DNA from: a virus
Virus record (IMG/VR): IMGVR_UViG_3300009155_000125
Coordinates: 1 to 36,415 of that record
Strand: one strand, 5' to 3'
DNA length: 36,415 nt
Shown here: in pieces, positions 1 through 36,415 of the stretch
Layout: each line of letters starts with the position of its first letter
How positions within the stretch are numbered: the stretch's first letter is position 1
Notes under the pieces: model-generated
Seen by the model: the letters and a program-made list of their open reading frames with translations, nothing else
What the model was told of the DNA's origin: nothing
Database searches by the model: none
Program-made: the position numbers and the translations under genes

Positions 1-447
1 ATGAAGGATCAAGGCGTCCCGTGTGAGGATGATGTCATCAACCCAACTTCTACTGCCGTCTTTACGTTTGCGATGAAAGCTCCAAAGGGAACCATGACCA
101 CTGAGGAACTTCGCGCACTTGACCATCTTGATCTGTGGAAAACTTATCAAGAGCATTTCTGCCATCATAAGCCATCAATCACTGTCAACTACAGGGACTC
201 TGAATTCCTTGAAGTCGGTAACTGGCTCTGGGAAAACTTTGATGTCGCAACAGGCATCTCGTTCCTTCCCGGTGGTGACAGTCACACCTATGCTCAGGCA
301 CCCTTTGAGCAGATTGATTCTGCAACCTATTCAGCACATCCTAAGGTTAAAGTTAATTTTAAGGATCTATCTAAATACGAGGCAGAAGACAATACTGAAT
401 CCGCAAAGGAGTTTGCCTGCAGCGCAGGTGGATGTCAGATAGTCTGA
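1..447 (+). CDS. nrdJ: Adenosylcobalamin-dependent ribonucleoside-triphosphate reductase, C-terminal part
   Basis: This is the C-terminal 148 residues of a class II ribonucleotide reductase, which makes deoxyribonucleotides for phage DNA synthesis. The window edge cuts the gene, so the ATG at base 1 is probably internal. Seen: the stretch around residues 87-106 (FLPGGDSHTYAQAPFEQ) resembles the monomeric RTPR family, and the protein ends CSAGGCQIV. The CxxxxC pair in that tail matches the C-terminal redox-active cysteine pair that re-reduces the active site in RTPR (family knowledge). A tRNA follows 8 nt after the stop. Assignment to the monomeric RTPR branch rests on recognition rather than alignment, but class II is more likely than class I or III. 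Confidence 0.85.
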   Translation: MKDQGVPCEDDVINPTSTAVFTFAMKAPKGTMTTEELRALDHLDLWKTYQEHFCHHKPSITVNYRDSEFLEVGNWLWENFDVATGISFLPGGDSHTYAQAPFEQIDSATYSAHPKVKVNFKDLSKYEAEDNTESAKEFACSAGGCQIV

Positions 448-455
448 TTACTTAA

Positions 456-527
456 TCTCCGATAGCTCAACGGTAGAGCTTTCGCCTGTTAAGCGAATGG
501 TTACTGGTTCGAATCCAGTTCGGGGAG
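456..527 (+). tRNA. tRNA-Asn (GTT)
   Basis: A full cloverleaf can be drawn: acceptor TCTCCGA/TCGGGGA with one G-U, D stem GCTC/GAGC, anticodon stem TTCGC/GCGAA around loop CTGTTAA (anticodon GTT at 488-490), and T arm ACTGG-TTCGAAT-CCAGT. The discriminator is G at 527 and CCA is not encoded. It lies between the reductase and a small HNH ORF on the same strand. Confidence 0.93.
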
Positions 528-529
528 TT

Positions 530-889
530 ATGCAAAATTTATGCAAAAGATGTTCAAAAGAAGTAAAACCAAATAAACACAATAAAATACATAATAAAAA
601 TTATTGTATAGGATGTTTGGTAACTGTAAGAAGAAATAGATTAAAAGACAAAGCTGTTGAATATAAAGGTGGAAAATGTCATACATGTGGATATTGCAAA
701 TGTAATAGATCATTGACATTTCATCACATAGATCCAAGCAAAAAAGAATTTGGAATAAATTCTAACAAAATGTTTGCTATATCTTGGCAAAAAGTCAAAG
801 ATGAACTTGATAAATGTATATTACTATGTGCCAATTGTCATGGTGAATTGCATGATAAAGAAATTTTAGACAAATACAAAGTAAAATAA
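530..889 (+). CDS. Small HNH endonuclease (homing type)
   Basis: A 119-aa basic protein. It has CxxC pairs near residues 5-8 and 26-29 and a further Cys cluster (CHTCGYCKC), then SLTFHHIDP and LLCANCHGELH, which together form a Cys-rich HNH nuclease fold (HH...D in the beta-beta-alpha element, CxxCH at the end). The open frame extends upstream into the tRNA, so I take the ATG at 530, 2 nt after tRNA-Asn. Base composition is very A/T-rich. Free-standing HNH genes of this type in phages are usually mobile homing nucleases, and its position directly after a tRNA fits that. Its target is unknown. Confidence 0.75.
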   Translation: MQNLCKRCSKEVKPNKHNKIHNKNYCIGCLVTVRRNRLKDKAVEYKGGKCHTCGYCKCNRSLTFHHIDPSKKEFGINSNKMFAISWQKVKDELDKCILLCANCHGELHDKEILDKYKVK

Positions 890-890
890 A

Positions 891-922
891 AAATTCCACC
901 CCACAAGGGTGGAATTTTTTTT
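891..922 (+). terminator. Rho-independent terminator
   Basis: The stem AAATTCCACC/GGTGGAATTT is followed by a T run, 2 nt after the HNH stop and just before a late promoter. Confidence 0.85.
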
Positions 923-924
923 AA

Positions 925-932
925 TATAAATA
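925..932 (+). promoter_or_regulatory. T4-type late promoter TATAAATA
   Basis: Exact octamer. The predicted start is near 938, leaving a roughly 12-nt leader containing GAGG (937-940) before the ATG at 950. Confidence 0.75.
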
Positions 933-949
933 AATTGAGGAATCATTTC

Positions 950-2164
950 ATGGATTATTTAACAAATTTTTATAAAAATAAAGCTCAAGTATTGTCCGAA
1001 CAAATTCATATTCTTGAAACAAAATTAGCCAGATTGCACGAAGATGCTCCCGCGTCCACCTTCAGTGGTAGCGGTAAAGGCCAACAAACTTTTAGTGATC
1101 AGCAATTACGTGATCAAATGAAACAATACAGGAGAACTGGTCTCTTTGGTGCTGAAGTTTCCGATGACAAACAATCTCAAGAATATAGAGATGCACAGGC
1201 TGAATTGACTCGCCGTAGTTCAACACCAGTTAGAGAAGACCCAAGAACTGCAGCAAGACAACCACAACAAGCAGCAAGACAACCACAACAAGCAGCAAGA
1301 CAACCACAACAAGCAGCCCCTGCGCAAACCCAAAAAGCACAACCAAGCCAACCAAAATTTGATGCAAGTCAAGTTTATACTGGTGATGATTCTTGGTTAT
1401 CAAACGCCACTGCTCCTGCAAAACTTCCTTCCTCGTTTGCAGGTGACAGAGGAAGCAGCGGAACTCCAGCCAAGTCATCGGATCCTATGCGCCACTATGG
1501 CGAACCCGGTGTTCTTCCTCCTAGAGAAGAACCAAAATTTGATGTACTTAGTGCTACCAAAGGTCTCTTAGATCAAATGTATAATAAGAGTAATGATAAA
1601 GGCAGTGCCCCATCATCTGCTAGTTCTGGTGCAGAAAGAAAACCAGTACAAGCAACAAAAGATCCTTTAGTTTCTACTTTTAAAGCTACTGGTTTTATTG
1701 ATAAACCAACAGTAAACCCCGGACTTGGAAAAGTACAATTAGACCCATCAGATATGACTGATGAAAGAAGAAAAGAATGGGCTAAAAAACAATTGGAAAT
1801 GGAAGTTGGCGCAACACCAACTAAAAAACCACCAGTCAAACAACCAAGAGTACCGGGATTCTGGGAAACAATAGGTGATAATTTATCTTATGCAAAAGAT
1901 ATTGTAACAAATATACCAGCTGGCGTGAGTGAAAGAATTGGTGATTTAGCCGATGGAGAATGGGGAGTTAATGATCCAGCAGATAAAGGTGAACAAAATC
2001 AAATTTCTTATCAATCTTCAATGATGCCAAAATCAGATAAACCAGCTGCTCCTGAAAAGCCCGGTCTCTTCGGAGAACTTGGTAATGCATTTGCTAATGC
2101 TGGTAGAGCTTTGTTCGGTATGCCACAAGAAGTTAGCAAATCAATAGGTCGTAGAGTTTATTAA
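950..2164 (+). CDS. Low-complexity virion-type protein with MDYLTN N-terminus
   Basis: A 404-aa protein of unknown function. The ATG at 950 is chosen over an upstream TTG because GAGG lies 9 nt before it. The N-terminus MDYLTNFYKNKAQVLSEQ is paralogous to the gene at 5505 ([18 protein letters not shown]) and is followed by a likely helix with LE and HE sites that could suit a prohead protease (ILE at about residue 25, LHE at about 33). The middle is Gln/Ala/Pro-rich, with a three-times repeated AARQPQQ unit at residues 102-122. The C-terminal 100 residues hold short amphipathic helices (GFWETIGDNL; LFGELGNAFANAGRALFG). Late promoter, disorder and paralogy suggest an internal or structural virion protein; this is inference. 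Confidence 0.6.
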   Translation: MDYLTNFYKNKAQVLSEQIHILETKLARLHEDAPASTFSGSGKGQQTFSDQQLRDQMKQYRRTGLFGAEVSDDKQSQEYRDAQAELTRRSSTPVREDPRTAARQPQQAARQPQQAARQPQQAAPAQTQKAQPSQPKFDASQVYTGDDSWLSNATAPAKLPSSFAGDRGSSGTPAKSSDPMRHYGEPGVLPPREEPKFDVLSATKGLLDQMYNKSNDKGSAPSSASSGAERKPVQATKDPLVSTFKATGFIDKPTVNPGLGKVQLDPSDMTDERRKEWAKKQLEMEVGATPTKKPPVKQPRVPGFWETIGDNLSYAKDIVTNIPAGVSERIGDLADGEWGVNDPADKGEQNQISYQSSMMPKSDKPAAPEKPGLFGELGNAFANAGRALFGMPQEVSKSIGRRVY

Positions 2165-2191
2165 ATAAAAAATAGATTCTCAATAAAATTA

Positions 2192-2222
2192 AAAAAATCC
2201 TCCCTTTGTGGGGAGGATTTTT
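2192..2222 (+). terminator. Rho-independent terminator
   Basis: TCCTCCC/GGGAGGA stem with A-run and T-run flanks, 27 nt after the preceding stop. It separates that gene from the late promoter at 2224. Confidence 0.85.
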
Positions 2223-2223
2223 C

Positions 2224-2231
2224 TATAAATA
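2224..2231 (+). promoter_or_regulatory. T4-type late promoter TATAAATA
   Basis: Exact octamer. With -6 at the final A, the predicted start is G2237, which is exactly the first base of the long stem described in the next feature. Confidence 0.7.
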
Positions 2232-2236
2232 TTTTT

Positions 2237-2325
2237 GGTCAGAGACGGTGGGGTTTCCACGTATTCTTTTTGAGGAATGTCTAAGAACAACTCATCGGAT
2301 TACTAAGGAACCACCGTTTCTGGCC
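2237..2325 (+). ncRNA. Candidate structured late RNA
   Basis: There is no ORF here. Bases 2237-2251 (GGTCAGAGACGGTGG) pair with 2311-2325 (CCACCGTTTCTGGCC) as an uninterrupted 15-bp stem with two G-U pairs. It continues after a GG bulge with TT..CC/GGAA (2254-2258 with 2307-2310). Inside is a smaller hairpin, ATTC/GAAT with wobble extension (2261-2280). The predicted late transcript start is the first paired base, and another late promoter follows 5 nt after the stem. It could be a free RNA or a structured leader for the resolvase gene. I recognise no known RNA family. Confidence 0.55.
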
Positions 2326-2329
2326 ACGG

Positions 2330-2337
2330 TATAAATA
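2330..2337 (+). promoter_or_regulatory. T4-type late promoter TATAAATA
   Basis: Exact octamer. The predicted start is base 2343, where a GTG codon in frame with the resolvase begins; the preferred ATG is at 2352. Confidence 0.7.
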
Positions 2338-2351
2338 TATATGTGTTCCAC

Positions 2352-2891
2352 ATGTTAGTAGGAATTGATTACTCAATCACCAGCCCAGCAATCTGTCTTT
2401 TCGATGAAAAGAGAGATTTTTGTTTTGAGAACTGTTCTTTCTACTTTCTAACAAATACTAAAAAATATGCAACAAAAATTGCACCAAATATTAATGGTGA
2501 AGGTTTTGAAGAATATGCATATGACACAGAAAGATTCGATACCATTTCAGAATGGGCTACAAATTTATGCGTAGGTGCAGCTGATGTTGCTATAGAAGGA
2601 TATGCCTATGGAGCCCAAGGCAAAATTTTTAATCTTGCCGAAAACTGCGGTATTCTTAAATATAAGCTCCACAAGCTCGCGGTTCCCGTGACCGTCGTAG
2701 AGCCATCCCGCGTCAAGAAACTCGCCACAGGCAAAGGTAATGCTGATAAACAGGCAATGTACGATGCCTTCCTAAAAGAGACAAAGACCGATCTTATATC
2801 GGTCTTTGGCCAGAAAACTTTGAGCAATCCTGTCACGGATGTCGTTGACAGTTTCTATATTCTTAAATCTTTGATTCAATCAAAAATTTAA
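2352..2891 (+). CDS. RuvC-like Holliday junction resolvase
   Basis: A 179-aa RNase H-fold nuclease of the phage RuvC-like group, expected to cut branched DNA during recombination-dependent replication or before packaging. Seen: the opening strand MLVGIDYSITSPA (first catalytic Asp in GIDYS); VAIEGYAYGAQGKIFNLAE (second acid in IEGY, with the following Gly-rich helix typical of the family); KKLATGKGNADKQAMYDAF; and PVTDVVDSFYI carrying the C-terminal acid pair. The ATG at 2352 gives the usual family start; an in-frame GTG at 2343 coincides with the predicted transcription start. It ends 4 bp inside the convergent zinc-ribbon gene. Specificity is inferred from the family only. Confidence 0.75.
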   Translation: MLVGIDYSITSPAICLFDEKRDFCFENCSFYFLTNTKKYATKIAPNINGEGFEEYAYDTERFDTISEWATNLCVGAADVAIEGYAYGAQGKIFNLAENCGILKYKLHKLAVPVTVVEPSRVKKLATGKGNADKQAMYDAFLKETKTDLISVFGQKTLSNPVTDVVDSFYILKSLIQSKI

Positions 2892-3193
2892 CGAACAATA
2901 CGTCCAGCATTCATATTTGCGCTAGCGTCAAGTTTGGCATGTAATCTTTTTGGTACTTGACCGCTGTTTTTAATTTTATCAATAACTTCCTTAAATTGAC
3001 TTCCTACAACTTTTTGTGGGTTTAATGTTGCATCCATTGCTAAAGAAGGACTGCTGGCTTGCCAGTCTCTTACAATTTTCTTTTTCTTGCAATTTGGGCA
3101 AGGTTTCTTGATTGGGGCATCTCTATCATTTAGAGATAACATTTCATCAAATGTATGTTCACACTTCTCACACTTAAAGGCATAATTAGGCAT
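2888..3193 (-). CDS. FmdB-type zinc-ribbon protein
   Basis: A 101-aa protein. It starts MPNYAFKCEKCEHTFDEML and continues PCPNCKKKKIVRDW, a CxxC...CxxC zinc ribbon of the FmdB-like type found in many bacteria and T4-like phages. The remaining 60 residues are polar and helical (VVGSQFKEVIDKIKNSG). Its ATG overlaps the end of the upstream HNH gene (GATGCCTAA), so translation is probably coupled. Its role is unknown; small zinc ribbons of this type are often proposed as regulators or nucleic-acid-binding factors. Confidence 0.7.
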   Translation of the reverse strand: MPNYAFKCEKCEHTFDEMLSLNDRDAPIKKPCPNCKKKKIVRDWQASSPSLAMDATLNPQKVVGSQFKEVIDKIKNSGQVPKRLHAKLDASANMNAGRIVR

Positions 3194-3680
3194 CTTTTTT
3201 CTTTCTAAAAGTAATTAGCATGTTTTCAAACAAGAAGCCATAGGAAGGTTCTTTTGGTTTGGATTTTAAATCCATTTTTGCTTCTTTGGGTGTCCTGTTT
3301 CCCTTTGCAAGATTGCAATCTCTGCATGCGGCCACCATATTGACCCAAGAAGAAGATCCACCTTTTGATTTGGGGGTAACGTGGTCTACGGTAGCATCTT
3401 TATCTGTCAATTCGATATTGCAGTACTGACAGCAATATTGATCTCTACGCAAAATATTTTGCCTAGATGGTGCTGCTTTCCTGTAAGGCAATTTTACATA
3501 ATATTTTAAAATTAAAACTTTTGGAATTTTAACTACCTTAGAAATGGACATAACTTCATAACATTCGTTTGAGTCATCACCCCAAACTTTGTCTCTACTT
3601 AAGAGTTTATAAGCTTTATTAATGGTAATAATATTCAGAGGGGTATTATCTTGATTGAGCAAGAGTACCTGTTTCTTCAT
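3186..3680 (-). CDS. HNH endonuclease
   Basis: A 164-aa HNH nuclease. The N-terminus MKKQVLLLNQDNTPLNI is the VLLLNxDxTPL start typical of a widespread phage and bacterial HNH family, and it supports the ATG at 3680 rather than longer in-frame starts. The nuclease core is YCCQYCNIELTDKDATVDHVTPKSKGG followed by NMVAACRDCNLAKGNRTP: CxxC, DH, N and CxxC are all present and the motif is intact. A late-type octamer CATAAATA (3698-3691, minus) lies 10 nt upstream. It may be a homing nuclease or a packaging-associated HNH; the neighbours do not decide. Confidence 0.8.
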   Translation of the reverse strand: MKKQVLLLNQDNTPLNIITINKAYKLLSRDKVWGDDSNECYEVMSISKVVKIPKVLILKYYVKLPYRKAAPSRQNILRRDQYCCQYCNIELTDKDATVDHVTPKSKGGSSSWVNMVAACRDCNLAKGNRTPKEAKMDLKSKPKEPSYGFLFENMLITFRKKKDA

Positions 3681-3690
3681 ATTCTTTAAG

Positions 3691-3710
3691 TATTTATGTA
3701 AATCTAAATA
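3691..3710. promoter_or_regulatory. Divergent late-type promoters
   Basis: The minus strand carries CATAAATA at 3698-3691, facing the HNH gene. The plus strand carries TCTAAATA at 3703-3710, facing the gene at 3721. Both differ from the late consensus at one position and both leave about 10 nt before the start codon. Confidence 0.5.
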
Positions 3711-3720
3711 TTTCATAGCC

Positions 3721-5493
3721 ATGGATAATAAACAAAATAGACAATTTTATTGGGAAGTTAAAAACTTCATGAGCAAAAATAACGTTCCTGCAGCTCCAAA
3801 GCCACAGAAACCAGATGTCATCTCTAGTGTAAAAAATGTTTTAGAACAAAACAACATATACAAACAATCCTCGTTTAATCCAAATATTAACTCACCAAAC
3901 ATCATTCGTCAAGCAATTAGTTCCATGGAAACTATAAGCGCTAATGGAACTCCTAATTGCAAAGCATTTACTAAAAATATTGCATCCAATCCTTTTAAAG
4001 TAATTAAAGAAGGTGTGTTTGATGAAGTTAATGCCGACATAGAAAAATATTCTAGAATTTCTGGAATGTCTCCCAATGCCACCAATGATGAACTTGAATA
4101 TCAAATTTCACAACAAGATATTCAACCCGGTGTTCCTTTAACTCCAGAACAGAAAGCTACTAGAGATCTTCAAGGTGCATTTCAAAGAAAACAGGCTGTT
4201 CAACAACAAATGGAAAAAGAAGCCAGAGTTCAATCTGGACAAACAAAAATAAATCCAGAAACTGGTGGAGAATACAGCCCAGTCCCCCAAAGTGCAAAAA
4301 ATACACAACAAGCACCAGCTCCTGCCCCAGAAGCACCAGATACACAACCTGATGATACATCTGATCAAGATGAGCCAACACGAGAAGATCAACAAGATAA
4401 TAAAACACAAACTACCGTAGATAGAGAAAGAGCAGCCACACCTGCACCCAAAGCAGTGGATGCTGAACTTGAAGCACGAGTAAAAGCTCGTATTGCAAAA
4501 CGTGAACGTGATATCAAAACAGAACGTCAAAGTGGCGAAGAAAATTTAGCATACCTTAGATCAAAAGGTGATGCTGCAGATCCCAGAGGTTTAGTGCGAG
4601 CAGCAAGACGTGCCAGAGGTGAAGGTACCAATCGACTTACCGATGAAGAAATTCGTGGTCAAGAAGAAAGAGAACTTGCAAGAAGACGTAGAACACCAGA
4701 AGAAAAAGCCGCACAAGCAAAAAAAGATAGAGATGTAGTTGATGATATGATAAGAAGAGCAGGAAATGCTCGAAGTAGAGAAGAACTGGCCGCAAGAGAA
4801 GCAAAAGAAAAAAGTGGTAAAGCACCAATGCCTTATTCTGAACGTGCAGGCTCAACTCCAGAAGAACGTAATGCAAATGCTCCAAAAGGCCCAATGCCTT
4901 ATTCAGAGCGTGGAGACGGTGCTCCTGCTGGTCAAGGCACAGGAAAATCTGTAAGCCCCGGTGCAATTAGTCAACCATCATCTACACCAGCACCAGCAAC
5001 TCCCGGAAAAACAACACCTCCCGGTAAGGCACCTGCTCCTGCAGGACAAGAGTCTTCACTTTCTTTAAAAATTTCTGATGGTACTCCATCAACCCCAGCA
5101 CAAACTGGTAGTCAAGTAAATGATAAGGTAAGACAAACTTTGGGGATGGGTGCATCTTCTGCTCCAGAACAAGCATCGTCTCCCGGTGTACAGGGGGCAA
5201 GAGCAACTTTAGGTTTAGGTTCGGGATCTGCTCCCGCCCAAACTACAACTCCCGGAGTTCAAGGAGCAAGAGCAACTTTAGGTCTAGGTGGTGGCGCCCC
5301 CGCAACTCCCGCAAAGGCACCCACACCCGCACCACAAAGTACAGCAAAACCTGCACCAACTCCAGCTCCTGCGTCTGGTGCAGTACCTAGTGTAAGAGAA
5401 ACTTTAGGATTGGGGCCAGCACCAGCAGCCAACAATACCCCAGAAGAAACAGAAGCACAGAAAAAAGCTAGACAAGCTTTAATGTCAAGATAA
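3721..5493 (+). CDS. Long disordered Ala/Pro/Lys-rich virion-type protein
   Basis: A 590-aa protein of unknown function. The ATG at 3721 (MDNKQNRQFYWEV) follows the late-type element; the longer frame would overlap the divergent HNH start. Residues 1-140 are ordinary. Residues 190-360 are a charged Arg/Glu/Lys helix-rich region (PEEKAAQAKKDRD). The C-terminal 220 residues are Pro/Ala/Gly-rich with internal repeats: PMPYSERAG/PMPYSERGD twice, and (V)RxTLGxG four times, two of them in the longer unit PGVQGARATLGLG. The repeats look like products of tandem duplication. It heads a run of three low-complexity genes and is likely virion-associated; no enzyme signature is seen. Confidence 0.6.
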   Translation: MDNKQNRQFYWEVKNFMSKNNVPAAPKPQKPDVISSVKNVLEQNNIYKQSSFNPNINSPNIIRQAISSMETISANGTPNCKAFTKNIASNPFKVIKEGVFDEVNADIEKYSRISGMSPNATNDELEYQISQQDIQPGVPLTPEQKATRDLQGAFQRKQAVQQQMEKEARVQSGQTKINPETGGEYSPVPQSAKNTQQAPAPAPEAPDTQPDDTSDQDEPTREDQQDNKTQTTVDRERAATPAPKAVDAELEARVKARIAKRERDIKTERQSGEENLAYLRSKGDAADPRGLVRAARRARGEGTNRLTDEEIRGQEERELARRRRTPEEKAAQAKKDRDVVDDMIRRAGNARSREELAAREAKEKSGKAPMPYSERAGSTPEERNANAPKGPMPYSERGDGAPAGQGTGKSVSPGAISQPSSTPAPATPGKTTPPGKAPAPAGQESSLSLKISDGTPSTPAQTGSQVNDKVRQTLGMGASSAPEQASSPGVQGARATLGLGSGSAPAQTTTPGVQGARATLGLGGGAPATPAKAPTPAPQSTAKPAPTPAPASGAVPSVRETLGLGPAPAANNTPEETEAQKKARQALMSR

Positions 5494-5504
5494 AAGAGCA
5501 ATCC

Positions 5505-6725
5505 ATGGATTATCTAACAAACCATTATATATTTAAAGCCGAGCAACTTCAAGAGCGTTATGAATTTCTTCAGTATCAATTAAAAATTATAACTGAAGCA
5601 AGAAATGATTCTAGAGCTGCAGATGCTGGAGAATCTTCTGAAACTTGGGGGGCGAGAGAAATAAGATTAGAAAAATTATATAATAAATTTAAAAATGTTA
5701 ATGATGCTCAATTTACTGAATGGCTAAAAGATAGCGGTTTAGACAATGAATCTATGGAAATTTTAGAAAGATCAAGAAAAGCTGGTAAATTTGATGCAAA
5801 AGGTGCATCAAGCAATTCTTCATCTGCACCAAAAACAGAAACACCAAAGGCAGAACCTTCATCTGCATCAAAAACAGAAACACCAAAGGCACCTAATAGT
5901 GGACCAACACCACCTCCGAGAAGAGACCCCGACGCTGAAAGGAATGCAGAAGCACGACGTAGAGCAGATCAACGTGCCTCGCGTAGCGCCGCAGAAGCCG
6001 AAGCAAGGGCCGCTGAGGGCGAACCAGTCAAACCAGCTTCTGAAGTAAAAGCAAAAAAACCTGCTGGTCCAAATAAATTTACCACATTTGTAAAAGGACA
6101 GTTCCCAACTCCTGTAAAGAATTATCCCAATGCTCTTGGCAGAGAAATAAAAGATACAGCCAAAACTATTTTTACACCAAGAGGATTTGGTGGTTTTGCA
6201 GGTGGTCTTGGAGCCGCATATGGAGCAGATAAAGCATTGGAGGCTGCAGGTATTGAAAATGAATGGGTTCGTCAAGCAGGTTCATGGGGTGCAGGTGCCG
6301 CAGGAGATGTTGCAGTTACATCTATTCTTGGTGGTGCTTTACCAACAGCAGGTGCTATTGGAGGTGCAGCGTTGCAAGGTGCGGGATTGGGTGTAGCAGC
6401 ACTAGCTGGTTATAAAGCTGGTGAGGCCATTTCGGATTTAGAACTTCCATTCCAAGGAGAAGGAAAGCGTGCAACTGTATCGGACGCACTTGGTAAAGGA
6501 CTTTATTATGCAGCAAGATCTCCATTTAATTGGATAGCCGGAAATGCTACAGGTGCTGGAACTTCTGATTTGAATGAAAAACCAAAAGGAGTTGCAGGTG
6601 GAGATCCTGTTATTCTTGCTAGAAATGCAGCTGCGGATGAAGAAGAAAAACAAAAGGCAAAAGAACGCGCTCAATGGATTGCAAACAGAGCAAAAGAGTT
6701 ACAGGGACAAAGTAATGGGGCATAA
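5505..6725 (+). CDS. Virion-type protein with glycine-rich hydrophobic C-terminal region
   Basis: A 406-aa protein. The N-terminus [19 protein letters not shown] is paralogous to the gene at 950 and contains KIITEARND, a possible prohead-protease site (I-T-E/A, about residue 31). The middle is disordered, with a repeated [12 protein letters not shown] unit. Residues about 225-310 are long Gly/Ala-rich hydrophobic stretches ([54 protein letters not shown]) resembling glycine-zipper membrane segments. This combination suggests a packaged protein that inserts in the host membrane during DNA entry. It could equally be a fibrous head component. There is no direct proof. Confidence 0.6.
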
Positions 6726-8079
6726 TATAAAAAAAACCAATCCTTTAATTTTTTCAATTCTAGAGCAAAGATACGAAAATAAACTTAAAGGTATAAAAAC
6801 AGAAGATGTCTATACTTCATTGTTTGAAGGTTTGGCCAGTGTTGTGGCTAAAGAAGTTGTAGATTTAGGCGTAAATTTTCTTTGGAGAAGAGCAGCTGAA
6901 ATAGCACTAGAACGCGCGGCCCAACAAGCAGCAGAACGTGCAGCAAGAGAAACAGCCACAAGAATCGCAGGAGAAGTTTCTTCCAGTGCTTTACCAAAAG
7001 CCCAAACTCCGGCAGCAAGATTTGCCGAACCAATTCCATTACCAAAACCAACACAACCAAAACCAGAACAACCACAATATCCAAGAATAGTTCCAGAAGA
7101 AGTGCCACCGGGTCAATTACCAGAACCACCTGCACCACTTCCTTTTACGCCACCTGAAAAACCACCGGTAGCTCCACCAGCTCAACCAGAAGCACCACCG
7201 GTACATACACCTCCTGCTGAACCACCACCAGCTCCACCAGAAGCACCACCATCAACTCCAAAGCCAAAGCCTGAGAAACCACCGGAAGAACCAAAACCAG
7301 AGAAACCACCGGAAGAAGAAGAAATACCGGAACAAAAACCTGTACCCAGAACTCCAAAGCCTGAGGAACCAAAACCAGAGAAACCACCGGAAGAACCAAA
7401 ACCAGAGAAACCACCGGAAGAAGAAGAAATACCGGAACAAAAACCTGTACCCAGAACTCCAAGACCAAAACCTGATCAGGAGCCTGTACCCACCACTCCA
7501 AAACCTCAATATGATCCTAACCACCCACTATGGGCTCCAAAGCCAAAAACTCCTGATGTAGAGCCATTAGAGTATCCTGAGTATAATCCATTAACACCTC
7601 CAAAAACTCCTGATGTAGAGCCAAATCCTTTAACATTCCCAAAGCCACATCCTGATGTAGAGCCAAATCCTTTAACATTCCCAAAGCCACATCCTGATGT
7701 AGAGCCAAATCCTTTAACATTCCCAAAGCCACATCCTGATGTAGAGCCAAAACCACTAATTAGACCAGAACCACGTCCTGAACCTAGACCCGAACCTAGA
7801 CCAGAACCACGTCCTGAACCTAGACCCGAACCTAGACCAGAACCACGTCCTGAACCTAGACCAGAACCACGTCCTGAACCTAGACCAGAACCACGTCCTG
7901 AACCTAAACCTAAAAAACCTAAAAGAGATTTTAAATTACCAAATATTTTCCCCGGTCTTGGTGGCAATACTCCTTCAACTGTAGATTTGTTCAAGTCACA
8001 AGGAACTGCAACCAATATTGGATTGAATCTTGGTAGAGAAAGTATTGGTCAATATGCATCGCGTCAAGTTATGCGTTAA
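6715..8079 (+). CDS. TonB-like proline-rod virion-type protein
   Basis: A 454-aa protein. It starts at ATG 6715 inside the end of the upstream gene, with GGGAC nearby. Residues 1-35 hold [12 protein letters not shown], a possible cleavage site (I-L-E). Residues 40-95 form an Ala-rich amphipathic helix. Residues about 105-400 are almost entirely proline-rich: a [21 protein letters not shown] block present twice, a 14-residue unit [14 protein letters not shown] in three near-identical copies (42-bp period, 7611-7736), and then about a dozen tandem PEPR units (7762-7911). A folded-looking tail of about 55 residues follows. Alternating X-Pro rods of this kind span the periplasm in TonB, and a similar reach through the envelope is plausible here but inferred. 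Confidence 0.65.
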
Positions 8080-8125
8080 ATAATTGCATATGACAATATC
8101 TGTGGTATTATATTGAATATTTTTT

Positions 8126-8785
8126 ATGCATATTATTAATAAAACATTTGTACACAAACCAATAACATTTGACGGTCAACTTAAAGAAGCTAGTTCAGAC
8201 GGGAAAAGATTATATGAAACTCCAGACGGAATCTTTCCATCTGTAACTACTGTTGTTGGATTTAAAAAACAACAGTTCTTTGCACAGTGGCGCGCAAAGA
8301 ATCCAGAAGAAAGCAAACGAGTAACGTCTCGTGGAACTAAATTTCATTCTGTAATAGAACAATATTTAAAAAATGAAGATCTAGATTATGACAATCTTCA
8401 TTCAAATTTAAAATCTTTGTTTTCTATATTACGGCCTGAAATAGACAAAATAGATAATATCGTTGCATTAGAAACTCCTCTATGGTCAAAGACCTTGGGA
8501 TTGGCTGGCAGAACAGATTGCATTGCCGAATATGATGGGAAGTTATCCATCATAGATTTTAAAGCCAGCACCAAACAAAAAAGAGCAAGTGACATTGACA
8601 ATTATTTTGCACAGGCTTGTGCATATGCTTTAATGTTTCAAGAAAGAACTGGAATTATTGTAGATAATTTTGCTATCTTGATTGCCTGCGAAGATGGCCT
8701 GCGTCAAGTATTCCAAGGAAAACCGATTACGCATGTCAAGGCATTGAAGTCTCTTATTAAGGAATACAACAATGGCCTTTTATGA
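8126..8785 (+). CDS. PD-(D/E)XK exonuclease, MGME1/RecB-like
   Basis: A 219-aa nuclease. Seen: the family opening FPSVTTVVGF; RGTKFHSVIEQYL with a conserved His; then LAGRTDCIAEYDGKLSIIDFKAS, where the Asp of GRTD and the DFK triad form the PD-(D/E)XK catalytic site; and YFAQACAYALMF, the QxxxY helix of the RecB/Cas4/MGME1 group. These are metal-dependent DNA exonucleases for replication or recombination. It sits at the head of a set of overlapping genes in the late block. No good late octamer precedes it (only a TTGAATAT-like stretch), so its expression class is unclear. Confidence 0.75.
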   Translation: MHIINKTFVHKPITFDGQLKEASSDGKRLYETPDGIFPSVTTVVGFKKQQFFAQWRAKNPEESKRVTSRGTKFHSVIEQYLKNEDLDYDNLHSNLKSLFSILRPEIDKIDNIVALETPLWSKTLGLAGRTDCIAEYDGKLSIIDFKASTKQKRASDIDNYFAQACAYALMFQERTGIIVDNFAILIACEDGLRQVFQGKPITHVKALKSLIKEYNNGLL

Positions 8786-9374
8786 AGAACCTACTTTAGA
8801 AAAAACTGTAAACCGCAAGGGGTCCAAATTATGGACTCAAATGAATGACAATTCTAAGTCAGCATTACACCGCCAGCAGTTTATACAACAGCATGGTGGT
8901 TTTTTTACTTTAATTGGTAAATATTGGAATTGGACTAGTGCTGTTAAAGAAAAGAATGGATATTGGTTAAAACGGGTTGATTCGGGAGAAAAAGTATTCT
9001 TTGAAAATATGTCAGAGTTTGCCAAATCTAATGGTATGACTGCCGTAAAAATTTGTGAACTCTTGAATGGTAAACGCAAAACATATAAGGGGTGGACTGC
9101 AGTCGAAATAAGAGAAGTAAAAGATAGCGTTGGTTCTTTTGAAAAAATTAAAGAACCAAAGGCTAAAAAGATACCCGTAACCAAAACAGCTATATTGGTT
9201 GACATCACCACCAATGAGCAAATTTTTGTAGATAACATCTCTCAATTTGCCAAAAGAAATGGTTTAGGGTATTCCAATCTAAAAGCTCTCATAAAAGGCA
9301 GGTCAAAAACCTATAAAAATTTAAAGGTATACAATCCTTTGGAGCAGTATAAGGATTTTTTAGAGCCTAAATAA
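8772..9374 (+). CDS. DNA-binding protein with two NUMOD1/homing-type helix-turn-helix repeats
   Basis: A 200-aa protein overlapping the end of the exonuclease by 14 bp. Residues about 77-115 (VFFENMSEFAKSNGMTAVK...LLNGKRKTYKGW) and about 156-190 (IFVDNISQFAKRNGLGYSN...LIKGRSKTYKN) are two copies of the short module found at the ends of phage homing endonucleases. There is no GIY-YIG or HNH catalytic core. It is therefore either a nuclease-less DNA-binding derivative or a regulator. Translational overlap with the nuclease suggests co-expression. Confidence 0.6.
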   Translation: MAFYEEPTLEKTVNRKGSKLWTQMNDNSKSALHRQQFIQQHGGFFTLIGKYWNWTSAVKEKNGYWLKRVDSGEKVFFENMSEFAKSNGMTAVKICELLNGKRKTYKGWTAVEIREVKDSVGSFEKIKEPKAKKIPVTKTAILVDITTNEQIFVDNISQFAKRNGLGYSNLKALIKGRSKTYKNLKVYNPLEQYKDFLEPK

Positions 9375-9380
9375 TTGGAG

Positions 9381-11738
9381 ATGAACTTTAAAAGCATTCT
9401 ATCCAAAATTATTGAAAAATATACATTAACTGAAGCCTCTTCCGTTGCAGCTGGTGCTGATAAGATGGAACGTGCTAAAAGTAATAGTGCAGACTTTAAG
9501 TCGCGTGATGCTGCCAGAAAGCGCGTAGAACGTGCCAAACAAATTCCAAGAGAAAAGAAGCCAAAACAGGATCTTCTCAAGGAAATTATCATTGTAAAAA
9601 CTAAAAGTGGCGCTACACAATTAATTTTTAAAGATTCCTTTAACGCTAGCTATCACGAAAAAGTCAGCGAAGCTGGAATAAGCATGGGCGAAGCTCAACA
9701 AGCTTCGGCCAGCCCAAACTTTGAACAAACTCGCGCATCCAAATTATTGTTTGGTGATCTCAAAGACAATAAAAAAGATCAAGATAAAGAAAAGAAAAAA
9801 AGCAAAGAAGAAGAAAAAGAGCGCGAAGAAGCCAAGCCAAAGACTGCCGATGAAAAGTCCAAGGCTAAAAAATTAAGCAAAGAACAAATGTTCCAAACCA
9901 TGTCACAGATGACTACGGAACAATTGATGGGTATGCCACCTGATGTACGTAATGAATACTTCAAGATGACTCGCAGACCCGCTGCTAATAATGATTTTGA
10001 TAAACTTTCTTATGAAAAACTTACTCTAACTTATGGTCTGAGCAATATAAGTTCTACTCCATATAATCAGCAAGTTCTAAATGCTTTTATCTTTTTGGCC
10101 AAATTAAAAACAGGAGCCAGCGACCAAGAGTTGCAGACTTATATGGCTCTTGCTCCAGAATCCAAAGAATTTACAAGAGCAGCATTCTTTACTGCTAAGA
10201 AGATTCTATCACAAGTTGGTGATCAATGCTTGCAAAATCTTTTGACTAATGTTGAGACTGTTGGTAAACCAGTAGTAGCTGATGGTGCAGCTGACATGGA
10301 ATGTGGAAACTATAAGTTTAAAGTTTCTGCTGGTGGAGAAATATCCCTATCAACAACTCAATTTGATCAATCAAACAAAAATTTCAGAGGATATGTTTCT
10401 AAAGCCCTTACACAAGCGCTCTCAAATCCTCAACTAATTGCTGGTGATCCAAAACTTTCTGCCTTGTTCCAAAAAATGAAACAAGGAAAAGAAAACTTTT
10501 CCACTACTTTGATTCCCGATCAATATTTGGATATCATCAAACAAAATCCAGAACTTCTTCAACAATTACAAAATACTCCAATAACATCTCCAGATGGTAA
10601 AACAATTGGAATGATTATTGATCAAGATGGAAATTTAAATAAACTTGCATCTTTGTCATATTATCAACAAGCATGGCAAGATGGTGCAAAAGAGCTCATG
10701 AAGTCTACTGGATCCAAGGGTGGATTGAAGACTGCCGTGATCAACAATCTATTGAAAACCGTAGTTCGCGGAGATAATATTACAGATCCAAATGTTGCTC
10801 CAAATTATGTAATTACAGCCAATGGAATTTTTAATCTAACTGATGATTATTTTAATGCAATTTCCAGAGATTCCATAATTGACATTAAACCAGCAAAAGA
10901 TGTAATCACTTCTTCAAATATTGTAAATTATACTCCTGCAGCAGCAGAAACAATGAAGAAGTATACATCTTTAGTTGAGGCAGAAGAAGATCCCACAGAA
11001 GGATTGTTAATTGCAAGAGATAGTATTGAACCCATTGATATTATGGTTGATTATATCATAAAGAATAATGATTTCATGCTGAATGCAAGTCTGCTACCCG
11101 GATTCAAACCCAAAGACCTAAATGCTGTTCAGTTCAACTATGTAACAATAAACGGTAAAACTACAAAGATTCCTGTAATGCGTGGGGAAAATATTACAAA
11201 CGAGGATAGTCTTTCCGAAGCAGCAATTGTACTCAACGATTTATTAATTGAATCATTTTCAAATAACTTTGTAATTTCCAAACTTCTCAAAACAAATTTA
11301 ATTACTGATTCAGAAGCATCGATCCTATCTGATCCTGTAAATCTATTGAATGAAAATGTTGAATCGCACATGATAAACGTCCAATCAATATATGAAATCA
11401 TGATCAAACGTGTAAATGAAGATCCTTTCTTGTATGCAGATTTAATAGAAGATCTGGTTCAAGAAGAATATGAGAGAGATTATAAAAAAGAATACAAGAA
11501 TTATCACGGCAAAGCTAAACAAAGAAAAGAACGTTCTGCAAGAACTATTGCCAGAGAGTTGATGAAGAAAAAGGGAAAAGTTAAAAAGGGAGATGGCAAA
11601 GACATCGACCATAAACGTCCCCTGCGCAGCGGTGGTTCAAAGGGCCTAAATAATTTACGTGTTCGTGATAAATCCAGCAATCGCTCGGATAATGGACACA
11701 AAAAAGGCGAGACTCAGAAGAAAGATAGCTGGAAATGA
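9381..11738 (+). CDS. Large virion-type protein with C-terminal HNH-like motif
   Basis: A 785-aa protein. ATG 9381 follows TTGGAG; an in-frame TTG at 9375 is less likely. The N-terminus MNFKSILSKIIEKYTLTEASS resembles an amphipathic targeting peptide ending in L-T-E/A, a prohead-protease-type site. Residues 20-150 are Lys/Glu/Arg-rich; residues 190-680 appear globular and I do not recognise them. The C-terminal 70 residues are basic and carry DIDHKRPLRSGGSKGLNNLRV followed by SNRSDNGH, an HNH-like DH...N...H arrangement found at the tail of some T4-like virion proteins. A packaged nuclease or DNA-binding core protein is possible. The ATG of the next gene overlaps its stop. Confidence 0.6.
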   Translation: MNFKSILSKIIEKYTLTEASSVAAGADKMERAKSNSADFKSRDAARKRVERAKQIPREKKPKQDLLKEIIIVKTKSGATQLIFKDSFNASYHEKVSEAGISMGEAQQASASPNFEQTRASKLLFGDLKDNKKDQDKEKKKSKEEEKEREEAKPKTADEKSKAKKLSKEQMFQTMSQMTTEQLMGMPPDVRNEYFKMTRRPAANNDFDKLSYEKLTLTYGLSNISSTPYNQQVLNAFIFLAKLKTGASDQELQTYMALAPESKEFTRAAFFTAKKILSQVGDQCLQNLLTNVETVGKPVVADGAADMECGNYKFKVSAGGEISLSTTQFDQSNKNFRGYVSKALTQALSNPQLIAGDPKLSALFQKMKQGKENFSTTLIPDQYLDIIKQNPELLQQLQNTPITSPDGKTIGMIIDQDGNLNKLASLSYYQQAWQDGAKELMKSTGSKGGLKTAVINNLLKTVVRGDNITDPNVAPNYVITANGIFNLTDDYFNAISRDSIIDIKPAKDVITSSNIVNYTPAAAETMKKYTSLVEAEEDPTEGLLIARDSIEPIDIMVDYIIKNNDFMLNASLLPGFKPKDLNAVQFNYVTINGKTTKIPVMRGENITNEDSLSEAAIVLNDLLIESFSNNFVISKLLKTNLITDSEASILSDPVNLLNENVESHMINVQSIYEIMIKRVNEDPFLYADLIEDLVQEEYERDYKKEYKNYHGKAKQRKERSARTIARELMKKKGKVKKGDGKDIDHKRPLRSGGSKGLNNLRVRDKSSNRSDNGHKKGETQKKDSWK

Positions 11739-12475
11739 TTTCTAAGCATGTAAAGTACATTACCGAGAAAGTGCTCACCAAGTCTAGTCCTTCAAGAAAA
11801 TTATTGGGCGAGTCTTTAACAATTGATAATGGAAACATGCTTTTTTCAATCACATGTCAGGCTATCGAAGCCAAAAACTTAATTCCCGGTGATTTAATCA
11901 TTCTTGAATCTGGAAAAATGTTTAATATAAATTCCTTAGAGTTAAATGAAGGAAAATTAAGCATCAATATGATTGATGAAAATAACTGTGAAATAATTAA
12001 TATTGTTGAAGAGTCTGACGTAATTGGCTTGCTTGATAATGTTTTGAGTGCTGAATTAAATGAAGATGGCAAATCTATTGAGATATACGAAGACTCTAAA
12101 AAGAAAGTCAAACTCAATAAGATCATGCGCGGTGATGTTAAAAAATACAAAGTATTTGTAAAAAATGACAAGGGAAATGTTGTTAAGGTAAATTTTGGTG
12201 ATCCCAATATGGAAATCAAGCGTGACAATCCTGCTCGTCGTCGCAATTTCCGTGCCAGACATAATTGCGATAATCCGGGACCACGTTGGAAAGCTCGGTA
12301 CTGGGCTTGCAAGACATGGAGCAGCAAATCAGTTACTTCCATGTTAAAAGAATCTAAAGAAGTTTCCGTTGACACGAAACAGATCAAAAATGATCTTTCC
12401 AATCATACTTTACATTCTTTATCGGAATCATACAACCCAGATCTATTCGGGTTAATACAAAAGAGAACTAAATAA
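11735..12475 (+). CDS. Conserved T4-like protein with FGDPNM...RARHNCDNPGP motif
   Basis: A 246-aa protein. It starts MISKHVKYITEKVL, again with an amphipathic head and an I-T-E site. Residues about 30-140 look like beta-rich domains. Residues 148-190 contain VNFGDPNMEIKRDNP and then RARHNCDNPGPRWKARYWACKTW, a strongly conserved-looking basic, Cys/Trp-containing segment that I recognise from many T4-like and cyanophage structural proteins without a known function. Four-base ATGA overlap with the upstream gene. Role unknown; a virion component is likely from context. Confidence 0.6.
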   Translation: MISKHVKYITEKVLTKSSPSRKLLGESLTIDNGNMLFSITCQAIEAKNLIPGDLIILESGKMFNINSLELNEGKLSINMIDENNCEIINIVEESDVIGLLDNVLSAELNEDGKSIEIYEDSKKKVKLNKIMRGDVKKYKVFVKNDKGNVVKVNFGDPNMEIKRDNPARRRNFRARHNCDNPGPRWKARYWACKTWSSKSVTSMLKESKEVSVDTKQIKNDLSNHTLHSLSESYNPDLFGLIQKRTK

Positions 12476-12484
12476 AGGACAGCC

Positions 12485-13045
12485 ATGAAATTTAAAACAC
12501 TCATCAACAAAATCACCAATATTGTAGAAAATGCCGGCGAGCACACCATCGGAGGTGGTTTGTATATCGGAGATCCACAAGGCAAGAATGGTCAATCTCC
12601 TTTGACCAACACTGGTACTTTCAATCTCCAACTTCCTCGCCAGATTGATGCTATTAATGCAATGTTGCACACCTTCTCTTCTAGAGATTACATTGATCCA
12701 GACAGTGTTCTTGCTGTCGTCAAACAAAAGCTCAGTATGGTTGGTCTTGACTTCAAGATGCCAAAACAAAAGCTTTCAGATGGCCTGACAATGGTCGAAC
12801 TCGTACAATATGGTAGTCCTCAGCTCGGTGTCTATGGACAGAATCCCTATGATGATGTAAATGTAAAAGGATTCGCACAGGGAGATGGTATTAAGGAAAA
12901 ACTTGGAACATCTTTGGGATTAAGCATTAGTGTAGAAAAGCAGCCAAATCATCTTCGTAAGATGGTTTTGGTAATTGTTCCAATCGGAGATTCATCTTAC
13001 AATAATGCAGATTCGATGTCAAATGACTGTGGTTGCCAGCACTGA
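12485..13045 (+). CDS. Conserved hypothetical protein of the late block
   Basis: A 186-aa protein of unknown function. ATG 12485 follows AAAGGA at 6 nt, with a late-like ACTAAATA (12467-12474) in front. The sequence has a short amphipathic start (MKFKTLINKITNIVENAG), a Gly-rich loop (IGGGLYIGDPQGKNG), a helical middle (LPRQIDAINAMLHTF), a likely beta-sandwich end (MVLVIVPIG) and a Cys pair in the last residues (CGCQH). It has the look of a small virion protein; I do not recognise the family. Confidence 0.55.
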   Translation: MKFKTLINKITNIVENAGEHTIGGGLYIGDPQGKNGQSPLTNTGTFNLQLPRQIDAINAMLHTFSSRDYIDPDSVLAVVKQKLSMVGLDFKMPKQKLSDGLTMVELVQYGSPQLGVYGQNPYDDVNVKGFAQGDGIKEKLGTSLGLSISVEKQPNHLRKMVLVIVPIGDSSYNNADSMSNDCGCQH

Positions 13046-13055
13046 ATGTAATATA

Positions 13056-13451
13056 ATGGAAAAAAACAAGCCACTGACAGAAGAAATATTTTTAGAATTC
13101 TGTCAGTCTTGTTATTTTAATAGAGAATGTTCCGGCAAAGTTGAATTTTTAGATGACTTGAAGCGTATCAAATACGTCAAGAGATTACTGCAAAAGATAC
13201 ACAAGCACAAGACATTAAAATCAATCCGAGAACGGCTTATAATAAATCACATTATTATTTTAAGCAATGTCTTTGGAGAAGAAAATTCTGCAAGAATTTT
13301 ATTTTATAAGGTTGAACCAAGACTGCATTCATATTTAAAATCATTTACTGTATTTTTAAATTTTAATATCAAAGAACTTCCAGAAGTAAAATATTCAGAA
13401 GTAAACACTGATCCAAGAGTTGATAGAAAACTTAGCTTTACAGAACAATAA
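13056..13451 (+). CDS. Conserved small helical phage protein
   Basis: A 131-aa protein. The start at ATG 13056 (MEKNKPLTEEIF) avoids a long overlap with the preceding gene. It contains LEFCQSCYFNRECSG, with three Cys, then a strongly helical basic region (RIKYVKRLLQKIHKHKTLKSIRERLIINHIIIL) and VEPRLHSYLKSFTVFLNF. This pattern recurs in T4-like phages as an unnamed protein beside the gene that follows. No catalytic signature is visible. Confidence 0.6.
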   Translation: MEKNKPLTEEIFLEFCQSCYFNRECSGKVEFLDDLKRIKYVKRLLQKIHKHKTLKSIRERLIINHIIILSNVFGEENSARILFYKVEPRLHSYLKSFTVFLNFNIKELPEVKYSEVNTDPRVDRKLSFTEQ

Positions 13452-13461
13452 ATATTATATA

Positions 13462-14217
13462 ATGAATATCAGCAACTACGTTCCCGCATTTTACACCTAC
13501 AAGTTTTCAGAAGCTATAAGTGCTCCTTATACATCACTGCAGGCTTACAAGGCTGGTGCAATTGATGAACGTGGTAATATCATAAAGCCTGAAAGCAGCA
13601 TTGATTCTTTTGAATATTTAATAATTAAGTTAAAGAAAATCTTTGATGAACTGCCTGTCGGCATGACCAAGGCAAGACTTGGTAATTACATGAGCACCTT
13701 ACAGATATTCAGCGAAGCATTCGAAGAATATGGTGTCAGCCGTTCAGAATTCGTTGGCTCTCTTGAAGGATACATTGCACTCAATATCGATCCAACCCTG
13801 AGTTATTTTGAATTATGTGAAGACATGGCATCTGGTGGAATGGCTACTGCAGGAACCTCTACCGGATACAATACTGGTGCTGTCTCTGGTTTCGATCCTG
13901 TAATGGGAACAACGAAAAGAAAACAACCAGTGATTCCGGGTGGTTTGGACAATTGTGAAATGTTTGACGTTTGTCCAAAAGAATTTGAAGATTTTAAATC
14001 AGCAAAAGCATGGAAGCACGTTCCAGATAGCGAAACAAAAACATATCTACAAAGATATCAGCGCCGTAATCCAAAAGGAAAGATGGCGATTAGAATGGTC
14101 AATCCTGATAGCGGTGCACAAGATCTGTACTGGGTTAACTATGCTTCCAAGAGTTTCTATGAACAATTTGGATTGAATGCTGAAGAATTGAAATTGTTTG
14201 AAGATAGAGCAGAATAA
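13462..14217 (+). CDS. Conserved T4-like structural-type protein
   Basis: A 251-aa protein. ATG 13462 lies 7 nt after AATAAATA (13447-13454) and no Shine-Dalgarno is seen. The N-terminal half (NYVPAFYTYKFSEAISAPYTSLQAYKAGAID; LIIKLKKIFDELP) is a widely shared T4-like head-region sequence that I recognise but cannot name. The middle is a Gly/Ser/Thr-rich linker, and the C-terminal 80 residues (FDVCPKEFEDFKSAKAW...YWVNYASKSFYEQFG) form a second compact domain. It ends in a terminator shared with the convergent gene. Confidence 0.6.
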   Translation: MNISNYVPAFYTYKFSEAISAPYTSLQAYKAGAIDERGNIIKPESSIDSFEYLIIKLKKIFDELPVGMTKARLGNYMSTLQIFSEAFEEYGVSRSEFVGSLEGYIALNIDPTLSYFELCEDMASGGMATAGTSTGYNTGAVSGFDPVMGTTKRKQPVIPGGLDNCEMFDVCPKEFEDFKSAKAWKHVPDSETKTYLQRYQRRNPKGKMAIRMVNPDSGAQDLYWVNYASKSFYEQFGLNAEELKLFEDRAE

Positions 14218-14239
14218 AAAACCCCCTTTCGGGGGTTTT
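14218..14239. terminator. Bidirectional terminator
   Basis: AAAACCCCC-TTTC-GGGGGTTTT, lying between convergent stops at 14217 (+) and 14241 (-); A and T runs on both sides serve both strands. Confidence 0.85.
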
Positions 14240-14240
14240 C

Positions 14241-14456
14241 TCAATCTTGAATAAAATTCTTACAACACTTTGGTTTTGTGCAACCAGAATTTGCTCTGGC
14301 TTCATTGATGATTTTAGTATGGGCATCATCCCAACCAGTTTCCCATTCTTGCCAATAAACAGAATTTGATTCAAAAACGTTTGATGCTTTGTTGCCACCA
14401 GACATCCTAGCATCAAATCCTTTTTGGTATGCGGAACCGGGAATGTATGAGCTCAT
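14241..14456 (-). CDS. Ribosome-modulation-factor-like small protein
   Basis: A 71-aa protein. YQKGFDARMSGGNKAS followed by WQEWETGWDDA resembles the RMF-type pattern (GxxAxxxG...NPxxxxxxxxxWxxGWxxA) found in small proteins of Gammaproteobacteria and many phages. A Cys cluster closes the protein (CTKPKCCKNF). RMF binds the ribosome near the anti-Shine-Dalgarno; whether this protein does so is inference, though the tmRNA and tRNAs upstream in the same early block make a translation role attractive. Its ATG overlaps the preceding stop. Confidence 0.55.
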   Translation of the reverse strand: MSSYIPGSAYQKGFDARMSGGNKASNVFESNSVYWQEWETGWDDAHTKIINEARANSGCTKPKCCKNFIQD

Positions 14457-14911
14457 GGCTTATCCTTTGGATTAATTGGTACCATAACAATTTGGCTAAG
14501 CAATTTGTCTAGGGCCTTTACGTGAGCACGTTGTTCTGTAATATTGAGATATCCGCGAATTTCAATAAGCTTTTCATAATCTTCACGGGTAAAAGTAGTT
14601 ACTTGCTTCTGTGGCTGTTGCTTATTTCTTACCGGTCTGCGATTGTGCATTGGATTAGGTTGATTCTTGGGAGGATTGTTTCTAATATTATCAACCTTAT
14701 TGATGTAATCCTTCATGATGTCATCAATGTTCAAGTACTCCTTCATGCTCTCAGTGAAGTCTTGGCCATTATTGATATCGTTCCACATCTTACGAAACTC
14801 TGGCCCCATGTTGCCATAGAAGAAGAACCCATTAGGGTTATTGTTTGGATTGTTGGCATCATCATCGCCATTCTGCCAGTTCTTGAAATCATTAAAATCT
14901 GAATTATTCAT
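14453..14911 (-). CDS. Asn-rich hypothetical early protein
   Basis: A 152-aa protein of unknown function. The first 60 residues are Asn/Asp-rich (NGDDDANNPNNNPNG), followed by helical segments (FTESMKEYLNIDDIMKDYINKVDN), a basic Pro/Gln linker and a C-terminal coiled region (REDYEKLIEIRGYLNITEQRAHVKALDKLLSQI). GAGGAAAG lies 3 nt before the ATG at 14911. It is the middle gene of a short early operon. Confidence 0.6.
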   Translation of the reverse strand: MNNSDFNDFKNWQNGDDDANNPNNNPNGFFFYGNMGPEFRKMWNDINNGQDFTESMKEYLNIDDIMKDYINKVDNIRNNPPKNQPNPMHNRRPVRNKQQPQKQVTTFTREDYEKLIEIRGYLNITEQRAHVKALDKLLSQIVMVPINPKDKP

Positions 14912-14919
14912 ATCTTTCC

Positions 14920-15219
14920 TCAGTTAGTGTCAAAAATTTGTTCATAAACCAATTTGCCCCGGTTGTCTGTAACGGAGACATATCGAACATGACGGCTCAT
15001 TGCGTCACTGATATTTAGTGGATCCTTAGGACCGAATGCCATGTGCTTGATCCAAGCAGGACATCCACCAAGGGAAATACGAACTTCGGCACCAGTTGCA
15101 TCAGTACCATAAAAATCAAATGCAGCCTTCTCACCATCATAATAGGTGAAGAAGCAATCGATAGAATCATACTTCTTGCGAACATCGGCAAGAGTCATTT
15201 CTGTAGCGGTCTTAGCCAT
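14920..15219 (-). CDS. Hypothetical early protein
   Basis: A 99-aa protein of unknown function. MAKTATEMTLADVRKKYDSIDCFFTYYDGEKAAFDFYGTD suggests an alpha/beta fold with a short helix and then beta strands; no motif is recognised. Its ATG overlaps the end of the upstream 57-aa gene (CCTAATGGCTAAG), implying coupled translation. Confidence 0.6.
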   Translation of the reverse strand: MAKTATEMTLADVRKKYDSIDCFFTYYDGEKAAFDFYGTDATGAEVRISLGGCPAWIKHMAFGPKDPLNISDAMSRHVRYVSVTDNRGKLVYEQIFDTN

Positions 15220-15385
15220 TAGGCAATCTCACTTGCTTGACTGAAATAGGTAGTTGGCCAATCGCGTCAAGCACACGAAGAGTACCAACTTTAGCCTCCA
15301 TGAGGCTCTTGTGACGGTTATTACGAAGACGGGTTTTGCGCTTTCTGTGCGCCCTAGCAGTTATACGTTGTTTAGAATTAGGCAT
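15212..15385 (-). CDS. 57-aa basic protein heading the early operon
   Basis: A short ORF reading MPNSKQRITARAHRKRKTRL... and ending VKQVRLPNG. It is rich in Arg and Lys in the first 30 residues, suggesting nucleic-acid binding. The ATG is 6 nt beyond a near-consensus sigma70 -10, so the message would be leaderless, and the ORF overlaps the next gene by 8 nt. Promoter placement and coupling are the evidence that it is real. Function unknown. Confidence 0.7.
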   Translation of the reverse strand: MPNSKQRITARAHRKRKTRLRNNRHKSLMEAKVGTLRVLDAIGQLPISVKQVRLPNG

Positions 15386-15391
15386 ATGAAT

Positions 15392-15419
15392 AGTATACTC
15401 TTTATTTATGGTCAGTCAA
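15392..15419 (-). promoter_or_regulatory. Early sigma70-type promoter
   Basis: Minus strand: TTGACT (15419-15414), 16-bp spacer, TATACT (15397-15392). The ATG at 15385 is 6 nt beyond the -10. The spacer contains a late-like CATAAATA. Confidence 0.85.
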
Positions 15420-15423
15420 ATAA

Positions 15424-15448
15424 CAAAACCCCTTTTGAGGGGGGTTTT
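15424..15448 (-). terminator. Terminator downstream of tmRNA
   Basis: AAAACCCC/GGGGTTTT arms; on the minus strand it is followed by a T-rich tail (TTTTGTTATTT), directly after the tmRNA coding piece. Confidence 0.75.
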
Positions 15449-15765
15449 GGGTCGATTCAGATGCGGGAGACCAAACCCCACTGCTTTAAGCAGCCACTGC
15501 CATATAATTGGCAATCATTTTTGCAACTGTTTATTTACGACACTTGTTACCCGTGTCGGGTATCTCCTTTTTCATTACTCTGCGCCAATCGATTCCTTTC
15601 GACCCCGTGACCCGAAGCCTAGGACTTCGGGAAATGCCCCGCTGCTACGAGGACTTGATTCGCCGTTTTCAGAGGATTGCAGATTCTCTGACTTAGGCTA
15701 ATGGAGTCGGGGGGATTCGAACCCCCGTGTTGTACGCATTTCAATCCAATATCAACAATACCTAA
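15449..15765 (-). ncRNA. ssrA: Circularly permuted two-piece tmRNA
   Basis: Rescues stalled ribosomes by tagging nascent peptides. On the minus strand the 3' (acceptor) piece comes first, then a spacer, then the 5' (coding) piece. Acceptor piece: T arm GGGGG-TTCGAAT-CCCCC (15726-15710), then CGACTCC and discriminator A (15702); CCA is not encoded. Coding piece: starts GGGGTCG at 15606, which pairs with CGACTCC and has G-U at the third pair, the alanine identity element. It then has GGAATCGA (like GGAUUCGAC), PK1 (15561-15539; ACCC/GGGT with GACAC/GTGTC), resume codon GCA at 15524, tag AKMIANYMAVAA and stop 15488-15486. P2 can form between TTGGCGCA (15588-15581) and TGCGTACAA (15738-15730). 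A hairpin CTGCTT/AAGCAG closes the tag and a GGGGTTTGG helix follows. The spacer 15607-15701 holds two hairpins probably removed by processing. The outer ends are approximate. Confidence 0.88.
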
Positions 15766-15771
15766 GATTAT

Positions 15772-16254
15772 TTAGTCAAATCTATTAGTTTTTGTTTCCC
15801 ACCAAAAATGAACCATGTCATTTTTACCATCAAAATAAATTGGACAAATATCAGGTTTAAAAACAGAAGTGGTACTACACGCTACACAACAAAATAATAG
15901 TTTATCTTCAGAAAATCCATAGTCCAAAAGTTTATTTTTTATTTTTTGAAAGTTATTACCAGATAGACATCCACTATCAACCACAATTAATCTTTCATAT
16001 GGATCAATTTGATTTGGATGAATGATGGCTTCAAATTCTGATTTATAAGGAATATTTACTGGTTCAATATCAATTGGTTCATTTTTTGTAGACAATTTGT
16101 GTGACAATAATTGTGCTAATATTCCAGAATATTCATAACTTAACTGCAATATTGCAGTTTTTTCATTTATAAATTTTTTTGTTCGTATTTCTTCACAAAT
16201 TTTGTCTATTGCTTGAAGTTCCCATGACATTGTGATGTATAAATTATTTTTCAT
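15772..16254 (-). CDS. Phosphoribosyltransferase-like protein
   Basis: A 160-aa protein. The ATG at 16254 (MKNNLYITMSWELQ) is chosen because longer frames run into tRNA-Tyr; ATG 16230 is also possible. The core has TAILQLSYEYSGILAQLLS, then RLIVVDSGCLSGNNFQKIKNKLL, which resembles the PRPP-binding loop of type I phosphoribosyltransferases (hydrophobic strand, acid, small residues, S/TG), although the usual second Asp is Ser. LLFCCVACSTTSVFKPDI then looks like the next strand. It lies between tRNA-Tyr and the tmRNA, so it is co-transcribed with RNA genes. A nucleotide or modified-base role is possible; confidence in the family is moderate. Confidence 0.55.
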   Translation of the reverse strand: MKNNLYITMSWELQAIDKICEEIRTKKFINEKTAILQLSYEYSGILAQLLSHKLSTKNEPIDIEPVNIPYKSEFEAIIHPNQIDPYERLIVVDSGCLSGNNFQKIKNKLLDYGFSEDKLLFCCVACSTTSVFKPDICPIYFDGKNDMVHFWWETKTNRFD

Positions 16255-16272
16255 ATTTGTTGTATATCCAAA

Positions 16273-16355
16273 TGCGAGCTGAAGGATTCGAACCTTCGTA
16301 GACATAAGCCAGCAGATTTACAGTCTGCCCTCGTTGACCGCTTGAGTAAACTCGC
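16273..16355 (-). tRNA. tRNA-Tyr (GTA)
   Basis: Acceptor GCGAGTT/AGCTCGC, anticodon stem GCAGA/TCTGC around CTGTAAA, a long class II variable arm, T arm GAAGG-TTCGAAT-CCTTC, discriminator A; CCA is not encoded. Confidence 0.93.
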
Positions 16356-16380
16356 TAAAGTCGGGCATTGAATCCTTTTT

Positions 16381-16486
16381 CCAGCCCTGATCAAGGTCTG
16401 GGAAGTATAGTACTAGCCCTGCGCGTTCTTCTGAGGTATCCCGCGCCCCACCTCTGATTACTGCTAGGGTATCAGTTATCCCCATA
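16381..16486 (-). ncRNA. Candidate pseudoknotted RNA between two tRNAs
   Basis: There is no ORF in 16356-16512. On the minus strand I can draw an H-type pseudoknot: GAGGT (16454-16450) with ACCTC (16437-16433), and GCGCG (16446-16442) with CGCGC (16425-16421). It is nested inside CTAGC/GCTAG, and CTGAT/ATCAG also crosses that helix. Downstream lies a hairpin, CCAG..CCT/AGG..CTGG (16401-16381). It is co-transcribed with tRNA-Gly and tRNA-Tyr. No known RNA class is recognised; it could also be only a processing spacer. Confidence 0.4.
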
Positions 16487-16512
16487 CAGTTTTATAGTCT
16501 TCAATTGTCAAA

Positions 16513-16584
16513 AGCGAACGATGGGATTTGAACCCACGACCATCGGTTTGGAAAACCGAGACTCTACCACTGAGTTACATTCGC
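16513..16584 (-). tRNA. tRNA-Gly (TCC)
   Basis: Acceptor GCGAATG/CGTTCGC with one T-G pair, D arm CTC/GAG, anticodon stem TCGGT/ACCGA around TTTCCAA, T arm GTGGG-TTCAAAT-CCCAT (final pair G-T), discriminator T; CCA is not encoded. Confidence 0.93.
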
Positions 16585-16590
16585 AAAAAT

Positions 16591-16716
16591 TTACTTCTTA
16601 ACCTTTTTTGATTTCTTCTTTTTCTTGAAGATTGCATCAAAATTTTTACCATACTGTTCTAAATTTACAGGTCTTGGAGAACTTCCTTTTCCAGCACCAT
16701 GTGATCCGTAATCCAT
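16591..16716 (-). CDS. 41-aa lysine-rich early peptide
   Basis: Reads MDYGSHGAGKGSSPRPVNLE and ends with a run of Lys residues (KKKKKSKKVKK). The ATG at 16716 is 6 nt beyond the -10 TATACT, on the predicted transcription start, so it would be leaderless. It is the only ORF between that strong promoter and tRNA-Gly. The basic tail suggests nucleic-acid or ribosome contact; function unknown. Confidence 0.65.
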   Translation of the reverse strand: MDYGSHGAGKGSSPRPVNLEQYGKNFDAIFKKKKKSKKVKK

Positions 16717-16722
16717 GCCCCT

Positions 16723-16750
16723 AGTATATATCATGTAGAGCGCTTGTCAA
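16723..16750 (-). promoter_or_regulatory. Early sigma70-type promoter
   Basis: Minus strand: consensus TTGACA (16750-16745), 16-bp spacer, TATACT (16728-16723). It drives the 41-aa ORF, tRNA-Gly, the pseudoknot spacer, tRNA-Tyr and the tmRNA region. Its -35 is one base from the divergent late octamer. Confidence 0.88.
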
Positions 16751-16751
16751 G

Positions 16752-16759
16752 TATAAATA
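16752..16759 (+). promoter_or_regulatory. T4-type late promoter TATAAATA
   Basis: Exact octamer. The ATG at 16765 is 5 nt downstream, on the predicted transcription start. Confidence 0.8.
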
Positions 16760-16764
16760 TTTTC

Positions 16765-17865
16765 ATGAAGAACAATCAAGGATATTACCACTGGATTCAT
16801 TCGTTAAATCAAGCCAGCAAGCAAGTGCAGCATAATCATGCAAAACTGCTATATGAGGCCCAATATAATCCAACCATTTCTGGTGAATCTGGTCTAAAAC
16901 AAGGTGGTACCAGAATTAAAGGTAATCCAAGCGCAGGAGTTGTTGGTTTGGGTACCGAAGAGCATGCCGGTGACATTGCCGCATCTATTGGCGGTATGTT
17001 GAAGAAATCGAATGAAGGTAATCCAAGACCACTAAGATTGGGTGGTCAAACAAATGTTAGAAATCTTGCTAATCTTGGACGCGAAATTGCTAACCAAGGT
17101 GGTCTAGGTTTTGGTGGCGAAGAATTTGAAGACTTAGGAGATGAAAAAGGTGGTCCCGGAGCTCAAATAACTCCAGAGCAATTGGCTATAATTGCTCAAA
17201 TTCGTAGAGAAAAAGAGGCTTCAGTACCACATAGAACTGCCAGTGCTGAAGATGCTGGTGTAAATGCTGCTCGCAATCGCGCCAGATCAGCAGAAACCGC
17301 TGCTGAAATTTTTGCTAAACCTTCTTATTCAACTGGATTTAAAAGTCCAATCGGAGCACAAGCAAGATTGGAAACTGAAGCTGGAGTAGCTGGAGACGTT
17401 GAACTAGCTGCCCGTGATTCCAAACCAACCCAAGTAGATCTAGACAATAATGGTATCGTTGGAGATGCTGGTGACGTTGCACTAGATGCTTCTGATAATT
17501 CTATGGATGGCCAATATGCAGGTATGAGCCCAAATGAAATTACCCGTCGAGCCAATGCTGCTTTACCACAAAGAAGCATGAAGTCAGAGCCAACTGCGCA
17601 TGAAAGAGCTTACCGTCAAGCTGCTCTCGAAGTTGCAAGAAAAGGTGGTTCTAGAGATGAAATGAAAGCTGCCGGAAGAAGTGCATGGCAAGCTTCAATG
17701 AATCTCGGAAGCACTCCAGCTGCCTCCGAACCAGTTGTTCAAACCGCATCCCCAGAGTCTGGAGTACTCCGTGGCAGAGCAGCACAAATTGCCTTGGCAC
17801 AGAAAAAAGGCAAGCGTTTATCTGAATCTGTAAGCGATATCATTAACAGAATGGTTAATGGTTAA
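16765..17865 (+). CDS. Virion-type protein with dockerin-like calcium loop
   Basis: A 366-aa protein with a leaderless late start. The N-terminus MKNNQGYYHWIHSLNQASKQ...KLLYEAQYN is an amphipathic head ending in L-Y-E/A, a possible prohead-protease site (about residue 31). It is followed by Gly-rich linkers and Ala/Arg/Glu-rich helices. Residues about 228-242 read DLDNNGIVGDAGDVA, matching the calcium-loop spacing of dockerin/EF-hand motifs (D-x-D-x-N-G-x-V-x-x-x-D). The C-terminus is RLSESVSDIINRMVNG. It is probably virion-associated; whether the loop binds calcium is inference. It ends 4 bp inside the convergent gene. Confidence 0.6.
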   Translation: MKNNQGYYHWIHSLNQASKQVQHNHAKLLYEAQYNPTISGESGLKQGGTRIKGNPSAGVVGLGTEEHAGDIAASIGGMLKKSNEGNPRPLRLGGQTNVRNLANLGREIANQGGLGFGGEEFEDLGDEKGGPGAQITPEQLAIIAQIRREKEASVPHRTASAEDAGVNAARNRARSAETAAEIFAKPSYSTGFKSPIGAQARLETEAGVAGDVELAARDSKPTQVDLDNNGIVGDAGDVALDASDNSMDGQYAGMSPNEITRRANAALPQRSMKSEPTAHERAYRQAALEVARKGGSRDEMKAAGRSAWQASMNLGSTPAASEPVVQTASPESGVLRGRAAQIALAQKKGKRLSESVSDIINRMVNG

Positions 17866-18065
17866 AGATCAGGGTAACCGATCTCTCTAGACCATTCCCA
17901 TTCTTCCCATACCAATTTAGCAAATTCGTCGCCAGTATGGCGACGAATTTCTATTTCTGCAATACCTTGTGCGGATATCGGCGCATCCATTTCCCAAGAG
18001 AACCAAAACCATTCTCCGGGCCGCAAGATCCTATTAGTGATCAAGCAGCGGATTTCTTTTGACAT
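17862..18065 (-). CDS. 67-aa acidic Trp-rich hypothetical protein
   Basis: MSKEIRCLITNRILRPGEWFWFSWEMD continues with an acidic helix and ends WEEWEWSREIGYPDL. Its ATG directly abuts the stop of the upstream gene (18066), so they form an operon. Function unknown. Confidence 0.55.
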   Translation of the reverse strand: MSKEIRCLITNRILRPGEWFWFSWEMDAPISAQGIAEIEIRRHTGDEFAKLVWEEWEWSREIGYPDL

Positions 18066-18320
18066 TTAGTTGATATATCCACCAGTAAGCCCACCAGCAA
18101 AACCAGAAGGCAATCCCCAAATTTGAAATGGAAGAATATATGGGGAAGTATTTACTGTAACTGGAGCACGGAATGTAATTCCAAACCCAGCATCAGAATA
18201 AAAATCAACATTGAAAGCGGATGAACTTCCTGCGGTTCCACCTAAAATTAAAATACCTTTATGCTTTGGAAGTTTAGTATTAGACGCAAATGGATTGTAT
18301 TCGAAGTATTTGTCGTACAT
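18066..18320 (-). CDS. 84-aa Gly-rich hypothetical protein
   Basis: Contains YNPFASNTKLPKHKGILILGGTAGSSSAFNVDF and ends in GFAGGLTGGYIN. It looks beta-rich and could be a small virion or decoration-type protein. A late-like CTAAATA lies 8 nt upstream on the minus strand. No family recognised. Confidence 0.55.
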   Translation of the reverse strand: MYDKYFEYNPFASNTKLPKHKGILILGGTAGSSSAFNVDFYSDAGFGITFRAPVTVNTSPYILPFQIWGLPSGFAGGLTGGYIN

Positions 18321-18331
18321 GTTACAAATAT

Positions 18332-18628
18332 TTAGAGTTTTTTCTCAGCCTTGAATGCTTCGGAAATCCAAAAATTTTCTAACTGTTCTGGAGTATCAAC
18401 AAAATTAGCAGCCCATATACATCTCTGAACATTTCTAATTTTTTTATTTACTCCAATGTGATAAGAATTATTTTCAGCATACCGATCAACCTTTACAGTA
18501 TATACTGTTTCGGTTTCAACACGGTTTATAAAATTTTGCAAATAATCAGGGTAAACTGGTTTTACAATTTTTATAGGTTTCTTTGGTTTTCTTTTTGGTT
18601 GAGATGATGTTTTTTTGATTCTTGGCAT
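18332..18628 (-). CDS. 98-aa basic hypothetical protein
   Basis: The N-terminal 25 residues are very basic (PRIKKTSSQPKRKPKKPIK), suggesting nucleic-acid contact. They are followed by a compact domain (ETVYTVKVDRYAENNSYHIGVNKKIRNVQRCIWAANF) and a helix (PEQLENFWISEAFKAEKKL). It is divergent from the leaderless gene at 18643, with only 14 bp between the starts. Function unknown. Confidence 0.55.
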   Translation of the reverse strand: MPRIKKTSSQPKRKPKKPIKIVKPVYPDYLQNFINRVETETVYTVKVDRYAENNSYHIGVNKKIRNVQRCIWAANFVDTPEQLENFWISEAFKAEKKL

Positions 18629-18629
18629 A

Positions 18630-18637
18630 GATAAATA
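18630..18637 (+). promoter_or_regulatory. Late-type promoter GATAAATA
   Basis: One mismatch to the late consensus; the ATG at 18643 is exactly 5 nt downstream. Confidence 0.65.
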
Positions 18638-18642
18638 CTTTT

Positions 18643-18837
18643 ATGGGAAATCTTTATAACGTAGAGCAAAAATATAACCCCACTAAAACTGTGGGCATTG
18701 AAGATGCATCACAAGCAGGCCTTGCAAAGTGGAAGCAAGAGGTAAGAAAGCAAATAATGGAAAAATTGAAAGGATATTCTCCTGAACATGTTGATGATAT
18801 TATCAAGAAAACTTTCAGTGATTCATATTACTCCTAA
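18643..18837 (+). CDS. 64-aa late protein
   Basis: MGNLYNVEQKYNPTKTVGIEDASQAGLAKWKQEVRKQ, then YSPEHVDDIIKKTFSDSYYS: a small, probably helical soluble protein. The start codon sits on the predicted late transcription start with no Shine-Dalgarno. It overlaps the end of the convergent gene by 15 bp. Function unknown. Confidence 0.6.
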   Translation: MGNLYNVEQKYNPTKTVGIEDASQAGLAKWKQEVRKQIMEKLKGYSPEHVDDIIKKTFSDSYYS

Positions 18838-19026
18838 GACATTGGCCAATTTTTTATTTGGTTTAATGGCAAGGCAATCATTAAATTTAGCAATAATCTT
18901 TTCTTTTTCAGAAATTAGTTTATTGTATTCCTTCATGCCCATTTTTTCATTGGTTTCACATCTTCCAATGTGTTTCATGGTTTCGCCATATTCATAAAAC
19001 AAAGTTTCAATGTCATTAGTATTCAT
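18823..19026 (-). CDS. 67-aa helical early protein
   Basis: Starts MNTNDIETLFYEYGETMKHIGRCETNEK and continues as a coiled helix (KEYNKLISEKEKIIAKFND). The ATG at 19026 is 8 nt beyond the early -10, so the leader is only about 2 nt. An in-frame TTG at 19035 overlaps the -10 and is rejected. It is the only gene on this transcript before the convergent late gene. Confidence 0.6.
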   Translation of the reverse strand: MNTNDIETLFYEYGETMKHIGRCETNEKMGMKEYNKLISEKEKIIAKFNDCLAIKPNKKLANVLGVI

Positions 19027-19034
19027 GGTTTTCA

Positions 19035-19062
19035 ATTATACTCTCTTATATAGCGCAGTCAA
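19035..19062 (-). promoter_or_regulatory. Early sigma70-type promoter
   Basis: Minus strand: TTGACT (19062-19057), 16-bp spacer, consensus TATAAT (19040-19035). It faces away from the late octamer 7 bp to its right. Confidence 0.88.
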
Positions 19063-19068
19063 CTAATA

Positions 19069-19076
19069 TATAAATA
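19069..19076 (+). promoter_or_regulatory. T4-type late promoter TATAAATA
   Basis: Exact octamer, 5 nt before the ATG at 19082. Confidence 0.8.
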
Positions 19077-19081
19077 TTTTT

Positions 19082-21427
19082 ATGCCACATCCAAATGAAG
19101 ATTTCATTAAAAAGTTTTTAGGTAACTCTTCTGTAGATCCTCAAAAACAAAAAGAATTGCAAAGAAAAGCTCGCTTGGAGCAATATTATAATTCTTTAAA
19201 TCAAAGCAAAATTATACCATTGGATGAAAGCAAAAAAGAAATAGTTGATTATGCACTTTCTAAAATCTTTTTAAAGTCTAGTAAGACTGAAGACAAATAT
19301 GCTTTTAATAAGTTCAACAAAGAAATAGAAAAATCTGAAAAACAAAAACAAATTGTTGAATCCAAGAAGGCATTAAGAAAACAAAGATTAGAAGAATACT
19401 ATAGCAACCAAAATAGCCGTCAAACATCATCGGTAATATCTGAAACCATATTAGAATTGAATAGCATGGGTACCAAGCCTTCGTCTAGATCCAATAAAGA
19501 CGAATGGATTGAAAAAAGAACTCCGTTTGGCATCTTTTATTATAATCCAGTCCAAAATCTGTGGATGAATAGTTTTGGTGTAACACATGCATCTTTTGAT
19601 GAATTTTTTAAATTAGAAAGTTTTGATTATGAAACAACAAGTGGTGGTGCAGCAAGTCAATCCAGTCAAATAATACAAGAATCGTATTTCTCCGATGATG
19701 CTACTAAGTTGGCGTATTACGATTCTTCTGCCAATAATGTTACCGTTTACTCTGCTGTATATACAACATCACCTTTAAATGTCACGCTAACACAACTCAA
19801 TACCTTAAGTTTAGGAAATACTACATTTTCATCTGAAACTTATAGAAAACTATTCATTTCAAATGATGGAACTTATGCAATCGTATCATGCCCTTCTAAC
19901 AAAACTGTTTATCTATTCAATGTAACGAGTGATACTTTATTGCAGACTATTACAGAAGATCAACCTAATTTTGGTTCTGTAATATCAGTAGATCAAGATT
20001 TTTATGGAATGGCAGTAAGCAGCACTGAACTGTATAAATCTTCCAGCACATATGATACCAGAGTTTCAAGTATTGACGCATCTACTCGTGTATATTATTA
20101 TGAAAGAAATTATGATTCTGCGGCCACACCAAAATTTAAATTAGTTCACTCAAATAACGCTTATGCATTGATGAGAAAGAAAGGTTTAGAAAGACTAAAC
20201 GATTTGAGTTTAGCTGCAACTGTACACTCTGCCATAGACAATTATGTTGATACCGGTGTATATGGTGTATCTGATCTTGCTTGCAAAGGTTATAATTTTG
20301 CACAAGCTTCTATTGCAAATAAACAAAATCAAATTACATATCGCACTTCTTCGTATAATTACGACTCTCCCCGCTATTTGTCATTAACAAAATACCCAGC
20401 CCTGTCATCACTTACACCTCAAATAGTACAAACAAAAATAGTATATGGTACTGGCCCATCTCTCAGTCCGGCTTTGGCTACAGATGCACAATCTGGACTT
20501 ACTTTCCAGATGCTATCGTTGCCTTCAGTTAAACAGTTTAGTATAGTAAGACAAAGTGGGGCAACTTATTATAAAGATAAATCATACTATTTGCCAACTG
20601 CCCCAGCTCCAATAGTAGGATTTAAATCATCATCATACAATCTTTCTTATTCCAATGGCGTTACATATTTTAATCAAAATATAGTTGGCACATATGCAGA
20701 AAAAACATTTATTAGAGGTAATTTGGAATTAACATCTAGCTCTTCTTCCTCAACATATTTGACACCAGTAATAGAAGAAGAAACTCTTTTAACAAAAATT
20801 GCAATAAATGATACCGACACTTATCATGTATCACAAGTATTAACACAATCTTCAATAAAAAATATAAGAATCTATAGATCTCCAAATACTACAACAGAAG
20901 GTTTAAATACTTTTCATTATGAAGATTTTACTTTAGCAAATAAAAATGCTGGAGCAACTGCAAATCCTTCATATTTGACTGCTGGTCTTGTTAAGATAAT
21001 CTATCAGGGGGATGATCTTACGGCTCTTGAAAATACATTTTTTACTAGAGCAAGTATGACATCTGATCAACAAACCCAATTAGGCTGTGTTGCATCCAAA
21101 CCATATCTGGCAAATCCCGCAAACTGCCCATTGGCAGACTTTGCTTATCGCAATGATGTAGATGGAATAGTTAATGGCACGTTGCAAAAAGTTTATGCGT
21201 CTCCATCATTTTTGTTTTTATGTTTTGATACAAAAACTTTAGTATTCTTTATAAGAACTTCGATAACATATAAACCATTAATATTTCAGACGATTTTGAA
21301 TACCGCTCTAGGATCTTATAATTTTAGTTATGATTCTGGTGGCTCTTCATGGTTTACGAGCGGTAATAAAATTTACAGATTCAATTCATCAACCAATAGT
21401 TTAGATCTTGCGAAAACAATTACCTAA
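19082..21427 (+). CDS. Large adhesin/tail-fibre-type protein, beta-propeller-like
   Basis: A 781-aa protein. Residues 1-125 are charged and helical (KEIVDYALSKIFL; two ARLEQYY/QRLEEYY-like segments), a likely attachment domain. Residues about 140-170 contain RTPFGIFYYNPVQNLWMNSFGV. From about 190 onward it is Ser/Thr/Tyr/Asn-rich beta sequence with WD-like strand repeats (DATKLAYYDSS, DGTYAIVSCPSNKTVYLFN), suggesting a beta-propeller or beta-solenoid. The low-GC, Ser/Thr-rich style and the gene after it fit a receptor-binding or baseplate-associated fibre. A specific T4 counterpart cannot be given. Confidence 0.6.
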   Translation: MPHPNEDFIKKFLGNSSVDPQKQKELQRKARLEQYYNSLNQSKIIPLDESKKEIVDYALSKIFLKSSKTEDKYAFNKFNKEIEKSEKQKQIVESKKALRKQRLEEYYSNQNSRQTSSVISETILELNSMGTKPSSRSNKDEWIEKRTPFGIFYYNPVQNLWMNSFGVTHASFDEFFKLESFDYETTSGGAASQSSQIIQESYFSDDATKLAYYDSSANNVTVYSAVYTTSPLNVTLTQLNTLSLGNTTFSSETYRKLFISNDGTYAIVSCPSNKTVYLFNVTSDTLLQTITEDQPNFGSVISVDQDFYGMAVSSTELYKSSSTYDTRVSSIDASTRVYYYERNYDSAATPKFKLVHSNNAYALMRKKGLERLNDLSLAATVHSAIDNYVDTGVYGVSDLACKGYNFAQASIANKQNQITYRTSSYNYDSPRYLSLTKYPALSSLTPQIVQTKIVYGTGPSLSPALATDAQSGLTFQMLSLPSVKQFSIVRQSGATYYKDKSYYLPTAPAPIVGFKSSSYNLSYSNGVTYFNQNIVGTYAEKTFIRGNLELTSSSSSSTYLTPVIEEETLLTKIAINDTDTYHVSQVLTQSSIKNIRIYRSPNTTTEGLNTFHYEDFTLANKNAGATANPSYLTAGLVKIIYQGDDLTALENTFFTRASMTSDQQTQLGCVASKPYLANPANCPLADFAYRNDVDGIVNGTLQKVYASPSFLFLCFDTKTLVFFIRTSITYKPLIFQTILNTALGSYNFSYDSGGSSWFTSGNKIYRFNSSTNSLDLAKTIT

Positions 21428-21432
21428 TAATT

Positions 21433-23613
21433 ATGGCATACATTTCAACATTAACGGCTACCGCTATTCAGAATGTAATTGACAATTCAACAAATGAATT
21501 GAGTTATACAAATAACGATACAATTCCTTGCAACAATTCAATTTATTATTCTACAAATCTTAATGTTATCAACACATTCAGAACCTCTTTTGGTCTTGCT
21601 ACCATATCTGCAGCAAATATTAATAGTAATTTATATTCATTACAAGTATTTTTGTGTACTGGTATAGACGGCAGTAATAATTTTACCGGAATAGTTTCAA
21701 ACACTTTAATAAATCTTTCAAGCGCAAATGTTTCTGGTTCAGCCCAACCCATAGTATCTGCTGCGCTATCTACAGTATTTCAAAGTCTAAAGCATAGTGA
21801 TCTTTGTGATTCATTTACACAGGCTGAAGTTTACCAGCTTTGCAGAGAATACAAAATTATTTTTAGATTAACTCTTACAAGTTCTCCAGTCACCACAACC
21901 TCTATTCAAAATGGTGATTTAGTTCAAGATTTTAAATTAGTTCTCGACACGTCTTCTTCGGGGCCATATGGAGTTAAATTTGAATATCTTGATCTGTTAA
22001 ACCCTTCAGATTTTTCTGAAAGTGAACTGCTTTCAATATATACAAGCAATTTTGGTATTGCTGGCTCTGAAACACATAGAGCGTTTTATCCAAAAAATAT
22101 TACTTCGTTGTCTTCTGTTCCTGTTGTTTTGTTTTGCCACGGCATAGGACATCAAGCACAACAATATGATGCGTATGCAAGTTTATTAGCATCATACGGT
22201 TATTTTGTATTAAGTTTGACATCTCAACCATCACAAACCGCAAACCCTTCTTACAGAATATTTTGCATTTTAAAACAATTAAAAGAGCAAATTACTAAAA
22301 TCAAAAGTGGATATTTTAACGGTAAACTAGATTTAACAAAATTAATATTGGCAGGACAAAGCTTTGGAGGAGACAATGTAAATTGTGCGGCTGTTGATAT
22401 CCAAAGGAATAGTATAACACCATCTGTATCTGGTTTAACATTTAGCGATATTATTTGTTGCGTATTACTGGAAGATCGCAGGGCTTCTTCATTTGATGCA
22501 GGATTTACTGGTGCAGTTAATATGCCCAGCATTACGATAAGTACTTCAAATGGCCAAGAAGTAAATAGTGCAGATCCACGAGTATTTTTAAATGCAAAAG
22601 AATTGTATAATGGGACAGATTCTTTTAGAGGAAATATTTTTGTAAGACATTCAAGACATGATGAAATGGGATTCCCAATAACTGCAGAACAAACATATTT
22701 GAATTTACCTCAAACAACCACTGCCCCATCATCTAGCTTACAAGGGTTTTATTTGACTGGCACAGGATATATTAAGAATAGCATGACTCCAAATTTTTAT
22801 TGGATATCCCAAAATATATTAAAATTTATTAGTATCATATTTAAGAACAAAATTAAAAATGTGCTATCTCTTACTAATAATGATTTAAAATCAACATTTG
22901 AACAAAGTACAGAAGCAACTTCGGCTTTTCAATTTAAATACAAATCAACTGATATTCTTTATAATATAGATCTTCTTGGAAATACCTTAGCATATACAAC
23001 CGGTATGACCTATGATTTTATAAAAGAAACTTATAAAGTAGATGGTATAAATGATTTTACAGCACTTTTAAATGCAAAATATGCTGGTGCTGGTATTACT
23101 GCATTTGTTGAATATGATAATTCATATTACAATAATGGAAATGTAGTATTCACACATTACACCAATACAACCAAAGGATTTACTTATTCCTATGGATCTC
23201 CTTTAGATCTTACAAGATCCGGTACTGCAAAAAATATTAACGTAGTAATGGGATTAGTAACAGAAATTCCTATTGCTGGAACTACGGGATGTGTATCAGA
23301 AAGCAGTTATAATCACTGCAGTATATATTTGACCGACAATGTTGGAGCAACAGCTACAATTTCAAGCAAACAAAGAAATCTAGGTATTCCAAATTCTAAT
23401 AAAGGATTTAATTATTATAGTGGTGCTCTATCACAGATGGCTGGATTCATACCCGGAACACATCTAATTTTTACTTTACAAGACTTTAAAACACAAAATT
23501 CAAATATTGATTTGACAAATATTTCAAAACTGGAGTTGCTATTTGGTTCTACCTATGGAAGCAATATTTTGAACTTTGAAAGATTTGTATATAACGGAAC
23601 CTTCTTAACTTAA
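21433..23613 (+). CDS. Fibre-type protein with embedded alpha/beta-hydrolase domain
   Basis: A 726-aa protein. Residues about 205-430 form an alpha/beta-hydrolase: VVLFCHGIGHQAQQYDAYASL (HG at 236-237, the oxyanion-side HG motif), LILAGQSFGGDNV (GxSxG elbow, nucleophile S310), a strand IICCVLLED at about residue 340, and FVRHSRHDEMGFP with H409 as candidate catalytic His. The arrangement is like PAF-acetylhydrolase and cutinase-type esterases. The flanks (1-200, 440-726) are Ser/Thr/Asn/Tyr-rich beta sequence like the preceding fibre gene. I infer an esterase or deacetylase on the tail that modifies a surface polymer. The start is 5 bp after the upstream stop, so they share a transcript. Confidence 0.65.
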   Translation: MAYISTLTATAIQNVIDNSTNELSYTNNDTIPCNNSIYYSTNLNVINTFRTSFGLATISAANINSNLYSLQVFLCTGIDGSNNFTGIVSNTLINLSSANVSGSAQPIVSAALSTVFQSLKHSDLCDSFTQAEVYQLCREYKIIFRLTLTSSPVTTTSIQNGDLVQDFKLVLDTSSSGPYGVKFEYLDLLNPSDFSESELLSIYTSNFGIAGSETHRAFYPKNITSLSSVPVVLFCHGIGHQAQQYDAYASLLASYGYFVLSLTSQPSQTANPSYRIFCILKQLKEQITKIKSGYFNGKLDLTKLILAGQSFGGDNVNCAAVDIQRNSITPSVSGLTFSDIICCVLLEDRRASSFDAGFTGAVNMPSITISTSNGQEVNSADPRVFLNAKELYNGTDSFRGNIFVRHSRHDEMGFPITAEQTYLNLPQTTTAPSSSLQGFYLTGTGYIKNSMTPNFYWISQNILKFISIIFKNKIKNVLSLTNNDLKSTFEQSTEATSAFQFKYKSTDILYNIDLLGNTLAYTTGMTYDFIKETYKVDGINDFTALLNAKYAGAGITAFVEYDNSYYNNGNVVFTHYTNTTKGFTYSYGSPLDLTRSGTAKNINVVMGLVTEIPIAGTTGCVSESSYNHCSIYLTDNVGATATISSKQRNLGIPNSNKGFNYYSGALSQMAGFIPGTHLIFTLQDFKTQNSNIDLTNISKLELLFGSTYGSNILNFERFVYNGTFLT

Positions 23614-23619
23614 CAATTT

Positions 23620-23627
23620 TATAAATA
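23620..23627 (+). promoter_or_regulatory. T4-type late promoter TATAAATA
   Basis: Exact octamer. The predicted start near 23633 leaves a 13-nt leader containing AAGGAA before the ATG at 23646. Confidence 0.75.
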
Positions 23628-23645
23628 TTTAAACAAGGAAATCTT

Positions 23646-24107
23646 ATGGATCCAACTATTAATCACCTAAACCAACTAGTTCAACGCATCGAAGACCTAA
23701 GCGAAGAACTTGAAATTTGCGATGATATCATTGCTACTCTATTCGAAGATCTATATAATGAATTTTTGGAACTTTCCGAAAGCACCCATATGAAGGACAA
23801 CAAGACCAAGGCTGGCAAAAAGATGCCAGAAAAGGAATTGGAAAAGGCTGCTAAAGGTAAAGGCAAAAAGGGCGACCGAGCCAACCTTGCAATGAAACTT
23901 AAGAAGTATTCCAAGCACAAGAAGGATTTGAAGGAAGCCACCGAAGAACTGGCTGCAGAGCACGAATACCTCAACGGAATGTTAAATCAAAAAAACATTC
24001 AACCAGAAAAAGCTCAAGCCATCAAAGCTCGTTTGAAGCAAATTGAAGGTCAATTAGCCCCACAAGCTGGTGGTATGTACACAAAGACAATTGCTGGAGA
24101 ATATTGA
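23646..24107 (+). CDS. Coiled-coil late protein
   Basis: A 153-aa protein. MDPTINHLNQLVQRIEDLSEELE begins a coiled coil. It continues with Lys/Glu-rich KMPEKELEKAAKGKGKKGDR and a second coil (KKDLKEATEELAAEHEYLNGML) up to residue 140. It could be a scaffold, core or structural linker. The stop overlaps the ATG of the next gene (TGATG). Confidence 0.6.
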   Translation: MDPTINHLNQLVQRIEDLSEELEICDDIIATLFEDLYNEFLELSESTHMKDNKTKAGKKMPEKELEKAAKGKGKKGDRANLAMKLKKYSKHKKDLKEATEELAAEHEYLNGMLNQKNIQPEKAQAIKARLKQIEGQLAPQAGGMYTKTIAGEY

Positions 24108-24631
24108 TGTTTGTAGATCCTACTAAAGCTAAATTATTAAATGAAGGTCGCAACGTAGGATCTAAGTTTTTTAACTATGGTGGATTTCCAAGAGTTTCAA
24201 AACTCAATGAAAATGGCATCGTTGGTCAGTATAATGATGCAGATGATACAGGTGGTGAAAAAGTCGCTACAGAACCAGATGAATTAACAGCGCTGGAAAC
24301 TGTTTTGGAAAAAATGAGAGCTGATTTTGATGATCTTAATCATCAATTGAGTGATCCAGAATATAGATGGAGTGCTAGCAGTTCGGGAAGAAAAGCAATG
24401 GGTGAAATTTTAGGTATGGAAGAAAGAATCCGTGAACACCCACAATTTAAAGCAAAGCTTGCTGCAGCCGAAGCAAAACGTGCTTCAGAATTCGGAGCGG
24501 GATTCTTTTCTCAAAGAGGAGTAAAATCTGAACCATCAGATACTTTTGCTGAACGTGGATTGTATATGGGCCCAAAGAGTCTTCCACCAACAGATTATGA
24601 TCTTGGAAGATCAAGCCGTAAAGACAGATAA
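24107..24631 (+). CDS. Hypothetical late protein
   Basis: A 174-aa protein. It starts MFVDPTKAKLLNEGRNVG, with an L-N-E/G site suitable for prohead-type cleavage at about residue 13, and continues with an acidic linker, a helical region (ELTALETVLEKMRADFDDLNHQLSD) and a basic Ser-rich tail (RSSRKDR). It is coupled to the upstream coiled-coil gene and followed by a terminator. Function unknown; a virion component is likely. Confidence 0.55.
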   Translation: MFVDPTKAKLLNEGRNVGSKFFNYGGFPRVSKLNENGIVGQYNDADDTGGEKVATEPDELTALETVLEKMRADFDDLNHQLSDPEYRWSASSSGRKAMGEILGMEERIREHPQFKAKLAAAEAKRASEFGAGFFSQRGVKSEPSDTFAERGLYMGPKSLPPTDYDLGRSSRKDR

Positions 24632-24660
24632 TCCCCTGTAAAGATCGCAAGGTCTTTCGA

Positions 24661-24695
24661 CCCCTTCTAATCTCTGCGCAGAAGGGGTTTTTCTT
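24661..24695 (+). terminator. Rho-independent terminator
   Basis: CCCCTTCT/AGAAGGGG stem with an 11-nt loop and TTTTTCTTT tail. Confidence 0.85.
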
Positions 24696-24697
24696 TC

Positions 24698-24705
24698 CAT
24701 AAATA
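24698..24705 (+). promoter_or_regulatory. Late-type promoter CATAAATA
   Basis: One mismatch to consensus; the ATG at 24711 is 5 nt downstream. Confidence 0.7.
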
Positions 24706-24710
24706 ATTGT

Positions 24711-25571
24711 ATGATCAAGGCGGTAGGCGACAAATTCTATGTTTTAGATTCCACAGGAAAGAAAGTACTGGGAAAGCATTCTTCCAAGAAGAAGGCAGTT
24801 GCACAACTACAGGCCATTGAAATATCAAAGCACGAAAGAAATGAATCTAAAATATTCAGATTCTCTGATTTCTTAAAAGAAGAATTAAAATCTACTTTGC
24901 AATATCACCAAGATTTAAATCCATTGCTCTGGGATGGTTTTGAATTAAAAGATGATGTCAGAAATAAATTAATTGAAATTGGCAAAACTTGGATTGCTTG
25001 GGCCAACATTCCAGCAGAAGCAGTAAAGAATATGATTTTAGTTGGTGGCAATGCCAACTACAACTATACATCCCATTCCGATATCGATCTGCATATACTT
25101 GTTGATGTAGATGAGATTCCCAATTGCCCGGACTTCATAGATGATTATCTAAAAGACAAGAAACAATTGTGGTCATTGACCCATGATATAAAAATTCATG
25201 GCAATGACGTAGAAATTTATGCCCAAGACATGAATGATGGCTTTGCCAAAGATCAGGGAGTCTTCAGTCTCACAGATAACAATTGGATTGCAGAACCAGT
25301 CAACCAAGAAATAAATCTTGATAATCCAAATATATTCAAGAAGGTTCAAGAATACATTGAAAAAATTGATTCTTTAATTGCTTCCAATGCAGAACAAGAA
25401 TCATTCCAAAGACTAAAAGACAAGTTTAAGGATATGCGTTCCCGTGATATTAAAAAATACGGTGAGTTCTCACACGGCAATCTTATCTTCAAAGAACTTA
25501 GAAATCTTGGATACCTTGATAAGATGAACGAATACATCAAGACAAAGCAAGATCAAAACTTAAGTCTTTAA
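24711..25571 (+). CDS. Nucleotidyltransferase-fold protein
   Basis: A 286-aa protein with a leaderless late start. Residues 1-42 form a small basic domain (KFYVLDSTGKKVLGKHSSKKKAVAQLQAIEISK) common at phage N-termini, then IFRFSDFLKEELK, which resembles the FxxFLxE targeting heads seen elsewhere here. Residues about 108-130 carry VGGNANYNYTSHSDIDLHILVD, the GG...DxD signature of Pol-beta-type nucleotidyltransferases, and DVEIYAQD may supply the third acid. The C-terminus is helical. These enzymes transfer NMP to RNA, protein or small molecules; the substrate is unknown. It ends against the convergent GroES-like gene. Confidence 0.7.
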   Translation: MIKAVGDKFYVLDSTGKKVLGKHSSKKKAVAQLQAIEISKHERNESKIFRFSDFLKEELKSTLQYHQDLNPLLWDGFELKDDVRNKLIEIGKTWIAWANIPAEAVKNMILVGGNANYNYTSHSDIDLHILVDVDEIPNCPDFIDDYLKDKKQLWSLTHDIKIHGNDVEIYAQDMNDGFAKDQGVFSLTDNNWIAEPVNQEINLDNPNIFKKVQEYIEKIDSLIASNAEQESFQRLKDKFKDMRSRDIKKYGEFSHGNLIFKELRNLGYLDKMNEYIKTKQDQNLSL

Positions 25572-25831
25572 CCTCGTTCTACCATTTCAACCCAATCTTG
25601 ATGAACCACATGGTTTCCTTCGTGGCCATCTTTGATCTTGCTGACATCCCACCAGATCTTATCGCCAACCTTGATATCCTCGGTTAGTTTATTTCCAATA
25701 GAAATAACTTCTGCTGGGATGATCTTAGATTTAGATCTTTCGGTATAGATAATACCTGCTTCGGATGTCTTTTGACCACCGACTAGAGGCTTTGCAACAA
25801 TCCATTTACCAACGGGTTTCATATTACTCAT
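25568..25831 (-). CDS. GroES/gp31-like co-chaperonin
   Basis: An 87-aa protein read from ATG 25831 (MSNMKPVGKWIVAKPL); an in-frame ATG further upstream lacks support. The beta-barrel pattern of Cpn10 is visible: KWIVAKPL, then a mobile-loop-like QKTSEAGIIYTE (compare TAGGI in GroES), IIPAEVISIGN, KVGDKIWWD and a terminal VEMVE strand. Phage Cpn10s (T4 gp31) replace GroES on the host GroEL, often so the capsid protein can fold. The absence of a matching GroEL gene in the window agrees with use of the host chaperonin. Confidence 0.8.
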   Translation of the reverse strand: MSNMKPVGKWIVAKPLVGGQKTSEAGIIYTERSKSKIIPAEVISIGNKLTEDIKVGDKIWWDVSKIKDGHEGNHVVHQDWVEMVERG

Positions 25832-25832
25832 G

Positions 25833-25943
25833 TTATTTCTTTCTTGAATCACTAATCATGCACCAGATGCCATAACCGATTAACCAAAATCCGGGAATGG
25901 ATGCAAGAACACATATAGACAATACTATAATTTTTTCAGTCAT
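25833..25943 (-). CDS. 36-aa single-span membrane peptide
   Basis: MTEKIIVLSICVLASIPGFW, then a short GIWCMI span and basic tail SRKK. The ATG lies 3 nt after tRNA-Gln, whose acceptor strand TGAGGA provides the Shine-Dalgarno. The stop is 1 nt before the GroES-like ATG. Function unknown. Confidence 0.6.
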   Translation of the reverse strand: MTEKIIVLSICVLASIPGFWLIGYGIWCMISDSRKK

Positions 25944-25945
25944 AA

Positions 25946-26016
25946 TTCCTCAGATAGGATTCGAACCTATACAAAGAGATCCAAAGTCTCTGGTGCTACC
26001 GTTACACTACCGAGGA
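25946..26016 (-). tRNA. tRNA-Gln (TTG)
   Basis: Acceptor TCCTCGG/CTGAGGA with one G-T, D stem GTG/CAC, anticodon stem AGAGA/TCTCT around CTTTGGA, T arm ATAGG-TTCGAAT-CCTAT, discriminator A; CCA is not encoded. The end of the upstream methyltransferase gene runs 15 nt into it. Confidence 0.93.
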
Positions 26017-26550
26017 GTGTATTTTAGCGCAATAATTATTCATAATAATTGAACTTGCGCAACCAACATTAATGCTTCTTACAGATCCATACTGAGGGAT
26101 ATACAAGACATCATCACACATACTTAGCACATCCGTAGGAACACCAATCTGTTCCTGCCCAAAGATCATAATATAATGCACAGTTGGATCAAAGTCAAAT
26201 GCATTTACATCCTTGGCTTCAGGAATATTGTCTATTCCAATTAGTCTGACTGGTCCTGATTCTTGCTTGGATTCAAAATAAGATCCAAGATCATCAATAG
26301 TTCGTACATGATGAAAATTGGTATAATGGTGAGTACCAACAGTACCACGACGATCATATTTTTTATGCCCATAGATTACTACTTCTTTCGCAAGAAACGC
26401 ATTAGCATTTCGAATGACCGTGGCGATATTAAAGTCATTGCCAATATTGCAACACACAACACTGAAGTTATGTCGCTTAGTATCAAGATCAGCCCTGATT
26501 GCATCGTCGTTCCAATAATGGTAATGGTCAATAATATTACGAGTTTCCAT
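26002..26550 (-). CDS. SpoU (TrmH-family) RNA 2'-O-methyltransferase
   Basis: A 182-aa SPOUT enzyme expected to methylate a ribose 2'-O of tRNA or rRNA using SAM. All three family motifs are seen: N(D)FNIATVIRNANAF (motif 1, catalytic Arg in VIRNA), IFGQEQIGVP (motif 2) and YIPQYGSVRSINVGCASSIIM (motif 3, the knotted SAM site). ATG 26550 (METRNII) is used; an upstream TTG overlaps the previous stop. The gene ends inside tRNA-Gln, its last codons sharing the acceptor and D arm. Proximity to tRNAs fits modification of phage or host tRNA; the target nucleotide cannot be told. Confidence 0.82.
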   Translation of the reverse strand: METRNIIDHYHYWNDDAIRADLDTKRHNFSVVCCNIGNDFNIATVIRNANAFLAKEVVIYGHKKYDRRGTVGTHHYTNFHHVRTIDDLGSYFESKQESGPVRLIGIDNIPEAKDVNAFDFDPTVHYIMIFGQEQIGVPTDVLSMCDDVLYIPQYGSVRSINVGCASSIIMNNYCAKIHSSVV

Positions 26551-26552
26551 AA

Positions 26553-26897
26553 TCAAAGCTTGGTAATAAGAACACCAACAATAGCAAGAATTGCACCAAT
26601 CAGAGTCTTCATATCCATTTTGACATTATACATGAAAAGAGGAACCAAGATAGTGATTAGACTTACAACTACATCCCAGATTACATTAACGACAAAAATA
26701 TCTGTCTTTTCATCATATGTTCGAATAAGATACAACCACATTACAGTTGCAACCAAGGCGGCGACTATTGAAATACCATATGCCATTACAGGTCTGGTGT
26801 CAAAATAAGTATCATAACTTATTACAGAAAATGCTCCGTAACAGATGATCACCAATGTAATTGTTATTGCAAATAACAGCATTTTACGGGTTTCCAT
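26553..26897 (-). CDS. Four-span small membrane protein, SMR/EamA-like
   Basis: A 114-aa protein starting METRKMLLFAITITLVIICYG, with four hydrophobic spans (about residues 7-25, 34-55, 66-84, 92-113). The last, MKTLIGAILAIVGVLITKL, ends like small drug/metabolite transporters. The topology fits the SMR or EamA half-unit class, but the conserved membrane Glu of SMR pumps is not evident. It overlaps the end of the upstream gene. Confidence 0.55.
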   Translation of the reverse strand: METRKMLLFAITITLVIICYGAFSVISYDTYFDTRPVMAYGISIVAALVATVMWLYLIRTYDEKTDIFVVNVIWDVVVSLITILVPLFMYNVKMDMKTLIGAILAIVGVLITKL

Positions 26898-27339
26898 TAT
26901 CCAATACCTCATAGCCATTCTTAATACGAACTTCTTCGCAGAAGGTATGATACTGACTTCCAGACTTGCAAAATTCTCCGGGCTTTCCAGTGATTTCACA
27001 AATAGTATATGAAGTATCTTCAGCAATGTCAATTAGCTTCTGAACTTTATGATATAGTTCGTCATTCTTTGTATTCATCATGTAATAGAATCGAAGACCA
27101 CCAAACTTTTCCTTGATCTGAAGAAGCATGAACAAAGGCTGTTCAGGATCTTCCTTCGTATTCTTTAGCTCTTCATCAAGAAGAACAGAAAGATCGGAGC
27201 ACAGTTTATCAACGAGCAGATACCAACCACTTGGAAGACTGTATGGTGAAGAATCAACCATGCCCTTAAACACAGAAGGATAGTCTTTAATAAGTTTGTC
27301 GATTGGATCTGCGTACTCTTTTAGTTCAATAGGGTTCAT
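26884..27339 (-). CDS. Conserved hypothetical protein with KEKFGGLRFYY motif
   Basis: A 151-aa protein from ATG 27339 (MNPIELKEYADP), overlapping the upstream stop by 4 bp. It has GWYLLVDKLCSDL, then QIKEKFGGLRFYYMMNTKN, a helix with IAEDTSYTICEITGKPGEFC and HTFC. This layout (GWxxL..LC, K-E-K-F-G-G-L-R-F-Y, CE..G.PG) belongs to a widespread phage and bacterial family with a probable Cys/His metal site. I recognise the pattern but know no established function. Confidence 0.65.
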   Translation of the reverse strand: MNPIELKEYADPIDKLIKDYPSVFKGMVDSSPYSLPSGWYLLVDKLCSDLSVLLDEELKNTKEDPEQPLFMLLQIKEKFGGLRFYYMMNTKNDELYHKVQKLIDIAEDTSYTICEITGKPGEFCKSGSQYHTFCEEVRIKNGYEVLDNGNP

Positions 27340-27536
27340 TCGTCTTTTCCTTTCCCCCAACCAGTTCCATAGTTATAGGCGGTGATTATAGATTCCTTAG
27401 TCTCCAATGCACAATTACGCTGCACACGGAGTACACGAATTTCTTCTGCGGCATCTCTGCAAACTTCAAATACTTCTCGGTTTGCATCGTGCCACTTATT
27501 GGCCATGTTTCTCAAACGTAGTTCAATGTCTTTCAT
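27336..27536 (-). CDS. 66-aa helical early protein
   Basis: MKDIELRLRNMANKWHDANREVFEVCRDAAEEIRVLRVQRN: one long amphipathic helix followed by a short YNYGTGWGKGKDE tail. It is a typical small phage early protein of unknown role. It follows tRNA-Glu and overlaps the next gene. Confidence 0.55.
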   Translation of the reverse strand: MKDIELRLRNMANKWHDANREVFEVCRDAAEEIRVLRVQRNCALETKESIITAYNYGTGWGKGKDE

Positions 27537-27544
27537 AGGTTTAG

Positions 27545-27619
27545 TGATCCTGACGGGATTCGAACCCGTGTTGTGGCCTTGAAAGGGCCGCGTCCTTGAC
27601 CAGACTAGACGACAGGACC
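27545..27619 (-). tRNA. tRNA-Glu (TTC)
   Basis: Acceptor GGTCCTG/CAGGATC with one G-T, anticodon loop CTTTCAA on a GGCC/GGCC stem (the outermost pair is a C-A mismatch), T arm ACGGG-TTCGAAT-CCCGT, discriminator A; CCA is not encoded. Confidence 0.9.
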
Positions 27620-27625
27620 ATTGTA

Positions 27626-27790
27626 TTAGTCAAACTTTGCGCGAATTTCGTTAGCAAGGAAAGCGACCATCATACCGATGATGCTTCCGATCAATGCACC
27701 TTCGTAGTTGTAATGGTATGCCATACCAATTAGATTGATCATGGCAAGAAGAGTGAGAGGAACAGTCAGTTTGTTGATAACGGTTTTCAT
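27626..27790 (-). CDS. 54-aa two-span membrane protein
   Basis: MKTVINKLTVPLTLLAMINL opens the first span and YEGALIGSIIGMMVAFLANE forms the second; the C-terminus is charged (IRAKFD). The ATG is 6 nt beyond the early -10, so the message would be leaderless. Function unknown; small early inner-membrane proteins are common in T4-like phages. Confidence 0.65.
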   Translation of the reverse strand: MKTVINKLTVPLTLLAMINLIGMAYHYNYEGALIGSIIGMMVAFLANEIRAKFD

Positions 27791-27796
27791 ATGTTT

Positions 27797-27824
27797 AATA
27801 TACCACAGTATGATGAACAGTCAA
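27797..27824 (-). promoter_or_regulatory. Early sigma70-type promoter
   Basis: Minus strand: TTGACT (27824-27819), 16-bp spacer, TATATT (27802-27797), with the ATG at 27790. Confidence 0.8.
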
Positions 27825-27830
27825 GTATAA

Positions 27831-27950
27831 TTAATACTTTTGTTTGTATGTTTCTTTTAAGTAAATTAAAACTTCTGCTATTCCCAAAGCAATCACTGGT
27901 AGAAACGTAGCCCCAGCAAACCACCAAAATGGTACGGTATGTTCTACCAT
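27831..27950 (-). CDS. 39-aa single-span membrane peptide
   Basis: MVEHTVPFWWFAGATFLPVI, then a hydrophobic stretch and a basic tail (KETYKQKY). Its ATG overlaps the upstream stop as TAATG. The coupling supports a real gene; function unknown. Confidence 0.55.
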   Translation of the reverse strand: MVEHTVPFWWFAGATFLPVIALGIAEVLIYLKETYKQKY

Positions 27951-28105
27951 TAGACTTCACATCCAGTCTTCTTTTTCTTTGTAAGAAGATACTTTATCAT
28001 TCCTTCAATCATTCCAAAGATCATCAAAGGAAATATAATCATGAAACAAAGAGTAAGTACAGACACTCTTTTAAATTCTTCAATGAAAAGATCAATGGAT
28101 AGCAT
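27950..28105 (-). CDS. 51-aa single-span membrane peptide
   Basis: MLSIDLFIEEFKRVSVLTLC, a hydrophobic span (MIIFPLMIFGMIEGM) and a basic tail (KKKKTGCEV). It starts 14 bp inside the phosphoesterase gene in another frame. Unknown function. Confidence 0.5.
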   Translation of the reverse strand: MLSIDLFIEEFKRVSVLTLCFMIIFPLMIFGMIEGMIKYLLTKKKKTGCEV

Positions 28106-28850
28106 AAGTGTCCAGTTTCAAAGATCCGTCTGAATCTTCATAAAGAAATGTGCAGTTGTCTTTCTCTGTCCAGCAGCCACAGTTGGCATATGTAATATTA
28201 TTTACAGTATACAACTTTGGTTCATGTAAATGCCCGCAGACAACTCCATCATATTTCTTTTCCTTGGCGTATTTGATAACAACGCTTTCAAAGCTTTCGA
28301 TGAACTGTGCTGCTCTCTTTACTTTAATCTTTACATACTTGGAGATAGACCAGTATCTCATTCCCATAATTCTTCTACACCAATTGAACCAATCATTAAT
28401 TTCCAATATTAACTCATATCCATAATCACCCAGTTTGTAGATATAAGAACTTACAGGAAACTTTGTGAGGAAGTCAAACTGGTGACCATGAAGAATGAGA
28501 AACTTCTTTCCTGAAGAAGTGGTGTATTCTTCTCGTTCACTCAAACTGATATTGCCAAAGATATGATGGCCTGAAAACTTTGCCATAAACTCATCATGGT
28601 TTCCATAGATGTAATGAATCTTTGTTCCCTTGCGAGAAAGTTTAAGCAATCTTTCGATTACTTCCATATGGTGATTTTGTTTCTCAGCATTCATTGAGAA
28701 TGCCTGTTTGAATCTCCATATATCGATAATATCTCCCACAAGGAAGATATTATCAAATTCATTATTCTTTAGAAATGCAATAAGAGGTTTTGTCTTTGCT
28801 TTCTTGGAAGCCAAATGAAAGTCTGAAAGAAAGACAGTCTTGTAATGCAT
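28092..28850 (-). CDS. LpxH-like calcineurin-type phosphoesterase
   Basis: A 252-aa metallophosphoesterase. All five metal motifs are present: SDFHL (9-13), GDIIDIW (39-45), YGNHDE (83-88), ILHGHQFD (118-125) and CGHLHEP (about 203-209). The GDIIDIW/HGHQFD variant matches the LpxH/UDP-2,3-diacylglucosamine diphosphatase-related group, which cleaves a lipid A precursor at the inner membrane. LpxH-like proteins also include general phosphoesterases, so the substrate is not proven. It lies among membrane peptides, which fits envelope modification. The minus-strand GATAAATA at 28864-28857 lies 6 nt before the ATG. Confidence 0.78.
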   Translation of the reverse strand: MHYKTVFLSDFHLASKKAKTKPLIAFLKNNEFDNIFLVGDIIDIWRFKQAFSMNAEKQNHHMEVIERLLKLSRKGTKIHYIYGNHDEFMAKFSGHHIFGNISLSEREEYTTSSGKKFLILHGHQFDFLTKFPVSSYIYKLGDYGYELILEINDWFNWCRRIMGMRYWSISKYVKIKVKRAAQFIESFESVVIKYAKEKKYDGVVCGHLHEPKLYTVNNITYANCGCWTEKDNCTFLYEDSDGSLKLDTYAIH

Positions 28851-28859
28851 TTATATTAT

Positions 28860-28967
28860 TTATCGGCGTCTAGACAATGAAACTACAGAAGCCATTGCCA
28901 CAAGCAATCCCATTCCCGGAGCAGGAACATAAAGATTGCCCTGTCCGTAAATCAAAGATACGCTCAT
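28860..28967 (-). CDS. 35-aa mini-protein with PEP-CTERM/VPAPG-like tail
   Basis: A short ORF reading MSVSLIYGQGNLY, then VPAPGMGLLVAMASVVSLSRRR. The end has the three parts of an exosortase sorting signal: a VPxPx motif, a hydrophobic span of about 13 residues and a terminal Arg cluster. Its ATG overlaps the upstream stop (ATGA), which supports translation. Almost nothing precedes the signal, so it may be a decoy substrate or simply a small membrane peptide. The function is inference. Confidence 0.55.
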   Translation of the reverse strand: MSVSLIYGQGNLYVPAPGMGLLVAMASVVSLSRRR

Positions 28968-29281
28968 TGGATCCCATCCATTTCATTGTTGTCATCGGGT
29001 CCAAAGAATCCCAATGCGTTGTCTATGTCTGCCATATCGTCCAAAGCCTGTTGCTGCTTCATCTTCTCCATTCGCTCCGGTGTACGGAACTTCTTCATGA
29101 AGTCACACTTGCAATGATCAAACTCACGGTCATCAGAGTGAATGAGAAGTCCGTCCCACTCATCGCACCAATGCCATCCATCGTCAAGTTCCTGTGCGGT
29201 CAGCATGACGCTCTCATCGCCATCAAAAGGCTGCATGAGGTAGTTCCAACGCTCTTGGGTCATTTTGTGTTTGTCGCTCAC
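28964..29281 (-). CDS. 105-aa hypothetical early protein (GTG start)
   Basis: The GTG at 29281 is chosen because a perfect AAGGAGG lies 7 nt upstream and GTGA overlaps the previous stop; the in-frame ATG at 29263 has no such site. Contains DDGWHWCDEWDGLLIHSDDREFDHCKCDF (Cys/His/Asp-rich, possible metal binding) and a helical RTPERMEKMKQQQALDDMAD, with an acidic end. Function unknown. Confidence 0.6.
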   Translation of the reverse strand: MSDKHKMTQERWNYLMQPFDGDESVMLTAQELDDGWHWCDEWDGLLIHSDDREFDHCKCDFMKKFRTPERMEKMKQQQALDDMADIDNALGFFGPDDNNEMDGIQ

Positions 29282-29565
29282 TTGCAGTCCTCCTTGTAGC
29301 AGTCCCAGCCGCGCTCTTGCGCCCATTGCTTTGCGTTTACAGATGGCCCATGGCCGTCAATCACGGCACCTTCACATATCTCCCGCCTCGCCTCGTCACG
29401 CTCGCGTTCCAACTGACAGATCCTAGCGTAACCGTGGCAAATTATATTGATAATTTCTGGAGTGAGACTGGTATACTTTGAAAGTTCACGCAGTTCGTAT
29501 GCAACATCCTCGTCCTTGATGTTTTTTAATTTTGGTCTATTAGGATTGTGCCAATCTTCACTCAT
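29278..29565 (-). CDS. 95-aa early protein with GWDCYKE tail
   Basis: A helical middle (YARICQLERERDEARREICEG) is followed by WAQERGWDCYKEDCK. The ERDEARxEIC helix and ERGWDCYKE end recur in the gene at 30244, so these are paralogous modules. The codons for YKE supply the Shine-Dalgarno of the next gene. Function unknown. Confidence 0.6.
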   Translation of the reverse strand: MSEDWHNPNRPKLKNIKDEDVAYELRELSKYTSLTPEIINIICHGYARICQLERERDEARREICEGAVIDGHGPSVNAKQWAQERGWDCYKEDCK

Positions 29566-29570
29566 TGGTA

Positions 29571-29753
29571 TTACTTTCCAAAGGTAATGGTGATCTTCTC
29601 AGCCAACTGAACGCACAGCATCATCATCATGAATGCCGTCCCAAGGAACATGACGGTGACGGCAACATCCACAAGGAAGCCCAACACACCCTGTTCGGGA
29701 AATAGGCTGAGGGTCTTGGTGATGGTCTTGGTGTTCTTTTTCTTGGTAGCCAT
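29571..29753 (-). CDS. 60-aa membrane protein
   Basis: A basic start MATKKKNTKTITKTLSLFPE, then one long hydrophobic region (VLGFLVDVAVTVMFLGTAF and MMMMLCVQLAEK). It shares the MATKxKxTK start with the next gene upstream. A small inner-membrane protein of unknown role. Confidence 0.55.
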   Translation of the reverse strand: MATKKKNTKTITKTLSLFPEQGVLGFLVDVAVTVMFLGTAFMMMMLCVQLAEKITITFGK

Positions 29754-29755
29754 GT

Positions 29756-29986
29756 TTATTTCTTTTCTGAATGATTGATAAAGTCGGTTTCGTGCTTGAG
29801 GAAATCATCTTCAACCACATAGATGTTATGCGAGATCTTGTCCAACATATCTTGAATCTCAACTTGCGAGATGGTTCCATCCATGACATCATTACGCAGA
29901 AGATCAATCTGTTCAATGACGATGGAAAGTTTTTCCATTGCTTTGAAGAAGCGCTTGGGGCTCTTGGTCTTGGTCTTGGTAGCCAT
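29756..29986 (-). CDS. 76-aa helical early protein
   Basis: MATKTKTKSPKRFFKAMEKLSIVIEQIDLLRND, then ISQVEIQDMLDKISHNIYVVEDDFLKHE: a soluble helical protein with a basic start. It ends 2 nt before the membrane gene. No family recognised. Confidence 0.55.
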   Translation of the reverse strand: MATKTKTKSPKRFFKAMEKLSIVIEQIDLLRNDVMDGTISQVEIQDMLDKISHNIYVVEDDFLKHETDFINHSEKK

Positions 29987-29987
29987 G

Positions 29988-30251
29988 TTAGTCCTTGTTG
30001 AATTCCTGCTTGGTCATGCGAGTGATGCTACGAATATAGCCGTAACGACGACGAGCGCAAGCAACTATGCGCTTGTATTCCTTGGCGGTGCAGTAGAAGT
30101 GCAGGTCGAATGACTTGCCTTCCAGCATCATACCGGAGCCAACGAACATTCGGCTGTAACGCTTTTCCAACCCACGGGAAATTTGAAAATAGTTTCCACG
30201 GTTGTACTGGAAGAAGTAGTGGTACTTGGTTTCTTTCTTGGTCTTAATCAT
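29988..30251 (-). CDS. 87-aa basic early protein
   Basis: ATG 30251 (MIKTKKETKYHYFF) overlaps the upstream stop and is preceded by AAGGAG at 7 nt. Rich in Tyr, Arg and Phe (FQYNRGNYFQISRGLEKRYSRMF; KRIVACARRRYGYIRSITRM), with an alpha/beta appearance. Possibly nucleic-acid binding, not proven. Confidence 0.55.
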   Translation of the reverse strand: MIKTKKETKYHYFFQYNRGNYFQISRGLEKRYSRMFVGSGMMLEGKSFDLHFYCTAKEYKRIVACARRRYGYIRSITRMTKQEFNKD

Positions 30252-30423
30252 TGTTGTTCTCCTTGTAGCAATCCCATCCACGCTCTTCTGCTTCCAGTTC
30301 GGGATGATTGGTCGCGCTGCAAATCTCCATCCTCGCCTCGTCCCGCTCCTTGATGAGTTCGGCAATGCGCGCTTCGTAGATCATCTTCTGTTCGACCAGC
30401 ACGGTTCGGATCATGTCAGCCAT
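30244..30423 (-). CDS. 59-aa early protein with GWDCYKE tail
   Basis: MADMIRTVLVEQKMIYEARI, a charged helix ELIKERDEARMEICSA, and the end EERGWDCYKENNND. Paralogous with the tail of the gene at 29278. The AAG GAG codons of KE act as the ribosome binding site of the following gene. Start chosen 2 nt after the upstream stop; longer frames are rejected because they overlap that gene. Confidence 0.6.
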   Translation of the reverse strand: MADMIRTVLVEQKMIYEARIAELIKERDEARMEICSATNHPELEAEERGWDCYKENNND

Positions 30424-30424
30424 G

Positions 30425-30661
30425 TTATCTCCAGTTCTTGTTGAGGAGGGTGTAATATCCCTGTTCACGAATGAAGGCCAGTATTTCATTGGCAAAGGCA
30501 TCGTCACCGTCAAAGAGAATGGTGAAGGCATCATCGCTGCGAACGTACTTGTAGTCGAAGTCAGGTCTCTCCCGGTACATCCAAGAAATGAACATATATT
30601 CATCTCCGCTGAAGGTGGCATGGTAGCGACCAATCTTTGATTTCTTGGTTTTCGTGTTCAT
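30425..30661 (-). CDS. 78-aa hypothetical early protein
   Basis: MNTKTKKSKIGRYHATFSGDEYMFISWMYRERPD, then DDAFTILFDGDDAFANEILAFIREQGYYTLLN. A compact alpha/beta protein beginning with the Lys-rich leader style of its neighbours. The ATG overlaps the upstream stop as TAATG. Unknown function. Confidence 0.55.
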   Translation of the reverse strand: MNTKTKKSKIGRYHATFSGDEYMFISWMYRERPDFDYKYVRSDDAFTILFDGDDAFANEILAFIREQGYYTLLNKNWR

Positions 30662-30936
30662 TACTGTCCTTCTGCAAAATTGTCTTCGTCACCGAACAAG
30701 GGCATCTCCGGCTCATACTCATCCATGAGATGGGCATAGTCCTCTGCCTTCTCTCCGACCTGCTTCAACTTCCAATACTCCCAAACAGCACCGGAGGAGT
30801 TGTTCCACTCCCAAAGAACATTACGCATTCCTGCGACCTTTTCCTTGAGGCTGACAATCTCTGCCTTCAACTGTTCGACCTCGCTGTTCATGCTATCTGC
30901 AATCTTCTGTCCGGTAGTAGGTGGTTTGATTCTCAT
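30661..30936 (-). CDS. 91-aa coiled-coil early protein
   Basis: The start at ATG 30936 is 6 nt beyond the early -10; upstream in-frame codons lie within the promoter. MRIKPPTTGQKIADSMNSEV leads to a coiled coil (QLKAEIVSLKEKVAGMRNVLWEW) and an acidic tail. It is the first gene of a long early operon running left to about 28.9 kb. Confidence 0.65.
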   Translation of the reverse strand: MRIKPPTTGQKIADSMNSEVEQLKAEIVSLKEKVAGMRNVLWEWNNSSGAVWEYWKLKQVGEKAEDYAHLMDEYEPEMPLFGDEDNFAEGQ

Positions 30937-30942
30937 GCCAAC

Positions 30943-30971
30943 ACTATACACCCCAAGGCTGGGTAAGTCAA
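30943..30971 (-). promoter_or_regulatory. Early sigma70-type promoter
   Basis: Minus strand: TTGACT (30971-30966), 17-bp spacer, TATAGT (30948-30943). Divergent from the late octamer at 30980. Confidence 0.85.
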
Positions 30972-30979
30972 GCAAACTG

Positions 30980-30987
30980 GCTAAATA
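30980..30987 (+). promoter_or_regulatory. Late-type promoter GCTAAATA
   Basis: TAAATA core intact; the ATG at 30993 is exactly 5 nt downstream. Confidence 0.6.
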
Positions 30988-30992
30988 GTTAC

Positions 30993-31397
30993 ATGAAAAG
31001 TTTCAGAAATTTTTTGATGGAATCATATGATCTCAACGAAGAGAAGGATGCCTGCTACCGCAAAGCCATGAATTCATATGGCAAGTGGTCAGCAAGAGCA
31101 GCCCAAGCAGCCGCCAAGTGCCGCAAGAGCAAGGGCGATGTACGCAAGACCAAAGAAGGTTCCAACCTGAAACGCTGGGAGGCAGAGGATTGGAAGGACA
31201 CCAAGACAGGCAAAGATTGTGGTGCAGGCGGTAAGAATGAATATTGCAGACCCAGTAAAAGAGTCAGCAAAAAAACCCCCAAGACACGATCAGAGATGTC
31301 ATCAAAAGAATTGAAGAGCAAGAAGGCCGAGAAGTCAAGAGTAGGAATGCATGGAGCATCAGGAAAGAAAGTATCCCCAACACGGAGAGAACAATGA
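30993..31397 (+). CDS. Putative packaged basic protein with capsid-targeting-like head
   Basis: A 134-aa protein. MKSFRNFLMESYD resembles the T4 capsid-targeting sequence MKTYQEFIAE, with a cleavage-type L-M-E/S site. Then comes DACYRKAMNSYGKW...AAKCRKSKG, followed by WKDTKTGKDCGAGGKNEYCRPSKRVSKKTPKT, a Cys/Trp/Lys module that I recognise from cyanophage proteins (DUF5872-like, from memory). The whole protein is strongly basic, consistent with DNA contact in the capsid. The leaderless late start and ATGA overlap with the next gene place it first in a four-gene cargo-like operon. Function unproven. Confidence 0.65.
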   Translation: MKSFRNFLMESYDLNEEKDACYRKAMNSYGKWSARAAQAAAKCRKSKGDVRKTKEGSNLKRWEAEDWKDTKTGKDCGAGGKNEYCRPSKRVSKKTPKTRSEMSSKELKSKKAEKSRVGMHGASGKKVSPTRREQ

Positions 31398-31834
31398 AGA
31401 AATTTAAAGAATATTTGATGGAAGACAAACCAACCACCAGCCCAACAGAAGAAGCAAAAAGAAGAATGGCATTTGAACGTGATGTCATGGGAATGCCACA
31501 ACAAGTCAATCCCAAAAAAGACAATCAGGATCTCTCAAGACACGCAGACCAGATTGCATACGAAAGAAGTGTACAAAATCCTGATTTGGAAAACGAAAGA
31601 TACAGCGATGAGGGGATTCGTGATTCTGCCCTTGAAAGAGGAAATGCAATTAGAACTTTTGAAAGAACGGCTGATGACTACGGTTTGGATACTGCATTAC
31701 CAATTTACAAATACGCTACTGGTGCATTAAAAGGCATTTTTGATAAAGAAGCAAAATCGGCTAGTGACAGATTACACGCTAACCCGACATACAAATATTC
31801 ATCAACAAAAGAAATTCAACAAGATAACAAATGA
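31394..31834 (+). CDS. Putative packaged protein with capsid-targeting-like head
   Basis: A 146-aa protein. It starts MKKFKEYLMEDKP (L-M-E/D) with GGAGAG 6 nt upstream and overlaps both neighbours by 4 bp. The rest is charged and helical (TSPTEEAKRRMAFERDVMG; ALERGNAIRTFERTADDYG) with a small hydrophobic patch (LPIYKYATGALKGIF). No enzyme motif. The shared head with three neighbours suggests delivery into the prohead; the function after release is unknown. Confidence 0.6.
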   Translation: MKKFKEYLMEDKPTTSPTEEAKRRMAFERDVMGMPQQVNPKKDNQDLSRHADQIAYERSVQNPDLENERYSDEGIRDSALERGNAIRTFERTADDYGLDTALPIYKYATGALKGIFDKEAKSASDRLHANPTYKYSSTKEIQQDNK

Positions 31835-32286
31835 AGAAATTTAAACAATTTTTAGAAGAATCTAATAAAGAAGAACCAACCCCAGAAGAACTTTCATGGG
31901 GTAAAGTTGCAACTGGTACACAACTAGGTAGAGAATATTTTGATGGTAATAATTTAACTGCGGACCAAGCTTTACTGATTGGTGGATTGTATATGACTCC
32001 ACCAAATAAAGAACGAATAAAAGCAGAAAAACAATACGGTACTGATTTGGGTCTTGCCTTTGATGTTGACGAAGATGGTGAACCTGTAGCCAATCAGGCA
32101 GGATTTAAAGCAGTACATAAAAGAGAAAAAGAAAATAGAAGTATACCAACTGCATTTCCTCCTACAACTTTACAACAGGCACACAATGCAATGATTGATA
32201 ATGGCATTAAGGCTGTTTCTGATATTTTTAATCCAGAAACTTATAAACAATTAGGTAAAATGGTTGTTGATACGTTTTCACAATAA
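31831..32286 (+). CDS. Putative packaged protein with capsid-targeting-like head
   Basis: A 151-aa protein. MKKFKQFLEESNKEEPTPEE (L-E-E/S) is the head. The body has YFDGNNLTADQALLIGGLYMTPPNKERIKAEKQYG, an acidic DVDEDGEP segment and a C-terminal helix (NAMIDNGIKAVSDIFNPETYKQLGKMV). No recognised domain. Translationally coupled to the preceding gene. Confidence 0.6.
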   Translation: MKKFKQFLEESNKEEPTPEELSWGKVATGTQLGREYFDGNNLTADQALLIGGLYMTPPNKERIKAEKQYGTDLGLAFDVDEDGEPVANQAGFKAVHKREKENRSIPTAFPPTTLQQAHNAMIDNGIKAVSDIFNPETYKQLGKMVVDTFSQ

Positions 32287-32298
32287 AAAGGTCAAGCA

Positions 32299-32823
32299 AT
32301 GAAGAAATTTAAAGAATTTTTAGCAGAATCATCCAAACAGGATCTTTCTGTTGATTTTCATTTAGCAGGACATTTTGCTTCAGGAAAAAGCACAGCAGTA
32401 GAAAAAGCCCAAACTTCAAACAATTTTTCTTTAATTGATCTGGATGAGATATTTTCTGAATTAGTAAAGAAATATGGAAAACCCAAATCTACATCTACAC
32501 CTGAATGGGAATCAAAATTTAAAAGACTTTATACTGAAAAAGTATTAAAGGCAAAGAAGAAGAATAAACCAATCGTTGTAGTTGGTCATCATTGGGAAGG
32601 ATCACATCGTATTGTAGATGTAGATGCTAAAGAGAAAGTATATATTGATATTTCTAAGAACAAAGTCTTTCAACAAAGAAAAGAAAGAGATCATAAAGAT
32701 AAGAAACTAACAGATGCCTATCTTGAAAGAGAATATAAGTCTGTACAGAACAATTTAGATAAAGAAAATTATATTAAATTACCTTTCAATGATATAGTAA
32801 AAAGATTAAAAGAATTAAAATAA
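32299..32823 (+). CDS. P-loop kinase with capsid-targeting-like head
   Basis: A 174-aa protein. The head MKKFKEFLAESSK is the closest match to MKTYQEFIAE, with an L-A-E/S cleavage-type site. The body is an adenylate-kinase-like P-loop protein: VDFHLAGHFASGKSTAVEKA (Walker A GHFASGKST, about residues 24-32), NFSLIDLDEIFSELV (acid after the second strand), KPIVVVGHHWEG, and a charged lid-like region QQRKERDHKDKK. It resembles small nucleotide or zeta-type kinases. If packaged, it would be an ejected kinase. The substrate is unknown and packaging is inferred from the head only. Confidence 0.68.
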   Translation: MKKFKEFLAESSKQDLSVDFHLAGHFASGKSTAVEKAQTSNNFSLIDLDEIFSELVKKYGKPKSTSTPEWESKFKRLYTEKVLKAKKKNKPIVVVGHHWEGSHRIVDVDAKEKVYIDISKNKVFQQRKERDHKDKKLTDAYLEREYKSVQNNLDKENYIKLPFNDIVKRLKELK

Positions 32824-33320
32824 ATAATATAAAATGAAGAAAGTCAATGAACAAAGAGAGGGATATACAAGGGGGTAAAGGTGGGGCGTAGTGGGGGTGC
32901 GTGGGGTAAAGAAGTTTGAAGAATATTTGAGAAAATTTGATTAAGCGAGCACTCTTATAACCCCCTTTAATCGTGTTTATTGCCCCCTCAGAGCCCTCCG
33001 AAGCCATAAAAGGCCTCTAGAGACCATAAAAGCCTCCAAGCGCCTATAAACGATCCTGCTACTGCAAGTAAATAATCAAAAATTTACACAAATATTGTAC
33101 TCAGAGGCTGTTTTTAGAAAACCCCCTCTAGATACTGTCCGTCTAACTGCCTATTAGACCTATGAGTGACAATATTTTAAATTATTTTGACAATTGAATG
33201 TAATACGGCGTCAATACCGTCCAGAGATCTGAATCCCGTCCATAGGGGGAATCGGGGAATATAATTTTATATCCCGTCCGAGATTCTGGTTCCTGTCCTA
33301 GCTCAGAGCTCTTAGGCTCC

Positions 33321-33343
33321 TCAAAAATTACTGAAATTTTTGA
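33321..33343. repeat. Hairpin of the TTGATAGTAG family
   Basis: TCAAAAATT / AATTTTTGA arms with a 5-nt loop; the right arm continues TAGTAG, as at 33821 and 36220. Confidence 0.6.
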
Positions 33344-33459
33344 TAGTAGTTCCCTCTTTGGATTCTTGGATCTGGTCCAGCAGAATCCTGTCCGGAAATA
33401 TTTGAATAATTTTGAATATTATTTGAGGGATCCATCCGATAATCTCGGAGATCCATAAA

Positions 33460-33525
33460 CGTCCGGTAACTCCCTGTCCGCCCTCTCACGATTATAAGAC
33501 ACAGGGACTGGGGAGTTACCGGACG
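33460..33525. repeat. Perfect 15-bp inverted repeat
   Basis: CGTCCGGTAACTCCC (33460-33474) and its exact complement GGGAGTTACCGGACG (33511-33525). The repeat begins about 10 nt after the predicted start of the minus-strand promoter at 33541-33569, so its transcript would fold into a long hairpin. Inner CCCTGT/ACAGGG offers an alternative stem. Confidence 0.8.
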
Positions 33526-33540
33526 CATGAACAGTCCCAT

Positions 33541-33569
33541 AGTATACCCCCATATATGGGGGCTGTCAA
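33541..33569 (-). promoter_or_regulatory. Early promoter with palindromic spacer
   Basis: Minus strand: consensus TTGACA (33569-33564), 17-bp spacer, TATACT (33546-33541). Bases 33547-33562 of the spacer form a perfect palindrome CCCCCATATATGGGGG, a likely operator. CCCCCATATATG recurs at 33852-33863. Confidence 0.8.
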
Positions 33570-33646
33570 GTAATAGACCACAAGGAATAGTCCAGCCCAG
33601 AATTCCTTAAGGAAAGTTTATCCGAATAAATTAGGGCACCAAGGCT

Positions 33647-33674
33647 ATTGTACCATATGGTTTGAGGCTGTCAA
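33647..33674 (-). promoter_or_regulatory. Early sigma70-type promoter
   Basis: Minus strand: TTGACA (33674-33669), 16-bp spacer, TACAAT (33652-33647). It shares GCTGGACTTGACAG...AAACC.TATGGTACAAT with the promoter at 36121. Confidence 0.8.
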
Positions 33675-33820
33675 GTCCAGCGAAATTATTATAATTTATT
33701 TGAAGTCCTTCCAGTCACCGCGGGCCCTCTCGAGCACGCCCAGACTCTGGCCGGCCCTTCTCGAGCTGGGATACCGTCCGACTACTATCAAATAAATTAT
33801 AACCCCGTCCACGCAAATAA

Positions 33821-33846
33821 ATCAAAATTCCTTAAGGAATTTTGAT
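33821..33846 (-). terminator. Perfect 26-bp palindrome, terminator-like
   Basis: ATCAAAATTCCTT and its exact complement. On the minus strand it is followed by TTTATTTG; it lies downstream of the VWA gene. Confidence 0.65.
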
Positions 33847-33871
33847 AGTAGCCCCCATATATGCAAAGCAA

Positions 33872-33907
33872 CCCCCAGGACTGGCTCTCTCCTTCCAGTC
33901 CTGGGGG
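33872..33907 (-). terminator. GC-rich hairpin after the VWA gene
   Basis: CCCCCAGGACTGG / CCAGTCCTGGGGG, a 13-bp perfect stem with a 10-nt loop, 21 nt after the VWA stop. It has a weak T tail and may act with the palindrome at 33821. Confidence 0.65.
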
Positions 33908-33928
33908 GCTATGAATAATTCTTTTGTA

Positions 33929-36016
33929 TTACATCACCGGGTGGTTGTAGATGGCATCCACCATCCCCTTCACGGGCTGACCCGCCACGATGTCGATGTA
34001 CCGGGAGAGGAACACGCGACTGCACGAACGCTTGCCCATCGTCTTGATGAAGGTGTTCTTGACCTTCGTGAAGTTGCCCGAAGTGTTCGTGGCATCCGCA
34101 TCGACCACGATCTTGGGGGTGCGGATCAGGAAGAACGAATCGTATCCGGGGAACGTGTCCCCGTGAACGATGATCGCACCGTCCGCGTAGGCTTCCTTTG
34201 CCGCCTTGAAGCGGGGGGAGTCGGTCATCGTGAACTTGTGTCCACGCGCCCAAACCATATCGCGCTCCTTGTTGGACAGGCAGAAGGCGTGGAAGTCACG
34301 CTCCGTCAGGTTGTTCGCGCCCACGAACATTCCAACGCACCGGGCGTTCAGGGACTTGCGGAGTGCGCGGAACATGGTGGCGAGAGTCATGTTGCCGATG
34401 CAGACGTTGCTGTAGTCCGCGAGGTTGAGCCGTTCCGCCGTGCCAAGCACCTCGTTCATCACGGTGAGCGAACCCTGACCGTTGTGGTAATAGTGCAGGA
34501 CAGGAGCCGTCCCGACACACTCGCTGCTGACCGTCACGCCATTGGGCTGACCATCCGTCACGACCATCAGGGTCGGGATCTGAATGTTGTTGGTCTGAAC
34601 CCAGTCCACCATGAACTGGGAGGCAATGGCGACCGCCTCAACCGTGGGAGTGCCACCCAAACCAATGAGGGAGGGACGGCTACGGGTTCCCAACGCCAAG
34701 CACTCGTAGAGGTAGGCGAGGAGGGTTTCGCGGGTGGACGCATCGTCCCGCGAGGAGGCGAGAGTGATGAGTTTGCACGGGCCAACCAAAGCCCCAGTCG
34801 CACACTTACGCGCCATCTCCGGCATGAAGGGCAAGTTGTTGCCCAACCGCTCCAACACATGGCTACCGATGTCCGTGAAGCCGAACACCTCGAACGGGAT
34901 CTTGGCCTTCTCACAGAACCACACCAACTGGAGAACCTGAAGGAAGCAGTCCTTGAGGCTGTGGGACATCGACCCGCTGAAGTCAAGGAGGAACACGATG
35001 CCGTGGTTCTTGCCGTCCTGCTTGATGATCTTGCTGATGAAGATGTCATCGTGGGTGCGGTACTGGTGCAACTTGTCCATGTTCAGCAGACCCGTCTGCT
35101 TGGGACGTTCGCGGCGGATCTCGTCCGCTGCCTTGCGGCGTTCAAACTGGGCGACCAACTGGCGCACGAACGCATCGGACTCCTTGACGAACTTCCGGTA
35201 CTCGTCCATGACGAGCGGGGGATTGCCGTACTGGTAAGTCTCAAAGTCCTTGATGACCGTCTTGCTGTCGATGATCCCGTCCATGACGTTCTTCATCCCG
35301 GTGAAGCAGATGGAGGAGGCAGCGTACTTCTCGCCCGTCTTGGTTCCGACACCATCGGCATCGGTGGTCATCTCCTTGAGCATGGTTTCCGCGCCGTCCA
35401 TGTCACCTTCGGACAAGTGCTGCTCGTACTCCTGCACGACCTTCTGCATCTTGGGGTGCTTGTAGAGAGCCTTGGCGACCGCAATGACCTGCGGGAACGT
35501 GACCACGTTGTCGATGATGTCCGCGATCCCCATCTCGTCCGCATCCAAGGGAACGTCGATGAAGCCGGGAACGCCCCACTTGAAGTGCATATTCAACTTG
35601 TTGAGGAGGGTCTGCTCCGCGAAGTTCACCTTGGAGAAGGAGAACATATCGGTGTCCACGATCTCCTTGTAGCCAAGGAAGAAGTCGCGGCGCGTACCGG
35701 GGTACTTGTCCTTCATCAACTTCTCAATGCGAACGTCCTCAACCGTGTTGGCGATCCGCTGAAGGAGCGGGATGTGGAACCCCTCTGCCTCTGCTGCCTT
35801 GAGCAGTTCATCGGACTCCTTGTAGGGAGTCCACAGGGCGTGGCCGATCTCGTGGGCGATCAGCATGGTCTGAAGAGTCTCCGACACATTCCACACGGGC
35901 AGGATGAGGTGGCGGGACTTGGTGTCGAACGATGCCGTTTCAGCGTTCTTGTCGAACGAGAACGAGAGGTTTTCGGATGCGAGTGCCTTGGCGAAGATGG
36001 AGAGAGAGGTGTTCAT
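33929..36016 (-). CDS. VWA-domain protein with N-terminal HEXXH metallopeptidase-like motif
   Basis: A 695-aa protein. ATG 36016 lies 6 nt beyond the early -10. Residues about 45-65 read TMLIAHEIGHALWTPYKE, an HEXXH zinc motif, with RIANTVEDVRIEKLM following as in CobT/VWA-type proteins where an E-D-x-R-I helix completes the site. Residues about 320-520 are a VWA domain: VFLLDFSGSMSHSLK supplies the MIDAS DxSxS, LGGTPTVEA the Thr, and TLMVVTDGQPNG the later Asp. T4-like cyanophages encode a similar VWA protein that in bacteria pairs with MoxR/CobS-type AAA+ ATPases. GC content is much higher (roughly 55-60 percent by eye) than the late genes. The function in infection is unknown. Confidence 0.78.
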   Translation of the reverse strand: MNTSLSIFAKALASENLSFSFDKNAETASFDTKSRHLILPVWNVSETLQTMLIAHEIGHALWTPYKESDELLKAAEAEGFHIPLLQRIANTVEDVRIEKLMKDKYPGTRRDFFLGYKEIVDTDMFSFSKVNFAEQTLLNKLNMHFKWGVPGFIDVPLDADEMGIADIIDNVVTFPQVIAVAKALYKHPKMQKVVQEYEQHLSEGDMDGAETMLKEMTTDADGVGTKTGEKYAASSICFTGMKNVMDGIIDSKTVIKDFETYQYGNPPLVMDEYRKFVKESDAFVRQLVAQFERRKAADEIRRERPKQTGLLNMDKLHQYRTHDDIFISKIIKQDGKNHGIVFLLDFSGSMSHSLKDCFLQVLQLVWFCEKAKIPFEVFGFTDIGSHVLERLGNNLPFMPEMARKCATGALVGPCKLITLASSRDDASTRETLLAYLYECLALGTRSRPSLIGLGGTPTVEAVAIASQFMVDWVQTNNIQIPTLMVVTDGQPNGVTVSSECVGTAPVLHYYHNGQGSLTVMNEVLGTAERLNLADYSNVCIGNMTLATMFRALRKSLNARCVGMFVGANNLTERDFHAFCLSNKERDMVWARGHKFTMTDSPRFKAAKEAYADGAIIVHGDTFPGYDSFFLIRTPKIVVDADATNTSGNFTKVKNTFIKTMGKRSCSRVFLSRYIDIVAGQPVKGMVDAIYNHPVM

Positions 36017-36022
36017 GCGCGT

Positions 36023-36050
36023 ATTGTAACCCAAGGTTGGTGGCTGTCAA
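36023..36050 (-). promoter_or_regulatory. Early sigma70-type promoter of the VWA gene
   Basis: Minus strand: TTGACA (36050-36045), 16-bp spacer, TACAAT (36028-36023), ATG at 36016. Confidence 0.85.
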
Positions 36051-36120
36051 GTGGCAAGGAAGAAACAAAGTGAAAGAAAATTACGTCCCATAATGGGAAG
36101 AACCTATGGGCGCCAAGAAG

Positions 36121-36148
36121 ATTGTACCATAGGGTTTTAATCTGTCAA
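36121..36148 (-). promoter_or_regulatory. Second early promoter upstream of the VWA gene
   Basis: Minus strand: TTGACA (36148-36143), 16-bp spacer, TACAAT (36126-36121). No start codon at the usual distance, so it would give a leader of about 100 nt with a CCCATTATGGG hairpin, or a short RNA. Confidence 0.75.
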
Positions 36149-36173
36149 GTCCAGCTGGAGGCTGGAGGCTACT

Positions 36174-36197
36174 ATCAATTTCTTTAAAGAAATTGAT
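36174..36197. repeat. Perfect 24-bp palindrome
   Basis: ATCAATTTCTTT and its exact complement; preceded by CTACT, the family flank. It lies between the promoter at 36121 and the terminator at 36220. Confidence 0.75.
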
Positions 36198-36219
36198 TAA
36201 CTTCCTGTCCATAAAAATA

Positions 36220-36245
36220 ATCAAGACCGCATATGCGGTCTTGAT
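36220..36245 (-). terminator. Perfect 26-bp palindrome, terminator-like
   Basis: ATCAAGACCGCAT and its exact complement, followed on the minus strand by TATTTTTATG. Downstream of the partial gene at 36299. Confidence 0.75.
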
Positions 36246-36255
36246 AGTAGCCCAT

Positions 36256-36300
36256 GATGCTGCCCCTCCCCCTTGCGGGGGGAGAGGCATGAACAGCATC
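36256..36300 (-). terminator. GC-rich hairpin after the partial gene
   Basis: Outer GATGCTG/CAGCATC and inner CTCCCCC/GGGGGAG stems, starting at the stop codon. Same tandem arrangement (GC hairpin, then ATCAA palindrome) as after the VWA gene. Confidence 0.65.
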
Positions 36301-36415
36301 AGACGGTGACGGGAGCAATCAGCGAGGTCAGGTTGTAGACCCCCTTGCTGTCCGTCTTGCAGTCCTTCAGCACCCAAGTCGGGATGCCCTTCATGTTGAT
36401 GGACTGTGCGATGTC
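36299..36415 (-). CDS. C-terminus of a high-GC minus-strand protein
   Basis: The last 38 residues of a gene that enters from the right edge: DIAQSINMKGIPTWVLKDC, then KTDSKGVYNLTSLIAPVTV and a TGA stop. GC-rich like the VWA gene and followed by the same type of hairpin pair. No family can be assigned from this fragment. A MoxR/CobS-type partner of the VWA protein would be expected nearby from other genomes but is not shown here. Confidence 0.6.
   Translation of the reverse strand, partial: DIAQSINMKGIPTWVLKDCKTDSKGVYNLTSLIAPVTV

Follow-up and report, generated by a model that had tools for sequence, protein, structure and literature searches.

Phage-encoded tmRNAs are known both in the standard one-piece form, for example in Streptomyces and Enterococcus phages, and in a circularly permuted, two-piece form. 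A count over 18,146 phage genomes in 2021 gave 53 two-piece tmRNAs, of which 50 were marine or aquatic (PMC9004378); a database of 2025 lists 79 unique tmRNA sequences from phages, all forms taken together (PMC11915505). Among T4-like phages, a permuted tmRNA is carried by the OM43 methylophage Melnitz, whose alphaproteobacterial-type tmRNA is associated with a glutamine riboswitch, by the Pelagibacter phage Mosig and by other aquatic myophages (PMC9004378). It is likewise present in the T4-like cyanophages S-CRM01 and S-SSM7, the two that were tested here and in which the permuted gene was found again.

The locus considered here lies on the minus strand of an IMG/VR virus record of 36,415 bases, a linear fragment that was analysed over its whole length and is referred to below as the window. 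With the Rfam families tmRNA_permuted (RF04321) and beta_tmRNA (RF01850, the closest of the older subtypes) it has in common the gene order, the acceptor and T domain, PK1, the resume region, the stop hairpin and the 3′ pseudoknot, but its beta score is 46 against a cut-off of 84, its tag most likely has eight residues and its spacer is long and folded. The tags of S-CRM01 and S-SSM7 are longer (19 and 31 residues according to ARAGORN), their spacers measure just 6 and 5 nt against 95 nt in the window, and the two have no nucleotide relationship to the window-type tmRNAs by blastn, forming a different sequence group. Unlike Melnitz, the window gives no Rfam match to a glutamine riboswitch in 15300-15900 up to an E of 1. 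With the standard phage tmRNAs matched by blastn, which are presumed to be one-piece because of where their T arm lies, only that arm is shared. The gene belongs to a known kind, within which it stands out above all by its folded spacer, and also by a short tag and a divergent beta-like core. The original prediction had implied that such a gene is rare in T4-like phages, a claim that fails because of the two-piece phage tmRNAs already published, 53 by 2021 (PMC9004378), and the S-CRM01 and S-SSM7 cases.

Identity and extent of the gene

RF04321 matches the minus strand at 15486-15762 with 70.3 bits (cut-off 47, E 1e-11), the model being covered end to end, and ARAGORN calls a permuted tmRNA (tmRNA*) at 15395-15792 on the same strand, together with five tRNAs on the contig. 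The 46.0 bits of the older beta_tmRNA model extend over 15421-15793, again aligned end to end. These matches bear out the original prediction, which had placed a permuted tmRNA at 15449-15765 and had proposed a search with Rfam covariance models as its check. The place is essentially right; the complete gene runs from 15762 to 15450, its start slightly inside the predicted limit, with a terminator at 15449-15424 at its end (Table 1). The 7-bp acceptor stem pairs GGGGTCG with CGACTCC and includes G3-U70, the 3′ strand preceding the 5′ strand. This pairing, the T loop TTCGAAT, PK1 and the stop hairpin had all been predicted; each is present in the sequence and kept by selection in the relatives. 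ARAGORN and Rfam find no second tmRNA, in any order, in the whole 36,415-base contig, which rules out the reading of the two halves as remnants of a standard-order tmRNA located elsewhere on it.

Table 1. Positions of the tmRNA elements and of neighbouring features in the window
Feature	Position	Strand	Sequence or pairing	Basis or remark
tRNA-Gly (tcc)	16513..16584	minus		upstream of tmRNA; ARAGORN, Rfam
tRNA-Tyr (gta)	16273..16355	minus		upstream of tmRNA; tRNA-Tyr also upstream in many relatives
Putative T4-late-like promoter	15769..15775	minus	CTAAATA	6 nt before GG at 15762; consensus resemblance
Acceptor piece	15703..15762	minus	5′ strand of helix P2 (GGUAU...), T arm, 3′ acceptor strand	
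T arm	15726-15710	minus	GGGGG-TTCGAAT-CCCCC	compensatory T-stem changes, 17 distinct relatives
3′ acceptor strand	15709-15703	minus	CGACTCC	compensatory changes, 17 distinct relatives
Discriminator	15702	minus	A	CCA not encoded
Intervening segment (IVS), 95 nt, outside mature tmRNA	15607..15701	minus		alignment, covariation, z -3.2
IVS outer stem and inner stem	within 15607..15701	minus	GCC/GGC; CAGAG/CUCUG	alignment
IVS loop-loop pseudoknot	within 15607..15701	minus	CUGC loop with GCAG in second hairpin	alignment
IVS third hairpin	within 15607..15701	minus	CCCGAAG-UCCUAGG-CUUCGGG	alignment
5′ acceptor strand, start of coding piece	15600..15606	minus	GGGGTCG (G3-U70)	pairing in relatives
PK1	15538..15561	minus	ACCC/GGGU + GACAC/GUGUC	second stem: 3 pairs change on both sides
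Upstream GCA	15522..15524	minus	within conserved element AACAGUUGCAA	resume codon of ARAGORN and of the original prediction; most likely not so used
Tag frame (most likely)	15486..15512	minus	GCC AAT TAT ATG GCA GTG GCT GCT TAA (ANYMAVAA*)	Rfam alignments, relatives' frame
Stop-codon hairpin	15481..15493	minus	CUGCU-UAA-AGCAG	one compensatory change
Pseudoknot 3′ of tag	15450..15481	minus	GUGGG/CCCGC + GGUC/GACC	second stem rewritten in relatives
Terminator hairpin	15424..15449	minus	AAAACCCC/GGGGUUUU, T-rich tail	GGCUCC/GGAGCC instead in L009
Putative sigma70-like promoter	15392..15419	minus	TTGACT-16-TATACT	for downstream small genes; consensus match

Conservation of the tmRNA fold

Relatives of the locus are numerous among uncultivated phages. 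The adjacent gene at 15772-16305 gave access to the first two close relatives with tmRNAs (L002 and L009), and the two closest relatives score 77.6 and 73.5 bits with RF04321. A 23-mer of the coding piece retrieved 66 IMG/VR contigs, a set into which the conservation of that 23-mer is therefore built; a second word, from the 3′ end, retrieved 18 contigs, six of them new to the set, and a gapped pattern retrieved 82. A pattern drawn from the spacer matched 43 viral contigs within window-type tmRNA genes, seven of these contigs being previously unseen and also placing the match within permuted tmRNA genes. With the pattern of the class E spacers (see below) included, the relatives come to at least 90 IMG/VR phage contigs, from which 84 loci were parsed, three of them truncated. 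Against the cultured phages of INPHARED, blastn in distant mode gave only T-arm or chance matches, whether the query was the entire gene, its coding core or either of two spacers.

The two halves pair in 81 of the 84 loci, 80 at 7/7 positions and L030 at 6/7, the other three being the truncated ones; this 99% is biased upward and partly by construction, as the 5′ acceptor strand of the relatives was located through complementarity. G3-U70 is invariant across all 81 complete loci, partly by construction since U70 belongs to the search pattern, which does not hold for the number of pair types. The distance from the 5′ acceptor strand to the tag is constant at 70-72 nt. Eight of the 12 pairs of the T and acceptor stems are altered on both sides (17 distinct versions); the cells in which both partners differ number 28, where shuffles give 6.0 and slid controls 0-3. 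Elsewhere in the molecule, the second stem of PK1 changes from GACAC/GUGUC to GUUUC/GAAAC, the downstream pseudoknot occurs as GGUC/GACC, GACCA/UGGUC, GAUCC/GGAUC and CCCGGUUU/AAACCGGG, and both strands of the terminator hairpin are altered in relatives. By this comparative evidence the RNA of the window is under selection as a tmRNA, and split tmRNAs emerge as a stable, selected gene across a broad uncultivated group of T4-like phages rather than as a curiosity.

Resume codon and tag peptide

The original prediction had read a 12-residue tag, AKMIANYMAVAA, beginning at a GCA resume codon at 15524-15522. This GCA is in frame in the window, yet it is out of frame in 37 of the 84 loci, where the distance from GCA to stop is one base longer than in the window and in the 47 in-frame loci. 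The one-base indel adjoins the upstream GCA in the alignment of the relatives, the AACAGUUGCAA element around it is identical in in-frame and out-of-frame loci, and loci picked by their spacer rather than by their coding piece carry the same element. Were the upstream GCA to set the frame, the 37 loci would read nonsense; in L002, for example, the result would be AKNNC-stop. A second Ala codon, 12 bases 3′ of the GCA, is in frame in 84 of 84 loci, which share the tag consensus A-x-x-[ML]-[AR]-[MVI]-A-A with TAA or TGA stops, and both Rfam alignments (RF04321 and beta_tmRNA) place the resume codon at GCC 15512. As only the second of these two codons keeps the frame throughout, the first losing it in 37 loci, the tag of the window is most likely ANYMAVAA, with GCC 15512-15510 as resume codon. 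The predicted tag and resume codon are thereby replaced, while the AVAA end is retained.

The base at position -4 of the resume codon bears on a different account, in which the tag truly is AKMIANYMAVAA: the loss of one base would have brought the upstream GCA into frame, an A-to-G change at -4 would have weakened the old resume codon, and the resume site would have shifted 12 nt upstream, extending the tag from 8 to 12 residues. The GCC of the window is preceded by G at 15516 (position -4) and by A at position -3, whereas the upstream GCA has A at -4 (CAGUU-GCA). An A is near-universal at this position, and the A86G variant of the E. coli tmRNA has very low activity (PMC2481249), which disfavours a GCC preceded by G at -4. 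ARAGORN, moreover, gives AKMIANYMAVAA for the window but ANYMAMAA for L065, its near twin with A at -4 and the same spacing. Nevertheless, we consider this account unlikely. The same upstream context occurs in the 37 loci whose GCA is out of frame; at position -4, 64 of the 84 loci have A and 20 have G, and 16 of these 20 have the G although their upstream GCA is out of frame; and the upstream GCA aligns with gcA in the beta_tmRNA consensus of Rfam, a conserved non-coding element of beta-type tmRNAs. With ANYMAVAA as the preferred reading, automatic tag calls can mislead where the upstream GCA happens to be in frame. The 84 parsed genes (more were found) form a large comparative set on the choice of resume codon, and the natural +1 indel together with the A/G variation at -4 offers a ready-made experiment on that choice.

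A structured spacer between the two pieces

The 95-nt segment between the acceptor and coding pieces, on which the original prediction was silent, would normally be viewed as a throwaway spacer, but here it holds a conserved RNA fold. The spacers of classes A and B (50 loci, 71-99 nt) have a common core of an outer stem and two hairpins whose loops pair with each other, as CUGC/GCAG, as CUGU/ACAG in L050 or as CUGCG/CGCAG in L087; class A has an extra third hairpin, with the loop UCCUAGG in most members. In the spacer, 14 of 28 pairs are changed on both sides (21 distinct versions); the count for the outer stem is too low, as MAFFT shifts this stem by one base in L027 and L087, where by eye it reads GGC/GCC and GGU/GCC instead of GCC/GGC. 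The compensatory cells number 43, whereas shuffles yield 12.7 and slid controls 3-10, and the fold of the window spacer has a z of -3.2. An Rfam search of the spacer, self-cleaving ribozymes included, gave no match; a hit to isrK at 23 bits (cut-off 50) was taken as chance. Judged by its covariation, the spacer is a conserved, pseudoknotted RNA within the clade of window-type tmRNAs, which is new.

Other spacers are found on the same tmRNA core. Those of class C measure 39 nt (5 loci), those of class D 5-6 nt (18 loci), and those of class E, which are unrelated and folded, 122-173 nt (8 loci). It follows that the spacer is dispensable in sequence but kept as a fold where it is present. Tentatively, and with the odds somewhat against it, the spacer may be a functional RNA of its own, controlling processing or stability, acting as a sensor or being released as a small RNA, and at the same time a module that is exchanged, with at least four kinds on one core.

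Two further observations concern these segments. The start of the window spacer, UAGCCUA (15700-15694), is complementary to UAGGCU in the third hairpin (15621-15616), whose loop contains the palindrome CCUAGG, so that an alternative fold or a dimer contact is possible. Class E (L031, L041, L059, L067, L072, L081, L086 and L103) has the sequence GGUUAGC...GUUGAGAAGACUCG...CCUUCCUAACC, which folds with a z of -3.2 in L059 and has no match in an Rfam search.

The phage group and the genomic setting

The phage group that carries the window-type tmRNA is, by its gene content, T4-like and related to cyanophages, in keeping with the T4-like genome of the original prediction. The T4 capsid protein gp23 was found on 6 of the 48 related contigs searched, 44 of which have a tmRNA of the window type; in one related contig it is 56-58% identical to gp23 of Synechococcus phages. 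The closest cultured relatives of two window genes are Kyanoviridae. There is no T4-type capsid among the PHROG matches of the 36-kb window fragment, and no psbA among 44 related contigs. All six occurrences of the motif TATAAATA in the contig are on its plus strand, several of them shortly ahead of a start codon. This distribution fits late promoters of the T4 type, the late genes being on that strand, and so would support a T4-like phage. Sites of TATAAATA or close to it stand on the plus strand at, for example, 926, 2225, 2331, 19070 and 23621.

The gene had been described as flanked by tRNAs in an early operon. The tRNAs do stand upstream, tRNA-Gly and tRNA-Tyr lying on the same strand as the tmRNA together with two small genes. 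The early operon is unsupported, because TAAATA, which resembles a T4 late promoter, lies 6 nt upstream and because the terminator and the putative sigma70-like promoter split the gene from the downstream operon. Of 45 distinct relatives, 18 have TAAATA at a distance of 4-6 nt upstream, whereas it occurs in less than 1% of the 15-base windows of the contig. This arrangement would argue against a simple early operon.

Proposed role during infection

Gene order, pairings with their compensatory changes, the tag frame, the terminator and the lack of a detectable SmpB gene on the contigs were computed here; for processing, charging, the use of host SmpB, proteolysis and timing we infer the following course. 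A single transcript would run from near GG15762 to the terminator, host tRNA-processing enzymes would excise the 95-nt folded spacer, and the acceptor and coding pieces would stay joined through the acceptor stem and P2. After CCA addition the molecule could be charged with alanine by virtue of G3-U70 and, with SmpB of the host, enter ribosomes stalled on broken messages, where translation would resume at GCC 15512 and append ANYMAVAA. The tag, ending in AVAA, would be expected to be read by host proteases of the ClpXP type, and ribosomes would be released during infection. No SmpB gene was detected on 44 related contigs. A role in trans-translation, that is ribosome rescue, with host SmpB during infection is likely, and the phage may benefit by recycling ribosomes from degraded host messages or by sustaining rescue once the host RNA is destroyed.

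A functional phage-encoded two-piece tmRNA of this kind, freed of its spacer, charged with alanine, tagging with ANYMAVAA and freeing ribosomes with host SmpB, has in our estimate a probability of about 0.88. The RNA might instead compete with the tmRNA or the SmpB of the host or serve as a decoy for either, or its tRNA-like part might act alone; a precedent is a form from phage DS6A that has no tag frame and inhibits the endogenous tmRNA in E. coli (cited in PMC11915505). A decoy would need neither tag frame nor stop codon nor downstream pseudoknot, whereas all three are conserved over the 84 loci, and the conservation of the tag frame in particular makes this role improbable. Permuted tmRNAs also exist in bacteria and phages often acquire host genes, so the possibility that the gene was recently captured from a host and is neutral or without function has been weighed as well. 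Such a gene would hardly be conserved with compensatory changes over at least 90 phage contigs, nor stay below the cut-offs of the host-type beta, alpha and cyanobacterial models (46 against 84 bits for beta_tmRNA), and the 19-mer GTAAATAAACAGTTGCAAA from the core has only three bacterial matches in a collection of 84,980 genomes, about the chance level and none of them a tmRNA. Recent capture is accordingly the least probable of these readings, and very improbable in itself. We retain the functional tmRNA as the preferred one.

Neighbouring genes

Several other genes of the window deserve mention. At the end of the contig, a 701-aa frame (33929-36034, minus strand) stands opposite a 743-aa frame, both without a family match in the libraries tried; one of the two possibly encodes a tail protein or a repetitive one, with the other as its mirror frame. 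HNH and homing-endonuclease-like genes (3186-3722, minus strand, and 8772-9374, plus strand) lie amid replication genes. Directly after the tmRNA terminator and the sigma70-like promoter, 15212-15385 on the minus strand encodes a very basic protein of 57 aa (MPNSKQRITARAHRKRKTRLRNNRHKSLMEAK...), without a Pfam or PDB match and faintly like a ribosomal protein, and the start of this gene is visible 3′ of the tmRNA in several relatives (L113, L114, L115 and L047). The 71-aa product of 14241-14456 on the minus strand matches the Pfam family RMF (ribosome modulation factor) with an E of 1.5e-5, just under the curated cut-off; an RMF match is present on 15 of 44 related contigs, in one case above the cut-off, and homologues are encoded by 38 viral contigs. 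A phage protein resembling a hibernation factor may be encoded near the phage tmRNA.
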